Assembly: GCA_013815355.1 (NCBI GenBank)
Contig: JACDGG010000003.1
Location: 1-61,387 of the forward strand
Direction of reading: 5' to 3'
DNA length: 61,387 bases
Source: Solirubrobacterales bacterium
GTDB taxonomy: Bacteria > Actinomycetota > Thermoleophilia > Solirubrobacterales > Solirubrobacteraceae
This document shows, piece after piece, positions 1-61,387 of this stretch. Within the stretch, counting starts at the first letter, position 1; each line of letters starts with the position of its first letter. Below the pieces are notes generated by a model. The model saw only the letters and a program-made list of their open reading frames with translations, did no database searches and was not told the origin of the DNA. Made by a program: the position numbers and the translations under genes.

Positions 1-2
1 GG

Positions 3-83
3 CTACTCGAGCGCCACAGCTACCGCACGCCCACCGAAGCACGAGCACACCTCGCCACGCTCGCCCACACCGCCATGGCATGA
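3..83 (+). CDS. 3' end of an ORF, possibly a transposase (partial)
   Basis: An open frame runs in from the left edge and stops at TGA 81-83. The 26 visible residues include HSYRTPTEARAHL, which resembles the (S/G)YRTPxEAR tail of IS3-type transposases after the DDE core. Directly beyond it an integrase gene is cut short, so an IS insertion there is plausible. Only the tail is visible and no terminal inverted repeat can be confirmed, so the call is tentative. Confidence 0.3.
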   Translation, partial: LLERHSYRTPTEARAHLATLAHTAMA

Positions 84-93
84 TCAGCACCGT

Positions 94-291
94 TCACCAC
101 AGTGTCCGGTGAACCGGGGCCGGGGCATGGTCGCGCTCTCCCATCGCGTTCGTGAACCGCACCCGGAAGCGGAAGCAGACACCGCCTTCCCGCTGCTTCT
201 GTTCGCGGATCTCCACACCAGGGATCGGCTTGGGCCGTTTGGTGACCGGGGCCGCGGGCTTCGTGGTGGTTGGTTTCGTCGCGGTGCTCAT
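94..291 (-). pseudogene. Truncated phage-type integrase, N-terminal arm-binding part
   Basis: This is a 65-residue remnant that starts at ATG 291 and overlaps the upstream HTH gene by ATGA. After a Thr/Pro/Lys-rich leader, the stretch GVEIREQKQREGGVCFRFRV resembles the start of the arm-type (AP2-like) DNA-binding domain of actinobacterial tyrosine recombinases. The frame then degenerates and stops. The core-binding and catalytic domains (R..HxxR..Y), normally about 300 further residues, are absent. The pairing of a small HTH/excisionase-like protein with an integrase is typical of integrative elements. The cut lies beside the possible transposase tail at the left edge. It is non-functional as an integrase. 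Confidence 0.55.
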
Positions 292-683
292 AGGTCGCTC
301 AGCTCCAGACGGCCGCTGCGGCGCGCGCCGATCGATACCGGCGCCGATGAGGAGGCGGCGTTCTCTGACAGCCACTTCTCGAGCGCCTCGCGCTGGACGC
401 GAAGCCCGCCGCGGAACGGCAGGTCCACGGCGGCCAGCTCCCCAGCGTCGATCGCGCGGCGGATCGTGCGAGGCGAGACCTGCAGGCGCTCCGCGACCTG
501 CTCAAGGGTCATCACCTCGGGTTGCTCGCCGCCCGGCGATGGCATCAGCAGGAGCTCACGCAGCAGGGCGAGCACCCGCCCGGCGCGCTCCGCACCGGCC
601 AGCGCCAGCAGATCGGCGAGCTCCTGGGAGGGCTCCACCGCTCCTGCGGCGCGTCGTGTTCTCGTTGCCTGGGAGTCTCGCAT
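288..683 (-). CDS. Excisionase/helix-turn-helix DNA-binding protein
   Basis: The protein has 131 residues. The C-terminal half contains MTLEQVAERLQVSPRTIRRA, followed by DAGELAAVDLPFRGGLRVQR and EALEKWL, the classic winged MerR/excisionase-type HTH (helix_turn_helix_17). I chose ATG 683 because GGGAG lies 6-7 bases upstream; an in-frame ATG at 740 is possible. The gene is coupled by ATGA to the truncated integrase, so it probably served as excisionase or regulator of a now-decayed integrative element. The C-terminal tail is rich in Ser/Ala/Arg and carries no recognisable domain. Confidence 0.7.
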   Translation of the reverse strand: MRDSQATRTRRAAGAVEPSQELADLLALAGAERAGRVLALLRELLLMPSPGGEQPEVMTLEQVAERLQVSPRTIRRAIDAGELAAVDLPFRGGLRVQREALEKWLSENAASSSAPVSIGARRSGRLELSDL

Positions 684-1111
684 CCTGCTCCCGTTCTCAT
701 CCGGGGCCTTCTGGTCCGCGCGGAGGCCGCTCTCGCGCACACCCGCACTGAGTTGTCGAGGCGCCAGGCCGTTTGCCCCCGCACGAGGTTGCCTGCGCTT
801 GCGCCCCGGCGAGCAGCCCGGCCGCGCGATGCCGGGGCGTCCCGGTGTGTCGGGAGCGCCCCGACATGACAGCCGGTTGCCCCCAGAACGCCCCGAGATG
901 CCCCTGGGGACTGTTTGAGGTTCGTTGGCGGGTGCTCAGAATCCCGCTTGGATGCTGGACTTTCTGTGTTGTGGAGGGGTCCGGCGTTCTGGCCTGACCC
1001 CTTCCTTACCATGCAAGTGCTCTACCAACTGAGCTACGTCGGCGCTGAGCTTCGCATCGTAGCGCCGCAGCGTCGGTCTCGTACCGAGCCAGGCTGGGGG
1101 TTTCGGCGAGC
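684..1111. other. Non-coding gap with tRNA remnant and hairpin
   Basis: No convincing gene lies between the excisionase-like gene and the toxin gene. It holds a tRNA-Thr 5' half (995-1043, minus strand). A hairpin at 976-1001 pairs GGGGTC (976-981) with GACCCC (996-1001), and its right arm sits at the broken end of the tRNA. This is consistent with an att-site scar of an integrative element. Confidence 0.5.
995..1043 (-). pseudogene. tRNA-Thr 5' half, truncated
   Basis: Read on the minus strand from 1043, the sequence matches the 5' half of a tRNA: acceptor strand GCCGACG, a D-arm of GCTC...GAGC with TTGGTA in the loop, then an anticodon loop ATGGTAA (GGT, Thr). The anticodon stem CTTGC/GGAAG has one mismatch. 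The sequence is lost after GGGGTCA, with no T-arm and no 3' acceptor strand. A truncated integrase lies nearby, so this is probably the remnant of an integration site. It cannot make a functional tRNA. Confidence 0.65.
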
Positions 1112-1507
1112 TCATTGGGGCGCGAGGGCGTTGAGGTCGTGGCCCAGCGCAGCGGCGTATAGGTCGCTGTCATAGACGAAGATGGCCCCGAGATCCTGGC
1201 GCATCATGAGCGCTGTGGCGAGGTGGATCGCGTCCATTGCCCGTAGCGGTGGGGTATGGGCGCCCGTGGCGAGCTCAATGATCTCTGGGGAGATTGGGAT
1301 CAGGTTGATCCGTTCGACGGCCGCATTGGCGCGCTGGAGGATCTCGTCGCCGCCGAGGCGTCTCGCGGTACAGACGGCCTCGACGCGGATCAGCTCGCTC
1401 GCGACTTGCACGGGCCAGTCTCCGAGTGCGGCGCGGAAGGCGTTTGTCTCGCGCTCTGCCTTGAATAGCTTTACGAGCGCGGAGGCGTCGACGTAGGCGG
1501 CGCTCAC
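1112..1507 (-). CDS. PIN-domain ribonuclease toxin (VapC family)
   Basis: The 131-residue protein shows the PIN acidic residues in order: Asp in YVDASALVKLF near residue 7, Glu in LIRVEAV near 43, Asp in AMDAIHLATA near 92 and Asp in VYDSDL near 113. These bind the metal ions for RNA cleavage. I chose GTG 1507 because it overlaps the stop of the upstream gene as GTGA; a start at 1522 would overlap further. The tight coupling to a small upstream ORF is the usual antitoxin-toxin arrangement. The RNA target cannot be read from the sequence. Confidence 0.85.
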   Translation of the reverse strand: MSAAYVDASALVKLFKAERETNAFRAALGDWPVQVASELIRVEAVCTARRLGGDEILQRANAAVERINLIPISPEIIELATGAHTPPLRAMDAIHLATALMMRQDLGAIFVYDSDLYAAALGHDLNALAPQ

Positions 1508-1821
1508 TCGCCGCGAACCCACCGCAGGGCATCAGACGCCGGCGTGGCGCCTGCGGGGTCGGGCTCGCCCCGCGGCGGGTCGAGATCCAGCAGGCTTCCT
1601 CGGCTGGGTTTTGCTCCGTAGCGCTCGGCCAGCCGGGCTCGTAATCGGGAATCCGGGTCTGCGCTCGCGAGCACGGCCTGCGCTCCGCGCAGCGTGAGCG
1701 CACGGATCTGCGCCGCCGCCGAGCGCGTCTCGGCCGGCTCGAGCAGTGGCCCGGTCAGGGTGAGTGCACGCTCGACCTCTGGGTCGCGTTCAACTCCCAA
1801 GCGGGGGTGGCGAGAGGCCAT
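1504..1821 (-). CDS. Putative antitoxin partner of the PIN toxin
   Basis: This 105-residue protein is translationally coupled (GTGA overlap) upstream of the PIN-domain gene, the position of a VapB antitoxin. I do not recognise a ribbon-helix-helix, AbrB or Phd fold by eye. The visible features are an Arg/Asp/Glu-rich N-terminus (RDPEVERALTLTGPLLEP) and a helical middle (SAAAQIRALTLRGAQAVLA) that could include a short HTH. The antitoxin role is inferred from position alone. Confidence 0.55.
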   Translation of the reverse strand: MASRHPRLGVERDPEVERALTLTGPLLEPAETRSAAAQIRALTLRGAQAVLASADPDSRLRARLAERYGAKPSRGSLLDLDPPRGEPDPAGATPASDALRWVRGE

Positions 1822-1912
1822 TCAGAGATGGTAGCACTCGCGTGTAGCACTATGGCTGCCGAGGCATGGTCGCGTGTAGCGTCGAAGACCCCTCGCGAGG
1901 AGAATGCTCCCG

Positions 1913-2353
1913 ATGCAAAGTCCTTTTGGCCGCACCGCTTCCATGACAGCTCGACGCAACAAGCGCTTCGGGCTACTGATTGCGGGCACGGTGGTCGTGG
2001 CGCTTCCCGGCTGCGGGAGTGTTGCGAGCACAGTCGAGACGACTAGGACTCAGCAGACGCCCACGCCATCCACGCCGATAACACCTGCGCAAAGCCAAAC
2101 GACACCTGTCCCCTCGGCCGCGGAAAGTGCCCACGAAGGCCCGGGCACTGTTCCCAACGAGATCGGGATGCCACTTGCGATCGTCGAGCGAGCGCTTCGA
2201 GCTAAACAGCTCTCCTACAAAGTATTCAGAACCAGCTCGGCGGCCGCCGATGCAAAGAGCACATGGATCGTGTGCGAAACGAACCCGGCCCCGCGCACCC
2301 ACCTTGAGTCCGGTACGACGATACGGCTCACTGTGGCCCCCTCATGCAAGTAA
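1913..2353 (+). CDS. Lipoprotein with a PASTA-like domain
   Basis: The 146-residue exported protein has a basic N-region, a hydrophobic core and the lipobox VALPGC, so it is probably lipid-anchored outside the membrane. A Thr/Pro/Ser-rich linker follows. The C-terminal about 70 residues read as one PASTA repeat: VPNEIGMPLAIVERALR, then CETNPAPRTHLESGTTIRL. PASTA domains bind peptidoglycan fragments in Ser/Thr kinases and penicillin-binding proteins, but here the domain stands alone. AGGAG lies 10 bases before ATG 1913; ATG 1904 is too close to it and 1943 is an alternative. Confidence 0.7.
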   Translation: MQSPFGRTASMTARRNKRFGLLIAGTVVVALPGCGSVASTVETTRTQQTPTPSTPITPAQSQTTPVPSAAESAHEGPGTVPNEIGMPLAIVERALRAKQLSYKVFRTSSAAADAKSTWIVCETNPAPRTHLESGTTIRLTVAPSCK

Positions 2354-2390
2354 TCGTCACCTTAGGCCGCAGCGGATGTCATCGCGCTCG

Positions 2391-3014
2391 TCAAGCCACT
2401 GACGCTCGATCACGACACCGCGCCCTTCTACCCCACGCCTCGTGGTAGGCCCGGGCGTACTCCTCGAAGTCAGCGACCTCCTCTCCGGGCGGCTCGCGCA
2501 CGTCTCGTCGCGAGCTGATGAACGCAGCGGTCTCTGGGGACACCTCGTCGGCGTACACCTGGTCGCCGAGCATCAGCAGCGTGTGCGGCCAGCGCTCGGG
2601 ATCTTCCCGACCCATGCGCAGGGCATAGGCGATCAGCGCGTCGGCGCCTACTCCGCGCGCATCCTCATCGGGGCTGAGGGAATAAGGCGCCTCGTCAGGT
2701 GCGGTGACCCGACAAGAGCCGAACACAAGCCGGATCGGGAAGATCCTAGGCAGCGTGCGGATGCGGCTAGGCGGAAAGCCGTCCACCGCCGCCGGCCAGC
2801 GGCGCTCTCCGTCCAGGCGCACGTCAGACTCCTGTGTGCTGCCGGGGGCGAGCTGGGTGATCGCAACGATCGCGTAGTGATGGCCTTCGACCTCGAACGT
2901 TGACGCACGGTGATCGAGGATCTCGACCGCGGACGGACCGTCGGTCTCAACCCATACCGTCGCCTCGGTGTCGCTGACGTAGCGCAGCATTGGGCCTAGC
3001 ACTAGCTCGGCCAT
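2391..3014 (-). pseudogene. PhoD-like phosphatase, C-terminally truncated
   Basis: The 207-residue frame matches the N-terminus of PhoD-like metallophosphatases. A beta-sandwich N-domain begins LVLGPMLRYVSDTEATVWVE, RLVFGSCR follows, and LLMLGDQVYADEVSP carries the first metal-ligand motif (GDQVYAD). The match ends at YARAYHEAWG, after which the frame becomes unrelated and stops. Family members are usually more than twice this length and need further Asp, Asn and His ligands that are missing here. It is most likely an inactive remnant. Confidence 0.7.
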
Positions 3015-3016
3015 TG

Positions 3017-3451
3017 TCAGCCGCCACCACCGCCGCTGTTGAGCACAAGTTCTCGCAACGTCGGGGACAAAACAAAGGCGGCGATGATCAGCACCACAAC
3101 GACGACTACGAGGATGACCAACAAGCTCAAGCCAAAGATGATGCGGCGTCGGTTCGGGCGCCAGCGTACACCGAGCGCCTCGAGCAGTTGATCGAGAAGG
3201 CCAGGCCCGTACTTTTCACGTTCGGCGACGGTGAGACGCTCCTTCCAACGCGCCGCCATCTGCTCGGCCTCCTTGCGATCCGCACGTCTATAAATCGGCA
3301 GCGTCGCGCGGCGATGCGTCCAATACTCAAACGATTTCCGGACTTCCTCGAGAGGCGGCGGGGCGGTGAGATCGGCAAGCAATGCCTCGTCGCGGTCGAC
3401 GCTACGCGGGTCGGGTGGGACAGCCGGTGTTATGGATGGGTCGTCGGGCAA
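3017..3451 (-). CDS. Small tail-anchored membrane protein, unknown function
   Basis: The 144-residue protein has a soluble N-terminal part with many charged residues (VRKSFEYWTHRR, DRKEAEQMAARWKERLTVAE) and one strongly hydrophobic segment near the C-terminus (IIFGLSLLVILVVVVVVLII), followed by a short tail ending in Gly residues. I chose TTG 3451 because AGGA lies 5 bases upstream, overlapping the ATPase stop at 3457. It is probably co-transcribed with the P-type ATPase. I do not recognise the family. Confidence 0.6.
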   Translation of the reverse strand: MPDDPSITPAVPPDPRSVDRDEALLADLTAPPPLEEVRKSFEYWTHRRATLPIYRRADRKEAEQMAARWKERLTVAEREKYGPGLLDQLLEALGVRWRPNRRRIIFGLSLLVILVVVVVVLIIAAFVLSPTLRELVLNSGGGGG

Positions 3452-3456
3452 GGTTC

Positions 3457-5967
3457 CTAGAGGCGTCGGGGGAGAGCCAACACACGCCGGCCCACAATCG
3501 CGAGAGCGCCACCGGCCGCGGCAGCAGCCACAGTGATGCCAAACGCTTTTGCGTCCAGCGCTTCGCCGCCGAGCGCTTGCGCTGCCGGAGTAAGCGCGAA
3601 AACAATTGCTGTCGCGGTTGCCACAAACGCCCAGCCGGGGAACGCCAGGTTGCGCGCGAATGCGAGCGTGGGACGGACACGCACACTCCATGCGATCGCC
3701 GCGTGCGCGATCAGCCACGCTGCCACCGCTGCAGCGCTTCCGGTTTGCGTGTCGGCCAATGAACGCACGATTAGATAGGTGGGCAGCACCGCGACCGTCA
3801 GCGTCACCGCGCAGAGCGCGATCGCAGACAGTTGCGCCCCGTCGAGGAAGCGCCGTGCTGGGTCACGCGGTGGCCGGGACATCGCGTCCGGGGACGGGGG
3901 CTCTGACACGAACGCAACCGATGCGCCCAGATCCATGAACAGCTCCAGCAACACAATCTGCACAGGGCGAAATGGCGAGGCAAACCCGAGCGCCAGCGGC
4001 ACAGCGATGACGCTCACGAGCGCGACCTTGGCACCGAGGTAAAACGCCACAGCGCGGCGTAGCTGCGCACCCAGCCCCCGGCCTCCAGCTACCGCGCTGA
4101 CGATCGTCGGATAAGCGTCGTCGGTAAGGACCAGATCGGCCGCCCCCCGCGCGAGATGGGTGCCGCGCGCACCCATCGCGATGCCGACATCGGCGGCGGC
4201 TAGTGCCGGCGCGTCGTTGACTCCGTCGCCGGTCACCGCGACCGCCTCGCCGTGAGCTTGCAGCACTCGGACGAGGCGCAGCTTGTCAGCCGGAGTAGCA
4301 CGCGCGACGACTGAGTCGCCGGCCAGTCGTGCGACCAAAACGTCGTCGCTCATCGACTCCAGCGCGGAACCCCCCATCAGCGCCTTCTGGCACTGTAGAC
4401 CCGCCTGTTGAGCGATCGCCAGTGCGGTCAGCGGATGGTCTCCAGTGACGAGAACCGTCCGCACCCCAGCCTTCGCGAGTGCATGCACCGCGTCGTGGAC
4501 GCCGCTGCGCAGTGGATCGACGAACGCGGCAAGGCCGACGAACGACAGGTCGGTCTCTGCAGTGTCAGCGTCCTCGGGTACGTCTTGGATCCGACGTTCC
4601 GCGACCGCGATCACGCGCAGCCCTTGCTGCGCAAGATGCGCAACCCGTGCCTGCGTCTTGCTCCTTTCGTCGGCAGCCATCGCACAGACATGGAGCACGC
4701 TCTCGGGTGCGCCCTTGACCGCGACATAAGCGGTCGCCTCGTCTGTCCAAACTGCGCTTTCGCGCTTTCGCTGCGGGTCAAAAGGAAAACGTCGCGTCGC
4801 GCGCCTGCTGAGATGTTCGCCGTGCGCTTCCGCTAGCGCCACATCCAGCGGGTCCTGCGGAGTGACACCTCCAAGCGCAGCAACCGCGACGGAGAGAACG
4901 TGCGCCCGGTCACCGTCGATCTCCTCTAGGCGTAGTCGATTCTCGGTTAGCGTCCCTGTCTTGTCCGTGAGCAAGACTGTCACCGCGCCGATCGCCTCCG
5001 CAGAACGCAACTTGCGCAGCAAGACGTGCTGACGCGCAAGTCGCAATCCGCCGACAGCAACAAGAACGGTCACGAGAATCGGCAGCTCCTCGGGGATGGT
5101 CGCGAACGCGAGCGTCAACCCGTCCAGCAGCATCTGTCGCACGGGCTGGCCGCGAAGCACACCGATCAGCGGCACCAACACGCTCGCCGCAAGCGCGAGC
5201 ACCAGCGCAGCACGCGCCAGCTCGTTCATCGCACGTTGCAACGGAGTCGCCGGCTCCTTCGCGTCCTGCACGAGCTGGCCAAGCCGTCCCAGCTCAGAAT
5301 CCGCGCCCACGCCGGTGACCACTCCTGCGCCGCTGCCGGCGATCACAGCAGTGCCCGCGTACAGCATCGATGAGCGCTCACCGAGCGGCGCGTCGAGCGC
5401 CACCGGGTGCTCTCCCTTTGATGCCGCGAACGGCTCGCCCGTCAGCGCGGACTCGTCGAGGCCCAAGCCGTCGGCGCGGACAACGCGAGCGTCGGCTGCG
5501 ACCACATCGCCTGCATCCAGCTCCAACACATCGCCCACAGCGATCTCGTCGGCCGGAACAACACGCACAGATCCATCTCGGCGCACGCGCGCGGTAGGCG
5601 CGCTCAAGCGCCGCAATGCGCGCAGCGCGGTCTTGGCGCGAGCCTCCGAGACGGTCTCGACAGCGGCGACCAGGCCGATGATCACGAAGATCGCGATCGC
5701 GTCGCGGATCTGACCAAAGATGGCCGAGAGCACACCGACCGCGATCAGCAAAAGCTGGAGCGGCTCGGTCACGGACTCGACGACCTCCGCACCCACGGCG
5801 AGCAGCTTGCTGCGCTCGGGCTTGTGCATGGTCCTCACGCGGCGATCGCGCGCCACGTCATCGCTCAGGCCGGCAGGCGAGCTTCCAAGTTGAGTCCAAA
5901 GCGCGTCAAGCGTCAGGGCATGGGCCGGCGCAGGAGCGCTGTCCCGGCGGGCTGTCGTTACGGTCAT
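3457..5967 (-). CDS. P-type cation-transporting ATPase (P2-like)
   Basis: The 836-residue protein has an N-terminal cation ATPase domain, then membrane segments with TGEP near residue 177, PEELPILVT in the ion-path helix M4, the phosphorylation motif DKTGTLT at about 335 and the hinge TGDGVNDAP at about 589, followed by C-terminal membrane helices. The PEELP sequence and the Na/K-Ca-like layout point to a P2-type pump for Ca2+, Mn2+ or similar ions. There is no N-terminal CxxC heavy-metal domain. I chose ATG 5967, 9 bases after a -10-like TATCGT (minus strand of 5977-5982). It is divergent from the ChrB-like gene. Confidence 0.88.
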   Translation of the reverse strand: MTVTTARRDSAPAPAHALTLDALWTQLGSSPAGLSDDVARDRRVRTMHKPERSKLLAVGAEVVESVTEPLQLLLIAVGVLSAIFGQIRDAIAIFVIIGLVAAVETVSEARAKTALRALRRLSAPTARVRRDGSVRVVPADEIAVGDVLELDAGDVVAADARVVRADGLGLDESALTGEPFAASKGEHPVALDAPLGERSSMLYAGTAVIAGSGAGVVTGVGADSELGRLGQLVQDAKEPATPLQRAMNELARAALVLALAASVLVPLIGVLRGQPVRQMLLDGLTLAFATIPEELPILVTVLVAVGGLRLARQHVLLRKLRSAEAIGAVTVLLTDKTGTLTENRLRLEEIDGDRAHVLSVAVAALGGVTPQDPLDVALAEAHGEHLSRRATRRFPFDPQRKRESAVWTDEATAYVAVKGAPESVLHVCAMAADERSKTQARVAHLAQQGLRVIAVAERRIQDVPEDADTAETDLSFVGLAAFVDPLRSGVHDAVHALAKAGVRTVLVTGDHPLTALAIAQQAGLQCQKALMGGSALESMSDDVLVARLAGDSVVARATPADKLRLVRVLQAHGEAVAVTGDGVNDAPALAAADVGIAMGARGTHLARGAADLVLTDDAYPTIVSAVAGGRGLGAQLRRAVAFYLGAKVALVSVIAVPLALGFASPFRPVQIVLLELFMDLGASVAFVSEPPSPDAMSRPPRDPARRFLDGAQLSAIALCAVTLTVAVLPTYLIVRSLADTQTGSAAAVAAWLIAHAAIAWSVRVRPTLAFARNLAFPGWAFVATATAIVFALTPAAQALGGEALDAKAFGITVAAAAAGGALAIVGRRVLALPRRL

Positions 5968-5976
5968 GTGCAACGG

Positions 5977-6008
5977 ACGATACATCAAAGCGCGACGCGT
6001 GTTATCGT
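5977..6008. promoter_or_regulatory. Divergent promoters for ATPase and ChrB-like gene
   Basis: The gap between the two divergent start codons is only 48 bases. Each side carries the same -10-like hexamer TATCGT: on the minus strand at 5982-5977, 9 bases before ATG 5967, and on the plus strand at 6003-6008, 7 bases before GTG 6016. This spacing puts both transcription starts at or next to the start codons, so both mRNAs are predicted to be leaderless. The -35 regions would overlap. Confidence 0.5.
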
Positions 6009-6015
6009 CTCGACC

Positions 6016-6615
6016 GTGCCCAGCACCCCTCAAGACTGGCTGCTAATTACCGTCTCCACGCCTGGCGGTGGCTCTTCGACACTCCGCGTCTACGCATGGC
6101 GCAAGCTGCGAAGCCTCGGCGCCCACTACTTGCAGCAGTCCGTTTGCCTGCTACCCGCGACGCCTCAGACACAACGTGCCGCCAACCGTCTGGTTAGTCG
6201 CCTGCGTTCAGAGGGGGGCAGCGGCGAGCTGCTACGCATCAATATCAGCGACCCCAAGCAAGAAGCGGCGATCATCCAAGCCTTCCAACGCGAGCGCACA
6301 GATGAGTACGGCGAGGTCGTTGAGCGCACCAAACAATTCCACGACGAGATCGCGCACGAGCGTCGCCGCGGCCGCGCAACCTACACCGAGCTAGAGGAGT
6401 CAGACGCCGATCTTGCTCGCCACAAGAAATGGCTAGCAGCGATTCGCGCACGCGACTACTTCACCGCTCCGGGCTCCGAAGACGCCGAAGCTGCAGTCCT
6501 CGGTTGTGAGGCTGCGCTCGCGGAGTTCGAGGCTGAAGCACTTTCGGCGGAGCTTGATGGCGACCAGAACCTCACCGCGCCCCGCTTGCGCGCAATCGAC
6601 GGCGGTGCCGGCTAA
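6016..6615 (+). CDS. ChrB-like N-terminal domain protein
   Basis: The 199-residue protein begins VPSTPQDWLLITVSTPGGGS and continues with the segment about a rising gel-like pair of helices WRKLRSLGAHYLQQSVCLLP, matching the N-terminal domain of ChrB, a regulator-like protein of chromate resistance operons. The C-terminal ChrB domain (chromate sensing, another 130 residues) is missing; the tail is helical and charged. GTG 6016 lies 7 bases after TATCGT, a leaderless arrangement. There is no ChrA transporter next to it, so the chromate link is only by family. Confidence 0.65.
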   Translation: MPSTPQDWLLITVSTPGGGSSTLRVYAWRKLRSLGAHYLQQSVCLLPATPQTQRAANRLVSRLRSEGGSGELLRINISDPKQEAAIIQAFQRERTDEYGEVVERTKQFHDEIAHERRRGRATYTELEESDADLARHKKWLAAIRARDYFTAPGSEDAEAAVLGCEAALAEFEAEALSAELDGDQNLTAPRLRAIDGGAG

Positions 6616-6674
6616 GCGCAAGCGCCGCCTCCGTTGCAACCAGTGGGCCACCAAACACGACCAAAGGAATCACC

Positions 6675-6935
6675 ATGGGATTCGCAGACAAACTCAAAGA
6701 TCTCACCAAGAAGGCGCAGGACACGGCAGTCGAGCACAAGGATCAGATCCATCAGGCCGTCGAGAAGGCTGAGGTCATGGCCGACCAGCGCACTGGCGGC
6801 AAGTACCACGACAAGATCGCCCAGGCCGGTACGAAGGCCGAGACCTACGTCGAGAACCTCAAGCCCACCGATCGAGCGGCAGCCCCTCCGGCGCCGCAGG
6901 ACCCAAGCCGACCCGAGACACCGAGCAAACCGTAG
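6675..6935 (+). CDS. Small antitoxin-like protein (MT0933/Rv0909 type)
   Basis: The 86-residue protein is highly charged and helical. It starts MGFADKLKDLTKKAQDTAVE and contains TGGKYHDKIAQAGTKAE, the signature of the actinobacterial small protein family annotated as MT0933-like antitoxin. The tail is Pro/Ala-rich. RBS AGGAA precedes ATG 6675. No toxin gene is adjacent, and many members of this family occur alone, so a true antitoxin role is doubtful. Confidence 0.7.
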   Translation: MGFADKLKDLTKKAQDTAVEHKDQIHQAVEKAEVMADQRTGGKYHDKIAQAGTKAETYVENLKPTDRAAAPPAPQDPSRPETPSKP

Positions 6936-6955
6936 CCCGCACGAATGACATCCCT

Positions 6956-7687
6956 GTGGGGGCGTGGACTGGCGGCGCCCGGTTCTACGATCTGCAGGTT
7001 TGGCTGGAGCGTTGGGCGCTCGATGCGGCGCTTGATCTCGCTGCTCCGACCGCAGACGATCGCCTGCTCGACGTGGCGACTGGCACAGGAGCGCTGCTGC
7101 GGCTGCTTGCATCCGGATATCCAGAAACTCGGGAGGTCGTGGGCCTTGACGCATCGGAGGCGATGCTTGGGCGCGCCCGCGAGCTGCCAGATTCGTGGCG
7201 GCTGATGCACGGCGATGCGCGAGCGCTTCCCTTTGAGCAGGGCCAGTTCGACGTGGTGACGGTCTGTTATCTGCTGCAGACGCTGGGCACCGAGACTCGC
7301 GAAAGGGTGCTGCGTGAGCTGAGCCGAGTGCTCAAGGTCGGCGGACGTCTGGTGACGGTCACCCCAAGGATGCCGAGGTCGGGTGTGATCGGCTTGCTCG
7401 CGTCACCGGTGGTGCGTCTGGCCGCTCGCTCGTCGGGGACGTTCGGAGGCATCGCACCGCTTGACCCGCGGCGGGAGCTGGCCGAAGCGGGGTTCGAGAT
7501 CGAGCGCGCACGAGATGTGCGCTTTGGCTATCCGTCCCTCTGCCTGCTTGCTCAAAAGAAGCCGCACGAACACGGGCGGAGGCGACCTGCGGCACGAGAT
7601 TTCGATAGCTACGAATCCTTTCGGCCCGCGAAGGGGTCAGACGGCCATGAGAGCCATTTGGAACGGGAAGACGATCGCCCAGAGTGA
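6956..7687 (+). CDS. Class I SAM-dependent methyltransferase
   Basis: The 243-residue protein has motif I DVATGTGALLRLL near residue 39, the acidic end of beta2 in VVGLDASEAML, motif II GDARALPFEQGQFDVVTV and the later RVLKVGGRLVTVTP strand. This is the UbiE/MenG-like Rossmann methyltransferase fold, acting on a small molecule, with the substrate unknown. The start is GTG 6956. The last about 40 residues are low-complexity and overlap the downstream DUF427 gene by 41 bases, so the original gene may have ended earlier. Confidence 0.8.
   Translation: MGAWTGGARFYDLQVWLERWALDAALDLAAPTADDRLLDVATGTGALLRLLASGYPETREVVGLDASEAMLGRARELPDSWRLMHGDARALPFEQGQFDVVTVCYLLQTLGTETRERVLRELSRVLKVGGRLVTVTPRMPRSGVIGLLASPVVRLAARSSGTFGGIAPLDPRRELAEAGFEIERARDVRFGYPSLCLLAQKKPHEHGRRRPAARDFDSYESFRPAKGSDGHESHLEREDDRPE
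7613..7640 (+). promoter_or_regulatory. Candidate ECF sigma promoter, DUF427 gene
   Basis: GAATCC at 7613-7618 and GGTCAG at 7635-7640 are separated by 16 bases. The same pair occurs before four other transcription units of this locus (8612, 12620, 13373, 15341). It ends 6 bases before ATG 7647, which would make the DUF427 mRNA leaderless. Confidence 0.6.
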
Positions 7688-7931
7688 CCACACGATCGTG
7701 GTCGAGGGGAACCACAATTTTCCACTCGAGAGTGTCGAGCCGGACGTGCTGCGCAGCAGTCCTATGAAGTCGCTGTGCCCGTGGAAGGGTTTGGCGAGCT
7801 ACCACCACGTGGAGGTCGACGGCGCGCGCGCAGCGAACGCCGCGTGGACCTACCGGCATCCGTATCCCTGGATACGCAAGATCAAGGGGTCCATATCGTT
7901 CTGGAACGGTGTGGAGTTGCTCCCTGACTGA
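7647..7931 (+). CDS. DUF427 family protein
   Basis: The 94-residue protein contains the DUF427 signature: an N-terminal WNGKTIAQSDHTIVVEGNH, then ESVEPDVLRSS, KSLCPWKGLASYHHVEVDG and AAWTYRHPYP, ending in the beta strand ISFWNGVEL. The family forms a small beta-barrel of unknown biochemical role. ATG 7647 lies within the 3' end of the methyltransferase gene and 6 bases after a candidate ECF promoter. The usual C-terminal part may be slightly short, since the protein ends at LLPD. Confidence 0.85.
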   Translation: MRAIWNGKTIAQSDHTIVVEGNHNFPLESVEPDVLRSSPMKSLCPWKGLASYHHVEVDGARAANAAWTYRHPYPWIRKIKGSISFWNGVELLPD

Positions 7932-7976
7932 ACGTCGCACCGCGCCCTCAGCGGGCTCGGCCGCGGTCCACCGCTC

Positions 7977-7982
7977 TACCAT
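7977..7982 (+). promoter_or_regulatory. -10-like element, leaderless start of CDP-alcohol PT gene
   Basis: TACCAT lies 8 bases before the GTG at 7991 and no Shine-Dalgarno sequence is present. This is the same geometry as at other leaderless genes in the window. Confidence 0.4.
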
Positions 7983-7990
7983 CGCCTACC

Positions 7991-8593
7991 GTGCTTGACC
8001 AGGCAATGCGCGTCCGCGCAGCTCCAGTGCTCGACCGCGCGGCCCGAGGTCTCTCTGGGGCAGGGGTGCGAGCTGGCGCGTTGACAGGCGCGGGCCTTGT
8101 TGTCGGCGTCGCCGCGTGCGCCGCAGTGGCGACCAAGCGATGGGATGTGGCGCTCGCGCTCTGGCTCCTGAACCGCGGGTTCGACGGGCTCGACGGCGCT
8201 GTCGCCCGGCGAACCGGCGCGAGCGAGCTCGGCGGGCTGCTGGATTTCGTGGCGGACTTCGTCGTCTACTCGGGATTCATAGTGGGTGTGGCGATCGCTG
8301 AGCCGGACGCGCGGTTGGCCTGCGTGGTGCTGCTAGCGAGCTATCTGGTCAACAATGTCGCGCTGCTGTCGTTCTCATCACTGGTGGAGCGTCTGGGCCT
8401 GAGCTTTGGGGACGAGCGGTCCCTTCGGTTGACTGCGGGGCTCGCGGAGGGCACCGAGACGATCGTCGTGTACGTGCTGTTCTGCGTGTTTCCGAACGCC
8501 GCGGCGGAGATCGCATGGGTGTTCGCGGGGATGGTCGCGGTCACCGCGGCTCAGAGGGTCGCGGTGGCGGTTAGGGTCCTCGGCGCACGCTGA
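7991..8593 (+). CDS. CDP-alcohol phosphatidyltransferase family membrane protein
   Basis: The 200-residue integral membrane protein carries the CDP-alcohol transferase signature DG-x2-AR-x8-G-x3-D-x3-D, seen as DGAVARRTGASELGGLLDFV followed by Asp. The four acidic residues bind the metal and CDP. Five or six hydrophobic segments follow. The acceptor alcohol cannot be read. E. coli ynjF, beside the ynjBCD transporter, is of the same family, and here too the gene sits directly before a YnjB/D/C-like ABC set. GTG 7991 follows TACCAT by 8 bases. Confidence 0.85.
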   Translation: MLDQAMRVRAAPVLDRAARGLSGAGVRAGALTGAGLVVGVAACAAVATKRWDVALALWLLNRGFDGLDGAVARRTGASELGGLLDFVADFVVYSGFIVGVAIAEPDARLACVVLLASYLVNNVALLSFSSLVERLGLSFGDERSLRLTAGLAEGTETIVVYVLFCVFPNAAAEIAWVFAGMVAVTAAQRVAVAVRVLGAR

Positions 8594-8611
8594 GCATCCT
8601 CGACACTGCCT

Positions 8612-8639
8612 GAATCCTTTGGGTTGGCGCTGGGGTCTG
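8612..8639 (+). promoter_or_regulatory. Candidate ECF sigma promoter, ABC operon
   Basis: GAATCC at 8612-8617 and GGTCTG at 8634-8639 have a 16-base spacer. They lie about 50 bases before the GTG of the substrate-binding protein. Same motif and spacing as at 7613, 12620 and 13373. Confidence 0.6.
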
Positions 8640-8690
8640 CTCAACCACATCCGGCCGCACGGGCTGGCCTAAATCGAGCGGGAAGGGATC

Positions 8691-9907
8691 GTGCTGAAAT
8701 CCAGCCGGAGACATGAGATTGCGTCCAGCGGAGCGAGGCGGTATCGCCTCGCGGCCCCGCTCGTAGCGGTGGCTGCGGTGGCTGCTCTGTTGCTGTCCGG
8801 CTGCGGAGCGTCGACGTCGGCGAGCGCAGCAAAGCGAACCTGGGTACAGACTCTCGCCGCGGCGCGCGGGCAGACTGTCAACTGGTGGATGTACGGCGGC
8901 GATGCCGGAACCAATGCCTTCGTTGACCGCTACGTGACGCCGGCGGCGGCAGAGCTCGGCGTCACGGTGCACCGAGTGCCTGTCGCTGAAACCACGGCCG
9001 CGGTCCACCGCGTAGTGCCGAACGCCGGGCCGGCAAGAGCTCCGGCGGCGCGGTCGATCTGATCTGGATCAATGGGGCGAACTTCGTCGAAGGCAAGCAA
9101 GCCGGCCTGTTGAGGAAGAACTGGGCTCGCGCCCTGCCGAACTCCCGCTACGTCGACTGGGGCGCGCCGATCATCAACCGCGACTTCCAAGTTCCAGTTG
9201 AAGGCCAAGAGTCGCCGTGGGAGGGCGCCGCGTTCGTCTTTGGCTACAACACGACGCAGGTGAGCTCGCCGCCGACGTCGTTCCCGGCGTTGCTGGCGTG
9301 GGCCAAGGCCCATCCCGGGCACTTTAGCTACCCTGCGCCACCGGACTTCACGGGCGCCGCGTTCGTGCGGCAGGTCATCCAGCGACTTGGCGGCGTAAGC
9401 CAGGGGCTGCGGTACCTCAAGGAACTGAAGCCCTACCAGTACGAACACGGCAGGGTATTCCCCACATCGATCGATGAGCTCGACCAGCTGTTCGCCAACA
9501 ACCAGGTCGCGTTCGACATGAGCTACAACGCCAACTTCCTGGATCTTGCGGTCAAAACGGACAAGTTCCCGAGCACGGTACGGCCGTTCCTGATCGGCGG
9601 CGGGGCGCTGGAGAACACCTCCTACGTGACGATCCCCGCCAACGCCGCGGACACGGCCGGCGCTGAAGTCGTCGCGAACCTGCTTCTAAGCCCGAAGCTA
9701 CAGGCCGACCTGGCCAACCCCGCGATCCTGGGGATGCCCTCGGTCCTCGATGGCTCCAAGCTACCCGCCGCTTCGGCCGTGTCACGGGAGCACTCCACCG
9801 CGACGGACCCGTATCTCCTGGCGAGCCTCGGCGAGCCGCTCACCGAGCTGCCAGCCAGCCAGGACGAACCGATCGAAAAGGCATGGACGCGGATGGTGCT
9901 GCGATAG
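8691..9907 (+). pseudogene. YnjB-like ABC substrate-binding lipoprotein, frameshifted
   Basis: Two overlapping frames together encode one solute-binding protein. Frame 1 starts at GTG 8691 with GGGAAGGG upstream, has a signal peptide with lipobox LLLSGC and reads VNWWMYGGDAGTNAFVD, as in YnjB. Near 9014 the match switches frame: frame 1 continues as nonsense to a stop at 9060-9062, while the other frame continues with GKSSGGAVDLIWINGANF and runs intact to 9907. A one-base deletion explains this. About 290 downstream residues have no own start signal. The lipoprotein would bind the transported solute; the substrate is unknown. It could be a real mutation, an assembly error or, less likely, programmed slippage. 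Confidence 0.8.
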
Positions 9908-10962
9908 GCGCACTGCTCTGCAGCGGGCTGACGGTGGCGCGCGGGCGGGCGCCCGTGCTTCGTGGCGTTGAGCTGGAGATACCGAGCGGGACGCGCACCG
10001 CGCTCGTCGGCCCGTCCGGCGCGGGCAAGACGACCCTGCTTCGCGCCATCGCCGGCCTGCAGCCAGTGCAAAGCGGGACAATTGAACTCGGTGGGCAGCG
10101 CGTCGACGGGCTTCCCGCACACCGCCGGGGCTGCGCGGTGGTCTTTCAGGAGCCGCGGCTGCTGCCACACCTCGACGCAGCGGAGAACGTGGCTTTCTCG
10201 CTTCGTACCGCCGGTGTCCGGCGCGTCGAGCGTCGGTCACGCGCGGCTGCGCTGCTCGGCGATGTGGGTCTCGATGGGTTCGGCCGGCGGCGTGTGGGTG
10301 AGCTCTCCGGCGGCGAGCAGCAGCGCATCGCCCTGGCGCGCGCGCTGTGCGCGGAACCGCAGCTGCTGCTCCTGGACGAGCCGTTCTCGGCCGTCGACGC
10401 GAACCGCCGGGAAGAGCTTCGCGCACTGCTCGTGGCGCTGCAGCAGGAACGCCGCCTGACGACCCTGTTCGTGACCCACGACCGCGGCGAGGCCGCGCAG
10501 CTCGGGGAGCGGGTCGCGCTGATGCTCGAGGGCCGCATCATCCAGCACGACGAGCCGAGCGTCCTCTTCGAGCGCCCGTCCTCACCGATCGTCGCTCGCT
10601 TCTTCGGCTCATCGAACATCCTGCGCGGCGTGATCCGTGCCGGCGCGATCACTCTGGGGCAGTGCACGATCCCTGCACCCGGACCCGACGGTGAGGCCTG
10701 TCTGACGATCCGACCGGAGCGCGTAATCCTGGCGCGCGACGGGCCACTCGAGCTTCAGGTGCTCGAGACGACGTACACCGGGACGCACACCCGCCTGCGG
10801 CTGGGCTCGGGGGATCTGGCGCTCGTGGCGACGGTGGCGCCCTCGCTGGCGCCCGCCGCGGGAGCGCACGTTCGCGTGGAGCTTCCGATCGAGGATCTCT
10901 GGCGAATCCCGCTCGCGCATGAGGCCGGCGAGGTCCCGGCGCAGGAGTGGGATCTGACTTGA
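9883..10962 (+). CDS. ABC importer ATP-binding protein (YnjD-like)
   Basis: The 359-residue ATPase has Walker A GPSGAGKTTLL near residue 44, Q-loop in VVFQEPRLL, signature LSGGEQQRIALARAL, Walker B LLLLDEPFSAVD and the switch His in FVTHDR. The last about 120 residues form a TOBE-like regulatory domain, as in MalK/CysA-type importers. It overlaps the end of the substrate-binding gene by 25 bases and is followed by two permease genes, so it powers this importer. Confidence 0.88.
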   Translation: MDADGAAIGALLCSGLTVARGRAPVLRGVELEIPSGTRTALVGPSGAGKTTLLRAIAGLQPVQSGTIELGGQRVDGLPAHRRGCAVVFQEPRLLPHLDAAENVAFSLRTAGVRRVERRSRAAALLGDVGLDGFGRRRVGELSGGEQQRIALARALCAEPQLLLLDEPFSAVDANRREELRALLVALQQERRLTTLFVTHDRGEAAQLGERVALMLEGRIIQHDEPSVLFERPSSPIVARFFGSSNILRGVIRAGAITLGQCTIPAPGPDGEACLTIRPERVILARDGPLELQVLETTYTGTHTRLRLGSGDLALVATVAPSLAPAAGAHVRVELPIEDLWRIPLAHEAGEVPAQEWDLT

Positions 10963-11837
10963 CGGGCGCCGCGCACGAGGCGGGGCGATCGTCGGTCGCC
11001 GGCCGCTTGAGCGCCCGGACACGCCTTCCGGTCGAGGCCCTCGGGGTGGCTCCTGCCGTGCTGGTCACCGTGGTTCTCTTTGGAGGTGCTCTTCTCGGCG
11101 CCGTCAAGCAGAGCGTTGAGCCGTCCCTGGGCGGCGGGCCCTCAACGTGGAACCTGGACAGCTGGCGGACGCTGCTCGCCAGCCCTGGCTTTCTGGACGC
11201 GCTGCGGTTCTCCGCCCAGCTGGCGCTGATCGCGAGTGTCCTCGCGGCGTCTCTCGCGGTGGCCGTAGCGGTCGCTCTGCGCTCGCACGGAAGGCTCGTG
11301 CGGAGCGCGTTCTCACTGCCGGTGCCAGTGCCCCACCTGCTGGTGGCCGTCGTCGCGTTCATGTGGCTCTCCCCCGGCGGACTCGCGCAACGTGCCCTCG
11401 GCCGGCTGCCGCTCAGGCTCGTGCACGACCCGCTCGGGCTCGGCGTGATCCTCGTCTACGTCTACAAGGAGACACCGTTCCTCGTCTTGCTGCTCCTGGC
11501 GGTCATGGGCAGCACGCTGCGCGAGCGCGAGGAGGCCGCGGCCGTCTTCGGAGCTTCCCCGTTTCGAGTGCTGATCTGGGTTGTGTGGCCGGTGATCCGC
11601 CGGCCGCTGCTGATAGGGACGATGATCGTCGCCGCGTTCGTCTTCGGCGCCTTCGAAGTGCCGCTCGTGCTCGGCCCGAACTATCCCCTGACGCTCGCGA
11701 GCTACGCACTGCAGGCCCAGCAGAAAAGCCCGCTGAGAGGGCAGGGGGTAGCGGCGGCGAGCCTCCTGGTAGCTGCAGGCATGTCGATTCTCATCGCGGC
11801 AGCAGTGATGAGGCTTGCGCGAACAGCCGATGCGTGA
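10947..11837 (+). CDS. ABC importer permease, first subunit (YnjC N-half-like)
   Basis: The 296-residue protein has about six membrane segments and the cytoplasmic coupling helix EAA motif EREEAAAVFGASPFRVLIWV. It overlaps the ATPase gene by 16 bases and the next permease by 8. E. coli YnjC is a single fused protein of two such halves; here they are separate genes. Confidence 0.85.
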   Translation: MGSDLTGAAHEAGRSSVAGRLSARTRLPVEALGVAPAVLVTVVLFGGALLGAVKQSVEPSLGGGPSTWNLDSWRTLLASPGFLDALRFSAQLALIASVLAASLAVAVAVALRSHGRLVRSAFSLPVPVPHLLVAVVAFMWLSPGGLAQRALGRLPLRLVHDPLGLGVILVYVYKETPFLVLLLLAVMGSTLREREEAAAVFGASPFRVLIWVVWPVIRRPLLIGTMIVAAFVFGAFEVPLVLGPNYPLTLASYALQAQQKSPLRGQGVAAASLLVAAGMSILIAAAVMRLARTADA

Positions 11838-12594
11838 GCCCCGGCGCATAGCTACAGCCGCGGCGGTCGTGCTGTTCGCCGCACCACTCACCGTGCTCGT
11901 GATCCAGGCATTTGCCGAGGTCTGGCGGTATCCCGCGCTTCTGCCGCAGCAGTTCGGGCTGCGAGGATTCCGGGTCGCTTTCGCCGAAGGCGATGCCGCC
12001 GCCGCCGTGAGCAACTCGTTGGAGGTAGCGCTGCTGAGCACCGGGCTCGCAGTGCTGATCGCCTGGCCCGCAGCCCGGTCGCTGGCCGCGACCCGAGGAC
12101 GGTGGCACGGCGCGGTGCTCCTGCTGCTCGCGCTGCCGCTGCTCGTCCCGCCGTTCGCGACCGGCACGGGGCTCACCGAGTGGTTCATACGCTTGGGTCT
12201 GGCTGGCACGCGCGCCGGCCTTGTGCTCGCTCACCTGACCGTCGTGCTGCCATACGTTCTGCTCGTATTGACCTCCGCATTCAGCCCCCGCGTCGTCGAG
12301 CTCGAGGAGATGGCCCGCAGCCTCGGCACGCCACCACTGCGTCGGCTGGTGTTCGTGACTGTGCCGAGCGTCCGCGCCGTCCTGACCGCCGCCTTCCTGC
12401 TCGGCTTCCTCGTCTCATGGAGTCAGTACGGCACGTCGCTGGTCGTGGGAGCGGGCCTGCCGATGCTTCCTCTCACGCTGCTTCCGTTCATCGGCTCAGA
12501 CCCGACGGTCGCAGCGGCGCTGTCGCTCATGTTTTTGGTGCCCGCGATCCTCGCGCTCGTCCTCGCCTCGCGCGCAACGCGCGAGACGCTTTGA
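11830..12594 (+). CDS. ABC importer permease, second subunit (YnjC C-half-like)
   Basis: The 254-residue protein has about six membrane helices and the EAA-loop LEEMARSLGTPPLRRLVFV. I chose ATG 11830, which overlaps the previous gene by 8 bases; TTG 11815 is possible. With the preceding permease and ATPase it makes a complete importer core, but the only adjacent binding-protein gene is frameshifted. Confidence 0.85.
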   Translation: MREPRRIATAAAVVLFAAPLTVLVIQAFAEVWRYPALLPQQFGLRGFRVAFAEGDAAAAVSNSLEVALLSTGLAVLIAWPAARSLAATRGRWHGAVLLLLALPLLVPPFATGTGLTEWFIRLGLAGTRAGLVLAHLTVVLPYVLLVLTSAFSPRVVELEEMARSLGTPPLRRLVFVTVPSVRAVLTAAFLLGFLVSWSQYGTSLVVGAGLPMLPLTLLPFIGSDPTVAAALSLMFLVPAILALVLASRATRETL

Positions 12595-12619
12595 GACGGG
12601 CCCCGTCTGAGCCACCGGC

Positions 12620-12647
12620 GAATCCATCTGCGTCCAAGCTGGGTCAC
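12620..12647 (+). promoter_or_regulatory. Candidate ECF sigma promoter, Usp-like gene
   Basis: GAATCC at 12620-12625 and GGTCAC at 12642-12647 have a 16-base spacer and end 10 bases before ATG 12658. This is the third copy of the motif in the locus. Confidence 0.6.
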
Positions 12648-12657
12648 ACTGGTAACG

Positions 12658-13128
12658 ATGAGCCTCGCAAGTGCACCAGCGTTCGCGGTTGGGATCGACG
12701 CCGACACCGCCAGGTCTCGCTCCGGACTGCGAGTGCTCGTCATGTACGAGCGCGGGAGCAACGGAGCCGCGGCGCTTGCCGAGGGTGTGAAACAGACAGC
12801 CGCCGGAGGCGAGCTGACGGTCGTGACGCTAGCTCCGCAGGCGGCTCCATCGCGCTGCTGCGGCCCAGGCCCCGGGTTCTACAACTGCGCAGTTCGAGAC
12901 GAAGCCACACAGGAGCTACAGGAGGCACACGCGATCCTCGGACCAGCGTCGGCGCGTACGACGTTCAAGGCCTTGATCGAGCGACGCGACCCGCCGCTTG
13001 CGAGATGGGCTCACGAGCAGGGCTTCCAGCTCGTGCTGGTGCCTTCGCACCGTCTAACGCCCGGAGGCAACCGCGCCGCGCGCAAACTTCGACGGTCAGT
13101 CACTGCTGAAGTCCGGGTCGTCGGCTGA
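12658..13128 (+). CDS. Universal-stress-like protein with a Cys cluster
   Basis: The 156-residue protein has the alternating strand/helix pattern of the Usp fold: LRVLVMYERGSNGAAALAEG, GELTVVTLAP and a C-terminal FQLVLVPSHRLTPGGNRAAR. Between them is an unusual cysteine cluster RCCGPGPGFYNCAVRDEA (Cys near residues 67, 68 and 77), a candidate redox or metal site. A candidate ECF promoter lies just upstream. Usp assignment is by pattern, so moderate. I cannot assign a specific function. Confidence 0.6.
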   Translation: MSLASAPAFAVGIDADTARSRSGLRVLVMYERGSNGAAALAEGVKQTAAGGELTVVTLAPQAAPSRCCGPGPGFYNCAVRDEATQELQEAHAILGPASARTTFKALIERRDPPLARWAHEQGFQLVLVPSHRLTPGGNRAARKLRRSVTAEVRVVG

Positions 13129-13139
13129 GCCTCCCGTAG

Positions 13140-13303
13140 TGAGCGCGAAGCCGAGGGCCCCGGGAACGTCGCGATCTGCTCAACGACGGGGCCGAGGACC
13201 CGACAGGGCGCACACGGGCGAAGTAGTCGACGAGCACGGGAAGCTCTGACTGCGCGAGCACCGTATCGAAGTGGAAATCGGTTAGCGTGATCACCGTGCT
13301 CAT
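13140..13303 (-). pseudogene. Thioredoxin remnant, frameshifted
   Basis: From ATG 13303 the minus strand encodes MSTVITLTDFHFDTVLAQ and LPVLVDYFAR, the start of a thioredoxin (the strand before the active site). The match then jumps frame: the active-site region PCAPCRVLGPVVEQIA lies in another frame at about 13170-13220. The active site is CAPC instead of CGPC. The rest of the about 105-residue fold is absent, and the remnant runs up against the 3' end of the Usp-like gene. It is non-functional. Confidence 0.7.
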
Positions 13304-13372
13304 AGGGCTTTTCCGTCCTCGTTTGGGGCGTTTCGGTTGTGGGACCCGGACGCAAGCGCCAGGGATTTTCGT

Positions 13373-13400
13373 GAACCTTCTCGGCCGCTAGGTCGGTCAG
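13373..13400 (+). promoter_or_regulatory. Candidate ECF promoter before the sigma gene (autoregulation)
   Basis: GAACCT at 13373-13378 and GGTCAG at 13395-13400 have a 16-base spacer, with a second overlapping GGTCGG at 13391. The element lies before the ECF sigma gene itself, the usual position for autoregulation. Confidence 0.6.
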
Positions 13401-13443
13401 ACCACAGGAGATGGCAGCAACGGCCCTCCTTCGACCACCGCTC

Positions 13444-14013
13444 ATGCCAGCCCCCAACCTCGATGATCCGCACCTGGTTGCGCTCGCTCAGGGCGGCGAC
13501 CGCGCCGCGTTTGACGAGCTCGCCGAGCGCCACTCCACGCAGTTGCGTCGCGTGCTGTTCCGGATCACCCGCGACTGCGACGCCGCCTACGACGCGGTCC
13601 AGGAGGCGCTGATCCGCGCCTGGAAGAACATCGACCGTTTCGAGGGACGCGCACAATTCTCGACGTGGCTGACGCGGATCGGCATAAACGAGGCCTACCG
13701 CGGCCTGCGCGGGGCCACCGAGCGGCCCCTTGAGCTCACCGACCAGATCGGCGAGCGGATCCCTTCGTGGGGCAGCCGACCCGATGAGATCTTCGAGTCG
13801 CGCGAGTTCCTTCAGGCCGTCGACCGAGCACTCGGCGCGCTTCCGCTTGACTACCGAGCGGCCGTCGCGTTGCGCGATGTCGAGGGCCTCTCGACCGCGG
13901 AGGCCGCCGAGATCCTCGAAATCGGGGAGCGTGCGCTGAAGAGCCGGGTGCACCGGGGCCGGATGGCGTTGCGCGTCGAGCTTGACGGCTTCTTCAAGGA
14001 GGGCTACGTATGA
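13444..14013 (+). CDS. ECF-type RNA polymerase sigma factor
   Basis: The 189-residue protein has sigma region 2 (LRRVLFRITRDCDAAYDAVQ, then EALIRAWKNIDRF and FSTWLTRIGINEAYRGLRG) and region 4 (ALPLDYRAAVALRDVEGLST, AEAAEILEIGERALKSRVHR). There is no region 1 or 3, as in group IV sigma factors. I chose ATG 13444 over ATG 13411, but both are possible. A truncated copy of its zinc-binding anti-sigma gene overlaps its stop by ATGA, and a full anti-sigma gene lies at 15511. It probably controls the GAAYCY-GGTC promoters of this locus. Confidence 0.9.
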   Translation: MPAPNLDDPHLVALAQGGDRAAFDELAERHSTQLRRVLFRITRDCDAAYDAVQEALIRAWKNIDRFEGRAQFSTWLTRIGINEAYRGLRGATERPLELTDQIGERIPSWGSRPDEIFESREFLQAVDRALGALPLDYRAAVALRDVEGLSTAEAAEILEIGERALKSRVHRGRMALRVELDGFFKEGYV

Positions 14014-14135
14014 CCCGCACCCTCAACCCGATGGCGCGGGTTGCGAGGTCACGGCGCGGCATCGCGCGCGTGCTCGGCGATCAGCTGCGCGAGCGCCGGC
14101 GCTTGGTCCTCCTGGAGGAAGTGCTTGGCTCCTAG
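14010..14135 (+). pseudogene. Anti-sigma gene remnant, ATGA-coupled to ECF sigma
   Basis: ATG 14010 overlaps the sigma stop (ATGA). The frame gives MTRTLNPMARVARS and then an unrelated sequence that stops at 14133-14135. The start resembles MASTLNPVKRH of the intact anti-sigma protein at 15511. No HX3CX2C motif is present. The join to foreign sequence lies at about 14045, where the deleted hydrolase tail begins on the other strand. The remnant marks the original sigma/anti-sigma operon broken by rearrangement. Confidence 0.5.
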
Positions 14136-14445
14136 CGAGTGCAGGACCTCAACTCCGGCGAGCTGACGCGCCTTCTCGCCGTAGATGGCCGCTCCAGCTG
14201 TAGTCAAAGGCCTCGGGGCGCGCGGCGAGCCCCAGCCCAGGCAGATCGAAGGCGACTCCGTGCAGGCGCTGCCCGGCGAGCTCCACGAGCACCTTGCGAT
14301 AAAGGAAGCTCGATGCGGGTACGCCGTGCAGACACAACACGGTCTCCCCTGCGCCCTGTTCCAGGACGAAGCTGAGCGTCCCGTCGGCGGCGAAGAGCCG
14401 TCCCGAATCTCGGTGCGCGCTGACGGTAGCGCTCTCGGCCCGCAC
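14049..14445 (-). pseudogene. Alpha/beta-hydrolase with internal deletion
   Basis: The start (GTG 14445, just after the DedA stop) reads like the N-terminus of a haloalkane-dehalogenase-like hydrolase: GETVLCLHGVPASSFLYRKV with the oxyanion HGxP, then VAFDLPGLGLAARPEAFDYS. Near 14190-14210 it shifts frame and jumps to the C-terminus: IYGEKARQLAGVEVLHSLGA and KHFLQEDQAP, carrying the catalytic His. The nucleophile elbow (GxSxG or GxDxG), about 150-200 residues, is missing. It cannot be active. Confidence 0.7.
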
Positions 14446-14447
14446 GC

Positions 14448-15113
14448 CTATGACCGTCCCTCGCGGGCGCGGGCCCGACGTGTCGGCGGCGGCGGATTGC
14501 TCGGCCCGGGCCGTGGCTGCGGGAATGCGGCGCCGAGCGGTCCCGGGAGGGCCAGCTCGGCCTCCCGCTGGAGCCGTGCCTCGTGGCGGCGCAGGTAGGA
14601 CACCCAGCCAGCGATCACGCCGAGGACGATCGCCGCGAGAGCGATCTGCACTCCCGTGCTCGCGCGCTGCAACGTCGCACCGAGATAGAAGTAGGCGTAG
14701 CCGTAGACCAGCGCCCAGACGATCCCGCCCGCAGCGTTGAACGCCAGGAAGCGACCCCAGCGCATGCGGTTCATGCCGGCAAGGAACGCCGCCCACGTCC
14801 GAAGCCCGATGATGAAACGCCCGAAGAAGACGACCTTGCCGCCGTGGCGCATGAACAGGTAGCGCCCGAGCTTCGCGCGAGCTTCGCTGAAACCCACGAG
14901 GTGGCCGTAGCGTTGCAGCATCCGCGCGCCACCCCAGCGTCCCAGCGCGAAGCCCGCGTTGTCGCCGACGATCGCACCGAGCATCGCCGCCGCGATCACC
15001 AATCCAATACTCAGGCGGTGGCTGCTGCCGGCGTAGATCGCCGCCGTGATCAGCGCCGTCTCCCCCGGGAACGGAACTCCGAGGCTCTCGATCGCAACGA
15101 ACGCGAATACCAC
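14448..15113 (-). CDS. DedA/VTT-family membrane protein
   Basis: The 221-residue protein carries the DedA family core: ESLGVPFPGETALITAAIYA, GDNAGFALGRWGG, FMRHGGKVVFFGRFIIGLRT and RFLAFNAAGGIVWA, with four to six hydrophobic segments and a Pro/Arg-rich tail. Family members act in membrane lipid translocation and homeostasis. GTG 15113 is the first usable start, but homologous sequence (IALLISGGQIDHLLAGWGYP) continues in frame for about 25 residues upstream without a start codon. The true N-terminus may have been cut. E. coli ydjX/ydjZ, upstream of ynjABCDEF, are of the same superfamily. Confidence 0.85.
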   Translation of the reverse strand: MVFAFVAIESLGVPFPGETALITAAIYAGSSHRLSIGLVIAAAMLGAIVGDNAGFALGRWGGARMLQRYGHLVGFSEARAKLGRYLFMRHGGKVVFFGRFIIGLRTWAAFLAGMNRMRWGRFLAFNAAGGIVWALVYGYAYFYLGATLQRASTGVQIALAAIVLGVIAGWVSYLRRHEARLQREAELALPGPLGAAFPQPRPGPSNPPPPTRRARAREGRS

Positions 15114-15510
15114 CGGGTAGCCCCACCCGGCGAGCAGATGGTCGATCTGACCGCCACTGATGAGCAGAGCGATGGGGAATCCTAGGATCGCTGGCCTCGC
15201 GGTGCGCCCAGCGGCGGTCGGCGCGCTAGAAGGTCGACGTCAACCCTCCTCGGGCGCGTGGATGCTTCGTGCATGTTTGAGGTCCGCCCTGCGTTGGGAT
15301 CTAGACCAATTAGACCCTGTGAAAGTTGTCGAGGATTCGCGAATCCTTTGGACCCAGAAGCGGTCAGATGAGACAGAGCCATGAATGAGATAGTCCCACG
15401 ATCGCGGGCCGTGCCGTTGGCGCAGCCGTCGCGCGTCGAGCGCGTATCGGGCCGTCGCGCGGCGCGCGGGCCTATGGTGCATTCAAGCAACACGACATGG
15501 AGGGCTTGTG
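15114..15510. other. Non-coding gap with an ECF-type promoter
   Basis: No gene was recognised. The right half holds the candidate ECF promoter at 15341-15367 and, closer to the anti-sigma gene, TATGGT at 15473-15478. The left part continues the DedA frame on the minus strand without a start codon. Confidence 0.5.
15341..15367 (+). promoter_or_regulatory. Candidate ECF promoter, anti-sigma/redox operon
   Basis: GAATCC at 15341-15346 and GGTCAG at 15362-15367 have a 15-base spacer, one base shorter than the other four copies. The next plus-strand genes are the anti-sigma protein, the thioredoxin-fold protein, the flavoprotein and the radical-SAM protein. Confidence 0.5.
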
Positions 15511-15744
15511 ATGGCATCCACACTCAATCCGGTCAAGCGTCACCGCGAGCACTGCCGGCATGTGCGCGCGCTGATGTCGGACTACCTCGATGGCGAGCTC
15601 CCGCCGCCGGACACGCGGACGGTGAAACGCCACGTCCGGTGGTGCCCGAACTGTCGGCGCATGCTCAAAAACCTCACGGACACCGTCAGGGCGCTACACG
15701 CTCTCGGGCTCGACCCGACGACAACCGACGGCCCCGGAGCTTGA
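15511..15744 (+). CDS. Soluble zinc-binding anti-sigma factor (zf-HC2)
   Basis: The 77-residue protein contains the ZAS/zf-HC2 pattern: HCRHVRALMSDYLDGELPPP, then a conserved helix and HVRWCPNC (H-x3-C-x2-C) near residues 41-48. There is no membrane segment, so it is a cytoplasmic anti-sigma factor, as with redox-sensing RsrA-type proteins in which a disulfide in the zinc site releases the sigma factor. I chose ATG 15511 with GGAGGG 6 bases upstream. It probably binds the ECF sigma encoded 1.5 kb upstream; the two are separated by a hydrolase/DedA segment. Confidence 0.85.
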   Translation: MASTLNPVKRHREHCRHVRALMSDYLDGELPPPDTRTVKRHVRWCPNCRRMLKNLTDTVRALHALGLDPTTTDGPGA

Positions 15745-15796
15745 GGGCTGAGCACACGGGCACGGGTTCTAGCCGCGGCGATCGCAGCGCCCCGCG

Positions 15797-16177
15797 ATGA
15801 GGATCGAGCTCTTCTTCTTCGACGGGTGCCCGAACTATGAGGCGCTGCTGGCGCACCTGCGCGACCTCGCGAATCAACGCGGCTTCCGCGAGGAGATCGT
15901 TCTCCGACGCGTCCTCTCGAGCGACGACGCCGAGGCCGTGCGATTCCTCGGCTCACCGTCGGTCCGCGTCGACGGCGAAGACGTCGAGCCGGGCGCCAAT
16001 GCCCGTGAGGACTATGGCCTGAAGTGCCGCCTGTATTCGACTCTCGACGGTCTCAGAGGATCGCCGCCGGACGAGATGATTCTCAGCGCGTTCGCACGTC
16101 ATTCCGCTGACACGGCCAGCCGGATGATTGAGCTTCCTGACCCCGTGCTGGGCGATGATCGAGATGAGCGGATCTAA
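15797..16177 (+). CDS. Thioredoxin-fold protein, MerA-neighbour type
   Basis: The 126-residue protein starts MRIELFFFDGCPNYEALLAH, a thioredoxin-like beta1-alpha1 with a single Cys in the CPxY position, and continues FLGSPSVRVDGEDVEP, the cis-Pro-containing segment. Then follows GLKCRLYSTLDG. Proteins of this type are often found beside mercury or other thiol-linked operons. Here it overlaps the start of the flavoprotein gene by 14 bases, suggesting they act together. Substrate is unknown. Confidence 0.75.
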   Translation: MRIELFFFDGCPNYEALLAHLRDLANQRGFREEIVLRRVLSSDDAEAVRFLGSPSVRVDGEDVEPGANAREDYGLKCRLYSTLDGLRGSPPDEMILSAFARHSADTASRMIELPDPVLGDDRDERI

Positions 16178-17630
16178 ACGCTATGACCTCGTTGTCGTGG
16201 GCGGTGGCACAGGCGGGCTCCTCAGCGCGCTGATCGCGGCCGGCACCGGAGCCCGCGTCGCGCTCCTCGAGCGAGACCGCACGGGCGGTGACTGCCTGTG
16301 GACCGGCTGCGTGCCAAGCAAGAGCCTGATCGCCGCGGCCGGACTCGCGCATCGGATGCGCAACGCCGACAGCGTAGGACTGACACCCGTGGAGCCGGTC
16401 GTGGACCTCGCGCGAGTGATGGATCGCGTGTGGGCGGCGATCCACACAATCGAGCCGCAGGACTCGCCGGAGCGGCTGCGAGCGGCGGGGATCGACGTCC
16501 TCGCCGCGACCGGCGAGTTCACCGGGCCGGGCAGGATCCTCGCCGGCGAGGATGAGCTGCGGTTCCGCAGCGCGATCGTGGCGACCGGCTCGCGTCCGGA
16601 CGTCCCGCCGATCCCCGGTCTGAGGAACGCGGAACCCCTTACGAGCGACACCGTCTGGTCGCTGCGGGAGCTACCCGATCGTCTGCTGGTGCTCGGGGGC
16701 GGCCCGATCGGCTGCGAGCTCGCCCAGGCGTTCGGGCGGCTCGGGTCGAACGTGACACTCGTGGAGACGGCCGACGAGCTCCTACTCAAGGAGGAGCCGC
16801 GCGCACGGCAGCTAATCGCAGAACGCCTCGGCGCCGAGGGGGTCGATCTCCGCCTCGGCCGGCGAGCGTCGCAGGTACGCCCGGCGGCGCGCGAGCACGA
16901 CGGCGGCGAGACCCGCAACGAGCTTCTGCTTGACGGTCCCGCCGGAACTGAGACGGTGCCGTTCGACCGTGTCCTCGTCGCCACGGGACGCCGCCCGCGC
17001 ACGGAGGGACTCGGCCTCGAGCGCGTCGGGGTCGAGGTCGGGGCGGGCGGAGCGGTGACCGTCGATCGCCGCTTGCGTACGACAGGCCGGCGGATCTTCG
17101 CCGTCGGAGACGTGACCGGGTTGCTGCCGTTCACGCACGTCGCGGCGCACCACGCCCGTGTCGCGACCCCGAACGCCCTGTTCCACACCCGCACGTCGGT
17201 TAGCGAGACGTTGCCGTGGGTGACGTTCACCGATCCGGAGATAGGCCATGTCGGCCTGACCGAGGACGAAGCCAGGTCAAAGTGGGGTGAGCGGGCGATC
17301 ATCGCCGAACACGACTACGCCGACCTCGATCGTGCAATCACCGAGGGCAAGGCGTACGGCTTCGCGAAGCTCGTCGCAGATCCGCACGGCCGCCTGATAG
17401 GGGCGACCGTCGCCGCTCCCGGCGGGGGTGAGGCGATCGCAGAGCTCACAGCGTGGGTCTCGCGTGGCGAGAAGATCGCCGCGCTCTCACGCAGCGTCCA
17501 CGCCTACCCCACGCTCGCCGAGGGCCCCGCCCGCGCCGACGACGAGCACCTCGCCGCGCGTTATTCGACACCGCGCATGCGCGCGGCGCTTCGACCCGTC
17601 CTGGCGACACTGCGACTACTGGAGCGTTGA
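16164..17630 (+). CDS. Pyridine-nucleotide disulfide oxidoreductase, MerA/Lpd-like
   Basis: The 488-residue flavoprotein has the FAD dinucleotide fold YDLVVVGGGTGGLLSALIAA, the redox-active disulfide GGDCLWTGCVPSK, the NAD(P)-binding LLVLGGGPIGCELAQAFGRL, the second FAD motif RIFAVGDVTG and the C-terminal dimer-interface His-x4-Glu in HAYPTLAEG. It lacks the vicinal C-terminal Cys pair and N-terminal HMA domain of mercuric reductase, so Hg(II) reduction is unlikely. Neighbours suggest redox chemistry with the thioredoxin-fold protein. ATG 16164 overlaps the upstream gene; ATG 16155 is possible. Confidence 0.88.
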   Translation: MSGSKRYDLVVVGGGTGGLLSALIAAGTGARVALLERDRTGGDCLWTGCVPSKSLIAAAGLAHRMRNADSVGLTPVEPVVDLARVMDRVWAAIHTIEPQDSPERLRAAGIDVLAATGEFTGPGRILAGEDELRFRSAIVATGSRPDVPPIPGLRNAEPLTSDTVWSLRELPDRLLVLGGGPIGCELAQAFGRLGSNVTLVETADELLLKEEPRARQLIAERLGAEGVDLRLGRRASQVRPAAREHDGGETRNELLLDGPAGTETVPFDRVLVATGRRPRTEGLGLERVGVEVGAGGAVTVDRRLRTTGRRIFAVGDVTGLLPFTHVAAHHARVATPNALFHTRTSVSETLPWVTFTDPEIGHVGLTEDEARSKWGERAIIAEHDYADLDRAITEGKAYGFAKLVADPHGRLIGATVAAPGGGEAIAELTAWVSRGEKIAALSRSVHAYPTLAEGPARADDEHLAARYSTPRMRAALRPVLATLRLLER

Positions 17631-18742
17631 TGGGTGGCATCTCGCAAACGCGTCTGGCGCGTGCGGTCCGCGCGATGGAGCTCGCAACCAGACCCGTGCC
17701 CGTAGACCTGCAGGCCGCCCTGGAACTGCGCTGGCAGGAGCTGCCCGATCATGTAAAGACACCGGCCCAGGCGCTCGGCCGCCGTAGCACCGGCTGCGAG
17801 GGCACCCACGGGGTGTTCCCGCGCTGCGACCTCGCGTGCACACCCTGCTACCACTCCCGCGAGGCTAACCGCGTACGCGTCGACGGCCCGCACACGACGG
17901 CGGCCGTCGACGCACAAATGGGGCTGTTGCGTCAACAACGGGGGCCGGGGCAGCACGCGCAGCTGATCGGCGGTGAGGTGAGCCTGCTTTCTCCCGAGGA
18001 TCATGCGGCGGCGCTCGAAGCGATGCGCCGCCATCAGCGCAAGCCGATGAGCATGTCCCACGGCGACTTCGACTACGACTACCTGCGCGCGCTCGCGCTC
18101 GCGACCGACGGGACTCCGCGCTTCTCGCACCTCTCCTTCGCGGGACACTTCGACTCGATGATGTTCGGCCGGCGCGGCTTACGCCGCGTGCACGACGAGA
18201 CCGAACTGAACCCGCACCGCCTGGCGTTCTGCGAAATGTTCAGGCGTCTTCAGCGCGAGCACGGGGTCGGCCACTACCTCGCGCACAACATGACGGTAAC
18301 CCCGCGTAACCTCCACCAGGTCTCGGACGTCATCCGTGACTGCCGGGGCTACGGCTTTCGCATGTTCTCCTTCCAGCCCGCCGCGTTCATCGGCAACAGC
18401 GCCCGCTGGAAGGACGACTACCGCGAGTTCAGCGACGATGAGGTGTGGAAGCAGAGGCATGGTCGATGGCCCGCGCGGCGAGCCACGCGAGGCATTGAGC
18501 GCAGCAGACGCCATCACCTACGCGCGGATGCTCGCCGCGCCAGCCGTTCTTTCAACATCTGCACACCGGGGGGTGTTCCTATCGCTGCTCGCAGGCGGGG
18601 CACTGAGCGACGGACTGGATGGACGACTTGCCCGCCGAGACGGGACCACCCGGTTGGGGCGGGACCTCGATGCAGCGGCCGACGTTGCGTTTCTCTGGGC
18701 GGCGGGGCGTGCGGCCTCGAGAGCCGGATGGCTGGCGCATAG
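17630..18742 (+). pseudogene. Radical-SAM protein, C-terminally truncated and frame-joined
   Basis: ATG 17630 overlaps the flavoprotein stop (TGATG). The N-terminus carries a radical-SAM cluster motif CDLACTPC (C-x3-C-x2-C), preceded by another Cys in GCEGTHGVFPR. Then LIGGEVSLLSPEDHAAAL and GFRMFSFQPAAFIGNS follow, ending with the FSDDEVWKQ segment. From about 18450 the frame is nonsense (Arg-rich) because a CDP-alcohol transferase gene begins in another frame. The recognisable part is about 275 residues and lacks its C-terminal portion. A deletion joined the two genes. Confidence 0.75.
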
Positions 18743-19034
18743 CGCGGCGGTGTCGCTGGGCGTGCGGGAGCCCGCGTTGGTTGGAGCGAGCGCATTGTTC
18801 TACTTCCTCGGTGCCGCTCCGCCGCCCGCCGCGACGGTCGGGGCGACGCGGTTTGCAGGACCGCTACTCACACTAGGTCTAGCGCTGTCGGCGAGCGGAA
18901 GGCGCAAGCTAGGAAGCTCGATCGTGATCGCATCGACAGGCGCCGCCGCCGTGCGCCATCTGCAGGCGCTCGGCGCGCCGCGCTCGCGTTCACCGTGCCC
19001 GAGCGGCGCTCGGCCTGGACTGCGTGCGCTCTGA
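18459..19034 (+). CDS. Second CDP-alcohol phosphatidyltransferase-like protein
   Basis: The 191-residue membrane protein has SDGLDGRLARRDGTTRLGRD followed by LDAAADVAFLW, matching DG-x2-AR-x8-G-x3-D-x3-D of the CDP-alcohol transferase family. I chose ATG 18459, with only a weak RBS. Its start coincides with the break in the radical-SAM gene, so its native upstream sequence may be lost. It is the second such enzyme in the locus, after 7991. The C-terminus is Pro/Arg-rich after the last hydrophobic segment. Confidence 0.75.
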   Translation: MVDGPRGEPREALSAADAITYARMLAAPAVLSTSAHRGVFLSLLAGGALSDGLDGRLARRDGTTRLGRDLDAAADVAFLWAAGRAASRAGWLAHSAAVSLGVREPALVGASALFYFLGAAPPPAATVGATRFAGPLLTLGLALSASGRRKLGSSIVIASTGAAAVRHLQALGAPRSRSPCPSGARPGLRAL

Positions 19035-19156
19035 TTGGATATCTGGAGCTCGCCTCACTCGGGCTAACTCTTGTGTAGCACTCCCGCGCGGGCCAACGCA
19101 TAGACGTCCAGCAGCTTGGTTTCGCCAACTGTGCTGCGTCTCCGATCGTGCCCGGG

Positions 19157-20101
19157 TTATCGTCCTGTCGCTTGTTGTAGGGCGTGTTGGAGTCCTTCGA
19201 GTTGTGAGGTCTGCCATTGCTGGAAGCTGGCTGACGCGGGTGTGAGGGTCTCTGTAACGGTCGCGATGGGGATGTGCGCGGTGCGCGCGAGTTCGTTTAT
19301 GCGCTGCACATCGGGTGTTACGTTCTGGCTGTTGAACACCCATACCTTGATCTTGCGGGCGGTGGCTTGCTGGTCGACGGTGTGCTTGTCTTGTGCGGTC
19401 ACGTCGGTGCCCTCGGCGACCGCCTTGGTGAAGCTGTAGGGGGTCAGTAGCTTCAGTCCGAGTGCTTCGCCGAGGGGCTGGAAGATGCCCTCGCTGTAGC
19501 CCACTGGCACGCCTGCGTAGCGCGAGCGGATCTGCGCGATCAGATCGTTGTAGCGAGCCAAGCTCACAGTCTCAAAGAGCTGGCGCTGGTGAGCGAAGTA
19601 GGCGGTGTCGGCTGGGCGCAGCTTGTCGTAGTCCGCAACGATCTGATCGATCACGCCACGCACGTGGGCTGGTGAGTACCACTGGTGCGGGTTATCGCCC
19701 TCTTTGAGACCGAGCAGGTCTCCCACGTCAAGGACGCTGCGTGCGCCTGCCGAGTTGGCGGCCAGGAGACGCGAGGCCCATTCGTCGTAGCCGCTGCCGT
19801 TGATGATCATCATCTGCGCGCCCGCGATCGCGCGCGCGTCCGACGCGTTCGGCTCGTAGCTGTGGGGGTCTGTCGCGGGGTTGACGATGATGCTTCGCAC
19901 GTCCACCTTCTCGCCGCCGAGCTGCGCCGCGATACTGCCCCAGAAGTTCTCGGCAGCGACCACCTGCAGCTTCCCCGAGCCTGCACCGCCCGGCCCTTGC
20001 GAGCCGCAACCAGCCAGCAAGACCGCCCCCAGGGCGACGATGGCCAGCGCGAGTGGGATACCGAGCAGCCGCGGACGCCTGGGAAAGCGCATATGCCTCA
20101 T
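19157..20101 (-). CDS. Zinc/manganese ABC substrate-binding lipoprotein (ZnuA-like)
   Basis: The 314-residue protein is a cluster 9 solute-binding protein. It has a lipobox LLAGC, then LQVVAAENFWGSIAAQLGG, DPHSYEPNASDARAI with the first ligand His, NPHQWYSPAHVRGVI with the second, and VPVGYSEGIFQPLGEALGL. No His-rich loop is seen. I chose ATG 20101 with GAGGAG 8 bases upstream. A palindromic Zur-type operator sits in the promoter. No ZnuB/ZnuC genes are beside it, so it must use a transporter encoded elsewhere. Confidence 0.85.
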   Translation of the reverse strand: MRHMRFPRRPRLLGIPLALAIVALGAVLLAGCGSQGPGGAGSGKLQVVAAENFWGSIAAQLGGEKVDVRSIIVNPATDPHSYEPNASDARAIAGAQMMIINGSGYDEWASRLLAANSAGARSVLDVGDLLGLKEGDNPHQWYSPAHVRGVIDQIVADYDKLRPADTAYFAHQRQLFETVSLARYNDLIAQIRSRYAGVPVGYSEGIFQPLGEALGLKLLTPYSFTKAVAEGTDVTAQDKHTVDQQATARKIKVWVFNSQNVTPDVQRINELARTAHIPIATVTETLTPASASFQQWQTSQLEGLQHALQQATGR

Positions 20102-20146
20102 GGGTCGTGCTCCTCTTGGGGGTCGATGATCAGCGCGCGGCAACAT

Positions 20147-20175
20147 ATCATAAGATTGAGTCTCATTCTTGAAAC
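20147..20175 (-). promoter_or_regulatory. ZnuA promoter with Zur-like operator
   Basis: A 19-base inverted repeat AAGATTGAG-T-CTCATTCTT (20152-20170, one mismatch) fills the spacer between a minus-strand -10 TATGAT (20152-20147) and a weak -35 GTTTCA (20175-20170), spacer 17. Its position and Fur-family-like shape suggest Zur or a related metal repressor controlling znuA, and possibly also the divergent gene at 20188. Confidence 0.6.
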
Positions 20176-20187
20176 GACCTCGACAGT

Positions 20188-20472
20188 ATGGTCAACGTCC
20201 CTATACACCCGGTGCAGACGCGCGAAACGCTCCGCGCTAGGCTTCTCTCCATGTGTGCTGGGTGCGCGATGGCAGCGGCTGCGGGAGCAACTGGGGTGCG
20301 CTCCTGGCTGCAAGCTCATCACCTGACGTGGCTCACACCTCGACGGATGCGCATGGCCACTACCGCGCTCTTCATCGCGGCGTTCGGCGTCTCCTCGATC
20401 GGCCTCAGCGGCTCCACCGCAGCCAACCACCAAGCTCCGACGCGAGCCGCCACCACGCGCGCAGCACACTGA
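20188..20472 (+). CDS. Small membrane protein divergent from ZnuA
   Basis: The 94-residue protein has the motif MCAGCAMAAAAGATGVRSWL, then a hydrophobic segment ATTALFIAAFGVSSIGLS near the C-terminus. The CxGC motif could bind a metal or form a disulfide. Only 18 bases separate the Zur-like operator from its ATG, so it may belong to the same metal regulon. I do not recognise a named family. Confidence 0.6.
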   Translation: MVNVPIHPVQTRETLRARLLSMCAGCAMAAAAGATGVRSWLQAHHLTWLTPRRMRMATTALFIAAFGVSSIGLSGSTAANHQAPTRAATTRAAH

Positions 20473-20500
20473 ACTGACCAGCGCAGACGACGGTCCACCG

Positions 20501-21124
20501 TCATCGCGCTCGCACGGATGCAGTCGCAGAGAGAAGGGTGCGGATCGCGCGTCTGGCGCCAGGCACCTTGCGGGCCGCCTCCATCTCGATTAGGGCCGCC
20601 TCCGAGGTCAGGGCGACCACGAGACGCGCAGTGATACTTGCAGGACCCAGGCCGATCGCTCGCATGCTGGGCTCCGCGAGCGCAGCAAAAAGGTGCTCAC
20701 GATCGACCATGGTCGTCGTCAGGCTCGACCGGGCTCGCGTCTCGAACACCAGGGCCTTCACGGCGCGATTGGTCAGGCACACATCGAGGTAGGCCTCGAT
20801 TGCCGAGAGCAGCAGCTCGCTGCCCGGCTGCAGGCCCTCGACCGCGGAGGACACCGCCTCGGTCACCTGGGCGTAGAAACGCTGGTGCATCGCGTCGATG
20901 AACGACTCCCGGTCGTTGAAATAGACGTAGAAGGTGCCCTTGGCGACCCGGGCCTCTCGCGCTACAGCTGCGACGCTCAGCTCGGACAGTCCATCGCGCT
21001 CTGCCACGACGGCGCCGGCAGTGAGAAGCGCGTCTCGAGTACGCCGGCCCTTCGGTGTGACGGGGGAGGCGAGCTCGTTTGGCCCCGGATCGGGCTGCGG
21101 GGAGGTCAAGACATCAGCATACAT
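20501..21124 (-). CDS. TetR-family transcriptional regulator
   Basis: The 207-residue protein has the TetR N-terminal HTH: RRTRDALLTAGAVVAERDGL, SVAAVAREARVAKGTFYVYF and NDRESFIDAMHQRFYAQ, followed by a helical ligand-binding domain. It is divergent from an alpha/beta-hydrolase gene and a palindromic operator lies between them, so it probably represses both. I chose ATG 21124; ATG 21160 would lie within the operator. Confidence 0.85.
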   Translation of the reverse strand: MYADVLTSPQPDPGPNELASPVTPKGRRTRDALLTAGAVVAERDGLSELSVAAVAREARVAKGTFYVYFNDRESFIDAMHQRFYAQVTEAVSSAVEGLQPGSELLLSAIEAYLDVCLTNRAVKALVFETRARSSLTTTMVDREHLFAALAEPSMRAIGLGPASITARLVVALTSEAALIEMEAARKVPGARRAIRTLLSATASVRAR

Positions 21125-21143
21125 GACCCAACCGTCGAGAAAA

Positions 21144-21161
21144 TATGACGGGTCGGTCATA
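21144..21161. promoter_or_regulatory. TetR operator
   Basis: Perfect 6-base arms TATGAC (21144-21149) and GTCATA (21156-21161) flank GGGTCG, giving an 18-base inverted repeat in the divergent TetR/hydrolase spacer. It lies 20 bases before the TetR start. Confidence 0.65.
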
Positions 21162-21211
21162 AAACTGGTACGGTCTCCTCCGTTCAGCGCACGCCCGTGA
21201 AGGAGGACGCT

Positions 21212-22102
21212 ATGGCTGCCCTACCCACACAACCCACCGAGCACTCCTGGCGCTCGCCGCTGCTAGGCGAGCTCGACCATGTCTCGACCGACCAGGGTCA
21301 GATGCAGTACTTCCGACGCGGAGAGGGCCCGGTGTTGGTCTTCTGCCACGGCTGGTTGGCCAACGCGAACCTATGGCGCAACGTAGTGGAGGAGCTCGCG
21401 GCGTGCTTCACGTGCATCACTTTCGATCTACCCCTCGGCGCTCACCGACTCGCGATGGACCCAGACTCCGATCTCACTCCCACGTCCTGCGGTGCGCTGA
21501 TCTCCACCGCGCTCGCCGGTTTGGACCTCCAGCAGGTCACGCTGGTCGGCAACGACTCAGGTGGCGCCTACTCGCAGATTGCCGTTGAATGCGACCTCGA
21601 TCGCGTCGCTCGCCTGGTACTGAACTCGTGCGAGACGCCCTGGGGTAAGTTCCCGCCCGCGCCGTTCGACGGGCTACCGGAGATCGCCAAGGATCCGGCC
21701 GCCCTCGCTCAGCTCTTTGGCGCGTTGCGCGACCGCGCGATCCGCTTGACCCCGCCCGCGTTCGGGCTGCTGATCAAGCATCCGATCGAGGATCTCGTGT
21801 CGGACTCCTACGCGCTCCCGTGTGTCTGTGATCCGGGGATCCTGCTCGACGCGAGCAAGGTGATCTCCACGGCGTCCTCCCCGCCGGTACACGATGCCGG
21901 CCAACGGTTGATCGCGGACTATCGGGGGCCGGTTCTGTTCGCCTGGAGTCCCGAAGACCAGGTCTTTCCGCCCGCCGAGGCTGAGCGCTACGCCGCGGCG
22001 CTGCACGACGGCCGTGTTGCCTGGATCGATGACGCGTACAGCTTCACGCCGGAGGACCAGCCGCAGCGTCTTGCCGAGGAGATCGGCCGGTTCGCGATGT
22101 GA
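21212..22102 (+). CDS. Alpha/beta-hydrolase (haloalkane-dehalogenase-like)
   Basis: The 296-residue protein has the oxyanion motif VFCHGWLANANLWRN, the nucleophile elbow LVGNDSGGAYSQIA with Asp in place of Ser, as in haloalkane dehalogenases, and an acidic-residue segment FAWSPEDQVFPPAEAERY. In the region where the catalytic His is expected I read DAYSFTPEDQPQRL, with no His, so activity is uncertain. I chose ATG 21212 with AAGGAGG 8 bases upstream. It is under the divergent TetR. Confidence 0.75.
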   Translation: MAALPTQPTEHSWRSPLLGELDHVSTDQGQMQYFRRGEGPVLVFCHGWLANANLWRNVVEELAACFTCITFDLPLGAHRLAMDPDSDLTPTSCGALISTALAGLDLQQVTLVGNDSGGAYSQIAVECDLDRVARLVLNSCETPWGKFPPAPFDGLPEIAKDPAALAQLFGALRDRAIRLTPPAFGLLIKHPIEDLVSDSYALPCVCDPGILLDASKVISTASSPPVHDAGQRLIADYRGPVLFAWSPEDQVFPPAEAERYAAALHDGRVAWIDDAYSFTPEDQPQRLAEEIGRFAM

Positions 22103-22188
22103 CCTGCGCCGGCTTCTAAGTCACATCAACGGAAGGGCCGCGCGAGAGCTCTGATTCGGGTCCCGCCGCAAGTCGGCAAAGGTGCCGT

Positions 22189-22455
22189 CTAGATCTGCGT
22201 GTCGTGGATGGTGATCAGGCCGTCTTGGAGTGCGGTGATGGCTTGCCATGGGATGAGTTGGCCGCCCCCCACGGGGTCGGGTGATGGGTGTTGGTTTCCC
22301 ACGAGGCGGCTGAGCATCCCGCTGTGGCCGATCACCAGACCGGTCAGCTTCCAGCCGCTGGGGTCGGCCTCTGCTCGGAGGTCGTGCACGCGGCCCAGTC
22401 GTTTGCCGGACTCGGTTTGCACGGCGCAGCCGAGGAGTTCGCTGGCGCGGATCAT
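22189..22455 (-). CDS. PRC-barrel domain protein
   Basis: The 88-residue protein reads ELLGCAVQTESGKRLGRVHD, LRAEADPSGWKLTGLVIGH and a final GLITIHD strand, matching the PRC-barrel fold. It is ATGA-coupled to the PRC-barrel protein at 22452 and lies downstream of an Nramp-like transporter. PRC-barrels occur in ribosome maturation and photosynthetic proteins; function here is unknown. Confidence 0.75.
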   Translation of the reverse strand: MIRASELLGCAVQTESGKRLGRVHDLRAEADPSGWKLTGLVIGHSGMLSRLVGNQHPSPDPVGGGQLIPWQAITALQDGLITIHDTQI

Positions 22456-22814
22456 GACTCGGGGAGCTTCGCGACGAACACGGCGTCGCGCGCATCGCCG
22501 CGTGCCAATCCGAGCTCGCGCGCTTTTGCCTTGAGTTGCACGACGCTTGTGATGTCATCGACCTGCTCCCATGGCACCTGGATCACGTCTTGGCCCAGTA
22601 CTCCGTGCCCGAAGATGCGGGCACCTGAGGAGCGCAGGCGGCGTGGTAGGCGGCGGTGCCATGTGCCAGAGCCGCTGAGGATTGCCGCTAGCCGTGGTGG
22701 CGGATCGCCGATGCCCCCGTCGAATTCGAGGTCGTCTACGCGGCCACAGCGTCGCCCGTCTACATCGACGAGCTGGTCGTCCAGTAGGCGGTAGACGAGG
22801 TCCATGCGGTCCAT
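22452..22814 (-). CDS. PRC-barrel domain protein
   Basis: The 120-residue protein starts MDLVYRLLDDQLVDVDGRRC, then GRVDDLEFDG, and ends PWEQVDDITSVVQLKAKARE with a Leu-rich tail. This is a PRC-barrel domain with a helical extension. It lies 2 bases after the Nramp-like gene and overlaps the following PRC-barrel gene by ATGA, so the two probably form a pair produced with the transporter. Confidence 0.75.
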   Translation of the reverse strand: MDRMDLVYRLLDDQLVDVDGRRCGRVDDLEFDGGIGDPPPRLAAILSGSGTWHRRLPRRLRSSGARIFGHGVLGQDVIQVPWEQVDDITSVVQLKAKARELGLARGDARDAVFVAKLPES

Positions 22815-22816
22815 GT

Positions 22817-24037
22817 TCAGCTAGCCCCACCATCGGTGATCAACATCAGCGGGATCGCTGCCAGCGACACGACGAGGATGATCGCGAAGTAGAGCCAGCC
22901 AAACGCATTAGCGAGGAACCCGTTTGCGTGATCGCCCATGAACGTGCGGTCGCGCGCGATCAGCAGCACCGGGAGGTAGGTCAACGGCAACGCCACGACG
23001 GAGAGGATCACCGCGTACTCGGTCAGCAGCACCGGATCAACCCCGGTCTCGACGATGACGAATGCCATCGCGAAGAACGCAACCCATGCGAAGGTGAAGC
23101 GTGGCGCATCCCTTGGACGGCGGTACTTGCCCCACTCCCAGCCCGCAAACTGAGCAAGCGTATAGGCGCCTGAGAACGCGCACTCAACCGCTGCACCGCC
23201 GACGGCGAAAAGCATCCCCAGGAGGGCTAGCAGTAGCCCGGCCTCTCCGTAGGCCTGCTGAGCCCCGAGCGCGGTCGTGCCGAGATAGCCGGGCTGAATC
23301 TGTGGTGTGAAGAAGACCTCCCCGGCGACTACGATCAGCGCGATCGAGAGTATCCCTCCCAAAGTGAATCCGAGGACGGCGTTGGCTCGGTTGAGGCCGA
23401 GGTCCTTGATGCTCCAGCGGTTCTCGATCGCCCCGGAGGAGTAGAAGTAGACCTCATAGGGAACCATTGCGGCGCCGATCACACCCACAACGAAGTAGGC
23501 ATACAGCGCTGAGGGTTGCCAGCTCGGCACGAGCCCCTTAGCGACCTGATGCCAGTTGGGTTTCAGATGGATCGCGGCTGCGACGTAGACGAGCAGTGCG
23601 CACCCGAGGTACCCAAAGATCCGCTCAATGCCGCCGAACGGGACAAAGTAAACGATCAGCAATAGGCTCACAACACTCACGAGGATCAGCGTCGAGACAT
23701 TCACGTCGAACAGAAGCTGCAGCACGAGGGCGGCACCGCCAACCTCGGCCGCAAGCGTGATCAGGTTAATCAACAGGGACGCCACCAAGGTCACGAGGCC
23801 GACGCTCAGTCCCATCCGCATCCGCACGACATCGAACACAGGGCGCCCCGACACGGTCGCGACGCGCCCAGTCATCTCCGCGAACACAACAATTCCCACG
23901 ACGCCGACAGGGACCGCCCAAAGCAGCTGGTAGCGATAGTCCGCGCCAGCCTGAGTGTCGAAAACCAACTCGCCGATATCGACGAACCCCCCGATTGCGG
24001 CGATAATCCCAAGCGCGACCTGAAAAACCTTCTTCAT
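22817..24037 (-). CDS. Nramp-related divalent metal transporter with altered ligands
   Basis: The 406-residue protein has about eleven membrane segments and the Nramp overall pattern. The first-helix metal motif, DPGN in true Mn/Fe Nramps, reads VDIGELVFDTQAGADYRYQL; the sixth-helix motif, A-x-x-M-P-H, reads GAAMVPYEVYFYSSGA with Tyr in place of His. These changes suggest a substrate other than Mn2+, as in the Nramp-related magnesium transporters, but this is an inference. It overlaps the upstream lipoprotein gene by ATGA and is followed by two PRC-barrel genes. Confidence 0.75.
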   Translation of the reverse strand: MKKVFQVALGIIAAIGGFVDIGELVFDTQAGADYRYQLLWAVPVGVVGIVVFAEMTGRVATVSGRPVFDVVRMRMGLSVGLVTLVASLLINLITLAAEVGGAALVLQLLFDVNVSTLILVSVVSLLLIVYFVPFGGIERIFGYLGCALLVYVAAAIHLKPNWHQVAKGLVPSWQPSALYAYFVVGVIGAAMVPYEVYFYSSGAIENRWSIKDLGLNRANAVLGFTLGGILSIALIVVAGEVFFTPQIQPGYLGTTALGAQQAYGEAGLLLALLGMLFAVGGAAVECAFSGAYTLAQFAGWEWGKYRRPRDAPRFTFAWVAFFAMAFVIVETGVDPVLLTEYAVILSVVALPLTYLPVLLIARDRTFMGDHANGFLANAFGWLYFAIILVVSLAAIPLMLITDGGAS

Positions 24038-24459
24038 AGGCCTTCGGCTAGCGTCGCAGCCTGTTCAGAGAAACCATGGAGCTCGACCGCGTCCTGTCGC
24101 GCCTGGGTTCTGTCGTGCGGTGAGACCCGCAGACCATCTATCGCGCCCCCAATTTCAGAGGCCAAGCGAATCGCCTTTCTGATCGGCAGACCCAGAGATG
24201 GCGCTACGGGATCATCACTGAGCTTTTCGGCCTCATGCAGAGCCTGGGCGCTCAACTCAGCACCATGCACCCGCACGAACGTCGTCTTCGTGCGCGCCCC
24301 CGCCACACCTTCAGCCATCAACGCTCCCTCCGCCGCAATTGACGCGAGCTGTTCGACCCCGGCCCCAACCCCCTTCCCGCTAACGCGACCACAACCACCA
24401 AGAACCCCAGCTACCACGAAAGCGAGAAGCCAGACCAACGCTCGCGTCCCGTTGCTCAT
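24034..24459 (-). CDS. Lipoprotein, unknown function
   Basis: The 141-residue protein starts MSNGTRALVWLLAFVVAGVL with lipobox LGGC and is predicted to be lipid-anchored outside. The mature part is helical: SAQALHEAEKLSDD and RKAIRLASEIGGAIDGL, without a named domain. I chose ATG 24459 over an upstream start because it precedes the signal peptide. It overlaps the Nramp-related gene (ATGA), so it may help the transporter. Confidence 0.65.
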   Translation of the reverse strand: MSNGTRALVWLLAFVVAGVLGGCGRVSGKGVGAGVEQLASIAAEGALMAEGVAGARTKTTFVRVHGAELSAQALHEAEKLSDDPVAPSLGLPIRKAIRLASEIGGAIDGLRVSPHDRTQARQDAVELHGFSEQAATLAEGL

Positions 24460-24487
24460 GCTCACATCCGCCGCGGCTCGGAGATGT

Positions 24488-24513
24488 GACCAGCAGCAAT
24501 CAAGCTGCTGGTC
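24488..24513 (-). terminator. Hairpin between small peptide and lipoprotein
   Basis: A perfect 10-base stem GACCAGCAGC (24488-24497) and GCTGCTGGTC (24504-24513) with loop AATCAA covers the stop codon of the small membrane peptide. No U-run follows, so it could be a weak terminator or an mRNA processing or stability element. Confidence 0.4.
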
Positions 24514-24646
24514 AAAGTCGCCCAGCGAGCAGCAGCACAAGCAGGACAAGCGCGATCAGACCAACGATCCCGCCGACCACCGCCACTTTCACGAGAAACA
24601 ACACAATCGCTACGACAATGAGTAGTCCGACCAACCCTCTAGCCAC
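24512..24646 (-). CDS. 44-residue membrane peptide
   Basis: GTG 24646 is preceded by a strong AGGAGG (24651-24656) at 4-5 bases. The peptide has two hydrophobic stretches: VGLLIVVAIVLFLVKVAVV and GGIVGLIALVLLVLLLA, ending GRL. It is upstream of the lipoprotein/Nramp-related/PRC operon, separated by a hairpin. The RBS and the clean hydrophobic composition support translation. No family is recognised. Confidence 0.55.
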   Translation of the reverse strand: MARGLVGLLIVVAIVLFLVKVAVVGGIVGLIALVLLVLLLAGRL

Positions 24647-24784
24647 TGACCCTCCTCTTTTTGAGCATTAGGCACGACCCTACGACCCAAACTACCCGAC
24701 CTCGCCAGCCATACACAACCCGAGCAGAGCAGGCAGCTTCCCCGCCCACCAAGCACCGGGCGCCGTCAAGATGGTGGCCTTACA

Positions 24785-24790
24785 TATCCT
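24785..24790 (+). promoter_or_regulatory. -10-like element, leaderless SnoaL-like gene
   Basis: TATCCT lies 6 bases before GTG 24797, with no ribosome binding site. Confidence 0.4.
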
Positions 24791-24796
24791 TGGGCG

Positions 24797-25201
24797 GTGG
24801 TCGAGCATCCGCACGCACAGCTCATCCGCGAGTTCCACGACAGCCAGAACCTCTTCTACGCTGGAGGGGATCAGAGCCCCGTAGCCGCGTTGCTGACCCC
24901 GGATGTCACGTGGCATGTGCCTGGACACAGCGCGGTCGCGGGCGACTATCACGGCCGAGACGAGGTGTTGCGCTACTTCGCCGCGCGACGCGAACGTGCC
25001 AACGGGATTCTCAGGATCAATGTGCGGGATGTGCTCCCCGACGATGAGCGCGCGGTGATCCTTGCCGAGGGCCACGCGAGCACTGGTGGGGGCGCCTCGT
25101 CGTGGAGATCGGTGGTGATCTTTCGTATGTCAGGGGGCCGGATCGCCGAGTGTTGGGTCCATCCCTACGACCAGACCGTTTATGACGAGATCTGGTTCTA
25201 G
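24797..25201 (+). CDS. SnoaL-like/NTF2-fold protein
   Basis: The 134-residue protein shows the SnoaL-like pattern: LIREFHDSQN then LLTPDVTWHVPGHSAVAGDY, HGRDEVLRYFAARRER, and a C-terminal WRSVVIFRMSGGRIAECWVH. The fold makes small cone-shaped enzymes (isomerases, hydrolases, dehydratases) or binding proteins. Catalytic residues cannot be assigned. Leaderless start. Confidence 0.75.
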   Translation: MVEHPHAQLIREFHDSQNLFYAGGDQSPVAALLTPDVTWHVPGHSAVAGDYHGRDEVLRYFAARRERANGILRINVRDVLPDDERAVILAEGHASTGGGASSWRSVVIFRMSGGRIAECWVHPYDQTVYDEIWF

Positions 25202-25591
25202 GGCTACTGCGACGCAGACGACATGATGAGGTGGTAGGCGCACGGTCCACTATCTCGTCATCGACGCCACCCCGCCCTCAGGCTACCCCTTCGCAGGTCG
25301 CCACGAGCTCCTAGCCATGATCGAGCTAGACCGACCGCGTGCTCGCCCTGTTCGATGGATGCCGCCAGCTGGTCGTCTATCGCTTCATGTTTGCTCCCAG
25401 GGTCGAGGCTTGGCCGTCGGCGGGCCGTGTCGGCTGCTCGACGCCGCCGCCGGTCGCGCGCAAACCGCGCCGTATGGTTTCGCCAAGGGTGAGCAGTTCA
25501 GCCAGACGCGCTGGCGCTTCGCATGACCTGGCGAGGACAGAGCGGCGGCGTAAGGGCCTAGCGCCATGCGGTCGCGAGTAGCATCGGCTGC
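25202..25591 (+). other. Gap with unrecognised coding-like remnant
   Basis: A 390-base stretch without a gene I can support. A plus-strand frame near 25245-25330 reads HYLVIDATPPSGYPFAGRHE, then LLAMIELDRPR, looking like protein, but with no start codon upstream and a Pro/Arg-rich continuation to about 25524. It may be a decayed gene fragment. Confidence 0.3.
25579..25584 (+). promoter_or_regulatory. -10-like element, leaderless membrane protein gene
   Basis: TAGCAT lies 7 bases before ATG 25592. Confidence 0.4.
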
Positions 25592-26281
25592 ATGCTGAAG
25601 GGGGGCGTTTTCCACGAGGAGGAGGTTGAGTCGCGCTGGGAGGCGGGACCTTTCGTGGTGCTCGTGATCGTCCTGCAGTCGGTGGTTGCGATCGTCAGCG
25701 AGCGGGACGGGTGGAAGCTGTGGGGGCTGCCGTGGTGGGTGTGGCTGGTGCTGGTTGTGCCGGAGGCGGCGCTGCTGCTACCGCTCGCCTTTCAAGGAAC
25801 GCGTCGTAAGCTTGAGCAGCTCGGGCGTAGGCGTACCGTCGCGATGGCGCTAGTGGCCGTTATCAGCACCGGGAACGCTCTCGCCTTGGGAGCGCTGCTC
25901 GGGTCGCTCTTGAGTGGCCAGGAGCGAAGCGGTGCCGAGCTGCTGCTCAAGGGGATGACGATCTGGGGGACCAATGTGATCGCCTTCGGCCTCTGGTTCT
26001 GGGGGCTCGACCGGGGAGGCCCGATCACGCGGCTCGAGGAAGATCCTCCTGCTCCTGATTTCCAGTTTCCTCAGATGGAGAACCCCAAGCTCGCCGAACC
26101 GGGTTGGCATCCACGGCTGATGGACTATGTCTACGTGTCGTTCACGAACTCGATCGCGTTCAGTCCGACTGACGCGATGCCCCTGACGCGCTGGGCCAAG
26201 ATGCTGATGCTCACCGAGTCGGCAATATCAGCCACCACTGTTCTGCTCGTGACCGCACGGTCAATCAACATTCTCAAGTAG
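25592..26281 (+). CDS. DUF1345-like membrane protein
   Basis: The 229-residue protein has about five hydrophobic segments: FVVLVIVLQSVVAIVS, WWVWLVLVVPEAALLLPLAF, AMALVAVISTGNALALG and later ones. The C-terminal YVSFTNSIAFSPTDAMPLTR, then LTESAISATTVLLVTARSIN, resembles DUF1345 and ion-channel-like two-helix segments. Function is unknown. ATG 25592 follows TAGCAT by 7 bases. Confidence 0.6.
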   Translation: MLKGGVFHEEEVESRWEAGPFVVLVIVLQSVVAIVSERDGWKLWGLPWWVWLVLVVPEAALLLPLAFQGTRRKLEQLGRRRTVAMALVAVISTGNALALGALLGSLLSGQERSGAELLLKGMTIWGTNVIAFGLWFWGLDRGGPITRLEEDPPAPDFQFPQMENPKLAEPGWHPRLMDYVYVSFTNSIAFSPTDAMPLTRWAKMLMLTESAISATTVLLVTARSINILK

Positions 26282-26309
26282 GCGAGCAGGATGTGCAGCG
26301 CCTAGCTCC

Positions 26310-27623
26310 TTGGCGCTGAGCCTCGCGGCGCAACACGTGTCTAAAGGGTCCAGTGCGCCTTTAGGCACCGCGTCCGTGGTCGATCCAGTATCGATGGCAA
26401 CCCTAATCTCCGCTACTGAGCACGACCAGATCGACGATGCAATTACGTCATCTCTGGAACTTCGTCGCCTCGGCGAGGCAGTGCGTGCTCGCTCGAGCGA
26501 GATCCTGGCGGAGACAGTGATCCAGACCTCCGAGTCGGGGCAGCGCGTGGATGAGCATGTCCAAAAGAGCTTCGAACGGATCTGTACTAGCTCGACAGTT
26601 GCCGTCGCACGATGGATCGCCGGTGACGGCCTCGAGGTGACGCTCGATGCCAGCCGCGAAACGTCGACGATCTTTGGTGAGTTGGCGGCCCATCGAGCCG
26701 CATCCCTCCATGAGGTAACCAGGCGCAGCATGCTGCGCGACGCAGACATTGCGATGTACCGCGCCAAGCGGGACGGCCGTAACCGCTACGCCGTCTTCGA
26801 GAGCGGCATGCAAAAGACTGTCCAAGACCGGATGGAGCTCGAGATGGACCTGCGCGAAGCGCTTGCGAACAACGAGTTCGTGCTCGCCTACCAGCCCACA
26901 CTCGACCTAAACGAAATGCGACCCACAGGCGTCGAGGCCCTGATCCGCTGGCAGCACCCTACACGCGGGCTTGTCCAGCCAGACGCCTTCGTACCGATAC
27001 TCGAGGAGACCGGACTGATCACACCCATCGGCCGATGGGTGCTGAAAGAGGCATGCAACCAAGCCGCCGAGTGGCATATCTCAGGCCATCCCATCACGAT
27101 GGCCGTCAACGTCTCCGGCCGCCAGCTCGACAGCGACCAACTCGTCGACGATATTCAAGACGCTCTCGCAGAGAGCGGATTGCAGGCTGCAGCGCTCACG
27201 ATCGAGATCACCGAGACAACCTTGATGCGCGACATCGAGGAGACCGTCGAGCGGCTGACCAAGATCAAGGACCTCGGCGTCCGTATTGCAATCGACGACT
27301 TCGGCACCGGATACTCATCCCTCGCCCATCTTCAGCGCTTCCCCGTCGACGCCCTGAAGATCGACCGATCATTCATCGCCGGACTAGAGCACAACAAAGA
27401 AGGCGAGACTCTCCTCCGGACCCTCGTGCAGCTCGGCAAGGCGCTCTCGATCGAGACATTCGCAGAGGGCATCGAGCAGGACCACGAGCTCTCACTACTG
27501 CAAGCCGAGGACTGCGACAGCGGACAAGGTTTCCTCTTCGCCCGTCCACTCGATCCCGCCGCCGCAGAACAGTTCTTGAAGAGCTGGCCCCAGAGAGAAG
27601 CACACGAACCCGGTGGTCGGTAG
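26310..27623 (+). CDS. EAL-domain c-di-GMP phosphodiesterase with deleted GGDEF
   Basis: The 437-residue protein has an N-terminal helical region to about residue 138, then LRDADIAMYRAKRDGRNRYA (only the last part of a GGDEF domain), then a complete EAL domain. The EAL motifs are seen: EALIRW, NVSGRQL, IEITETTL, IDDFGTGYSS, LKIDRSF and ETFAEGIE, with GFLFARP at the end, so c-di-GMP hydrolysis is expected. The core of GGDEF, about 130 residues, is missing, so an in-frame deletion is likely. The start is uncertain (TTG 26310 or ATG 26394). Confidence 0.8.
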   Translation: MALSLAAQHVSKGSSAPLGTASVVDPVSMATLISATEHDQIDDAITSSLELRRLGEAVRARSSEILAETVIQTSESGQRVDEHVQKSFERICTSSTVAVARWIAGDGLEVTLDASRETSTIFGELAAHRAASLHEVTRRSMLRDADIAMYRAKRDGRNRYAVFESGMQKTVQDRMELEMDLREALANNEFVLAYQPTLDLNEMRPTGVEALIRWQHPTRGLVQPDAFVPILEETGLITPIGRWVLKEACNQAAEWHISGHPITMAVNVSGRQLDSDQLVDDIQDALAESGLQAAALTIEITETTLMRDIEETVERLTKIKDLGVRIAIDDFGTGYSSLAHLQRFPVDALKIDRSFIAGLEHNKEGETLLRTLVQLGKALSIETFAEGIEQDHELSLLQAEDCDSGQGFLFARPLDPAAAEQFLKSWPQREAHEPGGR

Positions 27624-27659
27624 CGCACGCTGAGGCTCTGAAGCTCGAATCCCTAGCAA

Positions 27660-27679
27660 GGGTCCGCTCTGACGGACCC
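27660..27679. terminator. Hairpin between convergent genes
   Basis: GGGTCCG (27660-27666) and CGGACCC (27673-27679) form a 7-base stem with a 6-base loop, between the EAL gene and the minus-strand sigma remnant. No clear T-run. Confidence 0.4.
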
Positions 27680-27684
27680 CTCGA

Positions 27685-27921
27685 TTAGAACCATTGACCA
27701 AAGGTCAAGCGTCTCGCCACTCCGCGCGTCGCACGCTGCATCGGCAGTTCACCATTGCCACGAGCGCTTCCTCCGCGCGCCCGCCGTCCTGACAGATCGA
27801 TCGTGCCACCCGGTAGGCCCCGATCGCAGTAGCGGTCATAGAGCTCCTCGAACGCTTCGATGCTCCCGTCCTTGACCTGGGCCATCAACGGCTCCTCGTC
27901 ACATGCCAGCATCTCAGTCAT
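27685..27921 (-). pseudogene. ECF sigma factor remnant, frameshifted and truncated
   Basis: From ATG 27921 the sequence reads PLMAQVKDGSIEAFEELYDR then YCDR, the start of an ECF sigma region 2. A frame change follows: another frame continues AYRVARSICQDGGRAEEA, also region 2, and then the match is lost. Region 4 is missing. Its start codon lies in the anticodon loop of a tRNA half. Non-functional. Confidence 0.7.
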
Positions 27922-27952
27922 GGAAGTGCTCTACCGTCTGAGCTAGCTGGGC
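27918..27952 (-). pseudogene. tRNA 5' half, isotype unknown
   Basis: On the minus strand from 27952: acceptor GCCCAGC, TA, D-arm GCTC...GAGC with the ACGGTA loop, then A, CTTCC and the start of the anticodon loop ATG. After that the ECF sigma remnant begins. The T-arm and 3' acceptor strand are missing. It is cut in about the same place as the tRNA-Thr half at 995-1043. Confidence 0.55.
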
Positions 27953-28006
27953 GGGAGGCGAGAGCGTAGCGCGCCCGGCCCGCCGTCGCCAGTTTCCGCC
28001 GGGCCC

Positions 28007-28225
28007 TCAGACGATGTCGTCGAGCAGGACCGCGGGTGAGGTCAGCTTCAGGCCGCGAGAGAGAATCACGATCGTCTCCAGGCGTGGCGAGCGCTTGCAG
28101 CGCTCCAGCAGACTGATCTCCGTGCGGTGCAGATCGCAAAGATCTGCGAGAGCCTCCTGAGAGAGTCCTGCCGCGAGGCGGTGCTGCCGGAGATTCGCTG
28201 CAAATTGTGTACGGACGCTCTCCAT
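28007..28225 (-). CDS. XRE-family helix-turn-helix regulator
   Basis: The 72-residue protein is one HTH_3 domain: FAANLRQHRLAAGLSQEALA, DLCDLHRTEISLLERCKRSP and RLETIVILSRGLKLTSPAVL. The order is typical of small Cro/C1-type DNA-binding proteins. No toxin or phage gene is beside it; the sigma remnant lies downstream. Upstream 28226-28483 shows nothing recognised. Confidence 0.8.
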   Translation of the reverse strand: MESVRTQFAANLRQHRLAAGLSQEALADLCDLHRTEISLLERCKRSPRLETIVILSRGLKLTSPAVLLDDIV

Positions 28226-28483
28226 AGTTCAAACTCTCGCGCCGTGCAGACGAAAGATCCACAGACAGTTGTCTGCAGAAGGTCGGCGCCGTTTTCCACC
28301 TCATAGGACTGATGGAGACGGCAGGGTACTCTGTTATCAAGCCTTTGCAGCGTGACGATCAGCGAGGGCTCGTGGTCGCTCGCAGGGTCGTGCGTCGGGC
28401 GCTCGATGCATATGGCGCGGCCGTCCCGCGACCGCGCTTGCTCGTCGCTCGATCTGTGGGTCGGACGCGTCCCGCGCCCGCGT

Positions 28484-28912
28484 CTACTCGTCAGCCGGTG
28501 TGACCGTCGTGACCGGCAGGCCCATGCCCGAGACCTTGCTCGGCAGATCAAGCTTCAACCAGCGTGAGACTCTGGGGGACAGCGTCGAGATGATGATCTC
28601 GTCGAAGCCGCGCAGGTTGATCGCGTCCTGCACCGCGGCCGAGGGGTCGGGGTCGCCGACGATCCCCTCGACGTTGCTCCCGGCCGCCTCGCTCAGCCTC
28701 GGCAGCGCCGCGTCCAGCACCCCCTGTGCCTCGCCCGCTCCCTGGTCCTCGGCGTCGATGACCTTGTGCAGCCCGTGCGCCGGATTGGGGACGAGCAGCG
28801 TGAACGTCGCGGCGCCGCGCTTGGCGCGCGCTCGCACGGCGTCGAGCAGCGGTTGGGTCGCGGCTGTCTTGTGTGCGACGACGAGGACTCTGGTGGGACC
28901 GGAGGACTCCAT
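28484..28912 (-). CDS. Universal-stress-like small protein
   Basis: The 142-residue protein starts at ATG 28912 with GGGAG 8 bases upstream: TRVLVVAHKTAATQPLLDAV and RARAKRGAATFTLLVPN form the first strand-helix-strand, and INLRGFDEIIISTLSPRVSR with LKLDLPSKVSGMGLPVTTV the last. This is the Usp/nucleotide-binding alpha/beta fold, seen often in actinobacteria as Usp-like proteins. The classic G-x2-G-x9-G-S ATP motif is not evident. Confidence 0.65.
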   Translation of the reverse strand: MESSGPTRVLVVAHKTAATQPLLDAVRARAKRGAATFTLLVPNPAHGLHKVIDAEDQGAGEAQGVLDAALPRLSEAAGSNVEGIVGDPDPSAAVQDAINLRGFDEIIISTLSPRVSRWLKLDLPSKVSGMGLPVTTVTPADE

Positions 28913-29027
28913 GAGCGGGACTCCCTTCTCGTGCTTGGCAGCGCGCACGCGCCGGGGCGCGGTGGCTCGATGGTGCTCTGCAGCAGTTCTACCCCAATCC
29001 GCTCCAGTCATGTCGCGAGCGCGCGAC

Positions 29028-29033
29028 TAGGCT
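29028..29033 (+). promoter_or_regulatory. -10-like element, leaderless bPH gene
   Basis: TAGGCT lies 7 bases before GTG 29041. Confidence 0.4.
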
Positions 29034-29040
29034 GTGCGGC

Positions 29041-29379
29041 GTGCGCATCGAGCTGAGCGAGCAGACCCTCGAAGTGCGCCTGGCGCGCTGGGAGAAGATC
29101 CTCGGGTTGATGGGAGACATTCGCGTCGCGCGCGGGGACATCAGCGAGGTGCGCGTCGTCGAGAGCCCGATGCGCGAGGCAATGGGCAGTGGCATCAAAG
29201 CGGGCCTGCGCATCCCCTGGGTGCTGTTCATCGCGCGCACGCTGCGCCTCGATCAGGTCTTCATCGTGCGCCGCCGGATGCCCGGGCTGTCCTTCGCCCT
29301 CGCCAATCACGCGCCGCTGGAGCGCGTGCTGCTCAGCACCCCCGAAGCGCACGAGCTCGCGCGCCGGCTCGGCGCCTAG
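29041..29379 (+). CDS. Bacterial PH-like domain protein
   Basis: The 112-residue protein reads LEVRLARWEKILGLMGDIRV, a strand EVRVVESPMREAMGSG, the hydrophobic GLRIPWVLFIA, and HAPLERVLLSTPEAHELARR at the end. This matches small actinobacterial proteins of bacterial PH (bPH) type. The function is unknown. It is convergent with the ABC-2 permease genes (last stop at 29376). Confidence 0.6.
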   Translation: MRIELSEQTLEVRLARWEKILGLMGDIRVARGDISEVRVVESPMREAMGSGIKAGLRIPWVLFIARTLRLDQVFIVRRRMPGLSFALANHAPLERVLLSTPEAHELARRLGA

Positions 29380-30158
29380 GCTGAGTTTTCGGCGTTTCGC
29401 AGGCCCGTCAGCATCCACACCGACAGCAACGCGATCAGGCCCGCCGCGCAGATGAAGGCCAGGCCCGTGTGGGCGTGCACGCCTGAGATCAACCCGCGGC
29501 CCGCCTCCAGAAAGGCCGTCGCCGGATTCAGCTCCGCGACGCTGTGAATCCAGCCCTGCAGCAGGTTCAGCGGCACGTACACGGGCGCCAGGAAGATGAT
29601 CAGGAAGATCGGCGTCTGCATCAGCGGACCTGCCTGGATCGTGCGGAAGCGGAAGGCCACGCCCGCGGCCCACGCGTAGCCGACGAGCACCAGCAGCGCC
29701 GCCAGCGCGAACAGGCCGAAGACGTCCACGCCGCTGCCTGTGATCTGCATGCCTGCCAGCAGCGCCACGCCCGTCACCAGGCTGAGCGTGATGACCGAGC
29801 GCGAGAGCGCCACGAGCGCGTAGCCGAGCGCGATTCCGCGGCGATCCTCGGCTGCGAGCATCAGCCTGCGCGCGAAGCCGCTCTCGAAGTCGAGCGCCAG
29901 GCTGAAGCCCGTGAAGAGGCCCGCGAACATCGATGACTGGCACAGCACGAACACAAACTGGAAGGCCGTGTAGCCGGCCGGGAAGTGAAAGCCCGGCACC
30001 GAGCCCAGGGCCGTGAGACCGCCCGCGAAGCTCGCGAGGAAGACCAGTGGGAAGACGAGTGAGGGCACGAACAGGTCGGGCCGGCGCACGTAGGTGTGCA
30101 GGCTGCGCCACGCGATCGTCAGCGCCACTCGCCAAATGCCTCCGTGTGTCGCGCTCAT
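29376..30158 (-). CDS. ABC-2 type permease, second
   Basis: The 260-residue protein has six membrane segments in the ABC-2 pattern, including LFVPSLVFPLVFLASFAGGL and PIFLIIFLAPVYVPLNLLQG followed by the ELNPATAFLEAGR loop. ATG 30158 overlaps the stop of the preceding permease gene as ATGA. It is the fourth gene of an exporter operon, so it likely forms a drug or lipid export channel with the neighbouring permease. Confidence 0.85.
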   Translation of the reverse strand: MSATHGGIWRVALTIAWRSLHTYVRRPDLFVPSLVFPLVFLASFAGGLTALGSVPGFHFPAGYTAFQFVFVLCQSSMFAGLFTGFSLALDFESGFARRLMLAAEDRRGIALGYALVALSRSVITLSLVTGVALLAGMQITGSGVDVFGLFALAALLVLVGYAWAAGVAFRFRTIQAGPLMQTPIFLIIFLAPVYVPLNLLQGWIHSVAELNPATAFLEAGRGLISGVHAHTGLAFICAAGLIALLSVWMLTGLRNAENSA

Positions 30159-30934
30159 GTCCGCTGCATCCTCGAGCGGAGTGCCGCGGCGACGGCGAGC
30201 ATCGCGACCGCGCTCAGCCCGATCGCCACGGCGAAGCCGCGCCACAGCGCGGTGCCGTCCCAGCCGGTGATGAACAGGCTGCGAAAGCCCTCGATCAAGT
30301 AGGAGATCGGGTTCCAGGTCGCGACCGTGTGAAACCAGCCGGTGCGCAGCAGGTTGCGCGGCAGGTTGCTCGAGGACAGGAAGATGAACACGAAGAACAG
30401 CGGAAAGAGCCCCTGCACGGCCTCCCCGGATCCAGTCTTCAGCGCCGCCGCGCAGCCGAGCGCGCCGAAGGCCATCGCGGTCAGCGCGCCGAGTGCGAGG
30501 ATCACGAGCGCACCACCGAAGCCGGCTTCCAGGTGCGCACCCGCGACGATCGCCATGCCGATGTAGACGGCCGACTGCAGCACACCGAGCACTGCGACCC
30601 CGACGAGCAGGCCGGTGATCAGCGACACGCGCCGCAGCGGTGTCAGCGCCAGGCGGTTGAAGAAGCCGCTCTCGATGTCCTCCGCCAGGTTGGTGCCCGT
30701 GTTGATCAGCGAGAACATGCCGCCCTGGATGAAGGCCACCGCGATCGCGAAGGACACGTAGGAGTGTGTCGGGAAGCCCGGCAGCCGCGTCGCGGCCTTC
30801 AACCCGCTCGCGTTGACGGCCAGCAGGATCAGGGGGAAGAAGATGATCGGGAACAGCTGGAAGGGCTGGCGCAGCGTCTTGAGCATCGAGCGCCTGGCCA
30901 GCACGCCGACCTGTGTCGCGAGCACGCCGCTCAT
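30155..30934 (-). CDS. ABC-2 type permease, first
   Basis: The 259-residue protein has six hydrophobic segments, e.g. LFPIIFFPLILLAVNASGL, SLITGLLVGVAVLGVLQS and FFVFIFLSSSNLPRNLLR, with a WNPISYLIEGFRSL loop as in ABC-2 transporters. It overlaps the ATPase stop (ATGA) and the following permease (ATGA). Confidence 0.88.
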   Translation of the reverse strand: MSGVLATQVGVLARRSMLKTLRQPFQLFPIIFFPLILLAVNASGLKAATRLPGFPTHSYVSFAIAVAFIQGGMFSLINTGTNLAEDIESGFFNRLALTPLRRVSLITGLLVGVAVLGVLQSAVYIGMAIVAGAHLEAGFGGALVILALGALTAMAFGALGCAAALKTGSGEAVQGLFPLFFVFIFLSSSNLPRNLLRTGWFHTVATWNPISYLIEGFRSLFITGWDGTALWRGFAVAIGLSAVAMLAVAAALRSRMQRT

Positions 30935-31953
30935 AGGGCAACCGTCGCGCTGCTCGTCTGCTCCTCCTGGCGCGCTCGGTCGGACTCATCGCCCGCGCCC
31001 TCCAGCGAGCGTCCGGTCTTGGCGAGGAACACGTCGTCGAGCGTGGGGGAGTGCAGGCGCAGATCGGCGATCGCGATGCCCTCGGAGTCGAGCGTGCGCA
31101 CGATCTCTGCGAGATCGCTCACGCCCTCGGGCATCCGCGCGGCGACGCCGTTGGGCGACGCCGCGGCCGCCTCGCCGAAGCGATGCAGCACGGCCGCGAG
31201 GCGGTCGTGATCGCCCGGGTCCTGGGGGATCGCCTCCACGCTTGGACGCCCGATCTCGGCCTTCAGCTCAGCGGGGCTGCCCTCGGCGACGATCTTGCCG
31301 CGGTCGATGATCCCCACCCGGTCGGCCAGCACATCGGCCTCCTCGAGATACTGCGTCGTCAGGAACACCGTCACGCCGTCGCCTGCGAGGCGACGCACCT
31401 CGTCCCACAGCGCCGCGCGGCTCTGCGGATCGAGTCCAGTCGTCGGCTCGTCCAGGAACAGCAGGCGCGGGCGGTGAACGAGCGCGAGGCCCAGGTCGAG
31501 GCGCCGCTTCATCCCGCCGGAGTAGCCGCCGACCTTGCGGTCGGCCGCGTCGGTCAGTCCGACGCGCTCGAGCAGCTCTGTGCCGCGCTGTTCGCGCTCG
31601 GCCTTGCCGAGCCCGTGCAGCGCGCTCTGCAGGCGCATGTGCTCGCGGCCGGTCAGGAACGGATCGAGCGCCGACTCCTGCAGCGAGGCACCGATCGCGC
31701 GGCGCACCTGCGCGCCCTGCTTGACGACGTCGAGGCCCGCCACGCGCGCCGTGCCGGCGCTCGGCGGCAGCAGCGTCGTGAGCACAAGCACCGTCGTGGA
31801 CTTGCCCGCGCCGTTGGGCCCGAGGAAGCCATAGATCTCGCCCGGCGCCACCTGCAGGTCGATCCCGTCGACCGCGCGCACGCCGCCCTTGAAGTCGCGC
31901 ACGAGCTGCTCGACTTCGATGCCGTTATCGCCCATCGAGTGCTTCTCGGTCAC
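30931..31953 (-). CDS. DrrA-type ABC exporter ATPase
   Basis: The 340-residue protein has Walker A GPNGAGKSTT, signature YSGGMKRRLDLG, Walker B LLFLDEPTTGLDP and switch residue Gln in TTQYLEEAD, the DrrA-subfamily form where His is replaced. The C-terminal part has a DrrA-like domain ending SPTLDDVFLAKTGRSL. I chose GTG 31953 with GGAGGG 7 bases upstream; ATG 31935 is possible. It supplies energy to the two ABC-2 permeases and follows the MMPL gene by two bases. Confidence 0.88.
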   Translation of the reverse strand: MTEKHSMGDNGIEVEQLVRDFKGGVRAVDGIDLQVAPGEIYGFLGPNGAGKSTTVLVLTTLLPPSAGTARVAGLDVVKQGAQVRRAIGASLQESALDPFLTGREHMRLQSALHGLGKAEREQRGTELLERVGLTDAADRKVGGYSGGMKRRLDLGLALVHRPRLLFLDEPTTGLDPQSRAALWDEVRRLAGDGVTVFLTTQYLEEADVLADRVGIIDRGKIVAEGSPAELKAEIGRPSVEAIPQDPGDHDRLAAVLHRFGEAAAASPNGVAARMPEGVSDLAEIVRTLDSEGIAIADLRLHSPTLDDVFLAKTGRSLEGAGDESDRARQEEQTSSATVAL

Positions 31954-31955
31954 GC

Positions 31956-34166
31956 TTAGCCCTCCGTCTCGCTCGCAAGCCGTGGCGGTAGCGACGGCTC
32001 GACGCGCAGCAGTTTCGCCGGCATCTGCGGTAGCCACCAGTTCCAGCGCCCGAACAGCGAGATCACGGCCGGCACCAGCAGCGCCCTGATCACCGTCGCG
32101 TCGAGCAGGATGCCCGCCGCAAGGCCCGTCGCGAGCACTTTGATTTCCGTCTCCGGCCCAGAGGCGAGCGAGACGAACGCGAGGAACAGGATCAGCGCCG
32201 CGCTCGTCACGAGCCGCCCGGTGCGCCCGATGCCGCGCACGACCGCGGTGTTCGTCGAGCCGGTTGCGTCGTACTCCTCGCGCATGCGCGCGAGGATGAA
32301 GACCTCGTAGTCCATCGAGAGGCCAAACAGGAACGCGAACACCATCAGCGGGATCCACGCCGTGATCGATCCCGTCGCGGAGATGCCCCAGATCAGGTTC
32401 GAGCCGTGACCGTTCTGCCATACGAGCTCGAGCACGCCCCACGCGGCGCCGACGCTGATCACGTTCAGGATCACCGCCTTCAGCGGCAGCAGCAGCGAGC
32501 GGAACGCGCGCGCGAGCAACACGAACGTGATCAATGCGATCAGCGCGATCATCAGCGGGAAGTTGCCGTAGACCGCTTCGATGAAGTCGTGGTTCTGGGC
32601 CCCGAGGCCGCCGACGTGGACGTCCGGGCCGGCTGTCCGCGCGGCCGCGCGGACAGCATCGAGCGTCGAGCGACCGGCTGGGGTCGAGGCATCGGGTGTG
32701 GGGAAGACCTCGAGCACCGATGTGCCCGGACGCTGCCACGCCGGTGAGCTCGGTGCCACGGCGCCGTGCACGTTCGGCACCGCCGCGAGCACCTGCGCGA
32801 CGTGTGCAGGCGAGCTCGAGCCGCCGACGAGTACCTCGTTCGGCACGATCGTGCCGGAGCCGATCCCGGAGCGCTCAAGCGCGAGCAGGCCGGTCTTCGC
32901 GTCCCCCTGCTTGGCGATCGTGTTGACGTTCGGCGTTCCGAGCTGCAGCTGCGTCGCCGCCAGCACGAGCGCCGCGAGCACGAGTGCGGCACCGGCGGCC
33001 GCGATCCAGCGCCCGCGCACGACGAGCTCGGCCCAGCCCGTCCACGAGCGGCTCGCGCGGTCGTCGTTGCGCACGTGTGGCCAGTCGAGGCGTGGGCCGA
33101 GCTTGGCGAGCACGACTGGCAGCAGCGTCAGCGCGACGAGCACGCTGATCAGCGGGATCAGCATCCCTCCGTAGCCGACCGAGCGCAGGAACGGCAGCGG
33201 CAGCGCCACCAGCGCCAGCAGTCCGATCGCGACCGTCGTGCCGCTGAAGAGGACCGCCCGCCCGGCGGTCTGCATCGCACGTTCGATCGCCGCCTCGCCC
33301 GAGAGGCCGTGCGCGCGCTCCTCGCGCCAGCGCACCACCACGAGCAGCGAGTAGTCGATCGAGACGCCCAGCCCGATCAGCGCGATCAGGAACTGGACGA
33401 TCGGCGAGACTTCGGTAACCGTCGTGAGGCCCCACACGACCAGGAACGTGGTCATGATCGAGGCGATCGCCATCATGATCGGCACGATCGCCAGGAACGA
33501 GCCGAACACGAATGCGAGCACCAACAGCGCACCGAGGCCTCCGAGCATCGCCTCTAGCAGCACGCCAGGCCCATTGCCGCCGCCGCTCTGTGTGGAGAGC
33601 GCATCGAATCCGGTGAGATGCACGGGGGCACCGGCGATCGCCGTTCCCTTTAGTGCCGCGCTCGCTTTCTTGGCTGCTTCGGGGTTATCGCCGAACGGCT
33701 GATTGGGGTCCGGCGGGGGGTAGGCGATCACGAACGTCGTGAGCTTGTCGGCCGAGAGGAACGCCGGGCTCGCGGTGCTCGCGTATCCGGCGATGCGAGC
33801 ACCGGGCTCGACGCGGGCCAGGCGCGCTTCGAGTGCCTGCAGTTCGGCTTTGACCGCGGGCGTAGCGGCGCTGTGCCCGGCGGGCAGCGTGACGACTGCC
33901 AGCTGCGGGGCGCTGTTGCCGCCGGTGCCTCGGAAGTCACGTGCGATCTGCTGGTTGGTGACCCAGCCTTCCTTGCCGGGAACCGAGAATTTCTGTTTGA
34001 GCGCTTTCGACGCGGAGCCCGCCGAGCCGATCCCGACGAGCGTGACGATCACCCAAAAGGCGACCACGATGCGCTTGTGCGCGAGCACGAGGTGCGTCAG
34101 TCGTGTGATCGCTCCCGTCGTGCCGGCCGGGGAGCCGCTTGCGGGAGTTTCAGGGGCATCGCTCAT
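31956..34166 (-). CDS. MMPL-family RND transporter
   Basis: The 736-residue protein has about twelve membrane segments in the RND/MMPL layout: a single helix near the N-terminus (IVVAFWVIVTLVGIG), a large extracellular loop, then helices such as VLLEAMLGGLGALLVLAFVF and ALIGLGVSIDYSLLVVVRWR, repeated in the second half by WIPLMVFAFLFGLSMDYEVF. GxSxDY in helices 4 and 10 is the proton-relay site. I chose ATG 34166 with GAGG 8 bases upstream. It is the first gene of the operon with an ABC exporter, divergent from a MarR regulator. Confidence 0.88.
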   Translation of the reverse strand: MSDAPETPASGSPAGTTGAITRLTHLVLAHKRIVVAFWVIVTLVGIGSAGSASKALKQKFSVPGKEGWVTNQQIARDFRGTGGNSAPQLAVVTLPAGHSAATPAVKAELQALEARLARVEPGARIAGYASTASPAFLSADKLTTFVIAYPPPDPNQPFGDNPEAAKKASAALKGTAIAGAPVHLTGFDALSTQSGGGNGPGVLLEAMLGGLGALLVLAFVFGSFLAIVPIMMAIASIMTTFLVVWGLTTVTEVSPIVQFLIALIGLGVSIDYSLLVVVRWREERAHGLSGEAAIERAMQTAGRAVLFSGTTVAIGLLALVALPLPFLRSVGYGGMLIPLISVLVALTLLPVVLAKLGPRLDWPHVRNDDRASRSWTGWAELVVRGRWIAAAGAALVLAALVLAATQLQLGTPNVNTIAKQGDAKTGLLALERSGIGSGTIVPNEVLVGGSSSPAHVAQVLAAVPNVHGAVAPSSPAWQRPGTSVLEVFPTPDASTPAGRSTLDAVRAAARTAGPDVHVGGLGAQNHDFIEAVYGNFPLMIALIALITFVLLARAFRSLLLPLKAVILNVISVGAAWGVLELVWQNGHGSNLIWGISATGSITAWIPLMVFAFLFGLSMDYEVFILARMREEYDATGSTNTAVVRGIGRTGRLVTSAALILFLAFVSLASGPETEIKVLATGLAAGILLDATVIRALLVPAVISLFGRWNWWLPQMPAKLLRVEPSLPPRLASETEG

Positions 34167-34191
34167 TGCAGACCTCGCGATCATTCAGATA

Positions 34192-34201
34192 AGTAATTAC
34201 T
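34192..34201. promoter_or_regulatory. Candidate MarR operator
   Basis: A perfect 10-base palindrome AGTAATTACT in the AT-rich spacer (34167-34253) between the divergent MMPL and MarR genes. Position fits autoregulation and repression of the exporter. Confidence 0.4.
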
Positions 34202-34253
34202 CCGGACAGAATAATCTATACCAGAAAACGTTTCAGACATATATGATCATCTC

Positions 34254-34862
34254 GTGAAGAACTTGAAAGACGCCGACCGCTCGCCTTCCGACTCGCCTCA
34301 GAAAGCCCACTCAATGGGGGGCCCCCTCGATGCCGCTCCGTCTGCTGCAGGCTCCGGGCCGGCGAGCCTGCACGACGCCACCCCCGAGTCCACAGCGGCC
34401 TTTCACTCGGTCGGCTTCACCGTATCGACGATCGGCTATGCCGTGGCGCGCGACTTCCGCCAGATCCTCGCGCCGCTCGAGCTCGAGCCGCGCGAGTTCG
34501 CCCTGCTGCGTGCTGTGGCCGCCTCCGAAGGCCAGTCACAGCACGCGATCGGCGATCGCCTGCAGATTCCCCCGAGTCGCATGGTCGCGTTCGTCGACGC
34601 GCTCGAAGCCCGCAGCCTGATCGAACGACGCCACAATCCCGAGGACCGTCGTACACGCGCCCTGCATCTCACCGGCGCCGGGCGCGAGCTGATCGATCGC
34701 GCCTTCGCGCTCGCCGTGGGCCACGAGCAGCGGCTCTGCGGCGATCTCTCAGACGCCGAGCGCGAGCAGCTGCTCGCGCTCCTGCGGCGTGTGGCTGCGC
34801 AGCTCGGCCTGGCCCCCGGGGTTCACGCTGCGTTGCTGGATTCGGTGGTCGCCGACGGGTAG
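34254..34862 (+). CDS. MarR-family transcriptional regulator
   Basis: The 202-residue protein has an extended N-terminal tail (about 60 residues, Ser/Pro/Ala-rich) and then a winged-HTH MarR core: PREFALLRAVAASEGQSQHA, IGDRLQIPPSRMVAFVDALE and RRHNPEDRRTRALHLTGAGR, the latter being the wing. It is divergent from the MMPL/ABC export operon, so probably represses it and responds to a ligand exported by it. Confidence 0.88.
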   Translation: MKNLKDADRSPSDSPQKAHSMGGPLDAAPSAAGSGPASLHDATPESTAAFHSVGFTVSTIGYAVARDFRQILAPLELEPREFALLRAVAASEGQSQHAIGDRLQIPPSRMVAFVDALEARSLIERRHNPEDRRTRALHLTGAGRELIDRAFALAVGHEQRLCGDLSDAEREQLLALLRRVAAQLGLAPGVHAALLDSVVADG

Positions 34863-34948
34863 GAGCGCGGCGCGGGGGAGGGAGGCGAGCCTCCGGTGAA
34901 TCCCAGCTGTAGGAAGAGTCAAGCGAAGGTTGAAAACGGCGGCACACG

Positions 34949-34976
34949 CTCAAGCAGCCTGCCGCATCTGTCGAAT
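34949..34976 (+). promoter_or_regulatory. FliA-like promoter of EAL gene
   Basis: CTCAAG at 34949-34954 and TCGAAT at 34971-34976 with a 16-base spacer lie 8 bases before ATG 34985. The GGDEF gene at 41275 has the same pair and spacer. Resembles motility sigma (FliA/sigma-28) promoters. Confidence 0.5.
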
Positions 34977-34984
34977 CACGCGCA

Positions 34985-36445
34985 ATGGCCTTGCGTGACG
35001 GACCGGTGCCGATCGAGAGCGACGCGCACCTGTTGCGCGCACGCCGAACCGCCGCGATCACGCGTGTGGCGGTGGGTCTCGCCGGCGTCGCGCTGCTGGT
35101 CGCCCAGCCCCATTTGCTCCCGCGGCCGGAGCTCGGGCTGATCGGCTCGGCGATCATCGCCCTGACCGCACTCGTGCAGCTCGCCGCACCACGCATGGCG
35201 TGGCTCAGCGTCGAGGAGTCGCTGTCCGCGAGCGCCGGTCTCTTGATCATCGGCTGCGGACCGCAACGCGTCACCGTGCTGACGATCCTCTGGCTCGTGG
35301 CTGTCGCCAGCGGCGTATTGGCGCGCGGCGGGCGAGTGCACTGGCTCGGGCGCAATCTCCTACTTGTGGCGCTCGCGCTGCCGGTCATCCGCTACGGCTC
35401 GCTCAGCGCCGAATACGCCGTGCTCGTAGTCGCGACCATCGGCCTGCTGCTGACGAGCGGGAGACTCACGAGCGAGCTCAACCTGCTCCTGCGCCAGGCG
35501 AGGCTGCAGGCCGAGAGCGCCGAGACGCTCTTGTTCGCGGGCGATATCGCTTCGCGCATGGCCGAGCGCAGGGAGCGCGGGAGCGCCGGCGCCGTGCGCG
35601 AGGCTCCCGCCGGCACCCCCTCGCGTGTCGAGGAGCGTCGCATGCTCGCCCGTCTGATCGACGGCGACGGTCTTTCCATGGTCGTGCAGCCGATCGTCGA
35701 TCTGCGCGACGGCACGATCCATGCCTATGAGGCGCTCGCACGCTTCGAGGAGCGCCTCGGCGACGGCAGCCCTCTGCGCTGGTTCGCGCTGGCGGAGGAG
35801 CTCGGCGAACGCGACGCGCTCGAGCGCGCCTGCCTGGCGGGAGCGCTCGAGCTGTTCGCCCGCCGCCCGCCCGGCACCAGCCTGTCGGTCAACCTGTCCG
35901 CTCCCGTGCTCCTCGATGCGCTGACGCTGTCGATGCTCCACGGCGCCGGCGCCGGGCGCCACCATGATCTCGACGGCCTGATCATCGAGATCACCGAGGA
36001 GACGCTCGTCGAGGGCGACATGCAGCTGAGCAGCGCAATCGAGCCGCTGCGTGTACGAGGCGTGCAGTTGGCCGTCGATGACATGGGCGCCGGCTACTCG
36101 GGTCTGCGCCAGATCACGAGCGTGCGCCCGGGCTATCTCAAGCTCGACCGTTCGCTCATCACCGGCGTCGAGGGCGACGAGGAGCGCGCGGCGCTTGTCG
36201 GAGCGCTGGCGGGCTACTCGACGCAGGTCGGCTGCCTGCTCGTCGCCGAGGGCGTGGAGACCGAGGCCGAACTGCGAGCGGTGCGCCGCCTCGGCGTGCC
36301 GCTCGTGCAGGGCTTCTACCTCGCGCGCCCCGGCCCCGCGTGGCCAGTGCTCGACCGTGACGCCAGGCCCGCACTGAGCGTCGAGCCGATCAGTGAGCTG
36401 CTGGCCGCCGAAGCGGGCGAGCTCGAGGTGCTGCAGCCCGCCTAG
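34985..36445 (+). CDS. Membrane-bound EAL-domain protein (c-di-GMP phosphodiesterase)
   Basis: The 486-residue protein has five or six N-terminal membrane helices (to about residue 160), then a linker with a cytoplasmic helix, and from about 225 an EAL domain: YEALARF, SLSVNLSAPV, IIEITEETLV, VDDMGAGYSG, YLKLDRSLITG, LLVAEGVETE and GFYLARP. All key catalytic positions appear to be present. It probably hydrolyses c-di-GMP at the membrane. ATG 34985 lies 8 bases after a FliA-like promoter. Confidence 0.88.
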   Translation: MALRDGPVPIESDAHLLRARRTAAITRVAVGLAGVALLVAQPHLLPRPELGLIGSAIIALTALVQLAAPRMAWLSVEESLSASAGLLIIGCGPQRVTVLTILWLVAVASGVLARGGRVHWLGRNLLLVALALPVIRYGSLSAEYAVLVVATIGLLLTSGRLTSELNLLLRQARLQAESAETLLFAGDIASRMAERRERGSAGAVREAPAGTPSRVEERRMLARLIDGDGLSMVVQPIVDLRDGTIHAYEALARFEERLGDGSPLRWFALAEELGERDALERACLAGALELFARRPPGTSLSVNLSAPVLLDALTLSMLHGAGAGRHHDLDGLIIEITEETLVEGDMQLSSAIEPLRVRGVQLAVDDMGAGYSGLRQITSVRPGYLKLDRSLITGVEGDEERAALVGALAGYSTQVGCLLVAEGVETEAELRAVRRLGVPLVQGFYLARPGPAWPVLDRDARPALSVEPISELLAAEAGELEVLQPA

Positions 36446-36446
36446 C

Positions 36447-36809
36447 TCAGGCGGCGCTGCCTGGGTTGTGGTCCTCGCTCTCCTCGAAGGGAGGGGGCGA
36501 TAGCAGGTAGACACCGGCCGCCAGTCCGACCAGGACGCCTGCCTCCAGCAGGATCTCATCGAGGCCATGCGCGACGGTCGTGGCCTTGAAGTCACCCACG
36601 CCAGGAATCGAGCCCACCGATTGTTTGAGCGCATCGAGGATCAGGTAGGTGTGCAGCCCGACGAGCCCGAGCGCGGCACCCAACAGACCGCACACGATGA
36701 AAAAGGCGAGGCCACCGACGGAGCCTGCCGCCAGGTCGGGAAGGATCTGCCCCGACGTCACCGCTCCCGCGCAGAAGCAGACGATGAAGATGATGACCGG
36801 AACCGCCAC
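36447..36809 (-). CDS. Small membrane protein, unknown function
   Basis: The 120-residue protein has three hydrophobic segments: VIIFIVCFCAGAVTSG, GLAFFIVCGLLGAALGLVG and ILLEAGVLVGLAAGVYLLSP, with an acidic C-terminal tail. It is convergent with the EAL gene and lies downstream of the glycoside hydrolase gene. No named family is recognised. Confidence 0.6.
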   Translation of the reverse strand: MAVPVIIFIVCFCAGAVTSGQILPDLAAGSVGGLAFFIVCGLLGAALGLVGLHTYLILDALKQSVGSIPGVGDFKATTVAHGLDEILLEAGVLVGLAAGVYLLSPPPFEESEDHNPGSAA

Positions 36810-36878
36810 GGTGGCATCCTCTCGGCATCAGCGGACGGATCGATACTGACTGGCGGAACTCCGGTGCTACTGCTCGCG

Positions 36879-38246
36879 CTAGGCAGCTGCCAGCGCCGCG
36901 AAGGACGGCTTGTGCGAGCGGTCGGAACGCTCGATGCCGTACCAGGTGTTCGTGCCGTAGTCGACGTAGTTGAAGACCAGGACCATCGCCACGTATTCGG
37001 TCGAGCGGGCCCAGCGCACGAAGTTCGTGATGTTTTCGGCCTGCTGTGCCTCGCTCCACTGCTGTGAGTCGCCGGTGCCGGGCTGCCCCAAAGCCGTGGG
37101 CCAGCCGACCTCGGTCACCTCGACCGGCTTGCCGGTCGCTCGGCGCGCGTTTTCGACATCTTCGTGCCCACCCAGCGCACCGCCGTCGCCGCCGTCAGCC
37201 CCGCCGTAGGGGTGGACGGCGACGCCATCACAGTAGGCCAGCCCGCCGAGTGCGGCCCAACCCGGCCCGAAGGCGCTCGAGGGCCCCTCCCCGCCGTCCC
37301 AACTCGCCAGCACGCGCGGGCGGATCGCTTCGGGGAAGTTGGCGGCGAGCGCGTCGTGAACGGCTCTGAGCAGCGTCACGTAGGCCGCGTAATTCGTGGG
37401 GTCGCTCCAGAAGGCGGGGTTACCCGGCTCGTTGAAGATCTCGACGGCGCTCGAGCCGAGGTCGCGCTTTCTGCCTCTCCAGAACGTTCCGCCGCGGCCA
37501 AAGCGCTTGAACAGGGCGACCACTTCCGCGGCATAGCCTGCCGGGTCGACCGCTCCGATCGATCCGCCCGTGCCGAACACCCACGAGGCGACGCTGACGC
37601 CGGCCGCCGCGGCGCCGCCGACTTCGGCGTCGCTTGCGAAGTGCGAGTCCATGCGCACATACTTGACGGCGCCCGCGATGTCGGAGAACGCGCTCGGCCC
37701 CCAGCCACCGGCGCTCACGCCGACGAGCATGCTGCCCGGCAGCGGTTCGGGTGCGGGAGCTTCGAGGCCGGCTTCTTCGGCTGGCGCGGGCGCGCTCGGG
37801 ATGGAGGGCGCGACGGCGGGCCCGGCGAGCGGGGTCGCGCCCAGCGCTGCGCTCTGGCCGGTGGCGACGGGGTAGTGGATGATCACCGGGTTCGACCAGC
37901 CGCTTTCGTTGTAGGCCGCCTTCACTCGATAGACCGCTGTCGCGCCGGGGAACGGGTGGGGCCTGATGCTGCGGCGGCGCATCACCGTGATCACGCGTTT
38001 GTGTCCAGCGACGTTGATCATCAGCTTGTAGACGCCTCGCCTGCCGACGTCGTTCCACTTCAGCGTTCCGCCGCGCGCACCGAGCACCGGGCGTGTGCTG
38101 GGCGCGAGCCCCACGGCGGCGCCCGGAAGCGCAAGCGCGAGCAGCACGAGAATCGCCAGCGCTCCGGTGCGAGGTCTCTTGACTTGCTTTGCGTGGCCGC
38201 CCTTGGCGCTCACACGGCTCAGACTCGCGAGCCCACGATCGAACAT
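36879..38246 (-). CDS. Secreted glycoside hydrolase, GH-A clan-like
   Basis: The 455-residue protein has an N-terminal signal segment (GALAILVLLALALPGAA), a beta-sandwich-like region followed by a Pro/Ala-rich linker, then a (beta/alpha)8-barrel domain of GH5/GH39-like type. The acid/base Glu is in VEIFNEPGNPAFW, and the nucleophile Glu in VEVTEVGWPTALG. WYGIERSDRSHKPSF is at the end. The polysaccharide substrate is unknown. Upstream a weak FliA-like -10 (TCGATA, 38262-38257) lies 10 bases before the ATG. Confidence 0.78.
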   Translation of the reverse strand: MFDRGLASLSRVSAKGGHAKQVKRPRTGALAILVLLALALPGAAVGLAPSTRPVLGARGGTLKWNDVGRRGVYKLMINVAGHKRVITVMRRRSIRPHPFPGATAVYRVKAAYNESGWSNPVIIHYPVATGQSAALGATPLAGPAVAPSIPSAPAPAEEAGLEAPAPEPLPGSMLVGVSAGGWGPSAFSDIAGAVKYVRMDSHFASDAEVGGAAAAGVSVASWVFGTGGSIGAVDPAGYAAEVVALFKRFGRGGTFWRGRKRDLGSSAVEIFNEPGNPAFWSDPTNYAAYVTLLRAVHDALAANFPEAIRPRVLASWDGGEGPSSAFGPGWAALGGLAYCDGVAVHPYGGADGGDGGALGGHEDVENARRATGKPVEVTEVGWPTALGQPGTGDSQQWSEAQQAENITNFVRWARSTEYVAMVLVFNYVDYGTNTWYGIERSDRSHKPSFAALAAA

Positions 38247-38410
38247 CCAGGTCCCCTATCGATGGGTTGCATCTGACGCTTCGAGACGCCCCACTGCACC
38301 GAGTCTCGCCACGACGAAGCGCGCACTCTAACCACACCGCCCGGTTGCACGACGGCTCGAGGGCCGCCTCGTAACCGGATTGCAACAACTCATCGCGCAA
38401 TAATCAAGCG

Positions 38411-38827
38411 ATGGACGAGGATGCCGTCGCCCACTACTTGGCCGCGTCCGCGCGCAACGATGTCGACGGACTGCTGGCGAGCTTTGCGCCGGAGATGGAG
38501 CTCGTCTCTCCGATCTCGGGGCACATGGTCTTTCGCGGTGAGCAGGACTTGCGCATCCTGCTCACCGCCGTCTACGGAGGCCTGCAAGGGTTGCGCTGGG
38601 GTCCTCAGATCGGCGCGGGCACCGAGCGTGTCGCGATCGGCGAGGCGCGCGTGTATGGGGTGCGCCTCAGCGACGCGATGGTCTTCGAGCTCGACCCGGA
38701 GGGTCGCATCAGGCGCATTCGCCCGCACCTGCGTCCGTGGCTGGCGCTGACGCTGCTGGCGCTGAAGCTGGGGCCGAGCATCGCTCGCCACCCGGCGCTC
38801 ATCTGGCGCGCGCTGCGTCGCGGCTGA
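38411..38827 (+). CDS. SnoaL-like/NTF2-fold protein
   Basis: The 138-residue protein begins VAHYLAASARNDVDGLLASF, then APEMELVSPISGHMVFRGEQ, DLRILLTAVYGGLQGLRWGP and the strand DAMVFELDPEGRIRRIRPHL, a typical SnoaL-like domain. A helical C-terminal extension (WLALTLLALKLGPS) is unusual. Function is not deduced. Confidence 0.75.
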   Translation: MDEDAVAHYLAASARNDVDGLLASFAPEMELVSPISGHMVFRGEQDLRILLTAVYGGLQGLRWGPQIGAGTERVAIGEARVYGVRLSDAMVFELDPEGRIRRIRPHLRPWLALTLLALKLGPSIARHPALIWRALRRG

Positions 38828-38829
38828 GC

Positions 38830-38949
38830 TCAGCCCGGCTGAGCCAGTTGCAGCCGGTTGGCGTCGGGGTCTCTGAGCAGCGTGCGGCGCGCGCGATCGC
38901 CGATCCGCGGTCCGTTGCGATCGACGCCGGCGAGGGGCGTGTGGGATAG
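38830..38949 (-). pseudogene. VOC/glyoxalase C-terminal fragment
   Basis: The minus strand encodes LSHTPLAGVDRNGPRIGDRA and RRTLLRDPDANRLQLAQPG before a stop at 38830. The RDPDANRLQLAQP segment matches the last strand of VOC/glyoxalase domains. The rest of the domain is missing upstream, where the hydrolase gene at 38958 now stands on the other strand. Confidence 0.5.
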
Positions 38950-38957
38950 TCGAAGCC

Positions 38958-39716
38958 ATGAGCCTTCCCTGCGATGTCCTTGGAACCGGACGGCCGCTGA
39001 TTTTGCTGCATGCCGGAATTGCCGACCGCACGATGTGGTCGGAGCACCTGCAGCCGCTCGCCGAGCGCGGCTTTCGCGTTGTCGCGATGGACATGCCGGG
39101 CTTCGGGGAGGCACCTGTTTCGAGCACCGAGGATGCGCCCTGGCGCGAGGTCCTTGCCACGATGGATGCGCTCGGCATCGAGCGGGCGGCGCTCGTCGGC
39201 AACTCGTTCGGAGGTATGGTCGCGCAGCGCGTGGCCGCGCTCGAGCCGGAGCGTGTCGAGGCGCTGGTGCTCATCTCCAGCGGAGCATCGGGGATCGAGC
39301 CGAGCCAGCAGCTCGAGGATGCATGGGAGGCCGAGGAGAGCGCGTTGGCAGACGGCGATGTCGAGGCGGCCGTGCAAGCGGTCGTGAAGGCCTGGACGCT
39401 GCCAGATGCGTCGCAGGAGTTGCGCGAGAGGATCGCGGTCATGCAGCGCCGCGCGTTCGCGCAGGGGGAGGGGCAGGAGGACCGTCCGGAGGGCGAGGAC
39501 CCGCTGGAGGACGACCTCGAGGCACTCTCGCACCTCGATGCTCCCGCGCTGATCCTCGTCGGCGAGCACGACATGTCCGACTTCCAGCTGGCAGCCGATG
39601 CGCTCACAGAGGCTCTGCCGAACGCGCGCCGCGTGACGATGGCCGGGGCCGGTCACCTCGCTCCGCTGGAACAGCCGCACGAGTTTCGCGAGCTGTTGCT
39701 GTCGTTTCTGGCGTAG
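38958..39716 (+). CDS. Alpha/beta-hydrolase
   Basis: The 252-residue protein has HAGIADRTMW after the first strand, nucleophile elbow LVGNSFGGMVAQR (Ser), the acid segment LILVGEHDMSDFQ and catalytic His in GAGHLAPLEQPHEFR. The acidic stretch GEGQEDRPEGEDPLEDDLEA lies in the cap region. The substrate is unknown. A -10-like GATAGT (38945-38950) is 7 bases before the ATG, so it may be leaderless. Confidence 0.88.
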   Translation: MSLPCDVLGTGRPLILLHAGIADRTMWSEHLQPLAERGFRVVAMDMPGFGEAPVSSTEDAPWREVLATMDALGIERAALVGNSFGGMVAQRVAALEPERVEALVLISSGASGIEPSQQLEDAWEAEESALADGDVEAAVQAVVKAWTLPDASQELRERIAVMQRRAFAQGEGQEDRPEGEDPLEDDLEALSHLDAPALILVGEHDMSDFQLAADALTEALPNARRVTMAGAGHLAPLEQPHEFRELLLSFLA

Positions 39717-39847
39717 CGCGGAGCGCCGGATGGTGCGCGAAGCATCGTCGCACGATCCATGAGATCGCGACGCTGGATGCAGTCCACGGTCTTCGCGGAG
39801 TCCCCTCGCTACAAGAAAGCAGTAAGCCGGACCCGCTGCACCTAGTC

Positions 39848-41275
39848 TTAGGAGGACTGCACGCGAGCCTGGCCCTTTGCGCGATAGAGATCCTTGTCGG
39901 CCTCGATCATCACGTCATGCATGGACTTACCTGTTGCGGAGGCACACCCAAAGCTGAGCGTGATCTGCTCAGAAGGGCCGTGGCGCGACAGATCAACAGC
40001 TTCTAGCCCGGCTCCTAGCCTCTCCCCGGCCGCATTCGCCCCATCAAGATCGGTGCCCGGTAGGAATGCCACGAACTCATCGCCGCCCCAGCGCCCGAAG
40101 ATGTCGCTCGTGCGAAAGACGGAATGCATACAGGTCGCGACCGCTTCAAGCACATGATCACCCGCATCGTGTCCGTAGGTGTCGTTGATTTCCTTGAAGT
40201 CGTCGAGATCAATGATCATCACCGTTAGTGGCTCGTCGTGGCGTTGAGCATAGGCCCACGCTTGGGGCATGCGTTCATGAAGCGCTCTGCGGTTTGCGAG
40301 GCCCGTCAATGAATCGGTGTGGGCCGCGGCGGCCAGTTCACTTGACAAGCCTTCAAGCCGTCGATGTGCAACCAAGGAGCGCGAGAAAAGGGCGAGCACG
40401 ATGATGCAAAGAATCGCAATGACGGTGAGCACGATCCACGGCAGCCACAATGCCCATCCGTTGATCGAGCGGAATAGGTCCTTGTTCCGTACTGCGACAA
40501 CTACATGCCATGGGGTTCCTCGCACGGCGCTGACAACGAAGGAGCTAGGAGAGCCAGCCACGGACGCAACGCCACGAGACGCGCGTTCCGTGGCTCGCGC
40601 CAAGGATGGATCAGTTTGGCGAAGGGAAACTGCCGAGGTGTGCGAGCTTGAGGTGATGAGCATGCCTTGAGAATCCAAGATCGCCACCAAGTGGTGCGGA
40701 AGCGCCACCGTGTGCTGGACAAATGCCGCCAGCACGCTGCCCGCCACTGGATAAGCGACGCTAAGCACGCGGCGTCCCTGCGACGTGGGATACGGAACAG
40801 CGATTGCCACCACTGGCTTATGCTCGGCAGCGGAGGGCACAATGCCAGAGACGGCCGCTCGCCCGGACTCGGCCGCCGTCAGGTGCGCATAGCGCGGCGC
40901 AATCCTCGATCCGAGAATTGCAGGGGCGCTGGGAGTCACCTGCAGAAGCCGACCGGAGGAGTCCAGCAGAACCCCCGCTTGGCTACCAAAACTTGCGAGG
41001 ACCCGACGGAAGCGCGTCGAGAGTCCTCGGCGGCCCGAAAGTTCCTGGCGAGCTACCTCAGCCTCGCGCGTGGCCTGCTGGGAGACGAACGTCGAGACAA
41101 ACCCCGCGGCGATTGTGCCTTTGCTGCTGAGGTTGTCCAGGATTTGCTTCTTCGATTGCTCATGGCTGAGGGCGATCCCCACGCCCATCGTGACCAGGAC
41201 AGCGGCCAGTCCCAGCGCCAGAGCCAGGACGGCCGGGGCGAAATGTCTCTTGGGCACTTTGACGCGTACGCCCAT
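39848..41275 (-). CDS. Membrane sensor diguanylate cyclase (GGDEF)
   Basis: The 475-residue protein has an N-terminal membrane helix, a Cache-like extracytoplasmic sensor domain of about 230 residues (LLQVTPSAPAILGSRI, HHLVAILDSQGMLITSSS), a second helix WLPWIVLTVIAILCIIVLAL, and a C-terminal GGDEF domain: LTGLANRRALHERM, DLDDFKEINDTYGHDAGDHV and FGRWGGDEFVAFLPG. The GGDEF motif is intact. An inhibitory I-site R-x2-D (RTSD) lies five residues upstream. It should make c-di-GMP. The gene starts 7 bases after a FliA-like promoter. Confidence 0.88.
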   Translation of the reverse strand: MGVRVKVPKRHFAPAVLALALGLAAVLVTMGVGIALSHEQSKKQILDNLSSKGTIAAGFVSTFVSQQATREAEVARQELSGRRGLSTRFRRVLASFGSQAGVLLDSSGRLLQVTPSAPAILGSRIAPRYAHLTAAESGRAAVSGIVPSAAEHKPVVAIAVPYPTSQGRRVLSVAYPVAGSVLAAFVQHTVALPHHLVAILDSQGMLITSSSHTSAVSLRQTDPSLARATERASRGVASVAGSPSSFVVSAVRGTPWHVVVAVRNKDLFRSINGWALWLPWIVLTVIAILCIIVLALFSRSLVAHRRLEGLSSELAAAAHTDSLTGLANRRALHERMPQAWAYAQRHDEPLTVMIIDLDDFKEINDTYGHDAGDHVLEAVATCMHSVFRTSDIFGRWGGDEFVAFLPGTDLDGANAAGERLGAGLEAVDLSRHGPSEQITLSFGCASATGKSMHDVMIEADKDLYRAKGQARVQSS

Positions 41276-41529
41276 GGCTAAGCATCGACAGGGCTGACAG
41301 CCATCTTGAGCCGGAGGCGACCCTCGCCTGCCAGCCGAGCCGAGGGTGATTGGGCTCCGTTGGGGCTATCACGAAGAAGGCCACACGCCTACCGCTGCGA
41401 CTACGGGCGGCAGCTACGGCCCGACCGCGTCCAGGGCAACCGTGCGCCTGTCGGCCACCGTCAGCGAGGCGGTCGCGGAGCGCTACCTAGCGGCAACGAG
41501 CTTGCGGCTGCCAGTTGCACAGCGTGACA
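41276..41529. other. Intergenic region before GGDEF gene
   Basis: About 250 bases without a gene I can support. The FliA-like promoter lies at its left end. The rest does not match a riboswitch or gene that I know; a c-di-GMP riboswitch is not apparent. Confidence 0.4.
41283..41310 (-). promoter_or_regulatory. FliA-like promoter of GGDEF gene
   Basis: CTCAAG (minus, 41310-41305) and TCGATG (41288-41283) with a 16-base spacer lie 7 bases before ATG 41275, the same arrangement as for the EAL gene at 34985. Confidence 0.5.
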
Positions 41530-41611
41530 TGGCGGGGGCAGGATTCGAACCTGCGAAGGCAGAGCCAACGCGTTTACAGCGCGTCCCCTTTGACCGCTCG
41601 GGAACCCCGCC
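41530..41611 (-). tRNA. tRNA-Tyr (GTA)
   Basis: The 82-base tRNA has acceptor arms GGCGGGG and CCCCGCC, a D-arm, an anticodon loop TGTAAAC with GTA, a long variable arm as in bacterial tRNA-Tyr, and the T-loop GGTTCGAATCC. The discriminator is A (41530) and CCA is not encoded. It lies downstream of the GGDEF promoter region and before the sigma gene. Confidence 0.93.
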
Positions 41612-41679
41612 GGGGCCGTCAGTTTAGGGCCTGGGAGCCACCGGGGTAGGCCCGTGCTGCGTAGCGAGACCCGTCTTGG

Positions 41680-42894
<1,215 letters not shown>

Positions 42895-43166
42895 CAATAC
42901 CTCAAGCTTGTCGCTCAATTGGACTCCCAAGGAACAGTGCTACTCCCCTCGAGACGACGGACGCCGCCTCGACCTCCCCTCACCTACGCTAAGCCTCCTG
43001 TGCGTTGCGTTTGCATGGCAGTTCAGTTGCGTCTCGCCTAGCCCCCAGAGCCAGATCCCCCATTCGTTCCATCAGGCGGGCTCGATGGGCCAAGTGCGGA
43101 GTGATACCAGAATCCGAGGCCGGGGTTGTGGCATGTACTAGCCGGGGCGAGCCCCCGCCTGCGCGC

Positions 43167-43172
43167 TAGGCT
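43167..43172 (+). promoter_or_regulatory. -10-like element, leaderless GTP cyclohydrolase gene
   Basis: TAGGCT lies 8 bases before GTG 43181. Confidence 0.4.
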
Positions 43173-43180
43173 TGGCCGCG

Positions 43181-44197
43181 GTGCAGGCCAGTCGGGTAAT
43201 CCCCTCACTGTCTCCGACCCGGAGTGGCGGCGATGACGTCCAGGCGCGTGCGCCGAGGGTCCTCGTCGGGCTCTCGCGTGTCGGTGTCCTCGGCGTCGAG
43301 AAGGTCGTGCGCGTCCGCGAGGAGCTGTTCTTCGCACGCTTCGATTGCTTCGTAGATCTGGACGGGGCGCAGAAGGGCGCGCACATGTCGCGCTTCGACG
43401 AGGTGGTCAACGAGGCGATCGGCGAGGTCGTGCTCACGGAGGCGCCCTTCCGGGCCGAGACGCTCGCGCAGCACATCGCCGAGCTCGTGCGCGAACGTCA
43501 GGGCGCCGAGCGCGCCGAGGTCACGATCCAGGCGCGCTACCCCGAGCACAAGCCGGCGCCCGTCTCGGGCATCCAGACGCAGGAGATCTACACGCTGCGC
43601 GGCCGCGCGGTGGCCTTCGCGCACGGAACGCGGCGAACCGTCGGCGTCTCGGCCACCGGCATGACGGCTTGCCCCTGCGCACAGGAGCTCGTGGCCGGAC
43701 GCGCCCGCGAGCGGCTTGCCGGCAAGGGCTTCTCCGAGGAGCAGATCGAGGAGATCCTCGAGAGCGTGCCCGTCGCGACCCACAACCAGCGCGGTCTTGC
43801 CACGCTCGAGATCGGCTTGCGCGAGGGCTGCGACGCTGAGATCGAGGCCCGCACGCTGCTGGCGATCGCCGAGGGGAGCATGTCCTCGGAGATCTATGAG
43901 CTGATGAAGCGCTCAGACGAGGTCGAGGTGGTCGAAAAGGCCCACCGCCGTCCGCGCTTCGTCGAGGATTGCGTACGCGAGATGCTCGCAGGCGTCGTCA
44001 GCGAGTTCGCTGCGCTGGAGGGCGAGAGCTTCCTCTCCGCGCGCCAGGAGAACCTCGAGACGATCCATCAGCACAATGTCGTGGCCGAACGCCACGGGCT
44101 GCTCTCAGAGCTACGCGGGGAGATCTCCACCGGGACCGCCGCGGCGCATCAGACGAGCCTTGGCGAGTGGCTCGACGGAGCTCAGCCGCCGAGCTGA
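43181..44197 (+). CDS. folE2: GTP cyclohydrolase, FolE2/MptA type
   Basis: The 338-residue protein reads RVLVGLSRVGVLGVEKVVRV, then HMSRFDEVVNEAIGEVV, TGMTACPCAQELV and VATHNQRGLATLEIG, which match type IB GTP cyclohydrolases (FolE2/MptA). These make dihydroneopterin triphosphate or its cyclic form for folate/pterin synthesis and use Zn or other metals. FolE2 and MptA cannot be separated surely by eye. I chose GTG 43181, 8 bases after TAGGCT; TTG 43172 is also open. Confidence 0.85.
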   Translation: MQASRVIPSLSPTRSGGDDVQARAPRVLVGLSRVGVLGVEKVVRVREELFFARFDCFVDLDGAQKGAHMSRFDEVVNEAIGEVVLTEAPFRAETLAQHIAELVRERQGAERAEVTIQARYPEHKPAPVSGIQTQEIYTLRGRAVAFAHGTRRTVGVSATGMTACPCAQELVAGRARERLAGKGFSEEQIEEILESVPVATHNQRGLATLEIGLREGCDAEIEARTLLAIAEGSMSSEIYELMKRSDEVEVVEKAHRRPRFVEDCVREMLAGVVSEFAALEGESFLSARQENLETIHQHNVVAERHGLLSELRGEISTGTAAAHQTSLGEWLDGAQPPS

Positions 44198-44739
44198 GCG
44201 CGACTTTCGCGCTGGTTCATGCGCCGGCGCAGCCCGAAGAAGTAGTCAAGACCCGAGAGCACCGTCACCGCGACCGCAACGTACAACAGCGCCGCGACCC
44301 ACAGCGGCTGGCCGTGCACCGCGATCACCGCGAGGATCGCCGCGATCTGCAGGCAGGTCTTGACCTTGCCGAACATGCTCGCGGCCATCACCACGCCGGC
44401 CTGCGTGGCGCCCATGCGCAGCACCGTCACGGCGAGCTCGCGGGTGATGATCACCATCGCCACCCACGCCGCCAGGCGGTGCAGGGAGACCAGCGAGATC
44501 AGCGCCGCGATGATCAGGAGCTTGTCCGCGAGCGGGTCCATCAGCTTGCCGAAGTTCGTGATCTCCGCACGGCTGCGCGCGAGGTAGCCGTCGACGAAGT
44601 CCGTCAGCGACGCGAGCGCGAACACGACCGCTGCGAGCACGTCGCCCGCCGGGGTGTTGCCGAGCAGCGTCACGACGAGCACCGGGACGAGCATGATCCG
44701 CAGCACCGTCAGCAAATTGGGGAGGTTCAGCGGGAACAC
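44182..44739 (-). CDS. pgsA: CDP-diacylglycerol-glycerol-3-phosphate phosphatidyltransferase
   Basis: The 185-residue membrane protein has the CDP-alcohol signature in [20 protein letters not shown] followed by [14 protein letters not shown], typical of PgsA, which makes phosphatidylglycerol phosphate. N-terminal [18 protein letters not shown] supports the family. I chose GTG 44739 because TAATGT (44752-44747) is 7 bases upstream, so the mRNA is leaderless. An upstream ATG (44757) lies before that -10. Convergent with folE2, overlapping at the 3' ends by 16 bases. Confidence 0.88.
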
Positions 44740-44746
44740 GCCAGCG

Positions 44747-44752
44747 ACATTA
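44747..44752 (-). promoter_or_regulatory. -10-like element, leaderless pgsA
   Basis: TAATGT (minus strand) lies 7 bases before GTG 44739. Confidence 0.4.
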
Positions 44753-44888
44753 TCCACGCACGGCCCGCGGGGCCGTCGGGGCAGGGTTGGGGCATGGCCT
44801 GCCCGGGAGGGGTTGGTATACCGGAGGCTCGATCGCGCCGTGGGGACCGCGGCGTGCGAGCTCCACCTTCAGCGAGAGAGGAACAGCC

Positions 44889-45872
<984 letters not shown>

Positions 45873-45879
45873 GCTTAGG

Positions 45880-45921
45880 TCGAATCGCCCATGGCGTCCT
45901 CTAGCGCCGTGGGCGATTCGA
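45880..45921. terminator. Bidirectional terminator hairpin
   Basis: TCGAATCGCCCA (45880-45891) and TGGGCGATTCGA (45910-45921) form a perfect 12-base stem with a further inner GGCG/CGCC pair. It lies between the convergent aldo/keto reductase and the RTX-like gene. Confidence 0.65.
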
Positions 45922-45934
45922 CCGGCAGCCTCGA

Positions 45935-46453
45935 TCAGTAGCCGACCGAGAAGAAGCTGATGTGACGGCAGCCGTGCAGCGAGTAGTGAGGCAGCGCATG
46001 GTGGCTCGTGAAGACCACTATGCGCGGGTTTTCGCAATGGATCGCGCCCGAGCCCTCGTGCGCGTGCACGACCGTCGCGGGATTCGTGCCCGTCCACACG
46101 TAGTTGACCGTGTCGTTGGCGTAGATGAAGTTCTTGCCGTTACCGGCGTGGATGATCGCGGTCTGGTGCGAGGGCCAGCCGGACTCGTGATAGTCGCCCC
46201 AGATCACATCGCCCGCCGGGCCGCCGTAGATCGTGTCGTCGCCGTAGCCGCCGAGCAGGTAGTTGTGCATGCCGGCCACCCCCGACAGCGTGTTGGCCCG
46301 CCCCGCCGGCCCCTTGTCCATGATCAGGTGCTGATCGGCCGGCCAGCCGGCGTGGCTCGTCATCGCGGCGGCGCCGGCGGCGCAGACGAGCGTGCTCGCC
46401 AGCGCGAGCAGGAACACGCGGCGCAGGCGGGAAAGTGGGTGCATCGTGCTCAT
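45935..46453 (-). CDS. Secreted RTX-like calcium-binding repeat protein
   Basis: The 172-residue protein has a signal segment (VFLLALASTLVCAAGAAA), then a mature domain with GMHNYLLGGYGDDTIYGG, PAGDVIWGDYHES and the later HAGNGKNFIYANDT repeats. The GGxGxD nonamer type binds calcium in a beta-roll, and two Cys near the C-terminus may form a disulfide. The start (MSTMHPLSR) is at ATG 46453; 46468 is possible. Function is unknown. Confidence 0.7.
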   Translation of the reverse strand: MSTMHPLSRLRRVFLLALASTLVCAAGAAAMTSHAGWPADQHLIMDKGPAGRANTLSGVAGMHNYLLGGYGDDTIYGGPAGDVIWGDYHESGWPSHQTAIIHAGNGKNFIYANDTVNYVWTGTNPATVVHAHEGSGAIHCENPRIVVFTSHHALPHYSLHGCRHISFFSVGY

Positions 46454-46603
46454 CGCAAGTCCATTCATCGAGCTTCGGGGCATCGCATATCCATCGTCGT
46501 GCCGTGCTCTACCCCGACCGGGAGGGCGTGCAACTCGCACATCCGGCCATTGCGGTGCCAGCCCGCCCGCCGCGGCGAGGCCGGGGGTCGCGCGCGCACG
46601 AGC

Positions 46604-46609
46604 TAGGGT
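46604..46609 (+). promoter_or_regulatory. -10-like element, leaderless clpP
   Basis: TAGGGT lies 6 bases before ATG 46616, with no ribosome binding site. Confidence 0.45.
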
Positions 46610-46615
46610 GGGGCC

Positions 46616-47197
46616 ATGCCGCTGATCCCGATGGTCATCGAGCGCACCGCGCGAGGCGAGCGCGAGTTCGACATCTACTCGCGCCTGCTCAACGAGCGCA
46701 TCATCTTCCTCGGCACGCCGATCGACGATCAGGTCGCCAACCTCGTCGTCGCCCAGTTGCTGCATCTCGAGAGCGAGGACCCGGACAAGGACATCTCGAT
46801 CTACATCAACTCGCCCGGCGGCTCGATCTACTCGGGCCTGGCGATCTACGACACGATGAAATTCGTCAAACCCGACATCGCCACGATGTGCGTGGGCGTC
46901 GCGATGTCGATGGGCTCGCTGCTGCTCGCCGCCGGCACCAAGGGCAAGCGCGCGGCGCTGCCCAACTCGCGCATCCTCATCCACCAGCCCTCCGCCGGCT
47001 TCGAGGGGCAGTCGACCGACATCGAGATCCACGCCCGCGAGATCCTCAAACTGCGTGTGAGCATCGACGAGATCTACGCCAAGCACACCGAGAAGCCGAC
47101 CGAGGAGGTGCGCCGCGACATGGAGCGCGACCGTTTCTTCACGGCCGAGCAGGCGCTCGAGTACGGCCTCGTCGACAAGGTTCTGCAGAGCCACTAG
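46616..47197 (+). CDS. clpP: ATP-dependent Clp protease proteolytic subunit
   Basis: The 193-residue protein has the ClpP fold: [39 protein letters not shown], and the catalytic Ser in [13 protein letters not shown], His in NSRILIHQP, and Asp in [14 protein letters not shown]. It forms a tetradecameric barrel. The usual second clpP or clpX is not adjacent. ATG 46616 follows TAGGGT by 6 bases. Confidence 0.92.
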
Positions 47198-47225
47198 CGC
47201 CGGCGCCGGGAAGCTGCCGCCAGGC

Positions 47226-48362
47226 ATGTCCGCCCTGACCCGACCCCAACGGCTGCTGCTCGGCCTGATCGCCTCGCTGACCGCGCTCGCGGGCATCGCC
47301 GACTACGGCGCGTGGGCGGCTGTTCCCCGTTTCGGTATCGCCACGCTCGCGCTGGCCGGGCTCGCGTGGGTCGTCTCCTTCGCCACCGAGCAGCTCGGCG
47401 AGCGCTTCGGGCCGGGCGTCACCGGCATGATGCAGTCCACGCTCGGCAACCTGCCCGAGCTGTTCGTCGTGATCTTCGCGCTGCAGAAGGGTGAGCTCGT
47501 GGTCGCGCAGACCGCGATCGTCGGCTCGATCTTCGCCAACGCGCTGCTCGTGCTCGGGCTCGTGATCGTCGTCGGCGCGCGGCGCTCATCCGGGGGCGTG
47601 ATGCGCTTCTCAAAGCGCCTGCCGCGCGATACCACGACGCTCCTGCAGGTCACCGTCTTCATCATCGTCCTGCTCGGCCTCTCGCTCGGCGCGCACGACC
47701 CCGCGAGCCATCACGTCAACGCGATCTCCGCGGTCGGCGCCGGCTGCCTGCTGGTCGTCTACCTGGCCTGGGTCGTACCCTATCTGCGCTCCGACAGCGC
47801 GCCCGGCGAGGAGGCTGCGGCCGGCGTTGGCGAGGAGCGCGAGCCAGCGGGGGAGGGGGAGGCGGGCGTTCCCGGCGGGGACGCGGCGATGGGCAGGGTC
47901 GCGGCCGTGCCGCTGTGGCTGACCGTGGCGCTGCTGCTGATCGGTGGCACCGCCTCGGCGTTCGTCTCGGATTGGTTCATCAACGGGCTCTCTCCGGCGA
48001 TCTCCCAGCTGCACATCTCCCAGGCCTTCGCCGGCCTCGTGATCGTGGCGATCGCGGGCAACGCCGTCGAGAACACCGCCGGGCTCGTGCTCGCCTGGAA
48101 GGGCAAGGCCGACCTCGCGATCTCCGTCGTCAAAAACTCCGTCGCGCAGATCGCGGCGTTCCTGTTCCCACTGCTCGTGCTGATCTCCTTCGCGCTGAAG
48201 ACGCAGCTCACATTCGCCCTGGCGCCCGTCTACATCGGCGCGCTCGCGCTCACCGCGCTCGTGCTGTGGCAGGTCACCGGCGACGGGGAGGCCGCCGAGT
48301 TCGAGGGCTGGGCGCTCGTCGCCGTCTACGTGATCCTCGGCACTCTCACGCTGTATGAGTGA
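47226..48362 (+). CDS. Calcium/proton antiporter (CaCA family)
   Basis: The 378-residue membrane protein has two alpha-repeats of the Ca2+:cation antiporter family: QSTLGNLPELFVVIFALQKG and AIAGNAVENTAGLVLAWKGK, with the acidic residues for ion binding. About ten hydrophobic segments and an acidic Gly/Glu-rich loop in the middle are present. It resembles ChaA/CaxA-type Ca2+/H+ exchangers. It lies 28 bases after clpP. Confidence 0.88.
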   Translation: MSALTRPQRLLLGLIASLTALAGIADYGAWAAVPRFGIATLALAGLAWVVSFATEQLGERFGPGVTGMMQSTLGNLPELFVVIFALQKGELVVAQTAIVGSIFANALLVLGLVIVVGARRSSGGVMRFSKRLPRDTTTLLQVTVFIIVLLGLSLGAHDPASHHVNAISAVGAGCLLVVYLAWVVPYLRSDSAPGEEAAAGVGEEREPAGEGEAGVPGGDAAMGRVAAVPLWLTVALLLIGGTASAFVSDWFINGLSPAISQLHISQAFAGLVIVAIAGNAVENTAGLVLAWKGKADLAISVVKNSVAQIAAFLFPLLVLISFALKTQLTFALAPVYIGALALTALVLWQVTGDGEAAEFEGWALVAVYVILGTLTLYE

Positions 48363-48441
48363 GCCGGCCCCGTCTCGCCGGGCAGCGACGGTGGGACAAC
48401 GACGAACGCCTCCCCGCCCCCGTTAGGGGGCCCTCATAAAC

Positions 48442-49206
48442 CTAACCCCGCCCGAGGCCCCCGATCAGTGCGCCGGCGATACCGCCCGCGCCCGCCGCGC
48501 CCGCCGTGCTCTCGATGCCCTCCAGCGGCGCGATGAACAGCGTCTGGATCGCCAGGCGCCCGGGCCCGGTGAAGCGGTTCCACGTGAGCTTGCCGCCGCC
48601 GCCGAAGATGCCGGTCTTCAGCCCCATCGTGACCGCTTCGAGCTTGACCGACGGGTCCTTGTAGAGCCACGCGCCGGCCTCCACGTCGAGCTGCTCGCCC
48701 TCCATCAGGTTGACCAGGAACACGTTGCCGTGCCCGTGCAGCCACACGAGCGCGTCGCCGTCTGTCGCGCGGAACTTGTCCATGAAGAAGCCCGAGCCGC
48801 CGAGCAGCATGTTCTGCACGCCCTTGATCCGTTCGAAGCTGTAGTCGAGGTTGTCCGTCGCCGCGATGAACTGGTGCTCGCGCACGTCCAGGCCCTCGCC
48901 CTGGCGCAGATGAAGCGGCACGCACTGCCCCGGCGAGTCGCGCGAGAAGGCCACGCGCCCCGAGCCCGAGGTGCGCGTCACGAAGAACTCGAGGCCCGCG
49001 ATCTTGCGCTTGATCGCGCCCGGCAGTTTCTTCAGCTCGATGTTCAGCTGCGTCTCCTTCCACAGCAGCACGTGGTGCTCGAACATCACCGCCTGTGAGC
49101 CGATCTCGATCTGCAGCTCCGGAACCAGCTCTCCGCGGATGTGGTAGGTCACCCCGGCGAACGTCTCGTCGTGGACGGCGGTGGGAATCGGCTCGGGCAG
49201 GTGCAT
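48442..49206 (-). CDS. AIM24 family protein
   Basis: The 254-residue protein has VTYHIRGELVPELQIEIGSQ, then FFVTRTSGSGRVAFSRDSPG and MLLGGSGFFMDKFRATDGDA, GEQLDVEAGAWLYKDPSV and a Gly-rich end, matching the AIM24/TIGR00266 family of beta-helix proteins. ATG 49206 follows a weak AAAGAGA. Hairpin arms GTTAGG and CCTAAC (48422-48446) lie at its stop, facing the convergent antiporter gene. Function is unknown in bacteria. Confidence 0.8.
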   Translation of the reverse strand: MHLPEPIPTAVHDETFAGVTYHIRGELVPELQIEIGSQAVMFEHHVLLWKETQLNIELKKLPGAIKRKIAGLEFFVTRTSGSGRVAFSRDSPGQCVPLHLRQGEGLDVREHQFIAATDNLDYSFERIKGVQNMLLGGSGFFMDKFRATDGDALVWLHGHGNVFLVNLMEGEQLDVEAGAWLYKDPSVKLEAVTMGLKTGIFGGGGKLTWNRFTGPGRLAIQTLFIAPLEGIESTAGAAGAGGIAGALIGGLGRG

Positions 49207-49328
49207 GAGGTCGGTGTCTCTTTCTCTGGTGGGCGGATCGGTGGGCGGATCGGCGGCACGAGCTTGGCGCCTGGCGGCGCTCGCGTCAAGCGATCCGCGG
49301 CGCGCTCGCGACGGCGGCCCCGGCGCGC

Positions 49329-49334
49329 TAGACT
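49329..49334 (+). promoter_or_regulatory. Candidate -10 of the rpmG-secE operon
   Basis: TAGACT lies 76 bases upstream of rpmG in the leader, 15 bases before the hairpin at 49349. A clear -35 is not seen. Confidence 0.35.
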
Positions 49335-49348
49335 GCTTGGACCTCGCG

Positions 49349-49375
49349 CTTGGGCGGGGTTTTTCTTCGCCCAAG
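49349..49375 (+). other. Leader hairpin before rpmG
   Basis: CTTGGGCG (49349-49356) and CGCCCAAG (49368-49375) form a perfect 8-base stem with an 11-base T-rich loop, 34 bases before ATG 49410. It could control mRNA stability or translation, or terminate upstream transcription. Confidence 0.4.
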
Positions 49376-49409
49376 GCCGCTTACCAATACCGAGCAGGGA
49401 TTTCAGATC

Positions 49410-49574
49410 ATGGCCCGCGGAGACGTTCGAATCGCAATCACCCTCGCCTGCGAGGAGTGCAAGCATCGCAACTACCAGACGAACAAGAGCAAGCGCAACA
49501 ACCCCGACCGGGTGAGCCTGCGCAAGTACTGTCGCTGGTGTCGCAAGCACACCAGCCATCGGGAGACCCGTTAG
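49410..49574 (+). CDS. rpmG: Ribosomal protein bL33
   Basis: The 54-residue protein starts [20 protein letters not shown] with a zinc-ribbon of two Cys pairs (CEEC and CRWC), the typical Cys-type L33. The rest is basic. It opens the SecE-NusG-L11-L1 cluster, as is standard in actinobacteria. Confidence 0.93.
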
Positions 49575-49589
49575 CGCGGGAGCGCTGCT

Positions 49590-50108
49590 GTGGCTCGTGA
49601 CCGTAAACGTGCAAAGCAACGCCGCTCGCGTGGCGGCTCCTCAGCTGCGCCCGGCGCGCCGGCTGGCACGCGCGCCGCGGAGCTGCCCGGCGATGAGATC
49701 CCAGCTGCGCTCGAGCACGCGGCGTCCAACGTCGACGAGTTCGACGCCGCGCTCGTGCGCGGCGCCGGCGGCGTGCCAGCGCCGCTCGAGGACGACGTGC
49801 AGGCCGGCGGCGACGATGAGCTGCAGGAGCCTACTGGTCCCGGCGGGCCGCCCGCACGCGGCGGCGGAGGCGGTGCTGGAGACAACGGCAGCGAAGCGTC
49901 GCGCCCTTCGGGTGCACCCCTGCGCGGTGGCAACCGCGCCATCGGCTTCCTCGGTGCCAGCTGGGCTGAGCTCCAGCGCGTGCAGTGGCCCGACCGCCGT
50001 CAGGTCAGCCAGGCCACGGCCGTCGTCATCGGCTTCGTCGCAATCGCCGGCGCCTACCTCGGCCTCGCCGACTTCGTCGCCAAGGAAATCGTCGAATACA
50101 TCCTTTAG
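49590..50108 (+). CDS. secE: Preprotein translocase subunit SecE with N-terminal extension
   Basis: The 172-residue protein ends with a classic SecE segment: GFLGASWAELQRVQWPDRRQ, VSQATAVVIGFVAIAGAYLG with a single membrane helix, then the short end. The preceding about 110 residues are an Arg-rich start (ARDRKRAKQRRSRGG) and an Ala/Gly/Pro/Glu-rich low-complexity linker; SecE is usually 60-130 residues. GTG 49590 is 15 bases after rpmG. Confidence 0.88.
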   Translation: MARDRKRAKQRRSRGGSSAAPGAPAGTRAAELPGDEIPAALEHAASNVDEFDAALVRGAGGVPAPLEDDVQAGGDDELQEPTGPGGPPARGGGGGAGDNGSEASRPSGAPLRGGNRAIGFLGASWAELQRVQWPDRRQVSQATAVVIGFVAIAGAYLGLADFVAKEIVEYIL

Positions 50109-50199
50109 CCGCTGTGCCGAAGTCGTGATCGAGCCCCCGCGCTCCTCATCCACCGGCCCCTCCTTCCCATCCGCCACTGAATCTGTCGAGGAACCCTGA

Positions 50200-50721
50200 A
50201 TGTTTCGCTGGTATGTAGTCAACACTTACTCGGGTCACGAGAACAAGGTCAAGCACAACCTCGAGCACCGGCTGATCTCACTCGGCCAGCAGCGCGCTGT
50301 GCGCAGCGTGGTCGTCCCCACCGAATCCGTCTCGGAGATGAAGGACAACCAGAAGATCACCGTCGAGAAGCGCACGATGCCCGGCTACGTGCTCGTCAAC
50401 ATGGAGCTCAACGAGGACTCCTGGGGCGTCGTGAAGGGAACGCCGGGCGTCACCGGCTTCGTCGGCGCCTCCCAGGAGCCCGTGCCGCTGACGCAGGGTG
50501 AGGTCGACCGCCTGCTCCACAAGGAGGTCGCCACCGCCACCCGCACCCGTGCCCAGTTCACGATCGGCGAGTCCGTCAAGGTCGTCTCCGGGCCGCTTTC
50601 GGACTTCTCCGGCGAGATCTCCGAGATCAACGAGGACGCCGCGAGGCTCAAGGTGCTGGTATCAATCTTCGGCCGGGAGACCCCGGTAGAGGTTCAATTC
50701 GATCAGGTGAAGAAGCTCTAA
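50200..50721 (+). CDS. nusG: Transcription termination/antitermination protein NusG
   Basis: The 173-residue protein has the NGN domain ([20 protein letters not shown], then [20 protein letters not shown]) and a C-terminal KOW domain ([38 protein letters not shown]). The stop overlaps the rplK start as TAATG. It couples RNA polymerase with ribosome and Rho. Confidence 0.95.
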
Positions 50722-51143
50722 TGGCCAAGAAGGTACTGACGACAATCAAGCTGCAGGCGAATGCCGGGCAGGCGAGTCCCGCCCCGCCGGTCGGTCCTGC
50801 GCTGGGGCAGCACGGCATCAACATCATGGAGTTCTGCAAGGCCTTCAACGCCCAGACCCAGAGCGAAACGGGCACGGTCATCCCGGTCGTGATCACGGTC
50901 TATGAGGACCGCTCCTTCACGTTCATCACCAAGACCCCGCCCGCAGCCGTGCTGATCCGCCAGGCGATCAAAATCAACAAGGGCTCGGGCGAGCCCAACC
51001 GCGTCAAGGTCGGCACGATCACCGAGTCCCAGCTGCGCGAGATCGCCGAGCGCAAGCTCGATGACCTGAACGCCCACGACGTCGACCAGGCCGCCAAGAT
51101 CATCGCCGGCACCGCCCGCTCGATGGGTGTGGATGTCGCATGA
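50721..51143 (+). CDS. rplK: Ribosomal protein uL11
   Basis: The 140-residue protein has the L11 pattern: [40 protein letters not shown] and, near the end, [16 protein letters not shown]. It overlaps nusG by one base and rplA by ATGA, indicating one transcript. Confidence 0.96.
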
Positions 51144-51871
51144 GCAAACACGGCAAGCGCTACACCGAGGTGCTCGAGAAGGTCGACCGCGAGCACGAGT
51201 ACCAGCCCGCCGAGGCGATCGCGCTCGTGCGCAGCCTCACGAGCGCCAAGTTCGACGAGTCGATCGAGGTCCATGTACGTACCGGCCTGAACGTCCGCCA
51301 CGCCGACGAGCAGTTGCGCGGCACGATCGCGCTGCCCAACGGCCTCGGCAAGGACGTCAAGGTCGCCGTCTTCGCCCAGGGCGAGAAGGTGCGCGAGGCC
51401 GAAGAGGCCGGCGCCGACCACGTCGGCGGCGATGACCTCGCCAAACGCATCGAGGAGGGCTTCGACGACTTCGACGTGACGATCGCCACGCCCGACATGA
51501 TGTCCGTCGTCGGACGCCTCGGCCGCGTGCTCGGGCCGTCGGGCAAGATGCCCAACCCGAAAGTCGGCACCGTCACGATGGATGTCGCCAAAGCGGTCGA
51601 AGAGTCCAAGTCGGGCAAGGTCGAATACCGCACCGACCGCACCGCGATCGTGCACCTCGTGATCGGCAAGGCGAGCTTCGAAGCGGGCAAGCTGCTCGAG
51701 AACTACGCCGCCGTGATCGAAGAGCTCAGCCGCGCCAAGCCTTCGGCCGCCAAAGGCCGCTATCTGCGCTCGATCACTCTCGCCTCGACGATGGGTCCAG
51801 GCGTGAAGGTCGATTCAAGTCGCACACGTGAAATCATCGAGGAGGCGCCCGCGGCGAGCGTCGCCGCCTAG
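51140..51871 (+). CDS. rplA: Ribosomal protein uL1
   Basis: The 243-residue protein starts [20 protein letters not shown] and has the conserved [40 protein letters not shown] and [19 protein letters not shown] overlap with rplK. In E. coli L1 represses its own operon at the mRNA; an equivalent site was not analysed here. Confidence 0.96.
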
Positions 51872-51946
51872 CGCCACTCAACGACAGGCCACCAGAGACC
51901 CCCGGCGGCGGCCAGCAGGTCCGCGGAAGCCCGGGATAGGAGCCCC

Positions 51947-52810
51947 ATGAACCGAGACGAAAAGGCCGTGGCGATCGCCGAGATTGCCACCCACATAGAC
52001 GAGTCCGAGGCGATCTTCGCCGTCGACTACCGCGGCATCACCGTCGCCCAGGTGGCAGAGCTGCGCACCAAGCTGCGCGAGGCCGACGCCACCTTCAAGG
52101 TCGTCAAGAACTCCCTCACCGAGCGCGCCGCCGACGAGGCCGGCGCCGTCGGACTGAAGGAGTACCTCGCCGGACCCACCGCGCTGACGTTCGTGCGCGG
52201 CGACATCGCCGTGGCCGCCAAGGCCGTCGCCGATTACGCCCGCACCACGCAGCTGCTGCCCTTCAAGGGCGGCATGATGGGCAGCGAGACGATCGACTCC
52301 GAGCAGATCCGCTCGCTCTCGCGCCTGCCCTCCCGGGAAGTCCTCTACGGACAGCTCGTCGGCGTCGTGGCGTCTCCGATCGGCGGCCTCGTGCGCAGCC
52401 TCGGTGGGCTGCTCGGCGGTCTCGCCATCGCGCTCGGCCAGGTGCACGAGAAGAAGGAGTCCGGCGAGATTCCCGCAGGTGAGGCCCCGGCCGCCGTGCC
52501 GGCCACGGCGGAGCCCGCTGACGAGGAGCCGCCGGCCGCGGAGCCTGCGGCCGAGGACGCCGAGGCTCCCGCCGAGGAGGCAGAGGCCCCGGCCGAGGAC
52601 TCAGAGGCCCCGGCCGAGGCCCCGGCCGCCGAGACCGCGCAGGCCGAGCCGGCCGCCGAGGAGGCGACGGGCGAGCAGGGTGAGCCGGCCGCAGAGGCCG
52701 AGCAGACAGCTGAGCCGGCGCAGGACGAGCCGGCGCAAGAGGACGACAAACAGGCGGACGTCTCGGCTCGCTCCGAGGACGCCGAGACGAATCCCACCAA
52801 GGAGGACTGA
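51947..52810 (+). CDS. rplJ: Ribosomal protein uL10 with acidic C-terminal extension
   Basis: The 287-residue protein has the L10 core: RDEKAVAIAEIATHIDESEA, YRGITVAQVAELRTKLREAD, FKVVKNSLTERAADEAG and LSRLPSREVLYGQLVGVVAS. From about residue 180 it changes to an Ala/Glu/Pro-rich repeat tail of about 105 residues (APAEEAEAPAEDSEAPAEAP and similar). L10 is usually 160-190 residues. The extension is open reading and not a frameshift. Confidence 0.9.
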   Translation: MNRDEKAVAIAEIATHIDESEAIFAVDYRGITVAQVAELRTKLREADATFKVVKNSLTERAADEAGAVGLKEYLAGPTALTFVRGDIAVAAKAVADYARTTQLLPFKGGMMGSETIDSEQIRSLSRLPSREVLYGQLVGVVASPIGGLVRSLGGLLGGLAIALGQVHEKKESGEIPAGEAPAAVPATAEPADEEPPAAEPAAEDAEAPAEEAEAPAEDSEAPAEAPAAETAQAEPAAEEATGEQGEPAAEAEQTAEPAQDEPAQEDDKQADVSARSEDAETNPTKED

Positions 52811-52816
52811 AAAGTC

Positions 52817-53200
52817 ATGGCAACCAGCACACAGGATTGGATCGAGGAGCTGAAGGGCATTTCGGTGCTCGAGCTCGCCGAGCGCATCAAGGCGCTCGAG
52901 GAGGAGTTCGGCGTCTCGGCCGCCGCGATGGCGGCTCCGGCGGCTGCTCCAGCCGGCGGCGGCGGCGATGCGGCCGAGGAGGAAGAATCGAGCACGGTCG
53001 ACGTGATGCTCACGGGCGCAGGCGACAAGAAGATCCAGGTGATCAAGGTCGTGCGTGCCGCCACGGGCCTCGGGCTCAAAGAGGCCAAGGCGCTGGTCGA
53101 CGAGGCCCCCAAGCCGGTCAAGGAGGGCATCGACCGCGAGGAGGCGGACAAGCTCAAGCAGGAACTGGAGGAGGCAGGCGCCTCCGTCGAGGTCAAGTAG
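52817..53200 (+). CDS. rplL: Ribosomal protein bL12 (L7/L12)
   Basis: The 127-residue protein has the N-terminal dimerisation helix ([20 protein letters not shown]), the Ala-rich hinge ([16 protein letters not shown]) and the C-terminal domain ([35 protein letters not shown]). It lies 6 bases after rplJ; the two encode the ribosomal stalk. Confidence 0.96.
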
Positions 53201-53227
53201 CTCGATTCCTGCTGCATCTGCTGCGCG

Positions 53228-53259
53228 AGAGGGGCTCCGCGACCGCGGGGCCCCTCTTT
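53228..53259 (+). terminator. Hairpin after rplL (terminator/attenuator)
   Basis: AGAGGGGC (53228-53235), inner CCGC/GCGG and GCCCCTCT (53250-53257), followed by TTT, form a strong GC-rich stem with a short T-run. It lies between rplL and rpoB and may set the ratio of ribosomal stalk to polymerase subunits. Confidence 0.7.
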
Positions 53260-53418
53260 ATGTATCGCTAACAAATTCGCCCGCTTTCCGGTAAAGTGCC
53301 CTCCGCTAGCCGATAGCCGCAGCCGCCCTGGTAGGCGAGGTCGCGCCACATACGCGAATTCTCGGAGGGTTGGGGTCCGTGAGCGCTGGCTGCCCTTCGG
53401 GGTGCGGATAGCCTGTGC

Positions 53419-53424
53419 TATCTT
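53419..53424 (+). promoter_or_regulatory. Candidate rpoB promoter -10
   Basis: TATCTT preceded by TGTGC (extended -10) lies 60 bases before rpoB, after the rplL hairpin. A clear -35 is not seen. Confidence 0.35.
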
Positions 53425-53484
53425 TCTTAGTCGCGCTTCGGCGCCCTCCTCTGCCCGTGTTTCGCCCTCCGAAGGAGTCGTTTC

Positions 53485-57102
<3,618 letters not shown>

Positions 57103-57103
57103 G

Positions 57104-57224
57104 AGCCGGGCACGCGCCGCAGGCGCGGCCCCGGCGAAGTCACAAGCCGGGCACGCGCCGCAGGCGCGGCCCCGGCGAAGTCACACAGTCGGGCCAGCGT
57201 TGCAGGCGCCCCGGCGAAGTCAAA
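57104..57224 (+). repeat. Triple tandem repeat in the rpoB-rpoC spacer
   Basis: Two copies of a 41-base unit (57104-57144 and 57145-57185) follow each other, nearly identical, each containing GCGCCGCAGGCGC, a small hairpin. A shorter diverged third copy (57186-57224) keeps GCAGGCGCCCCGGCGAAGTCA. The repeat lies between the rpoB stop and rpoC and is transcribed if the genes form an operon. Confidence 0.85.
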
Positions 57225-57258
57225 AGCCTGATTCACCCTCGAGCGAAAGCGCACCTAG

Positions 57259-61350
<4,092 letters not shown>

Positions 61351-61387
61351 CAGCCAAGTAAGAAGACGAGCAGTACCGGGGCGGCCG

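What the first reader, a model, noticed from the sequence alone, without database searches (positions are those of the whole stretch)
7613..15367. Candidate ECF sigma regulon: five GAAYCY-N15/16-GGTCWS promoters
Seen: motif pairs GAATCC/GAACCT and GGTC(A/T)(G/C) with 16-base spacers at 7613, 8612, 12620 and 13373 and 15 bases at 15341, all on the plus strand, each before a transcription unit of the same locus (DUF427, ABC importer, Usp-like protein, the ECF sigma gene itself, the anti-sigma/thioredoxin-fold/flavoprotein/radical-SAM operon). Known: ECF sigma factors usually autoregulate and recognise -35 GAAC/GAAT type boxes; soluble HX3CX2C anti-sigmas such as RsrA sense redox. Inference: a redox-linked ECF regulon.
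Basis: partly seen in the sequence, partly recalled or inferred. Interest (0 to 1): 0.85.

Follow-up and report, generated by a model that had tools for sequence, protein, structure and literature searches.

The report
Local sigma-factor regulon, probably redox-triggered
A bacterial gene island carries its own alternative sigma factor and a matching set of promoters for the island's genes, probably switched on when a zinc-and-cysteine sensor protein is oxidised; related bacteria keep the same promoters in front of the same kinds of genes.

Summary
All five motif pairs exist as described; they are five of the ten exact matches in the 3.2-Mb genome. Leave-one-out matrices rank each site 1st or 2nd of 122,774 window positions. 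A matrix from the five gives 24 hits above 14 bits in relatives' sigma loci, 2.2 expected. GAATCCT is the most enriched heptamer upstream of relatives' homologous genes, window excluded. Refined motif: GRATCCTTT-N13/14-GTC. At 14 of 30 matched sites a start codon lies 11-15 nt after GTC, suggesting near-leaderless mRNAs. A sixth, divergent site lies at 15338 (minus). The regulon looks local, not genome-wide. The anti-sigma has RsrA's CHCC zinc-ligand spacing in 9 of 9 examined clade members; 12 of 14 sister anti-sigmas are HHCC. This favours redox sensing, which stays inferred. Against: six relatives' sigma genes lack the site; the RsrA model's cut-off is missed; only 2 of 15 sister loci keep most of the gene set. 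A new member of the ECF/zinc-anti-sigma kind, untested by experiment.

The parts
7613..7640 (+). ECF-type promoter before DUF427
   Evidence: GAATCCTTT-N14-GTC, G of GTC 11 nt before the start codon
7647..7931 (+). DUF427 protein
   Evidence: PF04248 92.2 bits
7991..8593 (+). CDP-alcohol phosphatidyltransferase
   Evidence: PF01066 30.7 bits, cut-off 22; 59% identical protein in sister locus L124
8612..8639 (+). ECF-type promoter before the ABC importer genes
   Evidence: GAATCCTTT-N14-GTC, 56 nt before the GTG at 8691
8691..9907 (+). YnjB-type binding protein of an ABC importer, broken in frame
   Evidence: Pieces 8691-9062 (62.5 bits) and 9110-9907 (246 bits) match NF008633, cut-off 203; name YnjB recalled
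9883..10962 (+). ABC importer ATPase
   Evidence: PF00005 and TOBE_2
10947..11837 (+). ABC importer permease
   Evidence: NCBIfam permease hits below cut-offs
11815..12594 (+). ABC importer permease
   Evidence: NCBIfam permease hits below cut-offs
12620..12647 (+). ECF-type promoter before the ORF at 12658
   Evidence: GAATCCATC-N14-GTC; G of GTC 15 nt before the start
12658..13128 (+). Unassigned protein (reader: Usp-like)
   Evidence: No Pfam or NCBIfam match
13373..13400 (+). ECF-type promoter before sigma
   Evidence: GAACCTTCT-N14-GTC; G of GTC 15 nt before the start; GAATCC version at the same place in L040 and L060
13411..14013 (+). ECF sigma factor
   Evidence: Sigma70_r2, Sigma70_r4_2, TIGR02937 over cut-offs
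14448..15113 (-). VTT-domain (DedA-type) membrane protein, possible target of the divergent site
   Evidence: PF09335 54.0 bits
15313..15338 (-). Divergent ECF-type site, back to back with the next
   Evidence: GAATCCTCG-N14-GTC, 16.6 bits; start codon of the VTT gene about 200 nt on
15341..15367 (+). ECF-type promoter before the anti-sigma operon
   Evidence: GAATCCTTT-N13-GTC; same motif before the anti-sigma in L054, L055, L056, L058
15508..15744 (+). Small CHCC zinc anti-sigma
   Evidence: zf-HC2 52.8 bits, cut-off 22.2; C-X25-H-X3-C-X2-C
15797..16177 (+). DF-family thioredoxin-fold protein
   Evidence: NF049942 102.3 bits, cut-off 70
16128..17630 (+). MerA/lipoamide-dehydrogenase-type flavoprotein (start uncertain)
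   Evidence: Pyr_redox_2 and dimerisation domains; below NCBIfam equivalog cut-offs
17630..18742 (+). Radical-SAM protein; resemblance to relatives ends near 18455
   Evidence: PF04055 22.6 bits, under the 29.5 cut-off; related to the 472-residue protein of L055

Best explanation
The island encodes an ECF sigma factor (13411-14013) held inactive by a small zinc anti-sigma (15508-15744). When the anti-sigma's CHCC zinc site is oxidised or attacked by a thiol-reactive agent, sigma is released, joins RNA polymerase and starts transcription at G(A/G)ATCCTTT-N13/14-GTC promoters inside the island, often close to the start codon. This raises sigma, anti-sigma (negative feedback), a thioredoxin-fold protein, a disulfide-reductase-type flavoprotein, a radical-SAM enzyme, DUF427 and a YnjB-type ABC importer. 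Shown by sequence comparison: the promoters, the genes behind them, their association with this sigma clade, and the CHCC residues. Inferred: recognition by this sigma, sequestration by this anti-sigma, the thiol-reactive trigger, and the pathway's chemistry.
For: Five of 10 genome matches in 7.8 kb; leave-one-out ranks 1 or 2; 24 hits versus 2.2 expected in relatives, 21 of them before genes of the set; GAATCCT in 11 of 37 upstream regions of relatives versus 0.79 expected, window excluded; 21 of 44 GAATCCTY-N14/15-GTC matches of seven sigma-bearing genomes at the sigma loci, in the one-contig genome G226 6 of 6; DUF427 upstream regions above 15 bits in 5 of 8 genes of sigma-bearing loci (window included) and 0 of 28 elsewhere; start codon 11-15 nt after GTC at 14 of 30 sites versus 5.6% of random positions; ten sigma rows one group, 100/99; CHCC in 9 of 9 anti-sigmas examined; glutaredoxin, thioredoxin and AhpC/TSA-like targets in L040 and L060; domains.
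Against: No expression or binding data. Six sigma genes (L054-L059) lack an upstream site; L059 has only GAACCGTT-type variants. Orthologous sites are not independent, and the 30 sites were picked for matching; its longest-frame rule takes a wrong frame in some (for example 15341). Three of the 24 hits (L040 at 256, 15068, 20303) were not assigned. The anti-sigma misses NCBIfam's RsrA cut-off, 28 of 62.5 bits. HHCC anti-sigmas accompany related genes in sister loci, so redox sensing may not be ancestral. The importer was found in none of the eight core-clade loci searched.
Confidence: 0.78

Rival explanations
1. Same ECF regulon, but the signal is a thiophilic metal or metalloid (mercury, arsenite) or an electrophile rather than oxidants; it attacks the cysteine zinc site and the regulon detoxifies or modifies the agent.
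For: MerA-type flavoproteins in 7 of 8 core-clade relatives' loci; in L120 one carries a heavy-metal-type N-terminal domain by eye, and ArsR-like regulators by eye lie in L040, L054, L117, L120; in four g25 loci a site, strong in L054 and L057 and weak in L055 and L056, precedes an operon with TIGR04282- and TIGR04283-type genes, which NCBIfam names arsenosugar biosynthesis glycosyltransferases; weak ArsM hits of the methyltransferase.
Against: TIGR04283 was not found in the window's genome at E 1e-20, an assembly 91% complete; the flavoprotein misses the MerA cut-off, 336.8 of 454.45 bits; targets in L040 and L060 are general thiol-redox proteins.
Confidence: 0.3
2. The motif is a real promoter family but is read by another sigma factor, or is an activator site; the neighbouring ECF gene is incidental.
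For: Six sigma genes of g25 lack the motif; the own genome has 10 matches to this sigma, so other ECF sigmas exist.
Against: Clusters of sites go with this sigma clade; genomes without it show scattered background matches. Two boxes at near-fixed spacing are ECF-like. Sister sigmas appear to go with a shifted motif, GAAYCG...GGTC, but that is suggestive only (GAACCGT 5 of 37 versus 0.68, p = 6e-4 before correction).
Confidence: 0.1
3. Chance: GC-rich DNA yields such pairs often enough to place five in 8 kb.
For: Five further exact matches lie elsewhere in the genome.
Against: Leave-one-out ranks, relatives, start-codon positions.
Confidence: 0.01

Closest known systems
SigR/RsrA (Streptomyces) and SigH/RshA (Mycobacterium, Corynebacterium)
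   Same: ECF sigma with a small CHCC zinc anti-sigma; RsrA's ligands Cys11, His37, Cys41, Cys44 (PMC4960319, passages) have the spacing found here. Similar promoter geometry. In C. glutamicum the anti-sigma gene has a promoter that fits SigH control (PMC3489674, passages).
   Different: SigH of M. tuberculosis reads GGAAYR-N17-GTT (PMC4803200, passages); here GAATCCTTT and GTC. The regulon looks confined to an island, and the anti-sigma fails the RsrA model cut-off.
RsiW/SigW (Bacillus)
   Same: RsiW is the best solved-structure match of the anti-sigma, E = 0.0055; HX3CX2C motif.
   Different: RsiW is membrane-bound and HHCC (PMC4960319, passages); this is a 78-residue CHCC protein.
E. coli ydjXYZ-ynjABCDEF operon (recalled, not looked up)
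   Same: Binding protein of NF008633, permeases, ATPase, CDP-alcohol phosphatidyltransferase, VTT-domain protein.
   Different: Here together with an ECF/anti-sigma pair, flavoprotein, radical SAM and DUF427. That NF008633 is YnjB is recalled.

Membership tests
ECF (group IV) sigma factor | Sigma-70 regions 2 and 4 in a protein of about 200 residues | tested here: met
   Sigma70_r2 59.9 bits (cut-off 24), Sigma70_r4_2 57.6 (25.7); TIGR02937 89.2 (42.9).
ECF (group IV) sigma factor | Own promoter of the two-box type (common, not universal) | tested here: met
   G of GTC 15 nt before the sigma start in window, L040, L060; absent in L054-L059. Transcription not measured.
Zinc anti-sigma (ZAS) | HX3CX2C plus Cys or His 23-26 residues before it | tested here: met
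   C16-X25-H42-X3-C46-X2-C49; 9 of 9 clade anti-sigmas examined are CHCC; the tenth locus, L082, was not examined for one.
RsrA (TIGR03988) | NCBIfam equivalog cut-off | tested here: not met
   28.0 of 62.5 bits. It may work like RsrA but is not filed as RsrA.
RsrA-type redox switch | Oxidation forms a disulfide from the N-terminal ligand Cys, expels zinc and releases sigma | not testable with these tools
   Only the residues can be seen.
SigR/SigH regulon | Promoter GGAAYR-N17-GTT | tested here: not met
   Window boxes are GAATCCTTT (three), GAATCCATC, GAACCTTCT and GGTC.
YnjB-type ABC importer | Binding protein of NF008633 (PRK11622) | tested here: met
   C-terminal piece 246 of 203 bits; N-terminal piece 62.5 on its own; gene broken in frame.
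Published ECF groups (recalled) | Match to a group model | not tested
   The models were not at hand.

The most novel reading that the evidence does not exclude
A narrow, patchily inherited ECF clade of Solirubrobacterales commands a transport and biosynthesis island whose anti-sigma has switched from HHCC to CHCC zinc chemistry, so that related genes were rewired from a non-oxidative signal to thiol oxidation while sigma and promoter changed together (GAAYCG to GAATCC). In genus g25 the regulon takes in an rSAM-TIGR04282-TIGR04283-MFS operon, so the product may be a metalloid- or thiol-sugar compound or lipid.
Probability: 0.25. Interest if true: 0.75.

Novelty: new member of a known kind. 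Interest (0 to 1): 0.52.

Why it matters
It gives a testable regulon for proteins of unknown function (DUF427, a radical-SAM protein, a DF-family thioredoxin fold, a YnjB-type importer). It also offers a natural comparison of HHCC and CHCC anti-sigmas over related genes, which bears directly on the claim that the N-terminal zinc-ligand cysteine makes such proteins redox sensors (PMC4960319, passages). A sharp two-box promoter near the start codon would make regulon prediction practical in these bacteria.

Tried and rejected
A matrix scan of the whole own genome was not possible, so genome counts rest on exact patterns. The C179 match was considered as a target and dropped: it lies in a coding frame. 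The arsenosugar label was considered for the window and dropped: TIGR04283 was not found in its genome. The sister motif was sought without a given pattern: GAACCGT reached 5 of 37 versus 0.68, p = 6e-4, and was not the top word (GGTCCAA, 5 versus 0.33); suggestive only. In one search, 30 DUF427 loci were fetched from a longer list of matches; 2 (L097, L112) were scanned at a wrong offset and are not counted; some of these genomes hold a sister sigma.

Papers: no listed paper concerned this system, but listings were partial and only titles and abstract starts were seen: 15 of 35; 8 of 48; the ECF re-classification paper itself was not among them; 12 of 653; 2 of 2; 8 of 96; 10 of 27; 8 of 424; 8 of 9; 4 of 4. 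Three papers were read in passages. Absence from print is not claimed beyond these searches.

Gene calls in relatives come from an ORF and GC-frame rule, not a gene finder; the 14-bit threshold was my choice.
Full report
What was checked. The exact pattern occurs 10 times in the genome, five times here; the reversed control pattern occurs twice. Because the pattern was read off the sites, I used tests that do not simply reuse them. Leaving each site out, a matrix of the other four ranks it 1, 1, 2, 2 and 1 among 122,774 window positions, training sites set aside. A matrix of the five, run on 161,839 bases around sigma orthologs in relatives, finds 24 hits above 14 bits; first-order random sequence gives 2.2 on average and at most 4 in 20 runs. 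With the window excluded and no motif given, GAATCCT is the most enriched heptamer in 37 regions upstream of relatives' homologous genes, 11 of 37 against 0.79 expected, p = 2e-10. The regions include congeneric orthologs, so this p is optimistic.

The refined promoter. Across genomes the element is best written G(A/G)ATCCTTT-N13/14-GTC. It precedes sigma in the window, L040 and L060; anti-sigma in the window, L054, L055, L056 and L058; DUF427 in the window, L040, L054, L056 and L058; a DF-family thioredoxin fold in L054; a second flavoprotein in L054, L056 and L057; a radical-SAM protein in L055; a metallophosphatase/radical-SAM fusion in L054 and L057, weakly in L055 and L056; a membrane protein without a Pfam match in L056 and L058, weakly in L054; a glutaredoxin and a thioredoxin in L040; and an AhpC/TSA-like protein in L060. 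Of the 24 hits, 21 are accounted for in this way or by the sigma of L082 (GAATCGTTT variant); three in L040 (256, 15068, 20303) are not. At 14 of 30 matched sites a start codon lies 11-15 nt after the G of GTC, against 226 of 4,036 random positions followed by an open frame. If transcription starts 7-10 nt after GTC, as is usual for ECF promoters (general knowledge), such mRNAs are leaderless or nearly so. Caveats: sites were picked for matching, several are orthologous, and the longest-frame rule takes a wrong frame in some cases (for 15341 the anti-sigma start is about 145 nt away).

A sixth site. On the minus strand at 15338 a 16.6-bit site faces away from the one at 15341; the two -35 boxes form GAGGATTC-GC-GAATCC. 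L060 has the same arrangement at 2271/2274, between sigma and an AhpC/TSA-like gene. In the window the site points towards a VTT-domain gene whose start is about 200 nt away, a weaker link.

Link to this sigma. Orthologs of about 60% identity or more occur in 8 of 399 sampled genomes of the class and 8 of 146 of the family, the own genome included, and at E of 1e-44 only in the own genome among 396 of the phylum. Ten sigma sequences form one group with 100/99 support; 14 of 15 sister rows group beside it with weak support, 83/79. For GAATCCTY-N14/15-GTC, 21 of 44 matches in seven sigma-bearing genomes lie within 8 kb of the sigma; the other 23 (3.3 per genome) resemble the 16 matches (2.7 per genome) in six genomes without it. 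In the one-contig genome G226 it is 6 of 6. For GRATCCTTT-N13/14-GTC, 8 of 13 matches in eight sigma-bearing genomes are local, none of the two in G279 and none at all in G344, G391 and G097; 16 genomes without the sigma have 8 in all. Upstream of DUF427, 5 of 8 genes in sigma-bearing loci (window included) exceed 15 bits; of 28 genes elsewhere none exceeds 10.3. The regulon thus looks local.

The sensor. The anti-sigma is 78 residues with C16-X25-H42-X3-C46-X2-C49. Passages of PMC4960319 state that RsrA's zinc ligands are Cys11, His37, Cys41 and Cys44, the same spacing, that the trigger disulfide needs Cys11, and that the HHCC form of RsrA is not released on oxidation; they also mention a contrary report for the HHCC protein RslA. 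All 9 clade anti-sigmas examined are CHCC; of 14 anti-sigma genes in sister loci 12 are HHCC and 2 CHCC. This favours redox sensing in the window's clade without showing it. The anti-sigma gene lies next to sigma in the eight relatives' loci but in line (L040, L060), convergent (L054-L057) or divergent (L058, L059). In the window it is 1.5 kb downstream. An ATG overlapping the sigma stop at 14010 opens a short frame beginning MTRTLNPMAR, like the clade's anti-sigmas by eye: perhaps a relic of an in-line copy.

The island. Of 15 sister loci (38-47% sigma identity), two keep most of the set: L124 (methyltransferase, CDP-alcohol phosphatidyltransferase, sigma, anti-sigma, flavoprotein, radical SAM, importer) and L120 (sigma, anti-sigma, flavoproteins, DUF427, importer). 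L121 and L125 keep several genes; the rest have few or none. The importer was not found in the eight core-clade loci searched; in L120 and L124 motif-like sites stand before its binding protein. In four g25 loci the metallophosphatase/radical-SAM gene leads an operon with TIGR04282- and TIGR04283-type genes and an MFS transporter; in L054 both models pass their cut-offs (160.7 of 134, 205.1 of 182 bits). TIGR04283 was not found in the window's genome, so the arsenosugar name cannot be carried over.

Results against. Sigma genes of L054-L059 lack the site; L059 has GAACCGTT variants only; the anti-sigma misses the RsrA model; the binding-protein gene is broken in frame and the radical-SAM frame loses resemblance near 18455, so the island may be partly decayed or the assembly faulty.

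Verdict. A real, conserved, local ECF regulon with its own promoter type. Known kind, new member; signal and chemistry open.

Noticed in passing
window 8691-9907: The YnjB-type binding-protein gene is split into two frames (8691-9062, 9110-9907): sequencing error or decay. The homologue in L124 is one 397-residue frame.
   Followed up: partly
window 17630-19034: The radical-SAM frame loses resemblance to relatives near 18455, where a second CDP-alcohol phosphatidyltransferase gene begins in another frame.
   Followed up: partly
window 14010-14135: An ATG overlapping the sigma stop opens a short frame starting MTRTLNPMAR, like the N-terminus of the clade's anti-sigmas by eye: possible relic of an in-line anti-sigma gene.
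   Followed up: partly
window 14149-14450, minus strand: Part of an alpha/beta-hydrolase-like frame between sigma and the VTT-domain gene, by eye; looks like a gene fragment.
   Followed up: no
L054 4237-8602, L055 5389-9755, L056 4293-8804, L057 10458-14818: Metallophosphatase/radical-SAM fusion (Rv1681-like), TIGR04282- and TIGR04283-type genes and MFS transporter in a row in four g25 loci.
   Followed up: partly
L040 8955-9928: DUF427 and radical-SAM frames look truncated and run together behind a motif site; probably gene remnants.
   Followed up: no
L054 and L055 (G226 contig 1, sigma at 3369875 and 1275797): One genome in a single contig holds two copies of the sigma island.
   Followed up: partly
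L121 and L125: Two anti-sigma-like genes lie around one sigma gene (tblastn).
   Followed up: no
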